Of a stretch of 64,000 nucleotides of DNA, positions 1 to 64,000 are shown in pieces. Made by a program: the position numbers and the translations under genes. This DNA comes from Candidatus Sumerlaeaceae bacterium (GTDB lineage: Bacteria; Sumerlaeota; Sumerlaeia; Sumerlaeales; Sumerlaeaceae): contig JAOAAY010000007.1 in NCBI GenBank assembly GCA_026418615.1, positions 62,001 through 126,000 on the forward strand, in the 5' to 3' direction. How positions within the stretch are numbered: the stretch's first letter is position 1; every line of letters starts with the position of its first letter. The notes below the pieces were generated by a model, which was not told the DNA's origin, did not search any database, and saw only the letters and a program-made list of their open reading frames with translations.

Positions 1-777
1 CTGATCATCGCCGACGATGGCGCGTATGTCAGTTACCTGGAGGGCTGTACCGCTCCCATGCGCGATGAGCATCAACTCCATGCGGCCGTTGTCGAACTCG
101 TTGCCATGGACGAGGCCACGATCAAGTATTCCACCGTCCAGAACTGGTATCCAGGCGATAAAGAGGGGCGCGGCGGCATCTACAATTTTGTCACCAAGCG
201 CGGCAAGTGCGCCGGACGCAATTCCAAAATCTCGTGGACGCAGGTCGAAACGGGATCGGCGATCACTTGGAAATACCCGAGTTGTGTCCTGCTTGGGGAG
301 AACTCAGTGGGCGAGTTTTACTCGGTCGCCCTGACAAACAATTTCCAGCAGGCCGATACGGGGACAAAGATGATTCACATCGGCCGTAACACGCGCAGCA
401 CCATCGTATCGAAGGGCATCTCCGCCGGCCGCGGGCAGAACACCTATCGCGGTCAGGTGAAGATCATGCGCAATGCCGTTGGCGCGCGGAATTTTTCTCA
501 GTGCGACTCGATGCTCATCGGTGATCGCTGCGGCGCGCACACCTTTCCTTACATCGAGGTTCAAAACGCGACCGGCACCGTGGAGCACGAGGCGTCCACC
601 AGCAAGATCGGCGAGGATCAACTTTTTTACTGCCGGCAGAGGGGCATTCCAACCGAGGACGCGGTCAACATGATCGTCAACGGCTTCTGTAAAGAGGTTT
701 TCCGCGAGTTGCCCATGGAGTTTGCTGTCGAGGCTCAAAAACTGCTCAGTGTGAGTCTGGAAGGCAGCGTAGGCTGA
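1..777 (+). CDS. sufB: Fe-S cluster assembly protein SufB (5' partial)
   Basis: Frame is open from base 1 and reads [33 protein letters not shown]...; C-terminal SufB motifs; followed by sufC/D/S/U. Confidence 0.95.
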
Positions 778-860
778 CCCCGCTCAGGTCGGTTGTCGGC
801 TGAAGTTTCAATGACTGAGAGATGAACCCGGGCGGTTCGCGCCCGGAAGAGAGGAATAGT

Positions 861-1613
861 ATGCTCGAGATCAGGAATCTGCATGCCAATGTTGAGGGTG
901 CCGAGATTTTGCACGGCATCGATCTGACCGTCCGGGCCGGAGAGGTCCACGCCATTATGGGGCCCAACGGTTCTGGAAAAAGCACGCTGGCTCAAATCAT
1001 CGCCGGCCGCGACTGCTATGAGGTCACCGAGGGCACCATCCTGTTTGATGGCAAGAATTTGCTCGAACTCGAGCCGGAGGAGCGCGCCTGCGAGGGTATC
1101 TTCCTCGCGTTCCAGTACCCGGTGGAGATCCCCGGCGTCAGCAACACTTACTTTCTTAAAGCCGCCCTTAACGCCGTGCGAAAGTATCGGGGCGAGGACG
1201 AACTCGACGCGGTTGAATTTCTTTCCCTCGTTCGCGAGAAAATGAAACTGCTTGGTATGAGCGAGGATTTAATGAATCGCTCCGTCAACGAAGGCTTCTC
1301 CGGCGGGGAAAAGAAGCGTAACGAGATTTTCCAGATGGCTGTGCTCAGTCCGAGACTGGCCGTGCTCGACGAGACTGATTCGGGCCTCGATATTGACGCG
1401 CTGAAGATTGTGGCCAACGGCGTGAATGCGCTGCGCAGCCCCGACCGGGCCATTCTCGTGGTGACCCACTACCAGCGCCTGCTCGACTACATCGTCCCGG
1501 ACTATGTCCATGTCCTTGCCAACGGGCGCATCGTGAAGTCTGGCGGCAAGGATCTGGCGCTGGAACTTGAGGAAAAAGGCTATTCCTGGATCGACGAACC
1601 GGCCAGCGTCTGA
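861..1613 (+). CDS. sufC: Fe-S cluster assembly ATPase SufC
   Basis: Walker A GPNGSGKST, signature SGGEKKRNEI, Walker B LAVLDETDSGLD; SUF operon context; start taken at MLEIRNLHAN. Confidence 0.96.
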   Translation: MLEIRNLHANVEGAEILHGIDLTVRAGEVHAIMGPNGSGKSTLAQIIAGRDCYEVTEGTILFDGKNLLELEPEERACEGIFLAFQYPVEIPGVSNTYFLKAALNAVRKYRGEDELDAVEFLSLVREKMKLLGMSEDLMNRSVNEGFSGGEKKRNEIFQMAVLSPRLAVLDETDSGLDIDALKIVANGVNALRSPDRAILVVTHYQRLLDYIVPDYVHVLANGRIVKSGGKDLALELEEKGYSWIDEPASV

Positions 1614-1664
1614 GTGCGAACCTCTGATCCCTCGTTAGAAAGCGATGCCCACAGGAAATTGAAC

Positions 1665-3017
1665 ATGACTTCAGTGATCGAGAACAATGCCGCAGAGCCC
1701 TATGCCGCCTACTTTGCGGGGCTCATGTCTGACCCGCTCGCCGGCCTCTCACATGCCATCCGCAATTTGCGCCGGGAAGGGTTCTCCCGGCTCGAGGAAA
1801 TGGGGTTTCCCTCTCAGGAAGACGAGGACTGGCGGTTCTTGAATGTCTCGCCCATCGTCAGAGGGCGTTTTCTGCCCCCTCCACCTGCGGCAGCGCACGA
1901 AGGCGAGGTTCGTGCACTTCTGGATTCGGCCGCGATAGCCGGCCTCGATTCCTACCGGGTCGTCTTCGTCAACGGCCGGTTTCGCAAGGACTTGTCGTCG
2001 CTGGCCGGTCTTCCCAAAGCGGTCTTTGCCGGGAGCCTGGCAGAGGCTCTTGCTTCGCCGTTGCAGACGCGCGTGGAAGAACATTTAGGCAAACATTTGG
2101 CGCCCAAGTTCAATGGCTTTGCGGCCTTGAACGCAGCCATGATCGAAGATGGCGCTGTGATCTTTGTGCCGCGGGGCGGAGTTTTGGACAAGCCTTTGGA
2201 ACTCGTTTTCGTCTCTGTACCGGTTGAGAATCCCTTTTCCACGCACCCGCGCAACCTTGTCCTGATTGAGCCGACGGCTCAGGCGTCGGTCATCGAGACC
2301 TATATTGGCGAGCCCGGGGCGGCTTATTTCACAAACGCGGCCACGGAAGTGCTAGTGAGTGAGGGAGCGCGGCTGAGTTGGTATAAGGTTCAGCGCGAAG
2401 CCCAAGGTGCGTATCATGTGGCGGCCACGCAGATCGTTCAGGAACGCGACTCGACCGTTGCCCACCTCGCGCTCAATTTTGGCGGGGCCATCGTCCGCAA
2501 CGACATCAATCTCTACATTGGTGGCGAGGGGGCTACCGGCGTCCTTGATGGTCTCTACATGATTTCCGGGCGCCAATGGTGCGACACGCACACGCGAATT
2601 GACCATGCAAAGCCCAATTGCGAAAGCCACGAATTGTACAAGGGTATTCTTGATGACAACGCCCGCGGCGTTTTCAATGGCCGGATCTATGTCCATCAGG
2701 ACGCCCAAAAAACCGATGCCAAACAGACCAATCAGACCCTCCTTTTGTCCGACACGGCGCAGATCAACGCCAACCCCCAGTTGGAGATTTTCGCTGACGA
2801 TGTGAAATGTACTCATGGCGCCACCATTGGCCAGATTGACGAGGACCATGTTTTCTACCTTCAAACTCGTGGCATCCCGAAGGATGAGGCCAAGAGCCTT
2901 CTCACTTACGCGTTTGCGAATGACATCGTCCGGCGTATTGCCATAGATCCCCTTCGGGTGGCCGTAGAAAAGATTGTCCTCGCCGCACGCGAGGCTCCGA
3001 CTGACTTTGTCATCTGA
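1665..3017 (+). CDS. sufD: Fe-S cluster assembly protein SufD
   Basis: SufB/SufD family C-terminus (CTHGATIGQIDEDHVFYLQTRGIPKDEAKSLL); operon position. Confidence 0.93.
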   Translation: MTSVIENNAAEPYAAYFAGLMSDPLAGLSHAIRNLRREGFSRLEEMGFPSQEDEDWRFLNVSPIVRGRFLPPPPAAAHEGEVRALLDSAAIAGLDSYRVVFVNGRFRKDLSSLAGLPKAVFAGSLAEALASPLQTRVEEHLGKHLAPKFNGFAALNAAMIEDGAVIFVPRGGVLDKPLELVFVSVPVENPFSTHPRNLVLIEPTAQASVIETYIGEPGAAYFTNAATEVLVSEGARLSWYKVQREAQGAYHVAATQIVQERDSTVAHLALNFGGAIVRNDINLYIGGEGATGVLDGLYMISGRQWCDTHTRIDHAKPNCESHELYKGILDDNARGVFNGRIYVHQDAQKTDAKQTNQTLLLSDTAQINANPQLEIFADDVKCTHGATIGQIDEDHVFYLQTRGIPKDEAKSLLTYAFANDIVRRIAIDPLRVAVEKIVLAAREAPTDFVI

Positions 3018-3030
3018 AAGGGGTGTACGA

Positions 3031-4299
<1,269 letters not shown>

Positions 4300-4752
4300 A
4301 TGTCCAACCTGCGGGAACTCTATCAGGAACTGATCCTCGATCATAACAAGAATCCCCGCAATTTCGGGCGCCCGCCCCACCCGACCCACGAGGCTCATGG
4401 TTACAATCCGCTCTGCGGGGATCGAGTGACCGTCTATTTGAGCCTCGACGGCGATCGTGTGGAGGATGTGCGGTTTGAGGGCAAGGGATGCGCGATCAGC
4501 ACGGCCTCCGCCTCCATGATGACCCAGATGCTCAAGGGAAAGACTGTGGCCGAATGCGACGCCATCTTTTCGAATTTTCATGACCTTGTCACCGGCAAAT
4601 CCTGCCCGGTCGAGAGCCTGAACCAACTGGGCAAACTCGCCGTGTTTGGCGGTGTGAGAGATTTCCCCGCCCGCGTCAAATGCGCCACACTCGCGTGGCA
4701 CACCGTTCAAGCGGCGTTGCACGGCCAGACAGATCCCGTGTCAACGGAGTGA
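4300..4752 (+). CDS. sufU: SUF scaffold / sulfur transfer protein SufU
   Basis: NFG...NPLCGDRVTVYL, GKGCAISTASASMM, KCATLAWHT cysteine motifs; directly downstream of sufS. Confidence 0.95.
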   Translation: MSNLRELYQELILDHNKNPRNFGRPPHPTHEAHGYNPLCGDRVTVYLSLDGDRVEDVRFEGKGCAISTASASMMTQMLKGKTVAECDAIFSNFHDLVTGKSCPVESLNQLGKLAVFGGVRDFPARVKCATLAWHTVQAALHGQTDPVSTE

Positions 4753-4758
4753 GGACTG

Positions 4759-5133
4759 ATGAGCGACGAACCAACAGCCGGTCTGCCTCCAGCCGAGGAA
4801 CCGACCCTGGCACCGCGTCCGGTTGATCCGGATGCGTTGCGTGAGGCCGTGATTGAGGTTTTGAAAACCTGTTACGATCCGGAAATCCCGGTGAACATCT
4901 ACGAACTGGGCCTCATCTACAATGTCAATGTTTCCGATGACGGAGTGGTCGAGGTGAAAATGACGCTCACCTCTCCGATGTGCCCCGTGGCTGGGAGCCT
5001 GCCGCCGGAAGTCCAATCGAAAATCCGCAACATTGCCGGCGTGACGGATGCGCGTGTTGAAGTGGTCTGGGATCCGCCTTGGGACATGAGCAAGATGAGC
5101 GAGGCGGCGAGGCTTCAGTTAAATCTCATGTAA
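4759..5133 (+). CDS. DUF59 / MIP18-like Fe-S maturation protein (SufT-like)
   Basis: CYDPEIPVNIYELGLIYNV...MTLTSPMCPVAGSLPPEV; end of SUF operon. Confidence 0.9.
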   Translation: MSDEPTAGLPPAEEPTLAPRPVDPDALREAVIEVLKTCYDPEIPVNIYELGLIYNVNVSDDGVVEVKMTLTSPMCPVAGSLPPEVQSKIRNIAGVTDARVEVVWDPPWDMSKMSEAARLQLNLM

Positions 5134-5159
5134 CAAGCCAGTGTCCGCCGTGGGGAAGA

Positions 5160-5186
5160 GGCGGCGGGCTATGCTGCCCGCTCGCC
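5160..5186. terminator. Strong GC hairpin between the suf operon and the convergent 5169-5633 ORF
   Basis: GGCGGCGGGC-TATGCT-GCCCGC(t)CGCC: 10 bp stem with one bulged T; convergent gene ends; no T tract, so the terminator role is uncertain. Confidence 0.45.
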
Positions 5187-5633
5187 CTTCCAACCAAGAT
5201 AGGAACCAAGGTAACTGTCTGCCCAGGTTTTGGCGGCTTTTTTGAATGCAACCTCCGGTTTGGGGCTCGACCAGATGTCGAACCCGGCCTTCTCCGCCTC
5301 GATCCACTTGAAGTCATGAATTTTCCTGATGACTTCGCGTGCCTCATTTTCGGGCAAGTAAATCCCCAACAAACGGAACACAGCCCGACGGGCGGGGTTC
5401 TTCGCGCGAAGCGCCCGCCCAAAGCCGCCTGTGAAACCGAGTTCGGCAGGGTTTAGCATGCGATTGCGAACTGCCGCCTTGTCACCTTCGGACAAAGTGT
5501 CTGGACGGAGAACAGCCTTTTGGGCCGCCTCCTGCTCAGCCCTGTACTCGTTTGCTTGAGAACGGCACGATGGACAGACACTATACCCGCTTAGGAACGC
5601 TGTCGTGCAGCAGTCTCGGAACATTTGCAGCAT
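5169..5633 (-). CDS. Hypothetical protein
   Basis: ORF of 154 aa with protein-like composition (LLGIYLPENEAREVIRKIHDFKWIEAEKAGFDIW); no family recognised; upstream boundary unclear. Confidence 0.45.
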   Translation of the reverse strand: MLQMFRDCCTTAFLSGYSVCPSCRSQANEYRAEQEAAQKAVLRPDTLSEGDKAAVRNRMLNPAELGFTGGFGRALRAKNPARRAVFRLLGIYLPENEAREVIRKIHDFKWIEAEKAGFDIWSSPKPEVAFKKAAKTWADSYLGSYLGWKGERAA

Positions 5634-5849
5634 AACTCCTTGCGTTGGGAACTCGAACTATCAGAAGAGGTAGCAATCGGCATTCCAGAACGCGCACCGC
5701 TGTAAACCATTCTGTGGCATCAAGTTGAACAAGCAGACCGTCGCGGATGACCGCCTCTGCGATCAACCCGCGGGTCAAAGAGGACCATGACGGTCACGGG
5801 GAACCACTCGGGTAGTGTTCGTGCTCCGCGCATGCTGACCAAAATCCGG

Positions 5850-7964
5850 TCATGAACTCCTCGTTTGCGGAGCGACTGTTTTGCGGCGAGCATCGGCCAA
5901 TTGGCTCTTCAACTCATCTGCAGATGTCGTGGGAGCCTTACAGGAGAAATCGTAACAAACGAACGCGGTGCATTGGCCGTGCAAGGGGTCTTTATCGGCA
6001 AACAAAACGCCGCGGGAGTCTTTGGTTTTCGCGGCGACAACACGGGCTGGCAGATATGTTCCCCAGACAGCCGCCAACATGTCAGGCGACGGAGACTGCC
6101 CGTCGGGTGCAACAAAAACGATCTGCGGTGTCGGCCCGAGGGCGAAGCGGTGCGCCAGGACCAGTGAGGCAAATGCGTGAGGTACAGCGTTGAGTGCGGG
6201 ACCGGCCGCCTCGAAATAGCCCTCGATCAATCTCCGGTGCTTGTCTTCGCCGCACAGGACAGCCAGGCGCTGAAGAGTCAGGACGGCTATCGAGGCCGGC
6301 GCAGGCAAGGCCCCGTCATGCATCTCGCGCGGACGGCTAACCAGGCTCGCGTCGGCTGCGCTGGCATTGAAGAAAGTACCGGTTTCTTGATCATAAAAAT
6401 CTTCGACCATGCGATCCGTAATGATTCGCGCCGGTTCCAAAAGGTTTGGGTCAAAGCAGGTCTCGTACAGATCCACCAGAGATGCGGCGAAGTACGCGTA
6501 ATCCTCGAGCACCCCTGCGATTTTCGACTCGCCGCGGCAATACACGCGGCGGACTCGGCCATCAGGGCCGACCTGCTTTTCGAGAAGAAATCCGGCCGCC
6601 TTGCGTGCGGCCGCGAGATAGCGCGCTTCACCCGACACCTGATATCCGCGCGACAGCGCGGAGATCATCAGGCCGTTCCAACCCGTGAGACACTTGTCAT
6701 CAAGCCCGGGCGCCACGCGGCGCGCGCGCGCCGCCAAAATTTGCTTTTTCATGTCGGACAGACTGCCAACCCACTCAAGCGGGTCCCATCCGCGGCTCTG
6801 CGCAAACTCCTCGGGCGTCTGCACCAGATGCAGCACCGTTCGCCCGCCTTCGAAATTCCCCCTTGGGGTTACGCCGAACTGCTCGCAAAAAACGGATGCG
6901 TCCGCGGCTCCCAGAATGCTCTCGAGTTCGTCCGGCGTCCACAGGTAGTAGCGTCCTTCTTCGCCCTCGCTGTCTGCGTCGAGCGCACAATAAAACGGTC
7001 CTTCGGGCGAGGTGAGATCGCGCAGGACCCAGTCCATGGTCTCAACAGCGACGCGAAGATAGAGAGGGGTGCGGGTGAGTAGGTATGCGTCCAAATACAC
7101 CGGCACAAGCAGCGCTTGATTGTATAGCATTTTCTCAAAGTGGGGGATAAGCCATTCGGAATCCACAGAATATCTGGCAAATCCTCCCCCGATCTGATCA
7201 TACATGCCGCCGCATGCCATCGCGTCGAGAGTTTTCGTGACCATGCGAAGGGCGGCGTCCGAACCAAGATCGTGTGCGGCGGCCAGCAAGGCCGCCAGGC
7301 GCTGGTCCGGCGGAAACTTGGGGGCGCTGCCAAAGCCCCCGTGTCCCAGGTCAAACTGAGCGGAAGACTGCTCGACGAGCCTCGCCATCACCCCCGGCTC
7401 GACGGCCGCGCGACGCTGAACGCGGCCATAGCGCTCCAACTCGCGGTGCAGATGGTTCGCCTGCTCGACAATTTGCTCGCGCTCGGTCAACCAAGCCTCA
7501 CGGATGCGCTGCAGAACCTGGACAAATCCGGGCCGGCCCCACCGGCTGTCGGGCGGGAAATAAGTTCCCACAAAAAAGGTTTTTAATTCGGGTGTGACAA
7601 AGGCATTCAGGGGCCATCCGCCTTGTCCTGTCATGGCCACGCAGGCGTTCATGTAAATGGCGTCCACATCGGGCCGCTCCTCACGATCCACCTTCACCGG
7701 AATGACGGTTTCATTGATCAGCCGCGCGATGTCCGGGTTCTCGAAACTCTCGCGCTCCATCACATGGCACCAATGGCAAGCCGAGTAGCCGATCGAGATA
7801 AGCAGCGGCTTGTTCTCTTCTCGTGCTCGGGCAAAGGCCTCCTCGCCCCAAGGATACCAGTCCACGGGATTGTGCCTATGCTGCAGCAGGTACGGCGATG
7901 TTTCCCGGCCGAGCCGGTTTTCCCTGTGGGGAGTCGCGCCAACGCTGGGCTGTTGCTGAGTCAT
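5850..7964 (-). CDS. Thioredoxin-domain / glycosyl-hydrolase-like protein, YyaL/spermatogenesis-associated protein 20 family
   Basis: [59 protein letters not shown]; full-length ORF. Confidence 0.95.
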
Positions 7965-8066
7965 TGAGATCTCCGCTATGGTTGCCGGGAGAAGCCCGGG
8001 CCGGATGAAGAGCCTCAACCGTCGGCGACAGGCTTTATGCTCAGCAATCGCGGCGGTATCCGGCGG

Positions 8067-9110
8067 CTATGAAAAATGCCGGAATGTCTGGTCGGGAGGC
8101 GTCCAGATTTGGCCCGACGCCGATCGCAGCACCACAGTGCCGGCCGCGTCGGTCACACGACCGATGAGCGAGACCGGTACGCTGCTGCCTGCCGCGGCCA
8201 GCGCGGATGCTAGTGCATCCGGACTTGCTGCGGTGCAGAAAAGCAGTTCGTACTCCTCTCCGCTAAAAAGTGCCAGTTCCACCGGATCCCTGTCGGCGCA
8301 CCGACAATACTCGCGAAGTTCCTCGCAGACAGGAATTCGGTCCGACTCAATTTCGAAACCGATGCCGCTTGCTTGCGCCAACATGTGCATCTCATTGTAA
8401 AGGGAATCACTGATATCTACCATGGCCAGATCTGGGCAAACGGCTGTCAGGATCTGTCCAAGCAACGGTCTCGGTTCTGGTTTCAAGTGGCGCTCGAGGA
8501 GGCGTAGTCGCACGGAATCGGCACACGGATTCACGAGGGGAGCCCCGGTCAGGATCAAGAGTCCGGCGGCGCTCGATCCGAGATGGCCGCTGACATAAAC
8601 ATTCTGTCCAGGCTTAGCGTTTGATCGCAGAGGGATAGCACGCCCGGCGGGGACGCTGCCAACGGCCGTGATTGAAATTGTCAGCGCGGAGAGTCGGACC
8701 GTGTCGCCTCCGACGAGCACAGCCCCCCAGCGCATCGCTTCCTCGCGCATGCCCTCGTAAAGCGAGAGCAGGCTCGTCACAGTCTGTGTCTGTGGGACGG
8801 CTAGTGATACCAGCAGGTAGCGCGGGCGCGCTCCCATGGCGGCGAGATCGCTAATATTGGCAGCCACGGCTTTGTGGCCCAGGCGTCGCCAGTCTGTATC
8901 GCTGTTCGCAAGAAAATGCGTTCCCGCCGCCAGCATGTCTGTCGTGACCACATCGTGCCAGACGCCGTCCGGTTCGCGCGCAATGACGGCGGCATCGTCA
9001 CCGATGCCAACTACCACATCGCCCGCCGAGGCTGCAACATAGGGCGCCAGCGCCGCAATGAGAGCGCGCTCGCCGATGTCTGCAACAGTGGTTTCCCCGC
9101 TTTGCGACAC
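8067..9110 (-). CDS. thiL: Thiamine-monophosphate kinase
   Basis: GIGDDAAVI, TTDMLAAGTHFL, VGGDTVRLS, DISDSLYNEMHMLAQAS motifs; adjacent to thiE. Confidence 0.93.
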   Translation of the reverse strand: MSQSGETTVADIGERALIAALAPYVAASAGDVVVGIGDDAAVIAREPDGVWHDVVTTDMLAAGTHFLANSDTDWRRLGHKAVAANISDLAAMGARPRYLLVSLAVPQTQTVTSLLSLYEGMREEAMRWGAVLVGGDTVRLSALTISITAVGSVPAGRAIPLRSNAKPGQNVYVSGHLGSSAAGLLILTGAPLVNPCADSVRLRLLERHLKPEPRPLLGQILTAVCPDLAMVDISDSLYNEMHMLAQASGIGFEIESDRIPVCEELREYCRCADRDPVELALFSGEEYELLFCTAASPDALASALAAAGSSVPVSLIGRVTDAAGTVVLRSASGQIWTPPDQTFRHFS

Positions 9111-9130
9111 TACGACAAGCCCTCCGCCAC

Positions 9131-9805
9131 TCAGGCTGCGCGGCTCTGTTCAAAGATTTGGCGCAGATGCGCGGCGCGAGCAGTGATGTCACTGGCCGAC
9201 ATCAAATCCCGTATGATCGCGATGTTGTGAGCACCTGCCGCCACGACCTCCGGCACACGGTCGGCAGTAATCCCACCGATTGCCACCAAGGGCAGGGACA
9301 CTGTTAGGCGCGCCCACCTCACCATCTCCGTCCCGACGACAGGCCATGGAGAACTCTTAGTGTTTGTTGCGTACACCGGACCGACGCCAATATAGTCCAC
9401 GGGCAGCAACTGAGCCATTAACGCCTGCTCGCGCGTGTGCGTGGAAAGCCCGATGATCATGTCAGGCCCGACAATGTCGCGGGCCACTTCGACGGGGATA
9501 TCCTCCTGCCCGAGATGGACGCCATCCGCGTCCGTCTCAATCGCCAAATAAGGATTGTCATTGACGATGAAGGTCGCCCCAAATTGCCGCGTAAGTCGCC
9601 GGATTTCCCGTCCAACCGCGACCAAATCCTCAAAGGCCATGTTTTTGTCGCGCAGTTGAATGACTCGAATACCACCTTTGAGCGCTGCCGCGACCGTCTC
9701 GAGCATCGGGCGATTTCCCGAAGCAACTCGGTCGGTGATGGCATAGATGCCCCACTGGCAGCGAGTCCAGCGGTCAAAAGACCGGGCACGAGGAAGTCTA
9801 TCCAT
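9131..9805 (-). CDS. thiE: Thiamine-phosphate synthase
   Basis: YAITDR...IQLRDKNM...FIVNDNPYLAIETDADGVHLGQEDIPV...DYIGVGPVYATNTKS; the ORF extends to 9859 with alternative starts. Confidence 0.94.
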   Translation of the reverse strand: MDRLPRARSFDRWTRCQWGIYAITDRVASGNRPMLETVAAALKGGIRVIQLRDKNMAFEDLVAVGREIRRLTRQFGATFIVNDNPYLAIETDADGVHLGQEDIPVEVARDIVGPDMIIGLSTHTREQALMAQLLPVDYIGVGPVYATNTKSSPWPVVGTEMVRWARLTVSLPLVAIGGITADRVPEVVAAGAHNIAIIRDLMSASDITARAAHLRQIFEQSRAA

Positions 9806-9864
9806 GAAGGCAACATGACCGTTGGCGAAAACCCCATGCAAACGCAAATCGGGCATCATTCCCC

Positions 9865-9905
9865 AAAAAAAAGACTCAGACCGACCTCATACTGGCCGGT
9901 CTGAG
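9865..9905 (-). terminator. Rho-independent terminator for the small secreted protein at 9942-10187
   Basis: On the minus strand CTCAGACCGGCC-agtatga-GGTCGGTCTGAG (one mismatch) is followed closely by a T8 tract (A8 at 9865-9872 on +). Confidence 0.85.
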
Positions 9906-9941
9906 CCGATGAACTCTACGGGATATGCAGGCTACCGATAC

Positions 9942-10187
9942 TCAGTAGCACGCGGGTGCGCAGCCAAACATGCCGGCAACACCAGCACCGATGCTGCTAA
10001 CCGCACAGCCGATGCCCTGAACAACACCGCCAACGACCGCCAGCGGATTGAAGCACGGGGCGCAGGCCGGGGCGCAGGCTACGGGCTGGGCACACACAAC
10101 CTTCTTGGACTTATGGGACGCGGCAGGGCTCAGTGCGGGAACCGACATGGCAGCCACGACAGCGATCGCGACGATAGCCTTCTTCAT
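9942..10187 (-). CDS. Small cysteine-rich secreted protein (81 aa)
   Basis: Signal peptide MKKAIVAIAVVAAMSVPALSPAAS, then a 7-Cys mature region (CAQPVACAPACAPC...C...CAPACY); GGAGG RBS upstream; own terminator. Confidence 0.75.
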   Translation of the reverse strand: MKKAIVAIAVVAAMSVPALSPAASHKSKKVVCAQPVACAPACAPCFNPLAVVGGVVQGIGCAVSSIGAGVAGMFGCAPACY

Positions 10188-10350
10188 AACAGAACCTCCG
10201 AACTCTCACGAAATGGTACAACTGTCGTCTATCTGCTGTAGGCTGCTGTCCTGATTCAACAAGAAACTGGCTCAAACCATGGGGTCTTGACTGAGCATAG
10301 TCCGGCCTCGTTTTGGACAACAGGCATATCTCAACACGGAGCACGACCAA

Positions 10351-11400
10351 ATGACACAGCACGACCGGGTTCGCGTCGGGATCATCGGCGGGGCCAGCAT
10401 AAGCGCAGGAAAACTCATTGAAATCCTGTTGGGTCATCCGGCAGCGCAGATCTCCTGGTGCACGAGCGACACCCAGCCGGGCGAACCCGTGACAAGCGTG
10501 CATCCGCACTTGAGAAGCAGAACCGACCTGCGTTTTTCCGCGTACGATCGCTCCCGCCTGAGTCAATGCGATGTGGTATTTTCGTGTAAGCGTCCGGGCG
10601 ACACTTTCGAGTATGTCCGCGAAGTTCTGGACGCTGGTTGTCGGTTCATTGATCTCAGCGGCGATTTCCGGCTAAAAACGGGCGCTTTATTTGAACAGTG
10701 GTACGGCATCGCGCACCGGTACCCGGACCTGCTCGGCGAGGCGATTTACGGCTTGCCTGAGTTGCATCGGGAGAAAATCCGCGCGGCCCGGTTGGTGGCG
10801 AATCCCGGCTGCTACACCACGACGGCAATCCTGACATCTGCTCCGCTGGTTGAAGCGGGTTATGCATCGGGTGGCCCGGTCATCATTGACGCCATCTCGG
10901 GCGTCTCGGGGGCCGGCCGCACGGCCAAAGTCGAGAATCTCTTTGTCAGTGTTGCCGAAAATGTCAGGGCCTATCGAGTGGGCAACCATCAGCACACCCC
11001 CGAAATTGAGCAAGAGTTTGCCCGCCTGTCGCCTCAAGGTGCTGTTCGTGTTCTATTTGTTCCGCATGTTGGGCCTTACCGGGTCGGCATCATGGTGAAC
11101 TGCTATTTCCGACTTCCCGAGGGAACTGCGGAGCCTGACGACAGTGTGCTTTTCAATCTATGCCAGAGTCGCTATGATGGGGAGAGTTTTGTCCGTGTTT
11201 ATGAACCGGGGACTCTGCCTCAGGTCGAGTGGACTACGGGAACCAATTTTGTGGATATTGCCGCCCGCTATGACCCGCGCACACGCACCGTTGTGGCCAT
11301 CGGAACGGCTGACAATCTCGTCAAGGGCGCGGCCGGACAGGCGGTCCAGAATATGAATATCATGGTTGGACTGCCGGAAACTATGGGGCTCTTGCCGTGA
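10351..11400 (+). CDS. argC: N-acetyl-gamma-glutamyl-phosphate reductase
   Basis: VGIIGGASISAGKLIEIL, active-site LVANPGCYTT, GVSGAGRTAK, HQHTPEIEQE. Confidence 0.95.
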   Translation: MTQHDRVRVGIIGGASISAGKLIEILLGHPAAQISWCTSDTQPGEPVTSVHPHLRSRTDLRFSAYDRSRLSQCDVVFSCKRPGDTFEYVREVLDAGCRFIDLSGDFRLKTGALFEQWYGIAHRYPDLLGEAIYGLPELHREKIRAARLVANPGCYTTTAILTSAPLVEAGYASGGPVIIDAISGVSGAGRTAKVENLFVSVAENVRAYRVGNHQHTPEIEQEFARLSPQGAVRVLFVPHVGPYRVGIMVNCYFRLPEGTAEPDDSVLFNLCQSRYDGESFVRVYEPGTLPQVEWTTGTNFVDIAARYDPRTRTVVAIGTADNLVKGAAGQAVQNMNIMVGLPETMGLLP

Positions 11401-11487
11401 CCGAGGCAAACTTCCTGCTTGCGAACTCGAGCATGGCCATTTTAGGAGAAGATAATTCTTTTATGATTCGGGAGGTCATACGATCCC

Positions 11488-11790
11488 ATGGATTGGCATC
11501 GGTTGTGTGCCGAGGGGGATATCGCAGACGGCTGCATGTGCAGTTTTCAGGTCGGAGAAACCCATGTGGTTGTCTGCCGGGTGGGAGGCGAGTTGCGAGC
11601 CTTCAACGGCATCTGTCCGCACCGGGGAGCCATGCTGGGGCAGGGCACTCTTGACGGGCAGTCGGTTATCTGCCCGTGGCACAATTGGGAGTTTGATGTG
11701 GTCACTGGCCAGGGGGTTACAAACGAACAATCATCAATTGCTGTGTACCCGCTAAAGGTGGAGGGCGGGGAAATCTTTGTCGGTTTATAA
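11488..11790 (+). CDS. Rieske [2Fe-2S] ferredoxin-like protein
   Basis: CPHRGAMLGQGTLDGQSVICPWHNWEFD Rieske motif. Confidence 0.92.
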   Translation: MDWHRLCAEGDIADGCMCSFQVGETHVVVCRVGGELRAFNGICPHRGAMLGQGTLDGQSVICPWHNWEFDVVTGQGVTNEQSSIAVYPLKVEGGEIFVGL

Positions 11791-12670
11791 TCCGGAACAC
11801 ACCCGGCTGCTCCAACCGCGGGAGGGCTCAGGTAGATCCTCGGCGGTTCAACCGTTCCCGCTTGCTTCAACGCCGGAACACACCGTGTCTTTGCGCAGGG
11901 CGGCCTTTTCTGCGGCGGAGGTCATAGGCGTAAGCACTGCTATCGCGGTCCTATTCTGGGTGCTCAATCCGCGAATGCTTCAGCCGGGCATGCCGCCCAT
12001 TGTTGTCGCTGTGGGCGTGCTTTTAGGCGTTTATGTGATCTGGCTATCTCCGTGCTGGATTCACGGCGATTCGCTTGCCGACCGTGGCCTCGGCAGCCGC
12101 GACACCCTGTTTGTTCGAACGGATAATTTCTGGTGCGCCGCCGGGGTATTTGCGCCGCTATCTGCCGTCTTGGCATGCTTGCTTGTTCTTGTCGGACTTT
12201 TGCGCAACCCATCTTCGTTTGGCGAGATCAACTGGTATCGGTTCCTGATCAAGCACGGTTTATACCTCGTGTGGGCAGTGGTTCAGTCGCTGTTTTTCTT
12301 TGGATTTTTCATGCAACGATTAACTGCGATAACGGCGGTCGCACTGAAATCGTTGTCATGGGGATTTGACGGCCTTCGGTGCTCAGTCGTCTTGCTGACT
12401 GCCGGGCTTTTTTCCGTCGCTCATGCGCCCAATTTGCTGATGATGGTCCTGACTTTTCTCGCCGGCATCTTGTGGGGCTGGCATTTTTGGGCGCAACGGA
12501 ATCTCCTCGTCCTTGCCGCCAGCCATGCCTTTCTTGGCACGATCATTCATCAGGTTCTCATGCTTAACATGCGTGTTGGTCCCGCCTATTGGGAGCCCCA
12601 TCGGTTCTACGCCAACCGGGTTTTGTTTCCTTTCATCTCGCATTGGATGGGGTCACCGCAATATCATTAG
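11777..12670 (+). CDS. CPBP-family (CAAX protease-like) membrane protein with degenerate motif 1
   Basis: Multi-TM protein; motif-2-like FSVAH and motif-3-like ASHAFLGTI; expected EExxxR position reads QSLFFF. Confidence 0.7.
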   Translation: MSVYNPEHTRLLQPREGSGRSSAVQPFPLASTPEHTVSLRRAAFSAAEVIGVSTAIAVLFWVLNPRMLQPGMPPIVVAVGVLLGVYVIWLSPCWIHGDSLADRGLGSRDTLFVRTDNFWCAAGVFAPLSAVLACLLVLVGLLRNPSSFGEINWYRFLIKHGLYLVWAVVQSLFFFGFFMQRLTAITAVALKSLSWGFDGLRCSVVLLTAGLFSVAHAPNLLMMVLTFLAGILWGWHFWAQRNLLVLAASHAFLGTIIHQVLMLNMRVGPAYWEPHRFYANRVLFPFISHWMGSPQYH

Positions 12671-12683
12671 ACCGACTGGAGCG

Positions 12684-13889
12684 TCATTCCCTCGAAAGTT
12701 TGGCCAGCCAGTAAAGGCCTATCCCGGCAAGCAGGAGGTTTGCTGCGCCAAAGGCAGGGGGGCCAGCCGACAGACCGTTGAGCGTCAGCGCCGCCGCAAT
12801 TTTCGTTAAGCCATAATAAACCGCGATGAGCAGCAGGGAAAGAGCGAACCCCGCGGCGTTGCCAACGGGGCGGGTGCGCAGCGCAAGCGGAAACGACACA
12901 AGGGCCATAGCCAGAGAGGCGAACGGCAGGCTTAGCCGCAGGAGCAGTTCCAGACGGTACGAGTAGTTCAACTGCATATCAAAGTCGGCGGTGGCCTCAA
13001 TTTCCCGCACCGTGGACCACTTCATGGGCACCTTCCCGCGGGGCGGATTCCATGCAAGCGGCCACAGTTCGGGGGTCGTCATTTCCCGCGCCGTCTTGCG
13101 GAAAACCCCCGTCTGAGTGCGTGAAAACAAAGGATGGACACCCCGAGTCAGAGTCTCGAAGCGGGTCGCCCCCCAGTTTAGCCGGTCTCTCAGGTGCAAG
13201 GTGCCAGAGGTCAGCACGATGTGAATCATGCGCTCCTCGAGGTCGGCGACAATCCGGCCCCGCGCGGCCGTAATCACAGTGTCAGAAAAAACCTCTCCGT
13301 TGCCCGCTTGTGTCGTGCGTCCCGTCTGTGCTCGTGGCCGTGACCTTAGGACAACATTGACCATTTCGCCAGTCGCCTCGTCACGGCTGTCATAGTAAAT
13401 CATCGCATTCGACCCGCTTTCAGCCGTGAACTCAAACGGCCGGCCCGGCGGAATGTCCGAAAGCATGCGAAACTGTATGACAAGGGCTTGGTCTGTGCTG
13501 CGCAGGTTGCATCTCGGGACCGTCCAATGTGCTCCGGCAACGGAGAGAATGCTTGCCAGCGCGCTCAGGGCCAGCAGGGGGCGGAAAGCGCAGACCGGGC
13601 TGTGCCCCGCCGCACGCAGCGCCAGTATCTCGCCATTGGCAGCCAGTTGGCCGCAACCGGTCAGAATAGCCATGGACATAGCCATGGGCACTGCCAACAT
13701 GAACGCCGCTGGTAACGCCGTGACAAGCATCATCGCGGCTGGAACCATGAGGGTCAACTGGCCCTCCATCATCAGATCGGCGAGTCGTGCGATGAGTTGG
13801 GCAAGGCAGACCACCGTGTACACGACCAGTGCTACCCAGAACGGTCGTACAGTCTCTTGAACAACATGGCGGTGGAGCGTCGTGACCAA
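12684..13889 (-). CDS. LptF/LptG (YjgP/YjgQ) family permease
   Basis: N-terminal TM block, ANGEILALRAAGHSP motif, C-terminal TMs. Confidence 0.88.
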   Translation of the reverse strand: MVTTLHRHVVQETVRPFWVALVVYTVVCLAQLIARLADLMMEGQLTLMVPAAMMLVTALPAAFMLAVPMAMSMAILTGCGQLAANGEILALRAAGHSPVCAFRPLLALSALASILSVAGAHWTVPRCNLRSTDQALVIQFRMLSDIPPGRPFEFTAESGSNAMIYYDSRDEATGEMVNVVLRSRPRAQTGRTTQAGNGEVFSDTVITAARGRIVADLEERMIHIVLTSGTLHLRDRLNWGATRFETLTRGVHPLFSRTQTGVFRKTAREMTTPELWPLAWNPPRGKVPMKWSTVREIEATADFDMQLNYSYRLELLLRLSLPFASLAMALVSFPLALRTRPVGNAAGFALSLLLIAVYYGLTKIAAALTLNGLSAGPPAFGAANLLLAGIGLYWLAKLSRE

Positions 13890-14065
13890 AACCCGGTGCC
13901 GGGCCTCCTGCAGGGATTATGGCTGCCAGACGAGTCGCCTCTTCCGAACCGCGTTTGTAAAGATCCGACAGCAAGAAAAGGGCGAGCCGCACGGGACGGT
14001 GAAAAACCCGTTGCTTACGCCACTGCGGATATTTTGATCGGCGTGTTGGTCAACTCCCGCGGGAG

Positions 14066-15301
14066 GTGTTCGGTTTGGCAGTGATCGTACAGAAGTTCGG
14101 CGGGTCGAGCGTCGCCGATCCTGATAAAATCCGCAATGTCGCCCGGATTGCGATTGGGGAAAAGGAACGCGGTAACCAGGTCGTCGTCGTCGTCTCTGCC
14201 ATGGGCAAGACTACGGACAATCTTTTGAAACTCGCGCACGAAATCACAAGCGATCCGGATCCGCGCGAGATCGACATGCTTATCTCCACGGGTGAGCAGA
14301 TCTCCATAGCCATGCTGGCTATCGCGATCCAGTCCATGGGCCATCCAGCCCGCTCTTTCACAGGCCCTCAGGTCGGCATCCTCACGGACAACGCGCACCG
14401 CAAAGCCAAAATCGTGCACATCAACGATTCGGTGCTCCGTCGCGAACTCAACGAGGGACGCATTGTTATCGTCGCAGGCTTTCAAGGCATGACCATGGAC
14501 AATGAAGTGACCACCCTTGGCCGAGGTGGAAGCGACCTGACGGCTGTCGCCCTTGCTGCCGCCCTCAAGGCGGATGTGTGCGACATCTACACGGATGTGG
14601 ACGGGGTTTACACCGCCGATCCGAGGATTGTCCCCAACGCGAGGAAACTGGACCGGATTTCCTACGATGAGATGCTCGAACTCGCCAGTCTTGGCGCCAA
14701 AGTGCTTCACTCGCGCTGTGTGGAAGTAGGTAAAAACTTTAATGTCCCCATTCATGTCCGCAGCAGTTTCAATCTCGTTCCCGGCACCATGGTGGTACAG
14801 GAGGTAAAAGAAATGGAAGACATCGTAGTGAGTGGCGTGGCCTACAATCGCGCGGAGGCCAAGATTTCGGTGCTCGGCGTGCCCGACCGCCCCGGAATCG
14901 CCGCCAAACTGTTCGGCATGCTTGGCGACCGCGGCGTTGTCGTGGACATGATCATTCAGAATGTCGGCTCCAGCGGGCTGAACGACATTTCGTTTACGGT
15001 TTCCAAAGACGACCTGACGGAAGCCCTGAAGATTGCCGATGAGTTTGCCAAAGAGACTGGCGCGCGCGAAGTCATCAGTGATCGCAACATCGCCAAGGTT
15101 TCCGTCGTCGGAGTGGGGATGAAAAGCCATTCCAATGTGGCAGCCACCATGTTCAAGGCGTTAGCCAAGAATAACATTAACATCCAGATGATCAGCACTT
15201 CCGAAATCAAGATCTCGTGTCTCATTGACGAGAAGGATGTGGATGTGGCTGTCCGCGCCATTCATGATGAGTTCGAGTTGCAGGAGGCCGTGAAATCATG
15301 A
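14066..15301 (+). CDS. lysC: Aspartate kinase
   Basis: VIVQKFGGSSVADPDKIRNVA, GRGGSDLTAVALAAAL, tandem ACT domains; start codon uncertain (an internal TTG/GTG is also possible). Confidence 0.96.
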   Translation: MFGLAVIVQKFGGSSVADPDKIRNVARIAIGEKERGNQVVVVVSAMGKTTDNLLKLAHEITSDPDPREIDMLISTGEQISIAMLAIAIQSMGHPARSFTGPQVGILTDNAHRKAKIVHINDSVLRRELNEGRIVIVAGFQGMTMDNEVTTLGRGGSDLTAVALAAALKADVCDIYTDVDGVYTADPRIVPNARKLDRISYDEMLELASLGAKVLHSRCVEVGKNFNVPIHVRSSFNLVPGTMVVQEVKEMEDIVVSGVAYNRAEAKISVLGVPDRPGIAAKLFGMLGDRGVVVDMIIQNVGSSGLNDISFTVSKDDLTEALKIADEFAKETGAREVISDRNIAKVSVVGVGMKSHSNVAATMFKALAKNNINIQMISTSEIKISCLIDEKDVDVAVRAIHDEFELQEAVKS

Positions 15302-16257
15302 CGGAGCGGCCCAAGCCGGTCGACCTGTCAAAGATCACGACCTATTCCATACGCAATCGCCCTGCGAAAGTTGATTTCTCGCTACTGGCTAAGGCGCCGA
15401 ACATCCATCAGCCTCTCAGTGAGTTCTTCGAGACGCTGCCGGCGGTGCTGAAAGCCCGGGAACTGCTCATTGCGTGTCAGCGCATCGCCGAGGCCCGGCT
15501 GAAGAGCAAGGCCATCATTTTCATGATGGGTGCCCATGTGGTCAAAGTGGGGCTGGGTCCCATCGTCATTCGTATGATGGAGGAAAACCTCATCACCTGC
15601 GTGGCCATGAACGGTGCCGCCACGATTCATGACTTCGAACTGGCCTGCTTTGGGCAAACCAGCGAGGAAGTCGAGCGCGGTCTCGCCGACGGCACCTTTG
15701 GGATGGTCAAGGAAACCGCAGAAATGATGAACAAAATCACGCGCGACGGCGTGAAGGTTGGTTGCGGTCTTGGCGAGGCGCTCGGGCGCGGCCTGCGCCA
15801 CCTCCTGCCCCGGTACGAACGGGTCAGCATCGTCGCCAACACCCATCGCCTTGGGGTACCCCTCACAGTCCATGTCGCTCTGGGAACGGACACGATCCAT
15901 CAGCATCCGTCGTGCGATGGCGAGTCCTATGGCAAAGGTACCATGCGGGACTTTCGGCTTCTCGCTGCGGCGGTCGCCGGGCTGCACGAGGGGGGAGTTG
16001 TCATCAATTGTGGCAGCGCCGTGATCCTGCCGGAGGTCTTCCTGAAGGCCTTAACGGTAGCCCGCAACCTCGGGTGCCCCGTGCGGGATTTCACGGCTAT
16101 TAATATGGATATGATCCAGCATTATCGCCCTAATACGAATGTGGTGCAACGGCCGACGCGGACGGGGGGGACTGCAATCTCCCTCACAGGCCACCATGAG
16201 ATTATGCTTCCTCTGCTGTACGCTGGCGTGAAATCATTCCTCTTGGAGTACCGGTGA
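15298..16257 (+). CDS. Deoxyhypusine synthase-like family protein
   Basis: GMVKETAEMMN, VHVALGTDTIHQHPSCDGESYGKGTMRDFR, GGVVINCGSAVILPEVFLKALTVARNLG; 4 nt overlap with lysC. Confidence 0.75.
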   Translation: MTERPKPVDLSKITTYSIRNRPAKVDFSLLAKAPNIHQPLSEFFETLPAVLKARELLIACQRIAEARLKSKAIIFMMGAHVVKVGLGPIVIRMMEENLITCVAMNGAATIHDFELACFGQTSEEVERGLADGTFGMVKETAEMMNKITRDGVKVGCGLGEALGRGLRHLLPRYERVSIVANTHRLGVPLTVHVALGTDTIHQHPSCDGESYGKGTMRDFRLLAAAVAGLHEGGVVINCGSAVILPEVFLKALTVARNLGCPVRDFTAINMDMIQHYRPNTNVVQRPTRTGGTAISLTGHHEIMLPLLYAGVKSFLLEYR

Positions 16258-16294
16258 TCGGTGACCCCCGGATACTGCGGGCGGAGCCAGAAGT

Positions 16295-17935
16295 ATGAAA
16301 AGCCTGCGAATCGCGATGTTTGCCGCATCGGCGCTCATCATTGTTGCGTTGACCTTCCTACTGACCTTTCTGCTCGACAGCGAGTCGAGCCAAAGCCCGA
16401 CGAAACAGTTTGACCGGCCCGAAGCCGTGGCCGGCGCCCAACCGCTTCCGCCGGGCGGTCGTCGGATGCCGGAAGGGGCGGTACCATCCAGCCCGACTGT
16501 GCACGGCCAACCATCTGATTCATCACCTAACCGCGCACTGCCCGTCCGGACAGGTGAGACTTCAGGCTACAACTTGGCAGGCACGGTGTGTGACCTTGGT
16601 GGGGATCCGGTCGCAAATGCGATTGTCTGGGTTCGTCTCGTATCCGGCGAGCGTGCGGCGACCTTAGAGCGTCGGACCGACCGAGATGGGCGTTTTCGCA
16701 TCGATAATCTCCCGATCGAAACGATTCCGCTCCTTACGGTTCGGGCTGATGGGTATCAAGAAACAAGCATTGAAAACATTGCTCTTCCGGCATCAGATCT
16801 CAATATTTACTTAAAGCCGCTAACCGGCGTGACCGTCGAGGTCATGCGGGCTGAAGCCGGTTCGATGTCACCGTGGACCGATGAGGTCACGCTGCATCTC
16901 TTGCGGCGCTCCGAATCGGTTGCACCGCCGTTGCGCACCAGTGGCATGGCGGAAGCCGGTCGGCCTCTCGGCGGATATTCGGCCATTCGCACGGACAAAT
17001 TCAGGTCCGCGGATGGCCGACACTACCTTCGGGACATTCCGCCGGGCACTTATCGCCTCATTGCTCAGGCCGGTTTGGAGTACGCAGAGTCGGCACCTTT
17101 TACGGTTGAGGCGGTCGGATCAAGCCAGTGCCGGTTGATTCTTGGCTTACGCGGGGTTCTGAGAGGTCGCGTTGTCGATGCGGAAACTTCGGCGCCACTC
17201 GAGGGGGCCATCGCCCGGCTGGCCCAGACCGGCCGACCACCGATCGCCGGAGCACCCCTTACTTTCGAGGCGAGAGCCGGTCACGATGGCGCGTTCGAAT
17301 TGCGCGATGTCATCCCAAGTCAGTACACCTTGACCTTAGGCGCAGATAAGTATTCGACCCGGTCCATTGAGGAGTTGACAATCCGCCCCGGTGACAACGG
17401 CGAAGCGGTTACCTATGAACTGGCCAAGGGGCAGGCAAGTCTATCCGTGCGCGTACTGGCACCAACAGGCGCGCCCGCTGACGGGGTCAGGTTGGCTTTG
17501 CTCAACGAGTCCCCGGCGGCCGATACCAAAGCGCGCTTTCTCGAAACTGATCGAACCGGAGTCGCGCGCTTCGAGCCTGTTGCGGCCGGGCGCTATTCCA
17601 TTGCTCTGACATACCCCGCGCAGCGACCGCGGCAAAAAACTCTCGAGGTCATCATTGCCGAGGGTGAGAATCGTGAAGTGACGGTTCAATTCCAGCCGCT
17701 CGTGCGTGTGGCCGGCCTTGCCAAACGAGGCGGCGCACCGTACGAAGGGCTGATCGCCTTCGTTGCGCGAGGCAATGTTGCCGCAGAGGATTTCGCCCGG
17801 GCCGATGCGACAGGCGCGTACGCCATCGAACTGGAACCTGGCGAATATGTCGTCGGCCGGCCGGGTCAGCCGGGTACTGCCCAGTTGACGGTCCCTCCCG
17901 CCCCTGAATACGCCGCGAACTTGACGCTGGACTAA
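16295..17935 (+). CDS. Secreted/membrane-anchored protein with repeated carboxypeptidase-regulatory-like (CarboxypepD_reg) domains
   Basis: N-terminal TM; repeats such as GTVCDLGGDPVANAIVWV and GRVVDAETSAPLEGAIARL...DGAFELRDVIPSQYTLTL. Confidence 0.8.
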   Translation: MKSLRIAMFAASALIIVALTFLLTFLLDSESSQSPTKQFDRPEAVAGAQPLPPGGRRMPEGAVPSSPTVHGQPSDSSPNRALPVRTGETSGYNLAGTVCDLGGDPVANAIVWVRLVSGERAATLERRTDRDGRFRIDNLPIETIPLLTVRADGYQETSIENIALPASDLNIYLKPLTGVTVEVMRAEAGSMSPWTDEVTLHLLRRSESVAPPLRTSGMAEAGRPLGGYSAIRTDKFRSADGRHYLRDIPPGTYRLIAQAGLEYAESAPFTVEAVGSSQCRLILGLRGVLRGRVVDAETSAPLEGAIARLAQTGRPPIAGAPLTFEARAGHDGAFELRDVIPSQYTLTLGADKYSTRSIEELTIRPGDNGEAVTYELAKGQASLSVRVLAPTGAPADGVRLALLNESPAADTKARFLETDRTGVARFEPVAAGRYSIALTYPAQRPRQKTLEVIIAEGENREVTVQFQPLVRVAGLAKRGGAPYEGLIAFVARGNVAAEDFARADATGAYAIELEPGEYVVGRPGQPGTAQLTVPPAPEYAANLTLD

Positions 17936-17959
17936 TCGGACGGTTGCGAAGCCTCGGAC

Positions 17960-18790
17960 TTAGAGTAATCCGGCAATCTGCGAACGCACACTGGGGCGGC
18001 GCAGTTTTTTGATCGCCTTGCGCTCGACCCGCCGAACTCCCTCTTGGCTCATCCCGACGACTTTGCTTGTGCTGCGAAGGCTCATCTCGTTGCCGTCAAC
18101 AAAGCCGAACCGCAACCGCAGGACTTGCTGCTCGCGGGGGGTCAGCGTGCCAAGAACCGCGCTAACCCGCTGACGCTTTTCCTGATCCAAACAACGATCC
18201 AGCGGCGAGGGAGTGCGTTCGTCACGCAGTTTGCTGAGCAACTGGGGCGACTCCTCTTCGGTTTCCATATCCAGCGACAGCACGCTGTCGCGCAGTTGCA
18301 TCAGGTGCTCGAGTTTGTCTTCGTCCACACCCACAATGAGGGCCAGTTCGCGGGTTGACGGGGCACGCCCGTGTGTCTGGGTAAATGTGGACACAGCCTC
18401 CGAGACATGCCCAAGCAGCCGGCTCTTGCGGATCGGCAACCGGATCAGATTGCACTGCTTGCGCAACGCCAACTGGATAGCCTGCCGGATCCAGAACGCC
18501 GCATAAGTCGAAAAACGGTAACCCTTTCGATAATCAAACTTGTCTACGACTTCGAGCAGACCGATATTGCCCTCTTGGATCAGGTCGGCCAAACTCACGC
18601 CACGACCGGCAAAACCCATGGCCATTTTGATCACGAACCGAAGGTTCGACTCGACGATTTTTTCGCGGGCCGACTCGTCTCCCGCCTCGAGACGCTTGAA
18701 GAGTTCCACTTCCTGCTCCCGGGTCAGGACCGGGTGCTTGGCCACTTCCTTCAGGTAGTGTTTCATCTCTTCGTTCAAGTTCGTTCTCAT
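17960..18790 (-). CDS. RNA polymerase sigma-70 family factor (RpoD/RpoS-type, short)
   Basis: NLRFVIKMAMGFAGRGVSLADLIQEGNIGLLEVVDKFDYRKGYRFSTYAAFWIRQAI; LTPREQQVLRLRFGF. Confidence 0.95.
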   Translation of the reverse strand: MRTNLNEEMKHYLKEVAKHPVLTREQEVELFKRLEAGDESAREKIVESNLRFVIKMAMGFAGRGVSLADLIQEGNIGLLEVVDKFDYRKGYRFSTYAAFWIRQAIQLALRKQCNLIRLPIRKSRLLGHVSEAVSTFTQTHGRAPSTRELALIVGVDEDKLEHLMQLRDSVLSLDMETEEESPQLLSKLRDERTPSPLDRCLDQEKRQRVSAVLGTLTPREQQVLRLRFGFVDGNEMSLRSTSKVVGMSQEGVRRVERKAIKKLRRPSVRSQIAGLL

Positions 18791-18951
18791 GGGTAGTCCC
18801 TCGTACTACTGAGATGCCCTTGGAAGAGAGCAAAAGCAGGACCGAGCGCAGAATCATCACGACGCACCACTACAAATCATTGATAGTATTTGGGATACGA
18901 CGCTCGCGTCTTCGACGGTGCCCCAGCGAGCCGTATGCGGAGAAACTCACG

Positions 18952-18971
18952 CTGTGCGCTGAAGCGCACAG
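18952..18971. promoter_or_regulatory. Perfect inverted repeat (operator-like or RNA hairpin) in the sigma factor/nuoA divergent region
   Basis: CTGTGCGCT-ga-AGCGCACAG, 9 bp arms, 2 bp spacer, intergenic between divergent genes. Confidence 0.5.
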
Positions 18972-19143
18972 TTGGATGGGAAACAACTTTCCTATGCCTT
19001 GCCAAGTGTAGGCCATTGCCTTGGCCCTGTCAACTCGTTGTGGCTTATAGGCCATTCATGCATTTTTGCAGTTGCTCCGAGCCACTCAGGGGGCGACACT
19101 TCCTGAAAACTACGCTCCAGCACCGGACGGCCATAAGTCTCCC

Positions 19144-19668
19144 ATGGATCATTTGTTGTTCAATTTCGGCCTCGTGGCGGTTTTCCTCATCGTCGGCTTC
19201 GCATTTGTGTATGGGGCTTTGCTGTTTGGGTCGCTCCTCAGGCCGCGCCTGTACGGGCGGGATAAGATGCGCATCTACGAGTGTGGCGAGCCGACGATTG
19301 GCAGTTCCTGGATTCGCTACAATATAAGATTTTACATGGTTGCCTTAGTGTTTCTGATTTTTGATGTGGAGATCGCTTTTTTGTTTCCAGTTGCTTCTGT
19401 AATCACATGGTTCCGGGACGCTGGGCTGGGTTTGCTGGCGTACGCCGAAATTGTGACATTTGTGGTCATTTTGCTCATTGGATTCGCCTATGCTTGGCGC
19501 TATGGAAACTTGGACTGGATTTCGCCAGAGCCGGCGACGGGCAAGGGTGTTAAACCACCAACATCGCTCCTGGTTGCTGGCCGTGCCGAACTGGCGCTCG
19601 CGGCTCAGCGTTCAACGGCTGCCCCGCGGACCGCGGGCGGTGAAGAAACAGCATCCTCGGCAGAATAA
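19144..19668 (+). CDS. nuoA: NADH-quinone oxidoreductase subunit A
   Basis: YECGEPTIGSSWIRYNIRFYMVALVFLIFDVEIAFLFPVA. Confidence 0.95.
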   Translation: MDHLLFNFGLVAVFLIVGFAFVYGALLFGSLLRPRLYGRDKMRIYECGEPTIGSSWIRYNIRFYMVALVFLIFDVEIAFLFPVASVITWFRDAGLGLLAYAEIVTFVVILLIGFAYAWRYGNLDWISPEPATGKGVKPPTSLLVAGRAELALAAQRSTAAPRTAGGEETASSAE

Positions 19669-19674
19669 AGAAGC

Positions 19675-20343
19675 ATGGGAACCGGCAGCGAGACCGAGCG
19701 CCGTATCACGGGCCAATCCGATTTCTCGGACCGCGAGCGCGAACGCATCCGTAAGGAACTCAACGAGCAGATCCGCCGTGAAGGCCTTGACCGCGCCATT
19801 GTCGTTGCGCCGTTTGATGCAGTCGTCAATTGGGCGCGTTTGAGTTCGATATGGCCCATGACCTTCGGCCTTGCGTGTTGTGCCATTGAAATGATGGCGA
19901 CCGGCGCCTCGCGCTTCGACATTGACCGCTTCGGAGCGGGGGCTTTTCGCGCGACGCCGCGGCAGGCCGACCTCATGATCGTTGCGGGAACGGTCACCTA
20001 CAAGATGGCTCCGCGCGTGCAGCGATTGTACGAGCAAATGCCCGAACCGAAATATGTCATTGCCATGGGAGCCTGCGTGCTTGGAGGCGGCCCGTACTCT
20101 CTGCACGGTTATCATGTCGTAAAAGGGGTAGACAAACTGGTTCCGGTGGATGTCTATCTGCCCGGCTGCCCACCCCGACCGGAGGCACTGCTGGAAGCCC
20201 TGATGAGAATTCAGGAAAAGATTCGCAGCGAACGGCCGGTGGCGGCGCGGTTGGGGGTATACCCGGACGGGCTTGGACGGTCCATCGTTGACCCGCGGTT
20301 CCCTCGAAACTCTGAGCGAGTCGCCGGGGAGGGTGCGTCTTGA
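19675..20343 (+). CDS. nuoB: NADH-quinone oxidoreductase subunit B
   Basis: [58 protein letters not shown]. Confidence 0.97.
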
Positions 20344-20906
20344 ACGCGCGGGAAATTTACGAACTGCTCGAGGAAAAGTTCCCGGCGGATGTGCTCTCGC
20401 TCGATGATCAGGCAAAAACGCCGTTCATCAAGGTCCGCCGCGAGCGCATCCTGCCGATCATGCGTTTCCTCCGGGATGACCCGGCACTCCAGTTCGATTT
20501 CCTGCAGTTGATTACCGGAGTGGATTACCCGGACCATCTCGAATCCGTGTATCATTTGTACAGTTATCCGCTGCGCCACGCGATTGCCATCAAGGCCGAT
20601 CTTCCCCGCGAGGCGCCGGAGATTGACAGTGTCGAGGCTATCTGGCGGGCCGCCGACTGGCACGAACGGGAAACATTTGACCTCATGGGCATCATTTACA
20701 AGGGGCACCCGGATCTGCGGCGCATTCTGTGCCCTGAGGACTGGGTCGGGCATCCCTTGCGCAAAGATTATGTGCAGCCGGAAGAGTATCACGGCATATC
20801 GAATGTGCGCCGCATCGGGGATGATTGGTATCCGAAACCTGATGAGGATGCAAAGGCCATCATCCAGTTCAAGCCGCCCAAACCGGCCAAACCCTCCGCC
20901 TCTTGA
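20340..20906 (+). CDS. nuoC: NADH-quinone oxidoreductase subunit C
   Basis: [41 protein letters not shown]. Confidence 0.95.
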
Positions 20907-20914
20907 AAAGGGAA

Positions 20915-20944
20915 GGGGCCGGAACCCTTGCAGATTCCGGCCCC
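20915..20944. terminator. Intrinsic hairpin between convergent nuoC and pfp
   Basis: GGGGCCGGAA-cccttgcaga-TTCCGGCCCC: perfect 10 bp stem between convergent stops; weak T-rich run on the minus-strand side. Confidence 0.65.
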
Positions 20945-20972
20945 TCGACCCAGGCTTTGCACCGGCATCGTC

Positions 20973-22637
20973 TTAGCCGAAACGCTTGGCTTTGCTCTCG
21001 AGTTCAAGTGTTTTTGTCGGGGCGTCACACACCTCCGCCGGGCCAAAGTATTGAACCGGGCCGGCAAAGATATATGCGTCCTCGACCTTCCAGGATTCCC
21101 GAGCCGCGGCAAACGCCTGGAACGGGGCGTCGTCAGGATCGACCAACGCCTTCTCGATGACCGGCACCTCCTTGCCCTTGCGGGTCTCGATGGTCAGCAT
21201 GGAAGCCACGGGCACGCCGCCCATCACCCATTGCTCGGCTGGGGCGGCCAGGTTCCGCGCGCTCACCGTGTAGCCGGTTACACCACCAATAATCAGTTGG
21301 ACGGCTGCGTAGCCGAGTGTGTAGCAGTAGTCAGCGTCGAAGTTGGTAGGCGGTGCACAGCGCCCCTCGTACCCGAAGAAGTGCGGCAGGGCCGAAAACT
21401 TGCCTTTGTATTTTCCTGCGGCGGCCAGTTCCTCCAACCGGGCTTTGACCGTGATGATCAGGAATTTTTCTGTCTCCAACTGGGAAACCGTAAGGTTTCC
21501 GTGGGAGTCTGTGATGAGAAGCACCTCTTGCAGGGTCTCCGGCAGGGACCGGTACAACTCGCCCGAATGCCCGGGCAGCGCGTCCGCGACAAACTTGTGT
21601 TTTTCCTTGTCCGGCAGAGCATCCATCTCCGCTTTTCGTTCGTGAACGAGTTTGTTCAGGTCGGCAAAGAATGGCTGGAACTCCGGGACAAACTGAAGCA
21701 GACCCTCGGGGACTACGATAACGCCGTAGTTTTTTCCGGCCTCCGCCCGCCGGCAGATCATGTCGCAAATGTCGTCAACGATTTGGCTGAGCGTCAGATT
21801 CCGGCGAGCCACCTCCTCCGAGATGATCGTGTAATTGGGTTGAACCTGCAGGGCAACCTCGAGGGCCACATGGCTGGCCGAGCGTCCCATCAATTTGATG
21901 AAGTGGTAGTATTTGCGGGCCGAGGCTGAATCCCGGCAGACATTGGCCACAAGGTTGGCATAAGTCTTTGCGGCCGTGTCGAAACCGAACGACGCCTCGA
22001 TAAACTGATTGCGCATGTCGCCGTCTATGGTCTTCGGAAGCCCAATCACCTGAATCGGCACATTTCGCGCCAGGAAATTCTCTGCCAGAATGGCCGCGTT
22101 GGTGTTGGAATCGTCGCCGCCGATCACGATCAGAGCCCGGGCTCCCAATTCTTTTAGGGTTTTTTCGCAGCCGGCGATCTGCTCCTCGGTCTCGATCTTG
22201 TCGCGACCGCTGCCGATCATGTCAAAGCCGCCCGTGTTGCGGTATTCGGCGATGATCTCCGCCGTCAATTCCTTATACTTGCCCGTGAATACGCCCTTGG
22301 GGCCGTTGAGGAACCCGACCAGCCGGCTCGCAGGGTTCGCGGCCTTGAGCGCATCGAAGATTCCCGCAATGGCGTTGTGTCCGCCGGGGGCAGGGCCGCC
22401 GCTTAGGACGACCCCCACCGTCATCGGCGCACTCGTCACCGGCTGGTCGCCTTCGACGAGCGTGAGGAGAGGCTTGCCCGTAGAATGGGGAAAAAGTTTT
22501 GCGATTGTTTCGGCGTGGGCCGCCGGCGTGACTACTTCGCCGGACTGAAGAGTGGCCCGCCCGCTTTTCAGGGCTTTTGGCAACTTCGGCTGATAGGTTC
22601 CGCGCACTTGCTGCAGCGCAGACTTCTGTTGGGACAT
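20973..22637 (-). CDS. pfp: Diphosphate--fructose-6-phosphate 1-phosphotransferase (PPi-dependent PFK, long type)
   Basis: GVVLSGGPAPGGHNAIAGIFDAL, LIVIGGDDSNTNAAILAENF, GLPKTIDGDMRN, LMGRSASHVALE. Confidence 0.93.
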   Translation of the reverse strand: MSQQKSALQQVRGTYQPKLPKALKSGRATLQSGEVVTPAAHAETIAKLFPHSTGKPLLTLVEGDQPVTSAPMTVGVVLSGGPAPGGHNAIAGIFDALKAANPASRLVGFLNGPKGVFTGKYKELTAEIIAEYRNTGGFDMIGSGRDKIETEEQIAGCEKTLKELGARALIVIGGDDSNTNAAILAENFLARNVPIQVIGLPKTIDGDMRNQFIEASFGFDTAAKTYANLVANVCRDSASARKYYHFIKLMGRSASHVALEVALQVQPNYTIISEEVARRNLTLSQIVDDICDMICRRAEAGKNYGVIVVPEGLLQFVPEFQPFFADLNKLVHERKAEMDALPDKEKHKFVADALPGHSGELYRSLPETLQEVLLITDSHGNLTVSQLETEKFLIITVKARLEELAAAGKYKGKFSALPHFFGYEGRCAPPTNFDADYCYTLGYAAVQLIIGGVTGYTVSARNLAAPAEQWVMGGVPVASMLTIETRKGKEVPVIEKALVDPDDAPFQAFAAARESWKVEDAYIFAGPVQYFGPAEVCDAPTKTLELESKAKRFG

Positions 22638-22664
22638 GTCAGATATCCTCCAAGAGACGACAGT

Positions 22665-23423
22665 TTATTTGTTGAAATTCACGATGCCGGCAAACGACTC
22701 GGCTTTGAGGGAAGCGCCGCCGACAAGAGCGCCGTCGATGTCGGGCTGCGACATGAGTTCCCGGGCATTCTCAGGCTTCACGCTGCCGCCGTACTGAATG
22801 CGCAGTGCTGCGGCGACATCAGGCGTGAACATCTCAGCAACCAACTTGCGAATGAGCGCGTGGACCTCTTGTGCCTGTTCCTTGGTCGCCGTCCGACCTG
22901 TGCCAATGGCCCAGACAGGCTCGTAAGCGATCACGGAGGCCGCCACCTTGTCAGCCGGCAGCCCTGCAAGACAACCCCGGACCTGCGTGCTGACGACTTC
23001 CGCCGTGCGCCCAGCCTCACGCTCTTCCAAAGTTTCTCCAACGCAGATGATGGGCGTCACGCCGTGTGCGTAAAGAGTCTGGGCCTTGCGGTTGATGGCA
23101 GCATCGGTTTCGGCAAAGTACTGTCGCCGCTCGGAATGTCCAATGATAACATATTCTACCCCCAATTCTTTGAGCATCGGTACCGAGACTTCGCCCGTGA
23201 AGGCGCCCTTCTCCTCGAAGTGACAGTTTTGGGCACCCAGTTTGACCCGACTGCCGGCGATGGCCTTTGCCACCGCCTCAAGGCTCGTGAAAGGGGGGCA
23301 GAGGACAATCTCCACATCGGTGGTGGCTGCTGTGGCGGCCACAACCTCGCGAGCCAGTTGCTCGGCCTCCGCCCGCTTGTTGTGCATTTTCCAGTTTCCT
23401 GCGATAATCGGCATGCGCGCCAT
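22665..23423 (-). CDS. tpiA: Triosephosphate isomerase
   Basis: MARMPIIAGNWKMHNK, YVIIGHSERRQYF, VIAYEPVWAIGTGRTAT, IQYGGSVKPEN. Confidence 0.98.
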   Translation of the reverse strand: MARMPIIAGNWKMHNKRAEAEQLAREVVAATAATTDVEIVLCPPFTSLEAVAKAIAGSRVKLGAQNCHFEEKGAFTGEVSVPMLKELGVEYVIIGHSERRQYFAETDAAINRKAQTLYAHGVTPIICVGETLEEREAGRTAEVVSTQVRGCLAGLPADKVAASVIAYEPVWAIGTGRTATKEQAQEVHALIRKLVAEMFTPDVAAALRIQYGGSVKPENARELMSQPDIDGALVGGASLKAESFAGIVNFNK

Positions 23424-23460
23424 TGGCGGCTCCTCGTTTCTTGTATTTTATGGCGGATCA

Positions 23461-23538
23461 AAGAAAAAGCCGCCAAAGGCCGGGATCCGCCGGGTTTGCC
23501 TGAAGCAGTCAACCCGGCCGCCTAAACCTTTGGCGGCT
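23461..23538 (-). terminator. Compound intrinsic terminator downstream of gap
   Basis: Outer stem AGCCGCCAAAGG (23468-23479)/CCTTTGGCGGCT (23527-23538), inner stem GCCGGGTT/AACCCGGC, followed on the minus strand by TTTTTCTTT. Confidence 0.8.
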
Positions 23539-23553
23539 GCGGCTTCTCAAGTC

Positions 23554-24561
<1,008 letters not shown>

Positions 24562-24849
24562 GTTCTACCTTCCTCCAAATTGGGACATAAAGTCCGTTGT
24601 TTCAATTTTAGTCAAAACTTGCGGGCCAAGTGGAGCACCCCGAAATCGTTTGCAATGGCTTCTGAAAGAAATTCGCTGTCAACACGCATTTTGCTCAGCA
24701 TCTTCTATCTTTTATTGTGGACAAGTGTTTGTTCGTATTAGCGCTTATCTCTTGCGTTAGCGGCCTGACGAAACCCACTAAAGTCAAGCACCACTCCAAC
24801 TGGCGCCAGGCATCTGGCAGCGACCAACTAATTGCGCCTGTGGTTATCC

Positions 24850-24897
24850 CTTGCAGTCTCGGCAATGATTAAACCTAAGTGATGCCGAGACTAAGGG
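24850..24897 (+). promoter_or_regulatory. Stem-loop immediately upstream of the sensor kinase gene
   Basis: AGTCTCGGCA (24856-24865)/TGCCGAGACT (24884-24893), extended by CCTT/AAGG; no T tract follows. Confidence 0.5.
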
Positions 24898-24928
24898 CGG
24901 TTTGAACAACGCTCGGCTTCCAAAGTTT

Positions 24929-26077
24929 ATGTCAACTGCTTCCGACACCATGCCATCGAATCTGCGGCCCCGTCGGCGGATTCTCGTCATTGACGACGAA
25001 GTCCGCATGGCGAACAGCATCAAAACGCTGCTGTCCAATTGCGGTTTTGATGTATCAGTTGCGTATAGCGGGCGCGAAGGCCTCGAGAAACTTCGCTCGG
25101 GGGAGTACGATCTGGCGATCACGGACTTACGAATGAACGACCTCGACGGGTTCGAGGTTATGAGAGCCCTCGACCAGCGCCCGAACATCGAGTTTATTGT
25201 GATTACGGCGCACGCCAGCACGGAGTCGGCCATCGAGGCGATTCATCACAAGGCGTTTGATTATCTGACAAAGCCCTTCGACTTTGATGTCCTGCGCGCA
25301 TCGGTCGAGCGGGCTTTTGCCAAGATTGATGCGGAGCGGTTCCGCGATGACATGATTTCCATGATTACACATGACATCAAGATTCCGCTCTCGTCCATCA
25401 TCGGCTACAGCGGCATGATTTATGACCGTACCACCGGCGAACTCCACCCCCGGGCGGCCGAGTTTGTCCAGACCATCCACAGCAACGGGCTGAAGATTCT
25501 GTCATTGGTGGATAATTTTCTGACTTCCTGCAAGATTGAGGCGGGCAAGTTGACCATCGTCCCGCGCGATGTGGACATCAATTTTATTGTCGAAGACCTG
25601 CTCGTTCTTTTCCGGCCGGACATCGAGCGCAAGCATCTCGACTCACAGGTTGTGCTCAGTCCGGGAATGCCGCCGGTTTGCGGTGACGAGAACCTTCTCT
25701 ATCGCGCAGTAAGCAATGCGCTTTCCAACGCCTGCAAGTTTGCTCCCGAGCGAGGCCGCATCGCGCTTCGCACCGCCCCCGTGGCGGCTGCTGATTCGCC
25801 GCTCAAAGTGGACAGTGCGCTCGTAGAGGTATCGAACACCGGACCCGGCATCCCGGCGGAGGAACTTCCTCATGTGTTTGACAAGTACCGGCGCGGGCGA
25901 TCTCAGGCTGGCATCGAAGGATCGGGGCTGGGAGCGTATGTCATGCGCTGTATCGTCGAGGCCCATCACGGATGCGTGCAGATTGAAAGCCGGCCCAACG
26001 ACTTGACAACGGCCCGCATTTTCCTGCCGACTTCCTCCATGGGATCAGCCAAACACGAAAACGGCGACTACTCATGA
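24929..26077 (+). CDS. Receiver domain-histidine kinase fusion
   Basis: RILVIDDEVRMANSIKTLL...DLAITDLRM...; H box MITHDIKIPLSSIIGY; ATPase boxes NALSNACKF, NTGPGIP, GSGLGAYV. Confidence 0.92.
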   Translation: MSTASDTMPSNLRPRRRILVIDDEVRMANSIKTLLSNCGFDVSVAYSGREGLEKLRSGEYDLAITDLRMNDLDGFEVMRALDQRPNIEFIVITAHASTESAIEAIHHKAFDYLTKPFDFDVLRASVERAFAKIDAERFRDDMISMITHDIKIPLSSIIGYSGMIYDRTTGELHPRAAEFVQTIHSNGLKILSLVDNFLTSCKIEAGKLTIVPRDVDINFIVEDLLVLFRPDIERKHLDSQVVLSPGMPPVCGDENLLYRAVSNALSNACKFAPERGRIALRTAPVAAADSPLKVDSALVEVSNTGPGIPAEELPHVFDKYRRGRSQAGIEGSGLGAYVMRCIVEAHHGCVQIESRPNDLTTARIFLPTSSMGSAKHENGDYS

Positions 26078-26985
26078 CACGCGGGCGTCTGCTTGCCATC
26101 TGTATTGTTCTGGTGGTCGCTCCAGCCGTGGCCTGTGCCGATGGCGCCTACCGAACGCGCCAGTTGAGTCCCGAGCACAAACGCGAACTGCGCCAGTCCA
26201 TCGCTGAACTGGTTGCCCAGGTCAACGCAGCGCCCGATGTAGCAACGCGAGGACGCTACCAGGAAGAACTCTGCAAAAAACTCCTGCAGGCTGAGGATTA
26301 CGAGTCTGCCCTTAAGGTGGCGCACTCCGTCTATTCCACTCCCGGCATCGAGCCCGAACGGCGTGCCGCACATCATTATCTGATCGCACAGATTTACGCA
26401 TACCGGATGAAAGCCAGTCCCACGGTGACGCTCATGGAGGAGAACCGTCGGATGGCTGCCGAAGTAGCCGCCGATGTGGTCAAGCAGAGGTATCCCAAGC
26501 AGTGGATGGTAACCGAGGCCGCTAGGACGCTGCTCAAGGAACTCGAGGACCGAAAGCAACTCGCCGCCATTCGGGCGGAGATTGAGAAACGCCGCGGCGG
26601 CGGTGTCGTGCCCGGCAATATTGCGCTGGCTCAATCCCAGTCGGTGGCTTTGGAGGGGGCTGGTGCGCGGGGCGCGGCTGCAAGGGCGGCAGGGTCGGGC
26701 TCAGTGCTTTTCCGCAACAGACCAGTCGAGCCTGAGGTGACCATCGCACCGCGTAGGTCGTCAACACCGGTGTCTCGCGTCCCCTCCGTGCCGGCGGCGC
26801 CCCCTGAGCCGGACAAAGCGATGTCCGGTCCTCAGCCACGGCAACCATCCAAAGAGGAGAGGATCGAAAGCGTGTATGCGGCCCGCCATGATCGGCTTCG
26901 GACGGGCTCGGGCGGGCTAATCATTGATGGCGGAAGTGTCCGACCCGTCGGCGTTCCGCAAGGTGGAAACGCCGCCAACCCTTGA
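26074..26985 (+). CDS. Secreted hypothetical protein, translationally coupled to the kinase
   Basis: Signal peptide MTRGRLLAICIVLVVAPAVACA; 4 nt overlap with the kinase stop; low-complexity C-terminal half. Confidence 0.75.
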   Translation: MTRGRLLAICIVLVVAPAVACADGAYRTRQLSPEHKRELRQSIAELVAQVNAAPDVATRGRYQEELCKKLLQAEDYESALKVAHSVYSTPGIEPERRAAHHYLIAQIYAYRMKASPTVTLMEENRRMAAEVAADVVKQRYPKQWMVTEAARTLLKELEDRKQLAAIRAEIEKRRGGGVVPGNIALAQSQSVALEGAGARGAAARAAGSGSVLFRNRPVEPEVTIAPRRSSTPVSRVPSVPAAPPEPDKAMSGPQPRQPSKEERIESVYAARHDRLRTGSGGLIIDGGSVRPVGVPQGGNAANP

Positions 26986-26986
26986 A

Positions 26987-27955
26987 TCAGACCACTTGCA
27001 CGGGTTCCACCACATTGACCAACAACGGTCGTGAAGCCGGTGCTGAGCGGTGGGAGAACAGGAGGATGATCTCCGTTCTGACGCCGGGATAAATATTGAC
27101 GATCATCTGGTCGGCGAGATTCCAAGTCAGATGCAAGCCTCGTCCGCTCTCGTCGAACAGGCCCTCCAAGGTGATCTGCCGGTCGAAGCGCGCGAGCAAC
27201 TGATCCACCTCGAGCGTTCCCTGATTATCCCTTACCGCGCAACCCAGATTGCTGTCATCACGCCCGTAATAAACGATGATATCCTCGCCTGTATCGAGCG
27301 ACTGAAAAGTGCCCAATGGATATTTTCTCGCGCCCGTGGGACCGCGAAAGGCATGATAAATCGCGTTATTCAGCAACTCCTCGCACGCGAGCCGGATTTC
27401 GCCCACATCTGACTCGTAGGGACGATAGCGGCCAAAAAAATCAGTCACTGCTCTCATCGCCCGGGCGCGATCCTCCCGGTTTTGGATTTCGATTTCGTGT
27501 ATTTCTGCGGGCGGGTGCAGGTAGCGGCGTAGGCCGAAAGCATTTTGTGGGGCGATCAAGTTTTCGACATAGAGCCCAAACTCGCGAAAATTGAGGGGGG
27601 TTGACTTAATCAGGACATTGTACAGGCCGTGGCGCCGCAGTTCGGGGAGTAATGCCTCGACCTTTCGGCGCGTCAGAAGCGCATACTTCGCGAGCGGACA
27701 CCTTGCCCGGGCCATGCGCACACAGGCCACGCCTCCCACGGGCTTGAGTTCCGTATCGCACATGACCAACGCCGCCCCTCCCAGACGCCCCAGCACCGAC
27801 AGAAGTTCATCGCTGGTTGCTGCCGTGAAAGTCTCGTAACTTTTCTCCAAAAACCGGGCTAAGGCGTCGCGCAAAACTTCGTTGGCTTCTGCCACCACAA
27901 CGCGAGGCGGGCGTGCCGTGATCAGGCGGTCAGTCACATGAAGGTGCCGGCTCAC
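26987..27955 (-). CDS. Receiver domain + HATPase_c (SpoIIAB/RsbW-like) regulator
   Basis: RVVVAEANEVLRDALARFL...LVMCDTELKP; LACEELLNNAIYHAF; GRGLHLTWNLAD. Confidence 0.8.
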   Translation of the reverse strand: MSRHLHVTDRLITARPPRVVVAEANEVLRDALARFLEKSYETFTAATSDELLSVLGRLGGAALVMCDTELKPVGGVACVRMARARCPLAKYALLTRRKVEALLPELRRHGLYNVLIKSTPLNFREFGLYVENLIAPQNAFGLRRYLHPPAEIHEIEIQNREDRARAMRAVTDFFGRYRPYESDVGEIRLACEELLNNAIYHAFRGPTGARKYPLGTFQSLDTGEDIIVYYGRDDSNLGCAVRDNQGTLEVDQLLARFDRQITLEGLFDESGRGLHLTWNLADQMIVNIYPGVRTEIILLFSHRSAPASRPLLVNVVEPVQVV

Positions 27956-28010
27956 AGGGCGTCAATTCTTCCGCTTTCCGGCACCGGCCGGTCAAACTGA
28001 ATCGTCGCTG

Positions 28011-28958
28011 TCAATTTGTCGTCGTGCCGGGCCCGGCGGCTTTCTCGAGTGCCCGCACCAGTAAAATCGAGACTTCGTAAAGCGCGAGCAGCGGCAACAG
28101 CATGGCCAGCATGGTGAAGGGGTCGGGGGTAGGTGTCGCTACGGCAGCCACGATGCTCATGACAACAATGGCATAGCGTCTTTTGTCTGACAAAAATGCG
28201 GCGTCAATGACACCGAACCGCGAGAGCATCAACAGCACCAAGGGGAATTCGAAAACGACTCCAAACACCAACATCAGCGTCAGAATGAAACTCAGGTACT
28301 TGGATGCTACGAGGCTTGGCTCCAAGCCGGGAATTTGCTGGCCGAAACTGAGCAGAACCTTCAAAGCGACGCTCGAGACAAAGTAAGCGAAAATCGCCCC
28401 GGAGGGGAAGAGCGCCATGGAGGCCGCTATGATTGGACGCACGATGCGCCGCTCGCGCACAAGCAACCCCGGGGCAATGAACAGCCACAACTGATAAACA
28501 GTCACCGGCACGGTGACGACTGCGCTGACAAGCAGCGCCCCTTTGAGAATCAGGACGAATGGCTCGACCGGCGATAGGAAGAAGAGATGCGAGGCGTCGC
28601 GGGGCCCGATCTGAGCGAGTGGCCTTCCAGCGTGATCCGTGATCACAAGCCGCGAGGCCGGCTGAGCCAAAGTCGCGACCGCGGTTGAAGCGGCATCGCC
28701 TGACTTCTCCGCCTGCGGATCCAGCCGCAGTGCTCCGTCGGGTTCCAGTCGCAGAGCAAGCGTTGTCTCGCTCGGCGCCACAGGAAGGTTTGAAAGCGGA
28801 CGCATCAAAAAAGCCAGGGCGGTGGGGGAGAAGTACAGACCCAGTAAAAAGGACAACACCAGCACGACGCAACAAATGATGATGCGCATGCGGAGTTCTT
28901 CAAGGTGCTCAGTGAAAGAAAGAACGCGCCTCGGATTGGGTCTATGGTGATCGATCAT
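28011..28958 (-). CDS. tatC: Sec-independent protein translocase TatC
   Basis: SFTEHLEELRMRI, SPVEPFVLILKGALL, YEVSILLVRALEK; unusual insert in the first periplasmic loop. Confidence 0.93.
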   Translation of the reverse strand: MIDHHRPNPRRVLSFTEHLEELRMRIIICCVVLVLSFLLGLYFSPTALAFLMRPLSNLPVAPSETTLALRLEPDGALRLDPQAEKSGDAASTAVATLAQPASRLVITDHAGRPLAQIGPRDASHLFFLSPVEPFVLILKGALLVSAVVTVPVTVYQLWLFIAPGLLVRERRIVRPIIAASMALFPSGAIFAYFVSSVALKVLLSFGQQIPGLEPSLVASKYLSFILTLMLVFGVVFEFPLVLLMLSRFGVIDAAFLSDKRRYAIVVMSIVAAVATPTPDPFTMLAMLLPLLALYEVSILLVRALEKAAGPGTTTN

Positions 28959-29022
28959 GGACTTACTATACGCACCGCAGCAGGATCAGTGCGATACGCA
29001 TTGGCCGAGGAGGTCGGCTTGA

Positions 29023-29262
29023 TCAGGCCTTGTCCTGATTCGGTGGCTGCGCGGTGTCCGAACTCTCGCGGGGGACACTGGTCTCCACGCGCGGCGGGGC
29101 GTTCTCTCTTTCGATTTCGCGCGAGACCCCGCTCATGGCATCCTTCAACTCGCGGATGCCTGATCCAATGGCCTGCGCCAGCCTTGGGATCGCTTTGGGG
29201 CCAAACAGGACGAGAACCACCAGAAAAATAATGATTAACTCAAAAGTGCCGATATTTGGCAT
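29023..29262 (-). CDS. tatA: Sec-independent protein translocase TatA
   Basis: MPNIGTFELIIIFLVVLVLFGPKAIPRLAQAIGSGIRELKDAM. Confidence 0.94.
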   Translation of the reverse strand: MPNIGTFELIIIFLVVLVLFGPKAIPRLAQAIGSGIRELKDAMSGVSREIERENAPPRVETSVPRESSDTAQPPNQDKA

Positions 29263-29391
29263 GACCTGTTTACCGCCTCTCCATGAGTCGCACTATAACC
29301 TAACCCCAAGCCTATGGTCCATTCAGACTGTTACCGCAACGGGGATTTCAGGGCTTGCCAGAAGGTCGCATCGCCTCTTGCACTGGTGACC

Positions 29392-30171
29392 ATGAAAGAC
29401 ATCATGCAGGTGCTCAATACCGCTCTCGACGAGGGGGGAGCCGTGCTCGCCCGGCATTTTGGCCGCCTCGAGCAAATTGACCGCAAAAGCGAAACCGATC
29501 TTGTGACAGTGGCTGACCGGGAGAGTGAGGCCGCGATCAAGCGTGTCATTCATGACGCTTTTCCCACTCATCAAATTCTCGGCGAGGAAAGCGGGGAGGA
29601 TTACGCTGGACGCACGGGCGACTATCGCTGGATCATTGATCCCCTTGATGGCACGACGAATTACGCTCACTCTATGCCTATTTTCGCCGTTTCGATTGGC
29701 GTTGAGCGCGACGGGGAAATCGTGGCTGGCGGTGTGTTCAACCCGGTTGCCGGGGAGCGTTATTTGGCTGAGCGGGGCAGCGGTGCCCAGTTGAATGGAA
29801 AGCCGCTTCGTGTCTCGCAGGTGGCAACGCTGCGTGATTCGCTGTTGGTCACCGGTTTCCCTTATGACCGACGGCTACGACTTGCGCACTACATGGATTT
29901 ATTTGGCCGGTTCCTCAACGCGGCTCAGAGCGTCTTGCGCCTCGGCAGTGCGTCACTCGATCTTTGTGCGGTTGCCAGCGGGCGTCTGGAGGGTTTTTGG
30001 GAGGAGAAACTCCATGCCTGGGATGTGGCAGCCGGCTGGCTCGTCGTGGAGGAGGCTGGCGGTCGCATTACCGACTTCTCCGGCGGACCGGCGACCGTGT
30101 ACGGAGTCGAATTGCTGGCTACGAACGGTCTCATCCACGATGAGTGCGTAAAGGTACTCACTGGCCTGTAA
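29392..30171 (+). CDS. Inositol monophosphatase family protein
   Basis: ILGEESGEDY, WIIDPLDGTTNYAHSMPIFAVSIG, WDVAAGWLVVEEAGGRITDF. Confidence 0.94.
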   Translation: MKDIMQVLNTALDEGGAVLARHFGRLEQIDRKSETDLVTVADRESEAAIKRVIHDAFPTHQILGEESGEDYAGRTGDYRWIIDPLDGTTNYAHSMPIFAVSIGVERDGEIVAGGVFNPVAGERYLAERGSGAQLNGKPLRVSQVATLRDSLLVTGFPYDRRLRLAHYMDLFGRFLNAAQSVLRLGSASLDLCAVASGRLEGFWEEKLHAWDVAAGWLVVEEAGGRITDFSGGPATVYGVELLATNGLIHDECVKVLTGL

Positions 30172-30177
30172 ACGGCC

Positions 30178-31368
30178 TCAGTTTCCCGAAACGAGGTCCG
30201 CGCAGGCACGCGCAACGATCACTTCCTCGTTGGCCTCAACCATGAGGACGCGCACCGGCGATTCATCGGCGGCGACATCGGCATCCGGCTTCTCGGTGGC
30301 ATTGCGCTTGGCATCAAGTCGGATGCCGAGAAAGCCCATGTTGTCGCAGATGCGCTCACGCAGTTCTGCGCTTCGCTCGCCGATGCCGCCCGTGAACAGC
30401 AGAACATCAAGGCCGCCAAGCACCGCCGCTGCAGCGCCGATCGCCTTTCGCACTTGGTAAACAAACGCTGTGACGGTCATTTCGGCGCGTTTGTTGCCCG
30501 CCGCCGCAGCCGCAAGAATGTCTTTCATCTCACCGCTCACGCCGGACATGCCCGCGAGGCCCGAATCCTTGTACAAAGCGGCGTGAATAGCGTCTGGTGT
30601 CATGCCCAGTTGTTGCTGGAGATAGAGAATGATAAAGGGGTCCAAGTCACCGGGGCGGCCGGACTGCATCAAACCTGATTGCGGCGTCATACCGAAAGTA
30701 TTGTCGAGCGAGGTAAGGCCAAGGGTCGCGTTAATCGAACTGCTACCGCCGAGGTGACAGGAAACAAGGCGCAGGTTGTCGCGTCCCGTCATGCGAGCGG
30801 CGCGCTCCGCCGCCCAGCGGTGGGATGCGCCATGAAAACCGTATCGGCGGATACCGAATTTCTCCGCCCACTCGTACGGCAACGCATAACGCCATGCGTA
30901 TTCCGGCACGGTTTTGTGGAAGGCTGGCTCGAAGAGACCCACCAGCGGCGTCTTGAGCAGGCGGGCACGGAACCCTCGGATGGCGCCCAAATAGGGAGGG
31001 TTGTGCGCAGGGGCCAACGGCGCAAACTCTTCCATGGCGGCTATCACCGGCTCGTCCAAAAGCACGGCATCCACAATATTCTTGGCCAGAACCGTCTTGA
31101 AACCGATGGCGGACACTTCGTCGAGCGATCCCAAACCTCCGCCCGATGGCGACAGCAGCCAAGTCAGCAGATGGTCAATACCGTCCGCGTAACCGCCGAA
31201 CTTGGCGGTTCCTCGCTCCGGTGGAGCCCCGGCCGAGGTGTAAGAAAACTCACTCGCCGGCTGCCCGATTCCCTCCAGGCGGCCGCTTGCCAACGGCGTC
31301 TCGGCTGGCATGTCAAGAAGTTTGAATTTCAGAGAGGTTGAACCAACATTGATGACGAGTATTTTCAT
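30178..31368 (-). CDS. ackA: Acetate kinase
   Basis: MKILVINVGSTSLKFKLLD, HNPPYLGAIRGF, RRYGFHGASHRW, FTGGIGERSAELRERI. Confidence 0.95.
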   Translation of the reverse strand: MKILVINVGSTSLKFKLLDMPAETPLASGRLEGIGQPASEFSYTSAGAPPERGTAKFGGYADGIDHLLTWLLSPSGGGLGSLDEVSAIGFKTVLAKNIVDAVLLDEPVIAAMEEFAPLAPAHNPPYLGAIRGFRARLLKTPLVGLFEPAFHKTVPEYAWRYALPYEWAEKFGIRRYGFHGASHRWAAERAARMTGRDNLRLVSCHLGGSSSINATLGLTSLDNTFGMTPQSGLMQSGRPGDLDPFIILYLQQQLGMTPDAIHAALYKDSGLAGMSGVSGEMKDILAAAAAGNKRAEMTVTAFVYQVRKAIGAAAAVLGGLDVLLFTGGIGERSAELRERICDNMGFLGIRLDAKRNATEKPDADVAADESPVRVLMVEANEEVIVARACADLVSGN

Positions 31369-31440
31369 GGGGCGCTCCAGTGATGCACAAAACCTCGTTT
31401 GGCAACATGAACTGCCAAGCCGGTTGCTCTTATCAAACGC

Positions 31441-33291
31441 TCAGTTGAACGGTCGTCGAGCCAGCGCAAAGGCTTTTGTCCAGCCCTCGCTGTAAAGTGG
31501 ATCTGAGGGATCTAGACTGTTGATCTGGACCTCCGGAGGGGACGCGTGCACGAACCGGTGGCCGCCAAGGGAAACCGCCGTATGGATGACTCGGCCGGTC
31601 TCATCAATGAAGAACAACAGATCGCCGGCCTTGAGTGAGGAAATGAAACCCGGGAACGCGACCATTTGGCCGACGAGAATTTGCTGGCGGGCGTCTCGCG
31701 GCAGGACCAGTCCTGCCGTGGCGTAGGCAACATTCGTCAATCCTGAGCAATCCAGGCCAATACCGCTTCGACCGCCGAAGACATAGGGCACAGTCAGACG
31801 GGATAGCGCTGCCGAGGCGACGGCATCGCCCAGGGCGTTAGCGGCTCCCATCCGAACCGCAGTTCGCGGCAGCGTCATGCGCTGCTGGGCAGGACCGGGA
31901 AGTATAGCGACAAACTCGTCGGGATGGCCCCCTGATTCGGCGGCGCGCAGCGAGGAACCGGCCGGAAGGCTTATGCCATTTGCTTTTATGTCGCGCAGGA
32001 CAGTTGCTCGCGGGGTGTTGAGGTATTGTGCATATTGGGACTCATCCATGCGCCAGATGGCCTCGGAGCGGACCCATCCGGTATAACCGTCATGTCCCTG
32101 AACCAAAAGGTAGTAGCGATCGTCGGACTCGTCCAGCAGCACCACCGGATCCCCGAGAAGCAATTGGGTCTGCACGCCGTCTCCTTCTGCCGGTTTGTCC
32201 CAAGTCATGGCCATGGGGATACAGGTGACACCGAATCGCTTGGAACCAACGCGTTCGGATGGCAACAGTTGAACTTCATCCCTTACGGGTTCCAGCCCGA
32301 CGGCGCGGAGCAATTGCGCGGGAACCGCGCGGATGCGCGGCTGGTTGGCGTTTCCGGTTACGATCCACGCCTCCCCGTCACGAGTCACGCGGGTTGACAG
32401 GTAGAAAAAGGTTGTATCCGTGAGGACTCGGGCCTTGTATTGCTCCAGCAGCCATTGTGCCTCCGTTGTGGAAGCGATACGCGCGGAGAAAGGCCACAGT
32501 TGCCGGGCGAGCGCGGCAATCGGGGGCTGGACGCCCTCCGGAACATCCGGGCCGACGGGCGCAGTGAGGACGAGAGATTGCGCGCCCTGCCTAAGCCCCA
32601 AACCGTTGCTGGCAAGAATTTCGATGGCCCTGTAAAGCCCCCGTGCAATGTCGCGCTGACGGCCTGTCTGTGCAGTCCACTGCGCAAATCCCGGGTGGGC
32701 AAGATTGCCTGCGGAAAATTCCAGTACGAGGCGATCCTCAGTGGAACGAACGGCGCTCACCCTGGCAGGCAGGTCGTGGTAAATTTCTGCGTCTAACGCT
32801 GCGGTCAAAGCCTGCTCTAAAGCCCTGCATTGTTCCAACTGTGCCTCGGGCGCAAACAGGCGAACCGAAACGCAGGATCCCGCCTGCTCCGGTGCACTGG
32901 TGTGAGTGAGTCGAACGACAAGACCTGAACGCGAGTCGGATGCATGCCACCGCCGGTGCTCAGAGTCCGCAACGGGGCCCAGAGTCGGGTGCGTGCTGGG
33001 CCGGTCATCCCAGCGAGTAAGACGAACGCTTGCGCCGGCGTCCTGCAGGTGGTGGCGCAAAGTCGCAGCGGCCATGAACAGCAGGTCGTTGACGCGGGCG
33101 AAAGCCGGGTCGGTTTCCGCCTCAGGATCCAAGGTGACAACGAGCCCCACCAATTTGCGTTCGGATGGCGTGAACGGCGCCGTAGTTGTGTAATCGGGCA
33201 ACAAAGGCTGGGCTCCAAGGCCCACGATGCAGAACGAAAAATTCGTAGCCGCCAGCGCTGCAAACGCCCACTTGCGCCTATCCATCAACAT
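31441..33291 (-). CDS. NlpC/P60 peptidoglycan hydrolase with N-terminal amidase_3-like region
   Basis: Signal-like N-terminus; DCSGLTNVAYATAGLVLPRDARQQ...GDLLFFIDETGRVIHTAVSLGGHRFVHAS NlpC/P60 Cys/His; SH3-like region GHDGYTGWVRSEAIW. Confidence 0.82.
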   Translation of the reverse strand: MLMDRRKWAFAALAATNFSFCIVGLGAQPLLPDYTTTAPFTPSERKLVGLVVTLDPEAETDPAFARVNDLLFMAAATLRHHLQDAGASVRLTRWDDRPSTHPTLGPVADSEHRRWHASDSRSGLVVRLTHTSAPEQAGSCVSVRLFAPEAQLEQCRALEQALTAALDAEIYHDLPARVSAVRSTEDRLVLEFSAGNLAHPGFAQWTAQTGRQRDIARGLYRAIEILASNGLGLRQGAQSLVLTAPVGPDVPEGVQPPIAALARQLWPFSARIASTTEAQWLLEQYKARVLTDTTFFYLSTRVTRDGEAWIVTGNANQPRIRAVPAQLLRAVGLEPVRDEVQLLPSERVGSKRFGVTCIPMAMTWDKPAEGDGVQTQLLLGDPVVLLDESDDRYYLLVQGHDGYTGWVRSEAIWRMDESQYAQYLNTPRATVLRDIKANGISLPAGSSLRAAESGGHPDEFVAILPGPAQQRMTLPRTAVRMGAANALGDAVASAALSRLTVPYVFGGRSGIGLDCSGLTNVAYATAGLVLPRDARQQILVGQMVAFPGFISSLKAGDLLFFIDETGRVIHTAVSLGGHRFVHASPPEVQINSLDPSDPLYSEGWTKAFALARRPFN

Positions 33292-33422
33292 TTTGGACTC
33301 CCGGTTCCAATGTGGGGTACACCATGTATGGTCATGTCACCGTAAGGGATGCCGGGACGCAACGACTGTCTGGCACATGTCCGGGCTTGCGGAGGTGTTT
33401 CGCACCGTTGCATCAGACACGC

Positions 33423-34349
33423 ATGAAATTGAGATCAGCCGTATGGGCGGCCGTGTGCATCGCCTTGATAGTGCTACCATTCGATCTTGGAGCGCAGGGC
33501 AAGCAAAAGGCCGGCGCATCGTCGGCCGCTTCGCCTGCCGAAAACCTTTTGATTATCGTGGCAGACATCCAGCGCCACATAAACGACGATGTGTACCGCT
33601 ATCCCTACGCCACTGATGTGACCGGACAAAATGTCTTTCGCGCCGGGATTGTGCGCTTGGCCAATTACGAAACCTTGTTCCCCGGTCGCATGAAAGACCT
33701 TGTTGCTCTCGCCAAGGCCAACGCATTCGAAAAACTGGGTGCCTTCAGCGACGCGGAGCGCAATTACACAGAAGCGCAAAAGTCCAACGATGCAGCCATA
33801 CGAAAGGCGGCAGGGGAGGGCGCTGAACGCGCCCGGCGCTTCGCGCAGGTGCTTCGCCGGGAACTCGACCAGTCAGGCTTGCGCCCTTACGAGCGTGACC
33901 TGCAGGTTCTTATCCGGGACGCCGACGATCTTGCGGAGAAGTACAAGGGAACACCCTATGCGGCGCTCGCCTTGGTGGAGCGCGAACGGGCGGAGATGCG
34001 CCTGGCGGAGTTTTATGCCTCCATGCGGTTCATTCATCCGTACACGACGGAAGATGCGATCCTGCAACTCAAGCGTAACATCGAGCGTAACAAAAACAGT
34101 AAAAACCGTTATTCCCACCACCTGATGTTGGGCGATCTGTATGCCAGTCTGGCCAGACAATATGTTGTGATGCACGACCCCGACGGGACGGACTTTGACA
34201 TGAAGGAATTCGAGGGATTCGCCTCGCAAGCGCGCTCCGAGTATTTCATCGTCCAGCAGGCTGACGGCTATCCGGAAAAACTGGAGGGGCGGGCGAAACT
34301 GGCCGCACTCGAGGCCTTTGTTGAGCGTGTTGCCGAGCGGTCGCGTTGA
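33423..34349 (+). CDS. Secreted hypothetical protein, TPR-like helical content
   Basis: Signal peptide MKLRSAVWAAVCIALIVLPFDLGAQG; alpha-helical repeats. Confidence 0.7.
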   Translation: MKLRSAVWAAVCIALIVLPFDLGAQGKQKAGASSAASPAENLLIIVADIQRHINDDVYRYPYATDVTGQNVFRAGIVRLANYETLFPGRMKDLVALAKANAFEKLGAFSDAERNYTEAQKSNDAAIRKAAGEGAERARRFAQVLRRELDQSGLRPYERDLQVLIRDADDLAEKYKGTPYAALALVERERAEMRLAEFYASMRFIHPYTTEDAILQLKRNIERNKNSKNRYSHHLMLGDLYASLARQYVVMHDPDGTDFDMKEFEGFASQARSEYFIVQQADGYPEKLEGRAKLAALEAFVERVAERSR

Positions 34350-34416
34350 TCAGCCTCCCAAAATTGATTGCATCGAAACTCTTCCGATTCCGAATGTCCC
34401 CGACCGGTTGAAAATC

Positions 34417-35331
34417 ATGTCCGAGAGTCCCGCTGCCATTCGCGAAACCGCTTTGCCGCTCCCCCTTGTCGCGCGCGGCAAGGTGCGCGATGTTTACGAG
34501 ACCCCGAACGGCCTACTCATTGTCGCCACTGACCGCTTGAGCGCCTTCGATGTCGTTTTTGACGATCCAATACCGCTCAAAGGCGAAGTGCTCACGCGTC
34601 TCAGCGTCTGGTGGTTCGAGCAAACCCGCGGATTGGTGGGCAACCACCTGGTCTCGGATCATCCCGAGGTAGATCTGGGCTTGCTCCAGAAATTTCCTGA
34701 ACTACGGGGGCGATGCATCCTTGGGCGACGGGCGGAAGTCCTGCCCGTGGAATGCGTGGTGAGAGGTTATCTGGAGGGTAGTGCGTGGGTGCAGTACCGC
34801 GACTCTGGTCTTGTGTGCGGGGTTCCGCTGCCGCCGGGTCTGCGGCGCCGCCAGCGCCTCGATCATCCGATCTTCACGCCGACAACGAAGGCGGCGGCCG
34901 GACATGACCTGCCCATGACTTTCGCCGAGGTAGTGGAGGTCATTGGGCTCGAGGCCGCCGAATTTGTGCGCAAGACAAGCGTGGACCTCTACCGCTTCGC
35001 GCATGATTTGCTCCTGCCGAAGGGCATCGTGCTGAGCGACACCAAATTCGAGTTTGGCCGCGTGGGCGATGAGATCATTCTTGTGGACGAAATCCTCACG
35101 CCCGATTCGTCGCGGTTCTGGGAAGCCGATACTTATGTGGACGGCGCCGACGCGCGCAGTTTTGACAAACAATATGTGCGCGATTATGTGGAGAGCATCG
35201 GCTGGGACAAGCGCCCGCCGGCACCGCGCCTGCCGCGCGAGGTGATTCAAGGCACCACCCGCAGATACACGGAAATTCTGGAATTGATCGCCGGCATCAA
35301 AATCGTCAACAGGGAGGAGGATGTGTCATGA
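34417..35331 (+). CDS. purC: Phosphoribosylaminoimidazole-succinocarboxamide synthase
   Basis: GKVRDVYETPNGLLIVATDRLSAFDVVF; VRGYLEGSAW; DTKFEFG; DSSRFW. Confidence 0.97.
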   Translation: MSESPAAIRETALPLPLVARGKVRDVYETPNGLLIVATDRLSAFDVVFDDPIPLKGEVLTRLSVWWFEQTRGLVGNHLVSDHPEVDLGLLQKFPELRGRCILGRRAEVLPVECVVRGYLEGSAWVQYRDSGLVCGVPLPPGLRRRQRLDHPIFTPTTKAAAGHDLPMTFAEVVEVIGLEAAEFVRKTSVDLYRFAHDLLLPKGIVLSDTKFEFGRVGDEIILVDEILTPDSSRFWEADTYVDGADARSFDKQYVRDYVESIGWDKRPPAPRLPREVIQGTTRRYTEILELIAGIKIVNREEDVS

Positions 35332-35618
35332 TCCGGGCTCATATCACGGTCTCGCTCAAGGAAGATGTCATGGATCCGCAGGGCAAAGCGGTCCATGAGG
35401 CGCTCGCCAGCCTTGGGCACGGCACTGTCAAACGGGTTCGCGTGGGGCGCTACTTTGATGTGACACTCGACGAGAGCGATGTGGAGGCCGCGCGCGCCAA
35501 GTTGCGCGACATGTGCGAGGCGCTGCTCGCCAACACGGTCATCGAGCGCTACGAGATCCGTCTGGAGTCGCTCGCGCAGGCGCGCACGGCGCCGATCACC
35601 GAGGGAGGCATGGCTTGA
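35328..35618 (+). CDS. purS: Phosphoribosylformylglycinamidine synthase subunit PurS
   Basis: VSLKEDVMDPQGKAVHEALASLGHGTVKRVRVGRYFDV; between purC and purQ. Confidence 0.95.
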   Translation: MIRAHITVSLKEDVMDPQGKAVHEALASLGHGTVKRVRVGRYFDVTLDESDVEAARAKLRDMCEALLANTVIERYEIRLESLAQARTAPITEGGMA

Positions 35619-36325
35619 AGGCTGCTGTCGTTGTTTTTCCCGGGTCCAACTGCGAACAGGACACTATACGCGCCATCCGCAAGGTCTGGGGCGTCGAGCC
35701 TGACGCCGTCTGGCACAAGGACCGGGTGGCGCCTTCCACGGATCTTGTCGTGCTGCCGGGCGGTTTCTCCTACGGCGACTACCTCCGGGCCGGAGGGATT
35801 GCGCGCTTTTCGCCGGTCATGCAAAGTGTGATGGAGTTCGCCCGGTCAGGCGGGCTCGTCCTGGGAATCTGCAACGGTTTTCAGATTCTTTTGGAGGCGC
35901 GGCTGCTGCCCGGTGCCATGGTGCGCAACCGCGGAATGCACTTCGTATGCAAGTGGGTGAACCTGCGGGTGGAACGCGATGACCTGCCATGGACCAACTT
36001 CAGCAAGAAAATCCTGCGCATTCCCATAGCCCATGCCACGGGTAATTATTACATTGACGCGGCCGGGCTCCAGCAACTCCATGCCAACCGCCAGATTGTC
36101 TTCCGTTATTGTGACTCTGGTGGCAAAGTCACGGACGAATGCAACCCAAACGGTTCGGTCGAGGGCATTGCCGGCATTATCAACGAAACCGGCAATGTGC
36201 TTGGCATGATGCCTCACCCGGAGCGGGCGGTGGACGACGAACTCGGGTCGTCGGACGGGGCCGAGTTCTGGCTGGGCTTGAAGCGGGCTTTGGAAAGTCG
36301 GCCGACCGGTACAGCCGGCCGGTAA
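35615..36325 (+). CDS. purQ: Phosphoribosylformylglycinamidine synthase subunit PurQ
   Basis: [50 protein letters not shown] start overlapping the purS stop. Confidence 0.96.
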
Positions 36326-36341
36326 CGAGCCGGCTTGCGCC

Positions 36342-36899
36342 TTATTTCACGCGCTCAAGGTACTTGTCTTCGCTCGGGTTTATGCGGATACGGTCGCCTT
36401 GCTTGATAAACGGCGGAACCATGACCACAACGCCGTTCTCGAGTTTCGCCGGTTTGGGAGAATTGCTCGCAGTCGCGCCTCTTACCTCGGGCTCCGTCTC
36501 GACCACTTCGAGTTCAATTGTCGGCGGCAGTTCCACCGCGATGGGTTGGCTGTCATAGAAACTGATCTGCACGCGGATGCCGGGTGTCATGTACTTGGCG
36601 GCATCGCCCAAGGCCTCTTCATTCAGGGCAACCTGCTCGTAATTCTCCGTATTCATGAAATGATACAAGTTGTCATCCTGGTACAAGAATTCCATGTCGT
36701 GATGATCCAGGATGGCCCGCTCGACCGTTTCTGTGGAACTGTACCGGACCTCGTAGGAGTTGCCGTTCTTCAGGTTGCGCAGTCGAACTTGGACAAACGC
36801 CCGCAAATTCCCCGGCGTCCGGTGCTGAAAATCCATGACCTGATGCGGCTCGCCGTTGTGCAGGATAATGTTGCCCTTGCGGATGTCATTTGCATTCAT
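36342..36899 (-). CDS. efp: Elongation factor P
   Basis: MNANDIRKGNIILHNGEPHQVMDFQHRTPGNLRAFVQVRLRNL; EF-P OB and C-terminal domains. Confidence 0.95.
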   Translation of the reverse strand: MNANDIRKGNIILHNGEPHQVMDFQHRTPGNLRAFVQVRLRNLKNGNSYEVRYSSTETVERAILDHHDMEFLYQDDNLYHFMNTENYEQVALNEEALGDAAKYMTPGIRVQISFYDSQPIAVELPPTIELEVVETEPEVRGATASNSPKPAKLENGVVVMVPPFIKQGDRIRINPSEDKYLERVK

Positions 36900-36930
36900 G
36901 GCTGTTTCGGCCCGTGTTTTGTTATTTTTA

Positions 36931-37006
36931 TGGAGCCCACGACCAGGATTGAACTGGTGACCTCGCCCTTACCAAGGGCGTGCTCTACCGACTGAGCTAC
37001 GTGGGC
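36931..37006 (-). tRNA. tRNA-Thr (anticodon GGT)
   Basis: Reverse strand folds as a cloverleaf GCCCACG-TA-GCTC...GAGC-A-CGCCC-TTGGTAA-GGGCG-AGGTC-ACCAG-TTCAATC-CTGGT-CGTGGGC-T-CCA; CCA is encoded. Confidence 0.97.
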
Positions 37007-37130
37007 CAAATCCCCGCTTTCGGTACAGACCCCCCCTACAAACATTCAAGTTGCACCGGGCCGCTCGGATTGGCGTCTTTCGGTCATATGCGGTCATCAC
37101 CGCGGGCCGTACCATCAAGGATAAACAGTC

Positions 37131-38171
37131 ATGCGACCACGCACCATTTGGGCTGACGAGGGCCGGGTTTACTTGCTGGATCAGACTTGCCTGCCCGGCG
37201 AGGTGAAAGTCATCGAAATCGAAACGCCCGGGCAGATGTGGGAGGCTATCAAACGCTTGCGCGTCCGGGGTGCACCGGCGATCGGAATTGCTGCGGCTTT
37301 CGGGGTCTGGCTGGCTGTTCGCCATCTGCGCGAGGGTGACTCGATCACCCTTCAACAGGTCGTTCAGACCACTTGTAAATATTTGGCCTCGGCCCGTCCC
37401 ACGGCTGTGAATCTGTTTTGGGCGTTAGAGAGGATCCGGCGGCTTGTGGATGCAAACGGTTCGCTGCCTCTTGAGGATCTGAAGACGCTCATCCTGGCTG
37501 AGGCACAAGCCATGATTGAGGAGGACAACGCCGTTTGTCTCGCCATCGGGCGGCATGGTGCGGACCTTTTGCGCGATGGCGATGGGATCCTGACCCATTG
37601 CAACGCCGGCGGCCTTGCCACGGCATCCCATGGGACCGCGCTGGCGGTTATTTTTCATGCTGTTGAGCAGCAGGCGAAGCGAATCAAGGTTTTTGCCGAT
37701 GAAACGCGCCCGCTGCTTCAAGGGGCGCGCCTGACCGCTTGGGAACTCAGGCAGGCGGGAATCCCGGTGACGCTGATCTGCGACAATATGGCTGCCAGTG
37801 TCATGCGCCGCGGCTGGGTGCAGGCAGTGATCGTGGGAACGGACCGGGTCGCCGCCAATGGTGATTTTGCCAACAAGATCGGAACCTACGGGATCGCCGT
37901 GTTGGCGCGGTATCACAACATACCCTTTTATGTTGCGGCGCCGATGTCGTCCATTGACATGGCCGTCCCCAACGGGGCGTCCATTCCCATCGAGGAGCGT
38001 GATGCAGACGAGGTGACAACGATCGGCGGCGTGCGGACCGCGCCCGACGGCGTGGAAGTCTTCAACCCGGCTTTTGATGTGTCACCGGCAGACTTGGTGA
38101 CTGCGTTCATTACCGAAAAGGGGATTGTCTATCCGCCTTATCCACAGGGGCTCCGATCCCTGTTCGACTGA
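37131..38171 (+). CDS. mtnA: S-methyl-5-thioribose-1-phosphate isomerase
   Basis: LRVRGAPAIGIAAAFG, ILTHCNAGGLAT, VFADETRPLLQGARLTAWEL, VGTDRVAANGDFANKIGTY. Confidence 0.96.
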   Translation: MRPRTIWADEGRVYLLDQTCLPGEVKVIEIETPGQMWEAIKRLRVRGAPAIGIAAAFGVWLAVRHLREGDSITLQQVVQTTCKYLASARPTAVNLFWALERIRRLVDANGSLPLEDLKTLILAEAQAMIEEDNAVCLAIGRHGADLLRDGDGILTHCNAGGLATASHGTALAVIFHAVEQQAKRIKVFADETRPLLQGARLTAWELRQAGIPVTLICDNMAASVMRRGWVQAVIVGTDRVAANGDFANKIGTYGIAVLARYHNIPFYVAAPMSSIDMAVPNGASIPIEERDADEVTTIGGVRTAPDGVEVFNPAFDVSPADLVTAFITEKGIVYPPYPQGLRSLFD

Positions 38172-38192
38172 TTCCCGGACTGACAGGGCGGA

Positions 38193-39587
38193 TTACTGCA
38201 GACGCGTCACACGCCGATCGATGACACGCCGAGCCTTGCCAGCATACCGCTCGAGTGTCAGTGGCTCCACCAGTTCGACAGTGACCCGAACGCCGGTCAC
38301 CGAGTGAATCTCGCGGTCGATCCGGTCGCGCAGGGCCTGCATCTGGCTCATTTTGTCGGAGAAATCCTGCGGTCGTATTTCCACCCTCACGGTCACTTCA
38401 TCAAGCGATCCGGGCCGATCCACCTCGATCAGGTACTGTGGTGCAGTGCCCTCGACCCGGAGCAGGGCTTCCTCAATCTGTGATGGAAAGACATTGACGC
38501 CGCGGATGATGAGCATGTCGTCCGTGCGTCCCACGACGCGGCTCATCCGCACTCCCGTCCGGCCACAGGCGCACGGTGAGCGGTCAAGCCTCGAAATGTC
38601 GCGCGTCCGGTACCGAAGGATCGGCATAGCCTCCTTGGTGAGGGTCGTGAACACAAGTTCGCCGTAATCGCCCTCGGCCACGGGTTCAAGCGTGTCCGGG
38701 TCAACGCATTCGACAAGAAAATGGTCTTCCTGAATGTGCATGCCACACCGGTACACGCATTCGCCGCTCACTCCCGGCCCAATAATCTCGCTGAGACCGT
38801 AGTTATCGAAAGCGACGATACCAAACGCCTGTTCAATCTGCGCGCGCATGTCCTCGGTCCAGGGTTCGCCGCCGAAGTGTGCAAACTTGAGGGGCAATTC
38901 ACTCGGTTCGATGCCTTCCGCCGCGGCGACCTCCGCGATGTTCACAGCGTAACTCGGTGTGCAGATCAGCACATCGGCGCCGAGATCATGTAACAGTGTG
39001 ACTTGTCGCGGCGTGTTCCCGGATGCCGCCGGCACGATTGCAGCCCCCACATGCTCCACGCCGGCATGAAGGCCAAAACCGCCAGTAAACAACCCGTAAC
39101 CGAAAGCGATGTGAACAAGATGACCGGGACGCAGGCACCCCGCCGTCAGAAACCGGGCGCACAATCGCGCCCATGTGTCCAAATCCGTGCGTGTGTAGGC
39201 CACGAAGGTCGGTTTACCGGTCGTGCCGGAGGATCCGTGCACGCGCGCAAGATTTTCCCGCGGCACCGCCAGCATGCCAAGGGGATAGTTGTCGCGCAGG
39301 TCATCCTTCGTCGTGAACGGCAGCCGCGCAATGTCATTGAGCGAACGAACATCGTCGGGTCCAACCCCATGACGCCTGAGACAGTCGCGGTAATGGGGCA
39401 CCCGCTCGTAGGCGCGCGCTACGGTCTGCCGCAGGCGCGCAAGTTGCAGCGCCTCCAGTTCGCATCGGCTCAGGCATTCGTCCGGCGACAGAATCCGGTT
39501 TTCGAGGTCAAAGGCCGTCAATTTCCCGTGAGGAGCAACCGGTCGTGCAGCCAGCCGAACTCCTGCCATCGTCTGCCCGTTCCACAT
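38193..39587 (-). CDS. paaK: Phenylacetate-CoA ligase family protein
   Basis: [76 protein letters not shown]; start placed at MWNGQ to follow the ACT gene. Confidence 0.93.
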   Translation of the reverse strand: MWNGQTMAGVRLAARPVAPHGKLTAFDLENRILSPDECLSRCELEALQLARLRQTVARAYERVPHYRDCLRRHGVGPDDVRSLNDIARLPFTTKDDLRDNYPLGMLAVPRENLARVHGSSGTTGKPTFVAYTRTDLDTWARLCARFLTAGCLRPGHLVHIAFGYGLFTGGFGLHAGVEHVGAAIVPAASGNTPRQVTLLHDLGADVLICTPSYAVNIAEVAAAEGIEPSELPLKFAHFGGEPWTEDMRAQIEQAFGIVAFDNYGLSEIIGPGVSGECVYRCGMHIQEDHFLVECVDPDTLEPVAEGDYGELVFTTLTKEAMPILRYRTRDISRLDRSPCACGRTGVRMSRVVGRTDDMLIIRGVNVFPSQIEEALLRVEGTAPQYLIEVDRPGSLDEVTVRVEIRPQDFSDKMSQMQALRDRIDREIHSVTGVRVTVELVEPLTLERYAGKARRVIDRRVTRLQ

Positions 39588-39594
39588 GGATGAT

Positions 39595-40035
39595 TCAGCC
39601 AGCCATATTGTCGAACACCTCGGTGCTCGACACGATCTTGAATCCAGCCTTTTGCAGGATAGCCAACGCGGCGTCGGGATCATCAAATCGAATGACAACC
39701 GCGGCATCGTTGCCACGCCGGTAGTTAAAAGCATACATGTATTCAATATTGATGGACGCTGACTCCAACGCTTCCATCAACTCGGCCATGCCGCCGGGAC
39801 GGTCGGGCACCTCGATGGCCACGACGTCGGTGACATTCACGACATGGCCTGCCCCCTCCAGCACCTCCTTTGCGCGCTTCCAATCGCGAACAATGAGGCG
39901 CAAAATGCCGAACTGCTGCGTATCGGCAAGCGACAGGGTCAGAATGTTAATGCCGGCATTGGCCAGTTCACGGCACGGGTGCCCCAACTGACCGGGGCGA
40001 TTTTCGAGGAAAAGCGACAGTTGAGGTATTTTCAT
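39595..40035 (-). CDS. Tandem ACT-domain protein
   Basis: [45 protein letters not shown]...[15 protein letters not shown]; between two paaK genes. Confidence 0.9.
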
Positions 40036-41396
40036 TTGGTTTCCCCTCTGCGGTCAATGACTCGCTTGGCTTTGCCTTCGCTGCGTTGAATGCTGTGCGG
40101 TTCCACTAGGCGGATATCCACCCGGAGGCCCAGGGTGTTCTCGATGCTGTGCGCGAGGTTACGCTGCAACCGCTCGAGGGCGCCGATCGTATCGCCAAAG
40201 ACCTCGGGGGTCACCTCGACCTGGACCTCCATTTGATCGAGCCCTTTGTCCCGGGTCAGGACAATCTGGTAGTGGGGCAGCGTACCCTCCACCGCGAGCA
40301 GCGCGGCTTCAACTTGTGACGGGAACACATTCACTCCGCGGATGATGAACATGTCATCGCTGCGCCGGCCGATGCGCCGAATGCGTCGAATGCTGCGGCC
40401 GCAAGCGCACGGCTCCGGGATAATGGCCGTGATGTCATGCGTCCGATAACGGATGATGGGCATGGCCTGTTTGCTGAGTGTCGTGAGCACCAACTCGCCC
40501 TCGACGCCGTCGGGACAGGGCAGACCCGTAGAGGGATCAATGATTTCCATGAGAAAATGATCCTCAAAGATGTGCAGCCCCGCCTGACACTCGCATTCGA
40601 TGCCGACGCCCGGCCCAATGATCTCCGACAGACCATAAATATCAAAAGCCTTGAGGTTGGACGACGCCTGAATGTGGTCGCGCATCGCCTCCGTCCACGG
40701 CTCGGCGCCAAACACACCGATCCGCAGCGGAAGCGACTTGATGTCCACGCCCAACTCAGCAGCCCGCTCAATCAGATGCACAAAGTAACTCGGCGTGCAA
40801 CAGATGGCCGTCACGCCAAAGTCTTTCATGATCATAATCTGACGGTCTGTGTTGCCACCGGAGATCGGGATGACCGTCGCGCCAAGCGCCTCGGCACCGT
40901 AGTGTGCGCCCAGTCCGCCCGTAAACAGGCCGTAACCATAGGCGTTCTGCACGATGTCACCGCGGTGTACGCCTGTCGCCGCAAAACTGCGAACCATGAC
41001 GCTGGCCCAAACCTCGACATCCTCCCGAGTGTAAGCCACGACAGTCGGTTTGCCAGTCGTCCCGCTGGATGCGTGAAGCCTGACGACTTCGCTCATGGGA
41101 CTGGCGAACAGGCCAAACGGATAACTGTCTCGAAGATCCGTTTTTTCCGTAAAAGGCAGCCGCTGCACATCGTCGAGGGAGCGCAGGCTATCGGGCGTCA
41201 CACCTGATTGGCGCATCCGCTCGCGATACAGCGGCACTCTGTCAAAAGCGCGCTGCACGATCGCCCGCAGGCGTTGGAGTTGCAGACTTCGCAAGACCGA
41301 TGGCGGCAGAAAATCAGGCGCGCTCGCCGGATGAAAACCGCCGAGGGTCAGGTCTGCGTCGGTCCGCGGCCCGGAAATGACGGTGCCGGATGTCAT
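40032..41396 (-). CDS. paaK: Phenylacetate-CoA ligase family protein (second paralogue)
   Basis: [54 protein letters not shown]. Confidence 0.94.
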
Positions 41397-41401
41397 GAGC
41401 C

Positions 41402-41878
41402 TCAGCCCTCCTTTCTCCCCAACGCAAAGGCCTGAAGATTGATATCGTGCAAATTTTCTGGAAGACGGGCCAACAGGGCCTCGATCCAGATGTCCTCGGG
41501 CCAGTCAAGATGCCGACTCAGGACGCCGAGCAGGGCAGTGTTGAGTGTTTTGGTGTGTGGCAACTTCACTCCGTCGAGATTCGACGGCGCAATGACGATC
41601 CCGCCGGGACGCAACATGTACCGATGCAGATCGGTTTGGTCCTCGGCCACGCTTACGAGGATGTCGGCCTCGCCGCGCGGAATGAGGGGACTCAGGACGG
41701 CATCGCCCACACGGACCTCGCTGGTAACCGATCCGTTTCGCTGACTCATGCCGTGAACTTCGCTCTTTTTGACATCGCGCCCCATGCGGAACGCCGCATC
41801 TGCTACGATGTCGGACGCCGTGATGACCCCCTGCCCCCCAAGACCTGCCATCAAAATGTTAATCACTTTGTTGCCCAT
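41402..41878 (-). CDS. iorB: Indolepyruvate oxidoreductase subunit beta
   Basis: [53 protein letters not shown]. Confidence 0.95.
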
Positions 41879-41879
41879 C

Positions 41880-43511
41880 TCATCTCGCCTCCGCCAGGTC
41901 GGCAGATCGTACGGCCTCGCACTGGGCGATGGCCTTCTCGTATTCGCTGATGTTGCCCGCAGCCAGGATGCAAATGTGACGAGCCACGATGACCGTCGTC
42001 TCCGATTTGCTGAGGCTCTCCGTCAGCAGCCGTTCGAATCCAGCGCTATCCCGGGAGGGGTCGATGACATGAACATTTTTCACTCCCAGCGCCGCAACCA
42101 CCTCTTCGATGACAATGCGCGGGGCGCGTTCATGACTCAGCGTCCGGCCTGTGCCCGGGTGCTCCTGCTGGCCGGTCATGGCCGTCGTGCCGTTGTCGAG
42201 CACGATCACGACATGACCAGTCGGCGGCGGATTGTAAACCATTTCCTCAATTCCCGTGAGCCCCGTATGCATGAAGGTGCTGTCACCTATGATGCTGACC
42301 ACCCGTCTGGCCTGATCTGGCGGCAGAACATGCCGCAAGCCCAGCCCCACGGTGATGCCTGCTCCCATGCACAGACAGGTATCTATGGCCTCGTACGGCG
42401 GCATGACACCCAGCGTGTAACACCCGATGTCCCCTGTGACGATGCAGTCCAAGCGGTGAAGAACGCTGTAAACGGGCCGGTAAGGGCAAGCCTTGCACAG
42501 TTCAGGCGGTTTCCCCGCCGGCGGCGGAGGCTCCTCAGACTGATCTCCGACCAGGATGCGCCGAACGCGGTCCACATTCATCTCGCCGAATCGGAACTGG
42601 GGCGGCTTAGCCTCGACCTTCAAGCCGTTGGCGCGGATCGCATCGGCAAGGTAAGGATCGCCTTCCTCGAGGACCATCACTCGGTCGCAACTGCTTGCAA
42701 ATTCCCGGATGAGACCGAAAGGCAGGGGATAGGTCAGACCCAATTTCAGGAACGATGCGTCAGGGGCTGCCTCGCGTGCGTGCTGGTAGGTTACCCCGGA
42801 CGCGATGATGCCCAAGGCCCTGCTGCCCTCCTCGCGCCGGTTGAGGTCGCACGACTCGCCCCATTCCGCAATGTCCGCGAGTTTCTTTCGCAAGCGCCGA
42901 TGAGCAGGGCGGGCGTAGCCTGGAATCATAACCCGGCCGCGGATGTCGCGCTCGAAATGCGGAGTGATTGGTTCGGGAAAAAGCCATTTAGGCCGTACAA
43001 TCGTTTTACTGTGGCAAATGCGGGTCGTTACCCGCAGGAGAACGGGTGTCTGCCATTTGCGCGAAAGGTCCAGCGCTGCGGCAAAAAAATCATAGGCCTC
43101 CTGCGAGTCGGACGGCTCGAGCATGGGGACTCCGGCGGCCACCGCGTAGTTGCGGCTGTCCTGCTCGTTTTGACTCGAATGCATGCCCGGATCGTCCGCA
43201 CACACGATGACCAAAGCCCCGCTGACTCCCGTGTAGGCCACCGTAAACAGGGGATCGGCCGCGACATTGAGACCGACATGTTTCATCGTCACAATTGCCG
43301 ATGCTCCCGCATAAGCCGCGCCCACGGCCACTTCCAGCGCCGCCTTTTCATTTGGCGCCCATTGGGCTTTCCCTCCCAGTCTGGCAAACTCTTCAAGAAT
43401 TTGAGTGGAAGGTGTTCCCGGATATCCGGTTCCCAACGCCACTCCTGCATTGCGCGCAGCAAGGGCTATAGCCTCATTGCCGCTCAAAAACAGCCTGTCT
43501 GAGTATTTCAT
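41880..43511 (-). CDS. iorA: Indolepyruvate oxidoreductase subunit alpha lacking the C-terminal ferredoxin domain
   Basis: LSGNEAIALAARNAGVALGTGYPGTPSTQILEEF; TPP-binding GDSTFMHTGLTGIEEMVYN; ends at VIVARHICILAAGNISEYEKAIAQCEAVRSADLAEAR. Confidence 0.92.
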   Translation of the reverse strand: MKYSDRLFLSGNEAIALAARNAGVALGTGYPGTPSTQILEEFARLGGKAQWAPNEKAALEVAVGAAYAGASAIVTMKHVGLNVAADPLFTVAYTGVSGALVIVCADDPGMHSSQNEQDSRNYAVAAGVPMLEPSDSQEAYDFFAAALDLSRKWQTPVLLRVTTRICHSKTIVRPKWLFPEPITPHFERDIRGRVMIPGYARPAHRRLRKKLADIAEWGESCDLNRREEGSRALGIIASGVTYQHAREAAPDASFLKLGLTYPLPFGLIREFASSCDRVMVLEEGDPYLADAIRANGLKVEAKPPQFRFGEMNVDRVRRILVGDQSEEPPPPAGKPPELCKACPYRPVYSVLHRLDCIVTGDIGCYTLGVMPPYEAIDTCLCMGAGITVGLGLRHVLPPDQARRVVSIIGDSTFMHTGLTGIEEMVYNPPPTGHVVIVLDNGTTAMTGQQEHPGTGRTLSHERAPRIVIEEVVAALGVKNVHVIDPSRDSAGFERLLTESLSKSETTVIVARHICILAAGNISEYEKAIAQCEAVRSADLAEAR

Positions 43512-43646
43512 GAATCACTTCGTTTCAATGTGGGTGTCTGGCACTCTCGTGCACCTACAGAGGCAGGTTCAAGCAGATACGAAATCGCCGCTCCCATTGC
43601 GGTCGAACGGAACCGAATCAGTGCTGTTTTTGGGTTTTCTTGCCTG

Positions 43647-44831
43647 CTATCCGCGCTGATCATTGAACGCAGGGTGACCAGTCAACACGCCGAGCCCTGT
43701 CAGGGCCAGCGCCTGCACAGCCCTCACCATTTGCTCCTGAGCAAACGGGCTGATGCTGGCATCGGCGAATTCCCGCGTGTGTCCGCCAATCGTATTGTCT
43801 GTGGTGATGCGAATCGAGGGATGCAGGCACGGAAACCGGTGGCTGAGATTTCCAATGTCGAGGGATCCATGCGGGACGGAGTGATGAATTGGCTGCTCGC
43901 CTCCGACGCTCAACCATGCCTCGCGAAAGATGGATGCAAGCCCGTCATCCGGCCGCATCTCATAGTAGATATTGCCGTCCTGATGCCATTCGAACCGCGC
44001 ACCCGTTGCGCGGGATGCAGCCTCGCCGCATTCAATCAGCCGGCGTAGCACCAGTTCCGCTTCCTCGCGGTCGCGCCCGCGAAGGCTGAACGATGCAACC
44101 GTATGCTCCGGAATCACATTAGCGCGCTCGCCGCCTTTATGGATGACACCCGGCGCCTTGGCTGTGGGCGGAAGTTGCTTCAGCGCCAGACCCAGATTCA
44201 CGAACAACTGGATCATGGCATCCAAAGCATTGACACCTTTCCAAGGCGACGCGGCCGCATGCGCCGACTTGCCATGAAACTCGGCGATCACCGAGATACA
44301 CGCCAGCGAACTGTAGGCGATTTCCGTGTTGAGGCTTGGGTGCATCATCATGGCCGCGGCGACGCCGTCAAACACCCCGGCCTCAAGCATCGTGATTTTG
44401 TGCCCGTCGGTCTCCTCCGCAGGAGTACCAATCAACTGCACCTCGCCGGGCAGGTCGGTCACGGCCTCGCCGAGGGCAATGGCTGCAAAGGTCGAGGCCG
44501 TTCCAATCCAATTATGTCCGCAACCATGCCCAACCACGGGCAACGCGTCGTACTCGGCCAGCATGGCCACCTTGGGTCCCGGCACTTTGCCGCGCTTGAT
44601 CGCCCGGAATGCCGTCGGAAGGCCAGCCACACCGAATTCGACCTCAAAACCGTACGCCGCGGCGAGCCCGGCCAATAAGCGCGAGGATTCGTACTCCTCG
44701 CCGCTCAATTCGGGGTGTTCGTAAAGGTGCCGGGAGGTCTGGTGCATCTGGTCAGCAAGCCGCTCGACGGTGTGGATGATGACTTTGCTCGCGTCGGCAC
44801 AAAGGCTGTCACATTGGGTCAAGGCTGGCAT
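43647..44831 (-). CDS. M20-family amidohydrolase/peptidase
   Basis: LYEHPELSGEEYESS, AMLAEYDALPVVGHGCGHNWIGT, GTPAEETDGHK, GKSAHAAASPWKGVNALDA. Confidence 0.93.
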   Translation of the reverse strand: MPALTQCDSLCADASKVIIHTVERLADQMHQTSRHLYEHPELSGEEYESSRLLAGLAAAYGFEVEFGVAGLPTAFRAIKRGKVPGPKVAMLAEYDALPVVGHGCGHNWIGTASTFAAIALGEAVTDLPGEVQLIGTPAEETDGHKITMLEAGVFDGVAAAMMMHPSLNTEIAYSSLACISVIAEFHGKSAHAAASPWKGVNALDAMIQLFVNLGLALKQLPPTAKAPGVIHKGGERANVIPEHTVASFSLRGRDREEAELVLRRLIECGEAASRATGARFEWHQDGNIYYEMRPDDGLASIFREAWLSVGGEQPIHHSVPHGSLDIGNLSHRFPCLHPSIRITTDNTIGGHTREFADASISPFAQEQMVRAVQALALTGLGVLTGHPAFNDQRG

Positions 44832-44905
44832 CTCACTTGAGCGCAGAATGTGGGCATGTTGACGCTGCGCTTACACAGCCCGGCTGTGCCTCATTCGCCG
44901 ACACC

Positions 44906-46201
44906 TCAGCGTAAGGCCCGATCGTACAACGCGTTCAGATGGCGCAGGAAACTGGCGTAATTCATCATCGCGTCCAATTGCTCTGCCGTCATGACGGCCG
45001 TAAACCGAGGATCGGCCAGCAGATGCTGACGCAGACTCGAGGCCTCATTTTCCCAGGTCTTCATGGCTGCCGATTGAACGACCTCATAGGCTTCCTCCCG
45101 GCTCATCCCTGCTTCAACCAAGGCAAGCATGATCCGCTGGGAGAACACCAGCCCGCGCGTGCGCTCGAGATTCCGCTTCATGCTGCCCGGGTAGATGTGC
45201 AGTCCGGTCACGACGCGCCGCGTCAAACGCAGCATATAATGAAGCAGTGTCGTCGCATCGGGCAGGATCACCCGTTCCGCCGAGGAGTGACTGATATCCC
45301 GCTCATGCCAGAGTGCGATGTTTTCCAATGCGGGCACGACATAGCCCCGCAGTAGGCGCGCCAACCCACATAATTGTTCGCATTTGACGGGATTTCTCTT
45401 GTGCGGCATCGCACTTGAGCCTTTTTGTCCGCTGCTGAATGGTTCTTCGACTTCGCGTACCTCCGTCCGTTGCAGCCCGCGGATCTCTGTAGCGATCTTT
45501 TCAATGGTGGCGCCGCATACCGCCAAAGCGCACACAAGCGCCGCGTGACGATCGCGCTGCAAAACCTGTGTTGAGACCGGCGCCACCGGCAGCCCTAATT
45601 TCGCACAAACCCTTTTCTCGAAATCCGGGCCGGTGTGGGCGCAGGTGCCAACAGCGCCGGAGATCTTGCCGACCACGGCATCCGCAAAGGCGGCCTCGAG
45701 ACGAGTCCGGTTGCGCAGCATCTCCTGATAGTAAATCAGAAACTTGAAACCCAAGGTGATCGGCTCGGCGTGAACCCCGTGCGTTCGCCCGATCATGATG
45801 ATTTCTTTGTGGTCAATGGCCGCCTGCCGCAGATCGGAGATCAAACCGGCAACCTCTTCCATGATCAACCGGCCCGCAGACCGCAAACGCAGCGACTGGG
45901 CCGTATCAACCACATCGTTTGAGGTTAGTCCAAGGTGGACATGGCGGGCTGCCGGGCCGATGTTCTCGGCAAGGTTGGTCGTAAAGGCGATAACATCGTG
46001 GTGCAGCGTGCGCTCCAGTTCCGCGATGCGGGCCTCGTCGAATCGGGCGTTGTGTTTGATCGCCCACAAGTCCTCGGCGGGAATCCGGCCGTTCTCTGCC
46101 CAAACCTCGCAGGCGGCCAACTCCACCTCCAACCACGCTGCAAACTTCGCTCGCTCGCTCCAAAGATCCCGCATTTCGGGTGTCGAGTAACGCTCAATCA
46201 T
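44906..46201 (-). CDS. purB: Adenylosuccinate lyase
   Basis: MIERYSTPEMRDLWSERAKFAAWLEVE, GRTHGVHAEPITLGFK, SSAMPHKRNPVKCEQL. Confidence 0.97.
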   Translation of the reverse strand: MIERYSTPEMRDLWSERAKFAAWLEVELAACEVWAENGRIPAEDLWAIKHNARFDEARIAELERTLHHDVIAFTTNLAENIGPAARHVHLGLTSNDVVDTAQSLRLRSAGRLIMEEVAGLISDLRQAAIDHKEIIMIGRTHGVHAEPITLGFKFLIYYQEMLRNRTRLEAAFADAVVGKISGAVGTCAHTGPDFEKRVCAKLGLPVAPVSTQVLQRDRHAALVCALAVCGATIEKIATEIRGLQRTEVREVEEPFSSGQKGSSAMPHKRNPVKCEQLCGLARLLRGYVVPALENIALWHERDISHSSAERVILPDATTLLHYMLRLTRRVVTGLHIYPGSMKRNLERTRGLVFSQRIMLALVEAGMSREEAYEVVQSAAMKTWENEASSLRQHLLADPRFTAVMTAEQLDAMMNYASFLRHLNALYDRALR

Positions 46202-46845
46202 GCACGATCGCCTCTTCGCTGCGGCCCAAAACAAACGGTGCGACCGCGGATTTCGTAAGGTTCCTCCGTCACGCGCTTGAGGCATTCGGCGTATAACTCG
46301 TGCTCCTGCGCGAGGATCCGCTCTGAGAGCGTGTCCTCGGTATCGTCCGGCAGTACCGGCACCACACGCTGGCCAATGATGGGTCCCGTGTCCATGCCGG
46401 CATCCACAAAGTGAACGGTGCACCCCGAAAACCGGACGCCGTGCTCGATGGCCTGCCGCTGCGCGTGGAGCCCCGGAAACGACGGAAGCAGCGAGGGATG
46501 GATGTTCAGGATGCGCCCGGGGAAATGATCCAGCAGCACCCGGCCGACAATGCGCATGTAACCAGCGAGAACTACGAGGCTAACCCCGTGCTGCAAAAGG
46601 ATTTGAAGAACAGCGTTTTCATACGCCGCCTTGCCGGGGTGCGCATGGGGGGCTATTGCGTAAGCCGGTATTCCGTTAGCCTTGGCCGTGACAAGTCCGC
46701 GGGCATCCGGATTGTCGGATACAACGCAGACAATCCGGGCACGCTGGAAGTAGCCGTCGCACTGCTTGCGCAGCAGCGCTTCAAAGTTGGATCCGCGCCC
46801 AGACAGCATCACGCCGACCGGAATGATTTCGTCAGCACTTTCCAT
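46198..46845 (-). CDS. purN: Phosphoribosylglycinamide formyltransferase
   Basis: GVMLSGRGSNFEALL, VVLAGYMRIVGRVLLDHFPGRILNIHPSLLPSFPG, GCTVHFVDAGMDTGPI; ATGA overlap with purB. Confidence 0.97.
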   Translation of the reverse strand: MESADEIIPVGVMLSGRGSNFEALLRKQCDGYFQRARIVCVVSDNPDARGLVTAKANGIPAYAIAPHAHPGKAAYENAVLQILLQHGVSLVVLAGYMRIVGRVLLDHFPGRILNIHPSLLPSFPGLHAQRQAIEHGVRFSGCTVHFVDAGMDTGPIIGQRVVPVLPDDTEDTLSERILAQEHELYAECLKRVTEEPYEIRGRTVCFGPQRRGDRA

Positions 46846-46897
46846 AGCAGTCCTCAGGTCTTACCATGCGGTCGCAGCGTGTGCACGCCGCTGCCTG

Positions 46898-47371
46898 TCA
46901 ATGAGTGTGGGGCACGCGGATGTGGCGGTCGTAATCACGCAAGAGATCGCCACAAACGGAGCATTTGGGCCGCTCGCCGACGGTCCCGATGATGTACTCG
47001 CCGCCGCGCGGGCAGCGTGCTGTCGTCACAGGGAGATTCTGTGTATCGTCGTCGCAGGGCGCCCTTCGGCCGTACTCATACATGCGGAAATACCTGTGGG
47101 CGAGAACTTCGGCGGACGGACACAACTCGCCGGGACGGGCGGCCGTCTCCCGCGCCCATTCTTGTTTGGCGTCGAGCAATCGCTCGAGATTGTTCAGGCA
47201 GATGAATTCCCGTCCCTGATAATTCATGGGCGGATCAAACGAATGGCGCCAGCGGTAGGGGGTCGTTTGACACCCCGCACATAGGACCGCAGCGGTAGCC
47301 AGCGCAAGAGTCATGGCAGCATAGCGAGAACCCGTCATGTTTGTCCTGCCGTTTATCGAATTAAAATTCAC
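46898..47371 (-). CDS. Putative lipoprotein, hypothetical
   Basis: Lipobox-like ATAAVLCAGCQ; Cys pairs CPRGGEYIIG...CSVCGD. Confidence 0.65.
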   Translation of the reverse strand: MNFNSINGRTNMTGSRYAAMTLALATAAVLCAGCQTTPYRWRHSFDPPMNYQGREFICLNNLERLLDAKQEWARETAARPGELCPSAEVLAHRYFRMYEYGRRAPCDDDTQNLPVTTARCPRGGEYIIGTVGERPKCSVCGDLLRDYDRHIRVPHTH

Positions 47372-47467
47372 TTTCGCGCCGGCCGCGCCGGCTGCTGAAC
47401 CGCAGTGATGAGGCGGCAGGTCATCTTGGGGCGCAAGAAAAAAGCAAGGCCAAGGGATCGCTGCACC

Positions 47468-48289
47468 CTACTGCGGTGAGCCGATGTGAAACTCGATCGT
47501 TTTGTTGCTCACCTCCCCGATCGTCAGGCGCAGTTCCTCGTCCGACTTATACAGTCTCCGCGGAATGATGACGGCTGAGAGATGATCCCTGAGATTCTTG
47601 CGGAAGGGGAGGGGCGAGACCGTCAAACCCACCTTGTCGCCCAAGCGCGAGACATGGAGCGTATCCCCCTCGGCCAAAAACGGGACATTTGGAATGTCGA
47701 GTTCACCCTGAAACGGTCCGCAGAGCAGAAGGGCCAGTTCGTGGCAAACCTGCATAAACCGCAAGTGAGCCGCAACGGATTGACCCGGGGCTTGAGCAAA
47801 TTTCATCAGGTCGCGCTCATCAATCGCCCGGCTGAACTCAGGTCGCGTTTCCTCACGGGCCAGTTCTTCCGTTCGGCGGGCGATCATTTTCATCTCACCG
47901 AGGAATTGGCCAAGAGCGGCCACCGTTCGGGGGCTGCTTTTGACGAGGTTGACGCTCGCGCGCGCCTGTTCGGAATAGAACATGGCCGAGAGTCTTGCCG
48001 CATAAAAACGCTTGTCATCGAGGAGCAGGCGCACACTGCGTCGCCACGGGCCGAATGATTGCGCGACATCAATCTCTTGATAGGCCAGCGGCGCGCCTTC
48101 TGCGTTGATGCGAGGCGACGAGTCTTCATCGCGCCACCCTGACTCGTGGCGAGCGACAGCCAGCAAAACCTCCTCCGGCAACTTCCCGTTCGGGCCAACC
48201 CACGCTGCAGCGATCAGACTCGCGACACGCGCATGCTCCTCCATCGTGACAAGCAGCCACTTGTCCTCATTCCATGGCCTGCGAATCAT
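47468..48289 (-). CDS. DUF3891-like protein
   Basis: HARVASLIAAAW...VLLAVARHESGWRDEDSSPRINAEGAPLAYQEI. Confidence 0.7.
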   Translation of the reverse strand: MIRRPWNEDKWLLVTMEEHARVASLIAAAWVGPNGKLPEEVLLAVARHESGWRDEDSSPRINAEGAPLAYQEIDVAQSFGPWRRSVRLLLDDKRFYAARLSAMFYSEQARASVNLVKSSPRTVAALGQFLGEMKMIARRTEELAREETRPEFSRAIDERDLMKFAQAPGQSVAAHLRFMQVCHELALLLCGPFQGELDIPNVPFLAEGDTLHVSRLGDKVGLTVSPLPFRKNLRDHLSAVIIPRRLYKSDEELRLTIGEVSNKTIEFHIGSPQ

Positions 48290-48449
48290 GACAGACCTCG
48301 CCCTCGTTCAATACAGAATAACACTTAGACACCCCGACTGAAGAGCGCCCTGTTTTCAGACATTCTCGTTGCACACTATCGCAACTCGCAAGCAGCAATT
48401 TTGTGCAGGAAAAGTTGTGGACTACTTTTGTCTGTCTTTGACGCTGCAC

Positions 48450-49259
48450 TCAGAGCCGAGGAGTTCGTGCAAAGGTCAGACAGGTTACCGAGTCCGCTCC
48501 AGCGGCGCGAAGAACCCGCGCACATTCGTTCAGAGTGGCACCGGTCGTGCACACATCGTCCACCAGCAGAATCCGCCGACCGCCAACCCTATGCGTATCA
48601 GCCACTGCAAAGGCCCCGCGGATGTTATCTGCGCGTCGCTCGCGCGGCAAACGCGTCTGGCTGGATGTTGGCCGCACGCGCCGCAAGGCCAGCGCGTCCC
48701 AACGCATGCCCGTGGCCTCGGCGATTTCCCCGGCCAGCAGTGCTGATTGGTTAAAGCCACGGTCGCCCTCGCGAGACCGATGCAGCGGCACAGGAATCAC
48801 CAAATCAAATGACTGGCCGCAAAACTCCTCTGCTAGCGTGGAGAGCATATAGCCGGCCATGAACGGCGCGAACTCCTCCCGGCCGGAATACTTGAGGCGC
48901 TTCACGACCACCGCAGCCACACCATCAAAGACCACGCTGGACCGCACGCTGCGAAACCACAACTCCCCGGGAGGGCAGTCCGGACATCGGGCATCTTCAG
49001 CATAATCCGCATTGGCCTGACCGCACGATGGGCACACAGGCCGGGTAAGAGGCGTTATGTCACGCTCGCACGCAACGCACAACACCCGGCCACGCTCCAG
49101 GATGCGATCGCCACACCCGCAGCAGAGGCGCGGCAGACACAGGTCTGCCAGCGCTTGCACCGCATGGCTGATCAGCCGCCAAACTGGCTCAGCGGTCGGC
49201 AAGAGCCTCCACGCCCGGCAACTTCTTACCCTCCAGAAATTCCAACGAGGCCCCACCAC
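48450..49259 (-). CDS. comF: ComF family amidophosphoribosyltransferase-like protein
   Basis: [20 protein letters not shown] zinc finger; [44 protein letters not shown]; start overlaps pgk and may lie downstream. Confidence 0.9.
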
Positions 49260-50385
49260 CCGTTGAAATGTGCGTCATCTTGTCGGCCAGTTGGAACTTC
49301 TTGACCGCCGACGCACTGTCACCGCCGCCGATGACAGTTGTGGCCCCGGACGAGGCTAACGCCTCAGCAATCGCGCGCGATCCGCCAGCAAACTCGTCTA
49401 TCTCAAAAACGCCCACCGGGCCGTTCCAAACAACCGTTTTCGCCTGACGGATCTCGTTTACAAACATTTCGATGGTTTTCGGGCCGATATCCACACCCAT
49501 CCATCCGTCAGGGATGGCGTTGGAGGGGAAGACCTCTCGCGCGACGGAAGCGTCCGGTTTTTCAGTAGACTGGCAGGCCAGCGAATCCACCGGTAAAAGG
49601 AGTTTTTTGCCTGCGGCTTTGGCCTGATCCAAAGTTTTCAGAGCCACCTCAAGGGTTTCCGGCTCAAAGAGCGAGGAGCCGATCGAGCCGCCCTGCGCCT
49701 TGACGAAGGTGTAGGTCATGCCCCCGCCCAGCAACAGCACATCCACCTTGGTCAGCAGATTGGCGATGACGGCAATTTTCGAAGAAACCTTAGACCCGCC
49801 TAAGATCGCAACAAACGGCCGCTGCGGATTGCTCAGTGCGTCATCAAGATATTTGAGTTCCTTCTCCACAAGGAACCCGGCCACGCTGTCCTTGAGGTGC
49901 TTGGTGATGCCCTCCGTTGAGGCATGAGCACGATGGACTGACCCAAAAGCGTCCTGCACGAAAATGTCTGCCAGAGAAGCGAGTTTCTTGGAAAACTCCG
50001 GGTCGTTCTTTTCCTCCTCCGGGTGGAAGCGCACATTCTCCAGCAGCATGACATCGCCGTCTTTCAACTCAGCCGCGAGTTTCTCCGTCTCCGGACCAAT
50101 GCAGTCGGGTGCCATGATGACCTCTTTGCCAAGGTGCTCGCTCAGACGCTTGGCACAGGGCGCAAGGCTCATCTCCGGCACGGGTTTGCCTTTGGGTCGC
50201 CCCAGATGCGACGCTAAGATGACACGCGCGCCCGCATCTATGAGATACTTGATCGTTGGCAGCGACGCTTTGATGCGCTTATCATCCGTGATGACTCCAT
50301 TCTCGAGCGGCACATTGAAATCCACGCGAACGAACACGCGCTTGCCACGCAGGTCGGTCAGATCGGTAAGAGTTTTCTTGCTCAT
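49189..50385 (-). CDS. pgk: Phosphoglycerate kinase
   Basis: [68 protein letters not shown]. Confidence 0.98.
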
Positions 50386-50550
50386 GGCTGATCCCTGTCC
50401 ACAACATTTGTGGGTGAATGGCAACCACTTAGCGCGGCTGCAAGAGATGAGCGTCCGACGACACACCGCCGTATCAATGAAAAAGCGACTCCTGCACTCT
50501 TTGCCCACGCAGTTCGCACATTTGCACCGCTGCGTAGTATCGCATTGCGT

Positions 50551-51897
50551 ATGACTCAGTTTGCCGTTAACGAGCCGGCTGAAAAGCCCGCAGCGTTCTA
50601 CCGGCCCGACATGGCCCGTTTGCGCCAGATTGCGGCTGCGGCTCCGGTCGCCGACGAGACGATGGCCAGCCATATTCTCCGGCGGGCAGGGGAGCCGCTG
50701 GCGCTTGCAGATTTGGCCTCGCTGCTGCATGGCGTTTTATCCGGTGACCGTCGAACCACGGTTGCCGTGTTACAGGCCTCAGCACGAATTCGCCGACACT
50801 TGTTCGGCGATTGGGTCGTTCCTATGGCTCCCGTGGAGATTGCCAACACCTGTGCCAGCGACTGCCTGTTTTGTGGTTGGCGGCTTTCCAACCGGGCGAT
50901 GAAACGCATGCGACTGCCCGTGGATCTTGCCCTTCTGCAGGTCGAGTATCTGCTCGATCTGGGGATCCATTACATTGAGTTCGTCAGCGGGGACGACTTG
51001 CGCGCCGTTCGCGAGACGCTGCCCGTGCTCATCCGCGAGACACGCGATCTATTCCGCCGCCGCGGTGTGGATGGTAAAGTCTCGTTCTGTACCCTCGCCC
51101 TGACACAGGTGCAGTACGGTGCGCTTCGTGAGGCCGGAGCAGACAACATGATTGTCTGGCAGGAAACCTACGATCCCACAGTATTCCGGCAACACATTGT
51201 CGGGGGACCGAAGGCATTCGGAATAGGCGACGATTGGAAAACCGTTCCCGACGGTGACGGCTGTCAGTTTCGCATCGAGTCTCAGGAGCGCGCGCTCCGC
51301 GCCGGTCTCGAGGTCGCCGTCGGCAGCATGCTGGGCTTGAATCCCGATATTTGCACGGAATTTCTCGCGACTGTTGAACACGCGCGCTATCTTGCCGCCG
51401 AGTACGGTGCCTCGCCAGATCATCCCATCATCATCGGCATGCCCGTGTGGAACCCCATTACCACCCACGAGACGGACCTGCGGCCCGGGGCGATGCCTTC
51501 GCTGGCGCAGGTCTTTCCGGCTCTTGCGGCGCTCTATCTGCTTGCCCTCCCCGACCGCGGCACTTGGGTATTTCCGAATTGCCGCGTTCCCATGCGCACT
51601 CAGGTGGAGGCTGTGCGAGCCGCAGGAGCATTTACCTCGACCGAGGTGAAACTGGGTCCGGGAGGGTATCTGCCGTCAATCCTGCGCCGTCTGGACGCAT
51701 CTGATCCGGCGGCCGCAACAAAACTGAGGTCGCGGGTGCTTTCGTTGCTGCGCGAGGTCGAGGGGGATGCGGAATCTCTCGAACGCGCGCTTGACGAACG
51801 GGAACAGTTCGTCCATCATTATCATGCCCACGAAGTGTATGCCCGCGAACTCCGGCGAAACGGCCTGCGCCTCGCAAGCGGGACCCGCATCCCGTAG
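50551..51897 (+). CDS. Orphan radical SAM protein of the ThiH/HydG/BioB-like superfamily
   Basis: CX3CX2C motif [23 protein letters not shown] at the GE-motif position; C-terminal LGPGGYL similar to the ThiH PGGY region. Confidence 0.8.
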
Positions 51898-51955
51898 GCG
51901 AGCCACGCCCGATCATCAGGCGACCGCCCGAGGAGATGCATCGGAAACCCGCCCT

Positions 51956-53575
51956 ATGAAAAAAAAGCGTCGGCCATCAGCGGTTCAGGCTCTCGAGTCG
52001 GCTGGATCCGGCTGGCGTTTGCTTGCAAAACCGGCGACCGGTTTGGCCGTGCTGATCCTGATCGCGTTCGGGCCTTCTCTTCCGGGAGGTTTCCTGTGGG
52101 ATGATGTCTCGCTCACCGACAATGTGCTTGTCCAATCGCCCGGAGGCCTTCGCGAAATCTGGCTGAATCCGCGGCTAAACGAGTGGGAGGATAACTATTG
52201 GCCGCTTGTTTACACCACCTTTGCCCTTGAGCATCACCTCTGGGGCTTGTGGCCACCCGGATATCGTGCCGTGAATCTCTTTTTGCACTTTCTGGGCACG
52301 CTCTTGCTATGGCGAGTGCTGGTTCGTCTCTCTGTTCCCGGAGCATGGCTCGGCGCGGCGCTTTGGGCGCTCCACCCGTTGCGCCTGGAATCGGTGGCTT
52401 GGATTATCGCCCGCAAAGATGTACTGGCTGGCCTGTTTGGACTGGCTTCGGCATGGCTGTTTTTGCGCCACGACGAAACGCGGCGGCCCGCATGGCTGCT
52501 GGCCTCGGGAGCGGCCTTCATTCTCGCTTTGCTGAGCAAAACTACAGTTCTGCCTCTCCCGTTGGCGCTCGCCGTTTTGCTCTGGTACCGGCATGGACGG
52601 CTCGAGCGCCTCCACGCAGGTCCGCTGGCCGCTATGCTGGCAATCGCAGCGCTCGTCGGGGGGATGCAAACCTGGTATGTCAAACAAGGCGGAGGCGACA
52701 CGCTTGGTTTCACCTTCGCCGAGAGGATTGGCATCGCCGGGCAGAACTTTTGGTTTTATGTGCGCCATGTTTTGTTGATGCCGGTGCCGGTAGCCCTGCA
52801 CCCCCGACCCGCTGGTGCGCCGGCGCTTCCGTGGTTAGTCATCTATCCGCTGACTGCCGTCGCACTGGTGGCCGCCGCACTGGTCTTTTCGGCGAAAATA
52901 GGTCGCGGACCGGCTGCGGCCTTGCTCGTATTCTCCGTAATGCTTATTCCCGTATCCGGCATTGTCGAGTTTGGCTTCATGCGCCTGTCCTTTGTAGCCG
53001 ACCGGTTCAGTTATTTTCCGGCCATGGGGTTGCTGGCGCTGATTGGCTCTGGTCTGATGCTCGCTATTCGGCGTTTTCAACGCGCCGGGTTGTTTGTGGC
53101 TTTCGCACTCGTTGCGGCGTCCGCGGCATTCACGGCGTACGAATCTCAAAAATATCGCGACGCCCTGACCTTCTGGAGCGCTCATGTCCGGCGCAATCCT
53201 GACGCGTACGAAGCGCACCACCAACTTGGGCTTGCCCGGGCGCAGGCCGGCGACCTCGCAGGAGCCCGGGAAGCATTCGAAACGGCCCTGCGGTTGAAGC
53301 CCGACTATGCCGAGGCGCGAAACAATCTCGGCATGGCATTGCTATTTTCCGGCGATGCCGCTGGTGCGCGGGCCTGCTTTGAGCAGGCCTTGCGCCTCAA
53401 ACCCGATTATGCCGAGGCCCACAACGCCATGGGCGTCTTGCTGGCGCAGGAAGGCAAACATGCGCAAGCGTTGAAATACTTCGACAAGGCGTTGCAGTTG
53501 CGCCCGCTCTTCCTCGACGCCCAAAAGAACGCCTCACAGGCGCGCCGGGACCTCGGGATCAGTTCGGGGCCTTGA
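51956..53575 (+). CDS. Multi-TM protein with C-terminal TPRs (TMTC/DUF1736-like)
   Basis: GGFLWDD...LHPLRLESVAWIIARKDVLAGLFGL; three TPRs (GLARAQAGDLAGAREAFETALRLKPDYAEAR...). Confidence 0.85.
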   Translation: MKKKRRPSAVQALESAGSGWRLLAKPATGLAVLILIAFGPSLPGGFLWDDVSLTDNVLVQSPGGLREIWLNPRLNEWEDNYWPLVYTTFALEHHLWGLWPPGYRAVNLFLHFLGTLLLWRVLVRLSVPGAWLGAALWALHPLRLESVAWIIARKDVLAGLFGLASAWLFLRHDETRRPAWLLASGAAFILALLSKTTVLPLPLALAVLLWYRHGRLERLHAGPLAAMLAIAALVGGMQTWYVKQGGGDTLGFTFAERIGIAGQNFWFYVRHVLLMPVPVALHPRPAGAPALPWLVIYPLTAVALVAAALVFSAKIGRGPAAALLVFSVMLIPVSGIVEFGFMRLSFVADRFSYFPAMGLLALIGSGLMLAIRRFQRAGLFVAFALVAASAAFTAYESQKYRDALTFWSAHVRRNPDAYEAHHQLGLARAQAGDLAGAREAFETALRLKPDYAEARNNLGMALLFSGDAAGARACFEQALRLKPDYAEAHNAMGVLLAQEGKHAQALKYFDKALQLRPLFLDAQKNASQARRDLGISSGP

Positions 53576-56432
53576 GCCAAACCTCGAGCGTCAGGATTTT
53601 CTTTGGCGCAATGTCAAACGATGTCGTGTTGCCCGCGACAGCCACTTGCGGAGCCGGCTCCACCGGTTCTTCGTTCATCGTCACCAGCCGCGCCTCACGA
53701 ACCGGTGACGGCCAGACCACTTGCGCGCGCTCTGGTCTCGGAAGCGGATTATACACGCGCAGCACAACGGAGTCCGGCCGGTCCTCAGCGCGTTTGAGAG
53801 CGCTCATCACCAGCGTGTTGGGGCGCAATTCCAACAAAGAGCCATCCCGCGGCAGATCTCCCTCGCCGCGCCCCGCTTGCGCGGGGATGAGAGGCAACTG
53901 GAAATCCTCTGCCTCGCGAATCAGATTCGCGTCGCTCCATGTGCCCGCATGCGGAACGATGGCGTATCGCATCTGCAGCGTGCCGGGCACTTGGCTCAGC
54001 GGCTGATCCGGGCGACGCTCCCAACGCCAACTGACCGTGCACAGAGTTATCTCGTAAGCCCGCATCAAAGTCAGGATCAATGTGCGCGACGGGTCATCGG
54101 TCACTTCGTACTCATGGATACCCTCGGTGATGAGTGCCAGACCGTGGGTACCGTCTGAAACGCCCGCAAAGCGCAGACACGGATACATGGGATTGATGGC
54201 CTGACTGTACGGGTGGTCCGGCGGACGATCAATCACGCGCTCGACCACATCGCAGGGAGTCTCGGCGTAGGAATGCGTGGCTGAGTCCAGACCGGTGGGG
54301 AAGTAGGCACGGATGCGGTGGTTGCGGGCGCGGTTATCAATCGTCGTGTGGACATCCACGCGCCGCGCGCCTCGCCTGAGCGTAAACAGCGACTCCACGA
54401 CGCAGTCCTCTTCACGCTCACCGCGTCGCGTGTAATGGTGGCTGTCATCATGGATGAGGCCGGTCGGCACACGCATCGTGTAGCGAATGCGCACGGTGGC
54501 CGAGAGCGGCGTGTTCTCGATCAAAGAAATCGCCACCTGCGAGCCGCGACTCGAGATGTACTCATCCATGCCGGCCCCGCGCGACTCCCAACCCTGTCCG
54601 GTCTCCGCACTGTCCACTAAGTAATGGACACCGCCAAATGTGCGCCCGGTAGCCTTGTCTGTGATGTCGAGCGTACCATCAGGATTCACGCGCACGACCA
54701 GATGCTCGTTTTCCATGTGGTGGGGCGAAGTCGCCACGCGCTCCTTGCGGCCTTTGGGCTCGCACCGGCGCACGGTGTAGGACCGGTAACCCAAAGCGGG
54801 GACATCCTCCGCGCGCACCTGAACTTTGCAATTCCAGCCCAGCAAAGCGTTTGTCAGATCGGTGTTGTCCCGTACCGTTTTCTCCGAGGGCTTGCGGTAC
54901 ACGAAACACCAATCAGCCGGTCGGCCCGAGGAATCGAGTATTTCGAAATCCGGCATCGCGCAGTCATGCGGCGTGTCCAGGTATGCATCCACCACTTCCG
55001 TGCGCGCACGCGGGGACGGGTTGAACACGGTCAGGGCCAATTCGTCTGCGGCAAGGGCTGAGTTGTCAATTCGCCGCTGGATGGCTCCGAGCGCGTCGTC
55101 AAGCACCACATCCGAAAGCGCCCGCACTTGGTCCAGCGCATAAAGAGCGTCGGTTTCCAATTTGTCCACGCCCGTTCCGCAAACAGTGTCATGGGGGTGA
55201 CACTTCAGAAGGTGCTTCCACGCGAGGTCGAGGTAGGACTTGGGATATTCGAGCCCGCCGGTCATCCAGGCGACCGCGGCGAAAGGCTCGGCAAGACGGA
55301 TGAGCGCTGCTTCGGACCGGGCCTGAGCGATCCGCTGACGCGGGCGGCTGGACGCGGTGTGTTCAAGATTCGTGACTAATGGCGACGGCGGGCCCGGCTT
55401 GCGCATCTCGCCTTCAAAGGTTTTGAGCGCTGCAGGGTCTACAAACTGTTTGAGTTCGTTCGCGTAGGCCTCGAGCGTGCTGAAAAAGACCTCCTCGCCC
55501 GGTTTCAAGAATTTCTGAATCTCCCGAACAATCTCCGCCTCGAGCGGATCAGGCTTGCTTGTATCCATGCCCTGCATGAGCGCGATGACGGGCGTCGAGC
55601 ACAGTTCCTTTTCCTTCTCGATCAATTTCCGGAACGCGGGTTCAAGACGGTCGCGGTGCATGTCAAGTTTGGGGCGCAGGAGGAAGTAGTGCTCGTATTC
55701 GCGCGCCGCGTTGACGCGTTTGAAAGGCAGGCCGCCCCGACGCCAGTCATAGAGCCGTTCGGTAAATTCGCGTCCGTAGACAACGGGACGCCATACATCC
55801 ATGAAAAAATTATAACGAGCCTTGGTGCCAAAGCGCGAACACAGGGCCGTTGTGCCATCGGGCGATTTCCAATAGAATTCTGCCACGCCGCTCTCGAAAT
55901 GCGTGATCCCGCGGTAAAAGAAAATCACATCAATTCCGAAACCGGCATAAATCTGGGGAAACTGGCTGACCTGGCCAAAGCCGAATGGCGTGTATCCGGT
56001 TTTCATGACGCGCCCGAACCGTGCGGCCACGCGGTGTCCGATGAGCAGGTTCCGGATAATACTCTCGCCGCTGATGGTGTTGCAGTCGGGAGCCGTATAC
56101 CACGGCCCAATGCACAGCCGACCTTGCTGGACAAACTCTTTAATCCGCTCCTCGTTCTCGGGGCGAATCTCGAGGTAATCCTCGAGGGGCACGGTTTGCG
56201 AGTCGAGAAGGAAGGTGTACTCCGGAACCTGATCAAAGATCTCGATCAGGCGGTCGAGGAATTCGACCGTCAGCCGTCGCGTCTGCTGGAATTCGAGCGT
56301 CCACTCTCGGTCGAGGTGGGAATTGGGAATGAAATGCCCGCGGAGCAGCACTGGAGCAGGATCGGGATTTTCGGGGGACGCCTCAGAGGCCGGCTTGCGT
56401 GCCTTGCGCGAGGCAGGCGCTGTTACTGACAT
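53559..56432 (-). CDS. Alpha-mannosidase, glycoside hydrolase family 38-like
   Basis: FIPNSHLDREWTLEFQQTR, IGPWYTAPDCNTISGESIIRNLLIGHR, LLKCHPHDTVCGTGVD; approx. 957 aa. Confidence 0.88.
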   Translation of the reverse strand: MSVTAPASRKARKPASEASPENPDPAPVLLRGHFIPNSHLDREWTLEFQQTRRLTVEFLDRLIEIFDQVPEYTFLLDSQTVPLEDYLEIRPENEERIKEFVQQGRLCIGPWYTAPDCNTISGESIIRNLLIGHRVAARFGRVMKTGYTPFGFGQVSQFPQIYAGFGIDVIFFYRGITHFESGVAEFYWKSPDGTTALCSRFGTKARYNFFMDVWRPVVYGREFTERLYDWRRGGLPFKRVNAAREYEHYFLLRPKLDMHRDRLEPAFRKLIEKEKELCSTPVIALMQGMDTSKPDPLEAEIVREIQKFLKPGEEVFFSTLEAYANELKQFVDPAALKTFEGEMRKPGPPSPLVTNLEHTASSRPRQRIAQARSEAALIRLAEPFAAVAWMTGGLEYPKSYLDLAWKHLLKCHPHDTVCGTGVDKLETDALYALDQVRALSDVVLDDALGAIQRRIDNSALAADELALTVFNPSPRARTEVVDAYLDTPHDCAMPDFEILDSSGRPADWCFVYRKPSEKTVRDNTDLTNALLGWNCKVQVRAEDVPALGYRSYTVRRCEPKGRKERVATSPHHMENEHLVVRVNPDGTLDITDKATGRTFGGVHYLVDSAETGQGWESRGAGMDEYISSRGSQVAISLIENTPLSATVRIRYTMRVPTGLIHDDSHHYTRRGEREEDCVVESLFTLRRGARRVDVHTTIDNRARNHRIRAYFPTGLDSATHSYAETPCDVVERVIDRPPDHPYSQAINPMYPCLRFAGVSDGTHGLALITEGIHEYEVTDDPSRTLILTLMRAYEITLCTVSWRWERRPDQPLSQVPGTLQMRYAIVPHAGTWSDANLIREAEDFQLPLIPAQAGRGEGDLPRDGSLLELRPNTLVMSALKRAEDRPDSVVLRVYNPLPRPERAQVVWPSPVREARLVTMNEEPVEPAPQVAVAGNTTSFDIAPKKILTLEVWLKAPN

Positions 56433-56667
56433 GGTCGAACTCCATAACTGACTGTAATTGAACATTAACTCCGTACCGCCACCGGCCGACGCGGGTCAAT
56501 GATAAATGTAAGGGCTTACAGGCAATCAAAAAGTTTGTCTGGGAACCTGCAGAGGCAAAAAGCAAAGTTTTGATGTCACACACCGCGCCCAAGACAAAAC
56601 GCGGAACTAGGATTGAGAGTTCCCAGCAGACAACAAACCTTGGAAATCTCGGCCGATAGTGAATCGA

Positions 56668-57183
56668 TTAGATGTAACCGCTTCCGCGGGCTCGGCTCGC
56701 ACCGAACGGATCCAGCCCGGGTGCGCCCGGAGCCGTTCCACCGCCGGGCTGCGTCGGTTCCGGAGTGCCTCTATAAAGGGGGACTTTATTTTTGCGGTTC
56801 TCGTCCTGCTCTTTCTGCAGCCGGCTCACTTTATCCTCGAGTGTTTCCCCAAAACTTCGCCATGGCGTGTTGACGGCCGGCACGGGATAAACCTCGCGCA
56901 CCGCCTGCGCGGGGATGAAACCAATCTGTCCGGCATACGGAATGGTGACCCATGTATCCGTGACGCCAAACGACATCACCCGGGAGCCCGGTTGCAGGTA
57001 GCCGATGACCGCACCGTCGGTGAAGGACCGCACGGGCACGGAGGCACCCGCGCCGTCAGTGACCTCTTGCCATACAGGTTCACCGTCAATTCGAGCCTTT
57101 CCTTTGTCGGCGGCCGGTGATGCCCATGCCAGCGTGAATACCGCGGCGACCAGCGCCGCGACCTGCCATGTGGTGCGTCGCAT
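56668..57183 (-). CDS. Secreted SH3-like domain protein
   Basis: Signal peptide; SVPVRSFTDGAVIGYLQPGSRVMSFGVTDTWVTIPYAGQIGFIPAQAV. Confidence 0.72.
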   Translation of the reverse strand: MRRTTWQVAALVAAVFTLAWASPAADKGKARIDGEPVWQEVTDGAGASVPVRSFTDGAVIGYLQPGSRVMSFGVTDTWVTIPYAGQIGFIPAQAVREVYPVPAVNTPWRSFGETLEDKVSRLQKEQDENRKNKVPLYRGTPEPTQPGGGTAPGAPGLDPFGASRARGSGYI

Positions 57184-57353
57184 CCGTGTAACTCCGTTTG
57201 AGCGGAATGCCTAACTTGAGGCGGTATCTATCAGCGGTTTGCAACATGATTTCTACCTGCAGACGACAGCCCGCTTCATGCCACGCTCACGCTTTCCTCA
57301 AGAACAGAACTGGACAGTGCTCCATATCGTAGCCAGACCTTCGACACCTTGCA

Positions 57354-58172
57354 ATGAACGATAGAATCCGACAAATTCTCGAGGAGGTGGCCGCCGGTCG
57401 TCTGGAGCCAGCCGAGGCCGAGCGCCTGCTGGCTGGCCTAGGCGTGGCCTATGCTGAACTCGGCCACACAAAATTGGATCTGCACCGCCGCACTCGCCGT
57501 GGGATAGCCGAGGCCATCTATTGCGCGGGTAAAACGCCGGACGAAATCTTGGCCATAGTCCGGCGCCTTGATGCGTCTGGTGAGCCGGTTCTATGCACGC
57601 GCATCGAACCGTCGGCCGCAAGGCGCGTGATGCGCGCTGTGCGCGGGCTTTGCTATGCCGAGCGTGCCCGCTTGCTCTACCGCCCGCGGACAGAACCGCC
57701 TTTGTCAGAAGACACGATTCTCGTGCTCACGGCTGGAACATCGGATGGCGCCGTGGCCGAAGAGGCTGCTATCTGCGCCGAGATCATGGGAAACCGGGTC
57801 TTAAGGATCTCCGATGCCGGCGTGGCCGGTATCCATCGCCTGTTTGGAGCCGCGGCTGATGCCATGCGTACGGCGCGCGTCATTATTGTGGTCGCCGGCA
57901 TGGAAGGCGCTCTGCCGAGCGTTGTCGCCGGTCTCGTGGCGGTGCCGGTCATCGCTGTCCCGACGAGCGTCGGCTACGGCGCGGCATTCGGCGGGATCGC
58001 GGCAATGCTGGCCATGCTCAACTCATGCAGCGGCGGCGTCGGGGTCGTCAACATTGACAATGGCTATGGCGCGGCCGTGCTGGCGCACCTGATTGTTCAC
58101 GGCCGGCCGCAGGACCCGCCCACGGTGCCTGCTAATCCCCGGCATCGCGCGAAAGGCAGGGGGGTGCGTTGA
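57354..58172 (+). CDS. larB: Nickel pincer cofactor biosynthesis protein LarB
   Basis: LDLHRRTRRGIAEAIYCAGKTPDEI, VLTAGTSDGAVAEEA, VPTSVGYGAAFGGIAAMLAMLNSCSGGVGVVNIDNGYGAA. Confidence 0.96.
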   Translation: MNDRIRQILEEVAAGRLEPAEAERLLAGLGVAYAELGHTKLDLHRRTRRGIAEAIYCAGKTPDEILAIVRRLDASGEPVLCTRIEPSAARRVMRAVRGLCYAERARLLYRPRTEPPLSEDTILVLTAGTSDGAVAEEAAICAEIMGNRVLRISDAGVAGIHRLFGAAADAMRTARVIIVVAGMEGALPSVVAGLVAVPVIAVPTSVGYGAAFGGIAAMLAMLNSCSGGVGVVNIDNGYGAAVLAHLIVHGRPQDPPTVPANPRHRAKGRGVR

Positions 58173-59362
58173 CTCTAACGGCCTATTTCGATTGTTACAA
58201 TGGCATCAGCGGCGACATGACGCTGGGCGCCCTTGTGGATCTCGGGCTGCCGCTCAACGACCTGCTTGCCGCCCTTGGCACATTGCCAGTCTCCGGGTAC
58301 GAAGTGAAGGCTGAGCGGATCAGCCGCTGCGGCGTCGCGGCAACGCTCGTCCGTGTCAAGACGGACGAGCAACACCACCACCGAGGCCTTGCAGCCATCG
58401 AGTGCCTGATTGCTGAAAGCGGGCTTCCCGATGTCGTCAAGGATCGGTCCGTTGCCGTGTTCCGCCGCCTCGCCCGGGCTGAAGCCGCCATCCATTCGAT
58501 CCCTGTCGAGCAAGTGCATTTCCACGAGGTGGGCGCGCTCGACGCGATCGTGGACATTGTTGGTGCCTGTTGGGGGCTGCATGCTTTGGGCATCGGACGG
58601 GTCATTGGTTCGCCGGTGGCTCTTGGCGCTGGCACGGTCCGCACGGCACATGGCGAACTTCCCGTGCCGGCTCCGGCCACGGCGTTACTGCTGGCAGGCG
58701 TGCCGACGCATGGAGGCCCGATGAGTGGCGAATTGGCCACACCCACGGGCGCCGCTATCCTCACCACCCTTGCTGAATCGTTCGGCCCCCAGCCGCTCAT
58801 GACCGTTGTCAAGGTCGGATACGGCGCCGGCAGCCGGGAAACCACCGGTCATACGAATTTCCTTCGCATTATGCTCGGCGAGACTCACCCGGGCGCGGCA
58901 CTCCCTGCAGAGAGGCGCGAGTTGCGCCTTGTGCAGACGGAGATTGACGACATGTCTCCCGAAATCGCCGGCCACATTCTTGACCGCCTGTTCGAGACTG
59001 GCTGCCTCGATGCGCACTTCGCACCTGTTCAGATGAAAAAAAATCGTCCAGGGGTGAGCATACGCGTGCTCGTAGAACCCGAGCGCCTTGATGCGGTCAT
59101 CACTGTTCTACTGCGCGAGACTTCCACCTTCGGCGTGCGCGTTCAATCTTGCGATCGCTACGCGTTGCCGCGCCGCATCGAGCAGGTCGCCACGCCGTTT
59201 GGCACGGTGGAGGTGAAGATTGGGTATTGGGGAGGCGACGCCATCAAATTCTCGCCAGAGTACGAATCGTGCCGGCGCGTGGCGCGTGAGTGCGGTGTAC
59301 CCTTGGGCGATGTCTATCTGGCCGCGTCCGAGGCGGCGCGGCGTTGCGGAGAGAGCCAATGA
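58169..59362 (+). CDS. larC: Nickel pincer cofactor biosynthesis protein LarC (single continuous ORF)
   Basis: LTAYFDCYNGISGDMTLGALVDLG, VHFHEVGALDAIVDIVGACWGL, ELATPTGAAILTTLAESFGP; 4 nt overlap with larB. Confidence 0.96.
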   Translation: MTLTAYFDCYNGISGDMTLGALVDLGLPLNDLLAALGTLPVSGYEVKAERISRCGVAATLVRVKTDEQHHHRGLAAIECLIAESGLPDVVKDRSVAVFRRLARAEAAIHSIPVEQVHFHEVGALDAIVDIVGACWGLHALGIGRVIGSPVALGAGTVRTAHGELPVPAPATALLLAGVPTHGGPMSGELATPTGAAILTTLAESFGPQPLMTVVKVGYGAGSRETTGHTNFLRIMLGETHPGAALPAERRELRLVQTEIDDMSPEIAGHILDRLFETGCLDAHFAPVQMKKNRPGVSIRVLVEPERLDAVITVLLRETSTFGVRVQSCDRYALPRRIEQVATPFGTVEVKIGYWGGDAIKFSPEYESCRRVARECGVPLGDVYLAASEAARRCGESQ

Positions 59363-60252
59363 AATTGTTCAGATATTCCGAAGCAGGCCGACCTCAACTG
59401 GCCGTTGAGTGGCGCGGAATTGTTGTCAACGCTGCCGCAGCGATGCGCGCTGCGGGGGCCCTCGTACCCCAAGCCATCGAGTCAGCCGACACTGCCGCAT
59501 TGGCCGCCTCCGACGGCTCGCAATTGAGCGCTCTCGCCGCCGCGCTCGATTCTGTTGGCGCGACACTCCCCGTTGTGGACCTCGCAGCCGTCGAAATCCT
59601 GCCGCCAGTGGCGTCTCCCCGGCAGTTCATCTGTATTGGCATGAATTACCGAGACCATGCACTCGAGCAAGGCCGACCCGTGCCCGACCACCCGATCATC
59701 TTCGCCAAACTCCCCGGCGCCTTAAATGCCCACGACCACCCGATCGTCCGTCCTCGGACAACCGCCCACCTAGACTACGAAGCCGAACTCGGCGTCATCA
59801 TCGGCCGAGGTGGCCGCCGCATACCCCGCGACCGCGCGCTCGAACATGTTTTCGGCTACACCGTCGTCAACGATGTCAGCGCACGCGACCTGCAGAAAGC
59901 CGACGGTCAGTTTGTTCGCGCCAAGAGCCAGGACGGCTTCGGCCCGGTCGGGCCATGTCTTGTCACAGCCGATGAAATCCCTGATCCGCAGACACTGCCT
60001 ATCTGCGCCCGCGTGAACGGTGTAACGCTTCAGGAGTCAAACACTCGTGAGATGATCTTTGGCGTAGCCGAACTGGTGGCGTTCATTTCGGAGGGCATCA
60101 CGCTGACGCCTGGCGACCTGATCGCCACTGGCACCCCTGCGGGCGTCGGCGCATTTCGCACGCCACCCGTCTGGCTGAAGGCCGGCGATATCGTGGAGAT
60201 CGAGATCGGCGGCATTGGCGTCCTACGCAACCCCGTGGTCGAGGAGACCTGA
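59359..60252 (+). CDS. Fumarylacetoacetate hydrolase family protein
   Basis: FICIGMNYRDHALEQGRPVPDHPIIFAKLPGAL, DYEAELGVIIGR, VNDVSARDLQ, GDLIATGTPAGVG. Confidence 0.96.
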   Translation: MKLFRYSEAGRPQLAVEWRGIVVNAAAAMRAAGALVPQAIESADTAALAASDGSQLSALAAALDSVGATLPVVDLAAVEILPPVASPRQFICIGMNYRDHALEQGRPVPDHPIIFAKLPGALNAHDHPIVRPRTTAHLDYEAELGVIIGRGGRRIPRDRALEHVFGYTVVNDVSARDLQKADGQFVRAKSQDGFGPVGPCLVTADEIPDPQTLPICARVNGVTLQESNTREMIFGVAELVAFISEGITLTPGDLIATGTPAGVGAFRTPPVWLKAGDIVEIEIGGIGVLRNPVVEET

Positions 60253-60316
60253 GCAGCCACCGCAAGGAAGGCCATGCGCAGCGCCGCCCTCGCCCGTCGA
60301 GCCACTGCTACCTGCG

Positions 60317-60874
60317 TCAGGGCTTGATGTAATTGCCCATGGCCGGAAACTCTCTCTCTTCGATGACCCGGCCGCGGGCAAATTTAAAGAGTTTGCCCGC
60401 GCCAAAATACATCCACTGCGTCACGCCGCCCTCCAGCGTTTTGGAGTCCTCCGGGTCACCGTACCGCGTCAGAATCCGGATCTGATCCGTCAGCGGCTGC
60501 TCTTCGTACGAGTGGCCGGCAAAAAGAACCTCGACCCCCTGACGCAAATAGATCCACGAGTAGGGGGGCAGGTTCTTGCCCTTCTGCACCTCTTTCAGAC
60601 GCGGCAGGATCTCAATGCGTTGCTTGACCGTCCCCGAGGGATCCCACCAAGCACGGAAGTGATCCGGACGCCCATAGCGGGCGTAGACCTCGCGCTCCGC
60701 CGGCGTAAACTTTTTCTCGTCAGGCCACTTCTTGCCCGGTCTGAACAGGTTCACGGAAAAGTCCGGATCAAATGAAAACATGTCCTTTTCGCAGGCGGCA
60801 AAGGCAAATGCGCACAACACAAGCGACAACACGCGCACGGCGCGGCGAAGGGGGGAGAGGCATGCAATTGTCAT
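60317..60874 (-). CDS. Putative lipoprotein, GWxTD-like
   Basis: Lipobox-like AFAFAACEKD; repeated RYGRP/RYGDPED motifs; no firm family. Confidence 0.6.
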   Translation of the reverse strand: MTIACLSPLRRAVRVLSLVLCAFAFAACEKDMFSFDPDFSVNLFRPGKKWPDEKKFTPAEREVYARYGRPDHFRAWWDPSGTVKQRIEILPRLKEVQKGKNLPPYSWIYLRQGVEVLFAGHSYEEQPLTDQIRILTRYGDPEDSKTLEGGVTQWMYFGAGKLFKFARGRVIEEREFPAMGNYIKP

Positions 60875-61056
60875 GGGTTGAACTGTATTGCGACCGCTCG
60901 CATCTGTTCACCGCGCCGCCTCGAAGCGGCACCCGCGTCCCACCGGCATCATCGTCCTTCAGGGGCGGCCCTCGTGGTCGCCCGATTCGCCCTACGGCTT
61001 CCGGTTCAACAAGGCTGCTCGCTGCAGGTAGCCCATTTGAGATCTCTTTTGGTCTG

Positions 61057-62000
61057 TCACGACGCGACTTCCTCCAGTGGCTCTTCGTCCTCCCATTCGT
61101 CCACGGCCTCGTCGTAGGCCTCCGCCACGACCCCAGCACGGAACAACTCCGGCTCGCGAGCGATGATCTTGCCTGTCGCCGCCTCAATACGAGTAAGCAA
61201 GGCCTCGGCGCGGGCGGCGAAGAAGTCCCAGAACCGGTCGGCACGCAGCGCGTTGGGTTCGATGCAGTGAGAGCGCAAGACTTCATCCATCTGCGCCGCG
61301 CTGACGCCGGCGGCCTTCTCGATCGCGGGGAGGTACACTGATGGCGCGCGGCCACCAATCTGCCGGTTTGTGCGCGCAGCAAGCGCGGTCTTGTTGATGA
61401 TACTGTTGTAAATGCCCGGGGCGATGTCAGCCGCTTTACACCATTTTTCGGGGAAGATGTGGTGGATGTCCACTTTGTCGTCAAAGAATGTCTGGGCTTC
61501 TATCGGCTCGCCGGTGCGGAAGTCCCGCCCGCCGTCGCGCATCAGGAGTGCATAAAGGCCCTTATATGCCGCACTGTTGCGCGTGCGCAAGGTAAGCAGC
61601 CGGTTTGGTTGAAAACTCGACTCTTGAATTGTGGACGGCTCGATTGCGTCGCCCCGCACCCACGCCACGACCTCGGGGAGGTCACGCGCAAACCGGCTTT
61701 CATAGCCCCCCCCGTATAACTCACCCAAGACGCCGCACCAGAACCAGCGGGCGATCTTCTGTCGTGCTCCTTCGCTTTCGCCATAATCACCCAGATCTAC
61801 GAATATTGCGGCGAGCGGCACGAGTTGTGTGCGGTAAGGAAGGTCTCGAGCCTTGAAGATCTTCTGGCCGTAGAGAAAACGCGCCGCGCGAACAAAGCCG
61901 GCCTCGACCCGGTCAGCCCACCTTTGCCAGTCTCCAACATCAAGTTTCAGGATGTCTTTGCGCTTACAACTGATTCCCGGTGCGCTCTCTTCGGCCGTCC
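61057..62000 (-). pseudogene. 5'-truncated DUF262/DUF1524 (GmrSD-like) HNH protein remnant
   Basis: Contains FFDDKVDIHHIFPEKWC...YNSIINKTALAARTNRQIGGRAPSVYL; reading frame continues upstream from 61821 (RKDILKLDVGDWQRWADRVEAGFVRAARFLYGQKIFKARDLPYRTQLV) and then runs into repeat DNA; N-terminal DUF262 domain absent. Confidence 0.7.
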
Positions 62001-62570
62001 CGGAGGCGCGGAGGCGCTGAGGAAGACGCGGAAACGCAGAGGCGCTGAGGCGTAGAGGAAGACTCGGAAATGTGGAGGCGCATAGGAGGACAAGGAATGG
62101 GATTGGTGACTGGTGAAGTTGGATTCGAGACTGCTCTCAAGCAATCTCTCCTTTGCGCCGCTGCGCCTCGGCGGGAGAAACAGATTAAGCGTTGGTCCCG
62201 GCAGGAAGATGGCTCGCGCGGAGGCGCAGAGGCGCAGAGGCGCAGAGGCGCAGACTAAGACGCGGAAACGCAGAGGCGATATGGAATGAGACAGGTGACT
62301 GGTGAAGTTGGATTCGAGACTGCTCTCAAACAATCTCTCCTTTGCGCCGCTGCGCCTCGGCGGGAGAAACAGATTAAGTGTTGGTCCCGGCAGGAAGATG
62401 GCTCGCGCCGAGGCGCTGAGGAAGACGCGGAAACATGGAGGCGCAGAGGGAAATATGGAATGTGACAGGTGACCGGTGAAGTTGGATTCGAGACTGCTCT
62501 CAAGCAATCTCTCCTTTGCGCCGCTGCGCCTCGGCGGGAAAAACAGATTAAGCGTTGGTCACGGCCTCGG
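61997..62570 (+). repeat. Three-copy hairpin repeat cluster with AGGCGCAG-type purine-rich spacers
   Basis: Cores at 62106-62219, 62295-62408 and 62469-62562 (third truncated), near identical; spacers contain (AGGCGCAG)n and GACGCGGAAACGCAGAGGCG phrases. Confidence 0.95.
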
Positions 62571-62639
62571 ACGGTGTTCGCGGTCGCCGGTTCTCTCAAT
62601 TCCCTTGCCATGCGGTGCGGGTCTGCGCGGGGTGAAGGC

Positions 62640-63701
62640 ATGATGAACATCGGCGTCAATCCAGCCGTTGAGGCGTTACAACCTTATGTGCCGGGCGAAC
62701 AGCCGCGGGACCCGGCTGTGATCAAGTTGAACACAAACGAAAGCCCGTATCCGGCGGCGCCGCAAGTGAGGGAGGCAGTGCGCCGGGCGGCGGACGATGC
62801 GGCTTTCAACAAGTATCCTGACCCGTGGAGCACACGGCTGCGCGCGGCCCTGGCAAAGCGAGCCGGCGTGACAACGGACGAAGTCTTGCCCGGCAACGGA
62901 TCAGACGAGGTCTTAAGACTCATCTGTCACGCATTTTTGCGGCCAGGCACAGGGGACCGTATCGGAATGCTGGACCCGACCTATGTGCTGTACGAAACGC
63001 TCGCGGCCATGTTTGGATGTGGCACGCAGCGGTTCGCTGTGTCGGCGCCGGATTACGCGATCCCGCCAGCGGCCATCGAGGCGGATGTCAAAGTGTTATT
63101 TATTGCCAGCCCAAACCCGCCGTACGGCACCTACTATACTCCGGAGGCCCTTGACGAGGTGGCGGCGGCCCGGCCGGAACGGCTCGTGGTCATTGACGAA
63201 GCCTATGCGGACTTCGCCGGGGGAAGCGCCCTGGAGGTGTACCGGCGACGGGAGAATGTGATTTTGACTCGCACCTTTTCTAAAAGCATGTCGCTGGCTG
63301 GTCTGCGGGTGGGCTACGCCCTGGCGCATGGGCCGCTGTTCGCGCAACTGGCAAAGATTAAGGATTCATACAATCTCGACCAATTGTGCCAGACGGCTGC
63401 GGAGGCGGCACTAAGTTCCGAGGCAGAGAACTATTATGCAGCGCGAAACGCGGAGATCTGTGCGAACCGCGACTGGCTGGCGGGGGAGTTGCGGAAACGC
63501 GGGTTCGATGTGCCCGTGTCGCGAGGAAACTTTGTTTTTGCGCGCCGCCCCGGTGCCAAGGCTTTGTACGAGGCGCTCAAAGCGCGAAAGATTTTGGTAA
63601 GGTATTTTGCGGTGCCACTACTCGACGACGGCGTGCGCATTACGATCGGCACCCGCGAGCAATTGAACGCGCTGTTGGCCGCCATTGACGAGACAGGCTG
63701 A
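62640..63701 (+). CDS. hisC: Histidinol-phosphate aminotransferase
   Basis: KLNTNESPYPAAPQV, NKYPDPWSTRLRAALAKRAGV, NGSDEVLRLICHAFLRPGT, VIDEAYADFAG, RTFSKSMSLAGLRVGYALA. Confidence 0.95.
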   Translation: MMNIGVNPAVEALQPYVPGEQPRDPAVIKLNTNESPYPAAPQVREAVRRAADDAAFNKYPDPWSTRLRAALAKRAGVTTDEVLPGNGSDEVLRLICHAFLRPGTGDRIGMLDPTYVLYETLAAMFGCGTQRFAVSAPDYAIPPAAIEADVKVLFIASPNPPYGTYYTPEALDEVAAARPERLVVIDEAYADFAGGSALEVYRRRENVILTRTFSKSMSLAGLRVGYALAHGPLFAQLAKIKDSYNLDQLCQTAAEAALSSEAENYYAARNAEICANRDWLAGELRKRGFDVPVSRGNFVFARRPGAKALYEALKARKILVRYFAVPLLDDGVRITIGTREQLNALLAAIDETG

Positions 63702-63790
63702 GACTGCACCGCCGGGCAGCGTTGGTTCTCGGGCAAACTTGGCGCGCTCCGTGCTCGAGCGTTGCGACGCCAGCAGAGGTCAGCCAAGGC

Positions 63791-64000
63791 TTACGCGGTG
63801 AAATGGTCCTCCGCTTGGGGGGCTTCAACCCCGGCCCCGGCAGGTACGGGTTGGGCGGTCAGATACTCAATGACCTGCGCAGCGGTGTAATCGCGCCCGT
63901 ACTTGCCAATCAGTGTCCGCACGACTTCGAGGTCATCCCCAGCCGTCACAAGCGGCCGCTCGATGGTACCGTCCGCTTGCTGTTGCGGCATGCCAATGTT
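63791..64000 (-). CDS. C-terminal part of an unknown protein (frame open to window edge)
   Basis: NIGMPQQQADGTIERPLVTAGDDLEVVRTLIGKYGRDYTAAQVIEYLTAQP...; no upstream stop before base 64000. Confidence 0.4.
   Translation of the reverse strand, partial: NIGMPQQQADGTIERPLVTAGDDLEVVRTLIGKYGRDYTAAQVIEYLTAQPVPAGAGVEAPQAEDHFTA

Follow-up and report, generated by a model that had tools for sequence, protein, structure and literature searches.

The question raised by this locus is what an enzyme resembling the radical SAM proteins ThiH and HydG does in a place where none of the usual partner genes surround it. The gene lies at 50551-51897 on the plus strand of the window, by which we mean the whole stretch of 64,000 nucleotides analysed here, taken from a 92% complete assembly of Sumerlaeota, an uncultured phylum. 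Its open reading frame runs from an ATG at 50551 to a stop at 51897 with zero internal stops and encodes 448 residues, and the translation carries the CX3CX2C, IEFVSGDD and PGGY motifs where an earlier note on this DNA had located them. The exact start is uncertain, since the alignment with orthologues begins only at about residue 12-16 and a longer reading frame opens at an in-frame GTG at 50410. Four orthologues were found, with identities of 58-62%. Between the window gene and these orthologues, third codon positions differ at frequencies of 0.63-0.71, about 2-3 times those at first (0.29-0.39) or second positions (0.23-0.26). The identity and the excess of third-position differences together argue for constraint at the protein level; judged from these sequences, the reading frame is a real conserved gene and not a chance one.

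The immediate surroundings of the gene give little away. It runs divergently to pgk (PF00162, 540.6 bits; likely ATG near 50385), beyond which lies a comF-like gene with a phosphoribosyltransferase domain; downstream of it is a gene for a TPR-repeat protein, and a GH38 enzyme is also among the neighbours. The thiE (9131-9859, minus strand) and thiL (8067-9110, minus strand) pair is about 40 kb away, and Pfam matches to TMP-TENI and AIRS/AIRS_C agree with the identities that the earlier note had given to these genes. No thiG, thiS or hyd genes were found near the radical SAM gene in the window, and no TPP riboswitch was found beside it. In the relatives, the orthologues are accompanied by a putative methyltransferase gene, a PRPP-synthetase-type gene, a GHMP-kinase gene, a GT28 glycosyltransferase, an ABC-F-type ATPase and PriA. 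These are housekeeping neighbours, with none in common with the window, and the inference of an operon or a partner was dropped.

By NCBIfam scores, the protein comes closest to ThiH (TIGR02351), with 96 bits, 284 short of the equivalog cut-off of 380. The other models scored lower: HydG (TIGR03955) at 64.3 bits against 312.15, HydE (TIGR03956) at 44.3 against 254.6, PylB at 39.5, and NosL (TIGR04158) at 25.7 against 400. On the ThiH model, every comparison protein scanned, whether ThiH, HydG or intermediate, reached at least 266 bits. The Pfam Radical_SAM score, 21.4 bits, is under its cut-off of 29.5; membership of the radical SAM enzymes is indicated by CX3CX2C in all five orthologues, the window protein included, and by the best fold matches in the PDB, which are radical SAM enzymes. 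The AlphaFold2 model behind these matches (pLDDT 74, pTM 0.81) was built from an input alignment of only 5 sequences, and its confidence is low near the cysteine motif and at residues 217-231, 301-307 and 363-366. It was best matched in Foldseek by HydG, ThiH, HydE and NosL, with the best E-value for HydG, and the predicted fold is ThiH/HydG-like.

The phylogeny points to a separate group. The orthologues formed one clade (100/99) outside the ThiH clade (99/99) and outside HydG, in a tree whose long branches leave their exact position unsure. Topology tests rejected their grouping with HydG (p-AU 0.029) and did not reject a grouping with ThiH, such as a sister position (p-AU 0.10). A second ThiH-like radical SAM protein of very divergent sequence (L011:1375-2898, minus strand), encoded by genome G018 from the same class, grouped with the orthologues at 97/97 but with a branch length of 2.93, and the tree was rebuilt without it on account of long-branch attraction. 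Taken together, the case is well supported for a new radical SAM subfamily that stands beside ThiH, HydG, HydE and NosL and belongs to neither ThiH nor HydG. The earlier note had offered a choice between a divergent tyrosine-lyase-like enzyme and a new subfamily; the placement of the orthologues apart from canonical ThiH and HydG bears out the latter, and the former fits poorly with the changes at most residues of the L-Tyr site described below.

The subfamily is also narrowly distributed. Among 61 genomes searched, orthologues are confined to one Sumerlaeota family, where five genomes out of eight carry them (G000, the window's own, and G001, G002, G004 and G007). The named relatives of the window's genome include candidate division BRC1 bacterium HGW-BRC1-1 and Candidatus Sumerlaeota isolate QZM1.54. 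In a profile search of 386 genomes, a sample of the known bacteria, the five carriers scored 530-850 bits and all others about 100 bits or less, the next-best proteins that were scanned being HydG, ThiH or intermediates between them according to NCBIfam. The subfamily is thus lineage-restricted within this sample. A gene upstream of pgk in G003, which synteny had marked as a possible orthologue position, is not an orthologue.

The residues of the active site tell us more about what the enzyme may do. The motif CASDCLFC (50851-50874, within a stretch of 12 residues), the predicted [4Fe-4S]/SAM site, contributes three cysteines, C101, C105 and C108, that are invariant in 26 aligned proteins. IEFVSGDD (residues 142-149; 50974-50997) is the counterpart of the GE motif (SAM amine). 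The unusual GD that replaces GE, remarked on in the earlier note, is indeed present, with D148 at a position that is mostly Glu in ThiH and HydG, but it is not unique, as two intermediate ThiH/HydG-like references also have Asp there. In ThiH, the amine and carboxylate of L-Tyr are contacted by R300, the carboxylate by E158, and the phenolate by T299, S318, S321 and R306, and residue 80 is also marked as discussed (PMC9046217). Their counterparts were located by aligning the window protein with members of the same family. In the window protein, Y80, E158, T299, R306 and S321 become E96, C180, C344, Q351 and V366, and R300 and S318 are kept as R345 and S363, so that two of the six L-Tyr-site residues (E158, T299, R300, R306, S318, S321) remain. 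The substrate-site changes are identical in every orthologue that covers those positions; R300 and R306 are kept throughout the ThiH and HydG references, and E96 stands where all aligned ThiH and HydG proteins have Tyr.

Most of these positions (C344, R345, Q351, S363 and V366) fall in the substrate-site region at 51562-51669, which is bounded by stretches of 10 and 11 residues. The GPGGY motif is at residues 369-373. From the position of R300 to PGGY, the window protein aligns with ThiH and HydG without gaps. Besides the three cysteines, QE.Y and R345 are conserved. Two elements set the subfamily apart from every aligned relative: an insertion of 14 residues that follows GPK, lying in a segment of 23 residues (51205-51273) in which GPK..DW..G..FR is conserved, and a conserved C-terminal element of 14 residues (51793-51834). 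The C-terminal cysteines of the second HydG cluster are absent; C344 is the last cysteine of the window protein, and the HydG CTxCYR region is missing from it in the alignment. An amino-acid-binding Arg that is retained and a tyrosine signature that is lost suggest that this is not a canonical tyrosine lyase. From the conserved Arg, we consider it likely that the protein acts on an amino acid through R345, and the way in which this amino acid is bound probably differs from that of L-Tyr in ThiH, because the phenolate-binding residues are changed.

A possible clue to what such an enzyme could supply came from the thiamine genes of the whole genomes. The view of the earlier note that the gene has no pathway neighbours is right for the locus and does not extend to the genome, in which thiC, thiG, thiS, thiE and thiL are present and only a recognised source of dehydroglycine is missing. 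Its remark that thiG, thiS, hydE and hydF are lacking concerns the vicinity of the gene; the search of the genome gave thiG, thiS and thiC, a group A6 [FeFe]-hydrogenase, and no ThiO. ThiC, ThiG and ThiS are present in all eight family genomes, hence in all five carriers. Thi4 is absent from the family genomes and so is ThiO, to which there are short N-terminal matches only; no DAO-type oxidase scored above threshold except one in G005, and this candidate substitute for ThiO is most like glycerol-3-phosphate dehydrogenase. Canonical ThiH occurs only in G006 (495 bits), which shows no orthologue, an anti-correlation that rests on this one weak case, G006 being only 66% complete. The thiS-thiG-thiH cluster of G006 has a TPP riboswitch upstream (L022:6084-6190, plus strand), and the thiG loci examined in other members of the family yielded none. 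A T-box leader was seen in G003 (L065:9044-9285, plus strand), just over the Rfam gathering score.

The five carriers are therefore left with no known dehydroglycine source, apart possibly from the window protein and its orthologues. Similar gaps have been described elsewhere: 89 gut genomes, 62 of them from Bifidobacterium, have thiG but no ThiH or ThiO, and the route is unknown (PMC6593275). The gap alone does not point to the radical SAM gene, since G003 (92% complete) and G005 (94% complete) share it, with thiC, thiG and thiS (thiG loci L065 and L067) and no orthologue, ThiH, ThiO or Thi4.

We tentatively put first, at somewhat less than even confidence, the reading that the window protein is an alternative source of dehydroglycine for ThiG and thus for vitamin B1, because it offers one specific mechanism with positive evidence. 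On this reading, SAM would be cleaved at the [4Fe-4S] cluster, and Arg345 (R300 in ThiH) would hold an amino acid whose amino group comes under attack from the 5'-deoxyadenosyl radical. A bond at the alpha carbon of that amino acid would be broken, and the product, presumably dehydroglycine (2-iminoacetate), would be passed to ThiG and so make up for the missing ThiH, ThiO and Thi4. In its fullest form, this would be a new radical SAM lyase that converts some amino acid, but not tyrosine, to the dehydroglycine that ThiG needs, a source to set beside ThiH and ThiO, and this form we hold to be rather doubtful. Speaking for the thiamine role are the NCBIfam, PDB-sequence and Foldseek matches, all of which point to ThiH/HydG, the conserved cysteines, QE.Y and R345, and the thiamine gene content of the five carriers and of G006. 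Against it are the gap without the gene in G003 and G005, the five residue changes, the TPP riboswitch lacking nearby, and the linkage of the gene to thi genes, which was found in no carrier genome.

Much of what weighs against the thiamine role speaks for a lyase of amino acids, or a related radical SAM enzyme, in some other pathway of cofactors or natural products unconnected with thiamine. This is a fair competitor, almost as likely as the thiamine role and likewise short of even: it would account for the altered substrate site, with E96 in place of the Tyr, for the missing thi linkage and riboswitch, and for the sister genomes that have the same gap and no orthologue. It is weakened by the want of partner genes, the neighbours being different in the window and the relatives and housekeeping in the latter, and by a thiamine gap common to all five carriers. 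If the enzyme were instead a divergent but canonical ThiH, cleaving L-tyrosine to dehydroglycine and p-cresol, the best NCBIfam score, the ThiH grouping that was not rejected and the retained R300 and S318 would be explained; with five substrate-site residues changed in the same way in every covering orthologue, a score so far under the equivalog cut-off, and an insertion and C-terminal extension of its own, we find this improbable. The loss of R306, the mark of tyrosine lyases, and of the carboxylate-facing Glu, both absent in NosL as well (PMC9046217), together with the conserved Arg, brings to mind a NosL-like enzyme that would cleave an aromatic amino acid, e.g. Trp, at the C-alpha/carboxyl bond instead of C-alpha/C-beta. 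The low score on the NosL model and the gapless R300-PGGY stretch, in which the one-residue insertion distinguishing ThiH from NosL appears to be retained, make this quite improbable, and the tree took in no NosL sequence.

The remaining candidate is a maturase resembling HydG, which would serve the group A6 [FeFe]-hydrogenase that four of the five carriers possess. Domains of [FeFe]-hydrogenases were detected in G000, G001, G002, G003 and G007 and are absent from G004, G005 and G006; group A6 proteins above the NCBIfam cut-off are encoded in the window's genome (L099:5470-7299, G000:C35), in G003 (L100:8161-9951, G003:C56) and, as one of its proteins, in G002 (L104:8243-10273, G002:C8). The G000 and G003 hydrogenases have TSCSP for TSCCP and MGCPGGC for MACPGGC. 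HydF is absent from all eight family genomes, no HydG was found in them with the ThiH profile, a profile that gives HydG proteins high scores and does register a match in Thermotoga maritima, and HydE is apparently absent as well, going by the orthologue and ThiH-profile searches. A vacant maturase role and a best fold match to HydG would suit this reading; however, G004, a single contig, carries the radical SAM gene and no [FeFe]-hydrogenase, and G003 shows the reverse. On this gene distribution and the missing C-terminal cysteines the HydG role was ruled out as highly improbable, in keeping with the rejected HydG grouping. The maturation of these A6 hydrogenases is a puzzle separate from the radical SAM gene.

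Many bacteria have ThiG with no recognised source of dehydroglycine, and a new lyase, if true, would make the question testable, at least in Sumerlaeota. The subfamily also keeps the amino-acid-binding Arg and changes most of the residues responsible for tyrosine selection, and knowing its substrate would therefore help to explain how these enzymes come to differ in the substrate they choose and the bond they break.

Set beside ThiH (2-iminoacetate synthase; 7PD1), the window protein shares the fold, CX3CX2C, R300 and S318, QE.Y, PGGY and the position of the GE-type motif. It differs in Y80, E158, T299, R306 and S321, in its insertion and C-terminal extension, and in having its gene outside any thi operon, with the partners thiG and thiS present in all carriers but unlinked. 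With HydG (4WCX, 4RTB) it has in common the fold, a similar length, the conserved Arg and the best Foldseek E-value; unlike HydG, it lacks the C-terminal cluster cysteines and has altered Tyr-site residues. HydE (3CIW) resembles it in the radical SAM barrel and, in the PDB alignment, in having Glu ahead of the cysteine motif where the window protein has E96; a long branch lies between the two, and only their N-terminal halves are similar in sequence. NosL (3-methyl-2-indolic acid synthase; 4R33) has a similar fold and likewise lacks the Arg306 of tyrosine lyases; unlike NosL, the window protein keeps the length of ThiH and HydG near strand 8.
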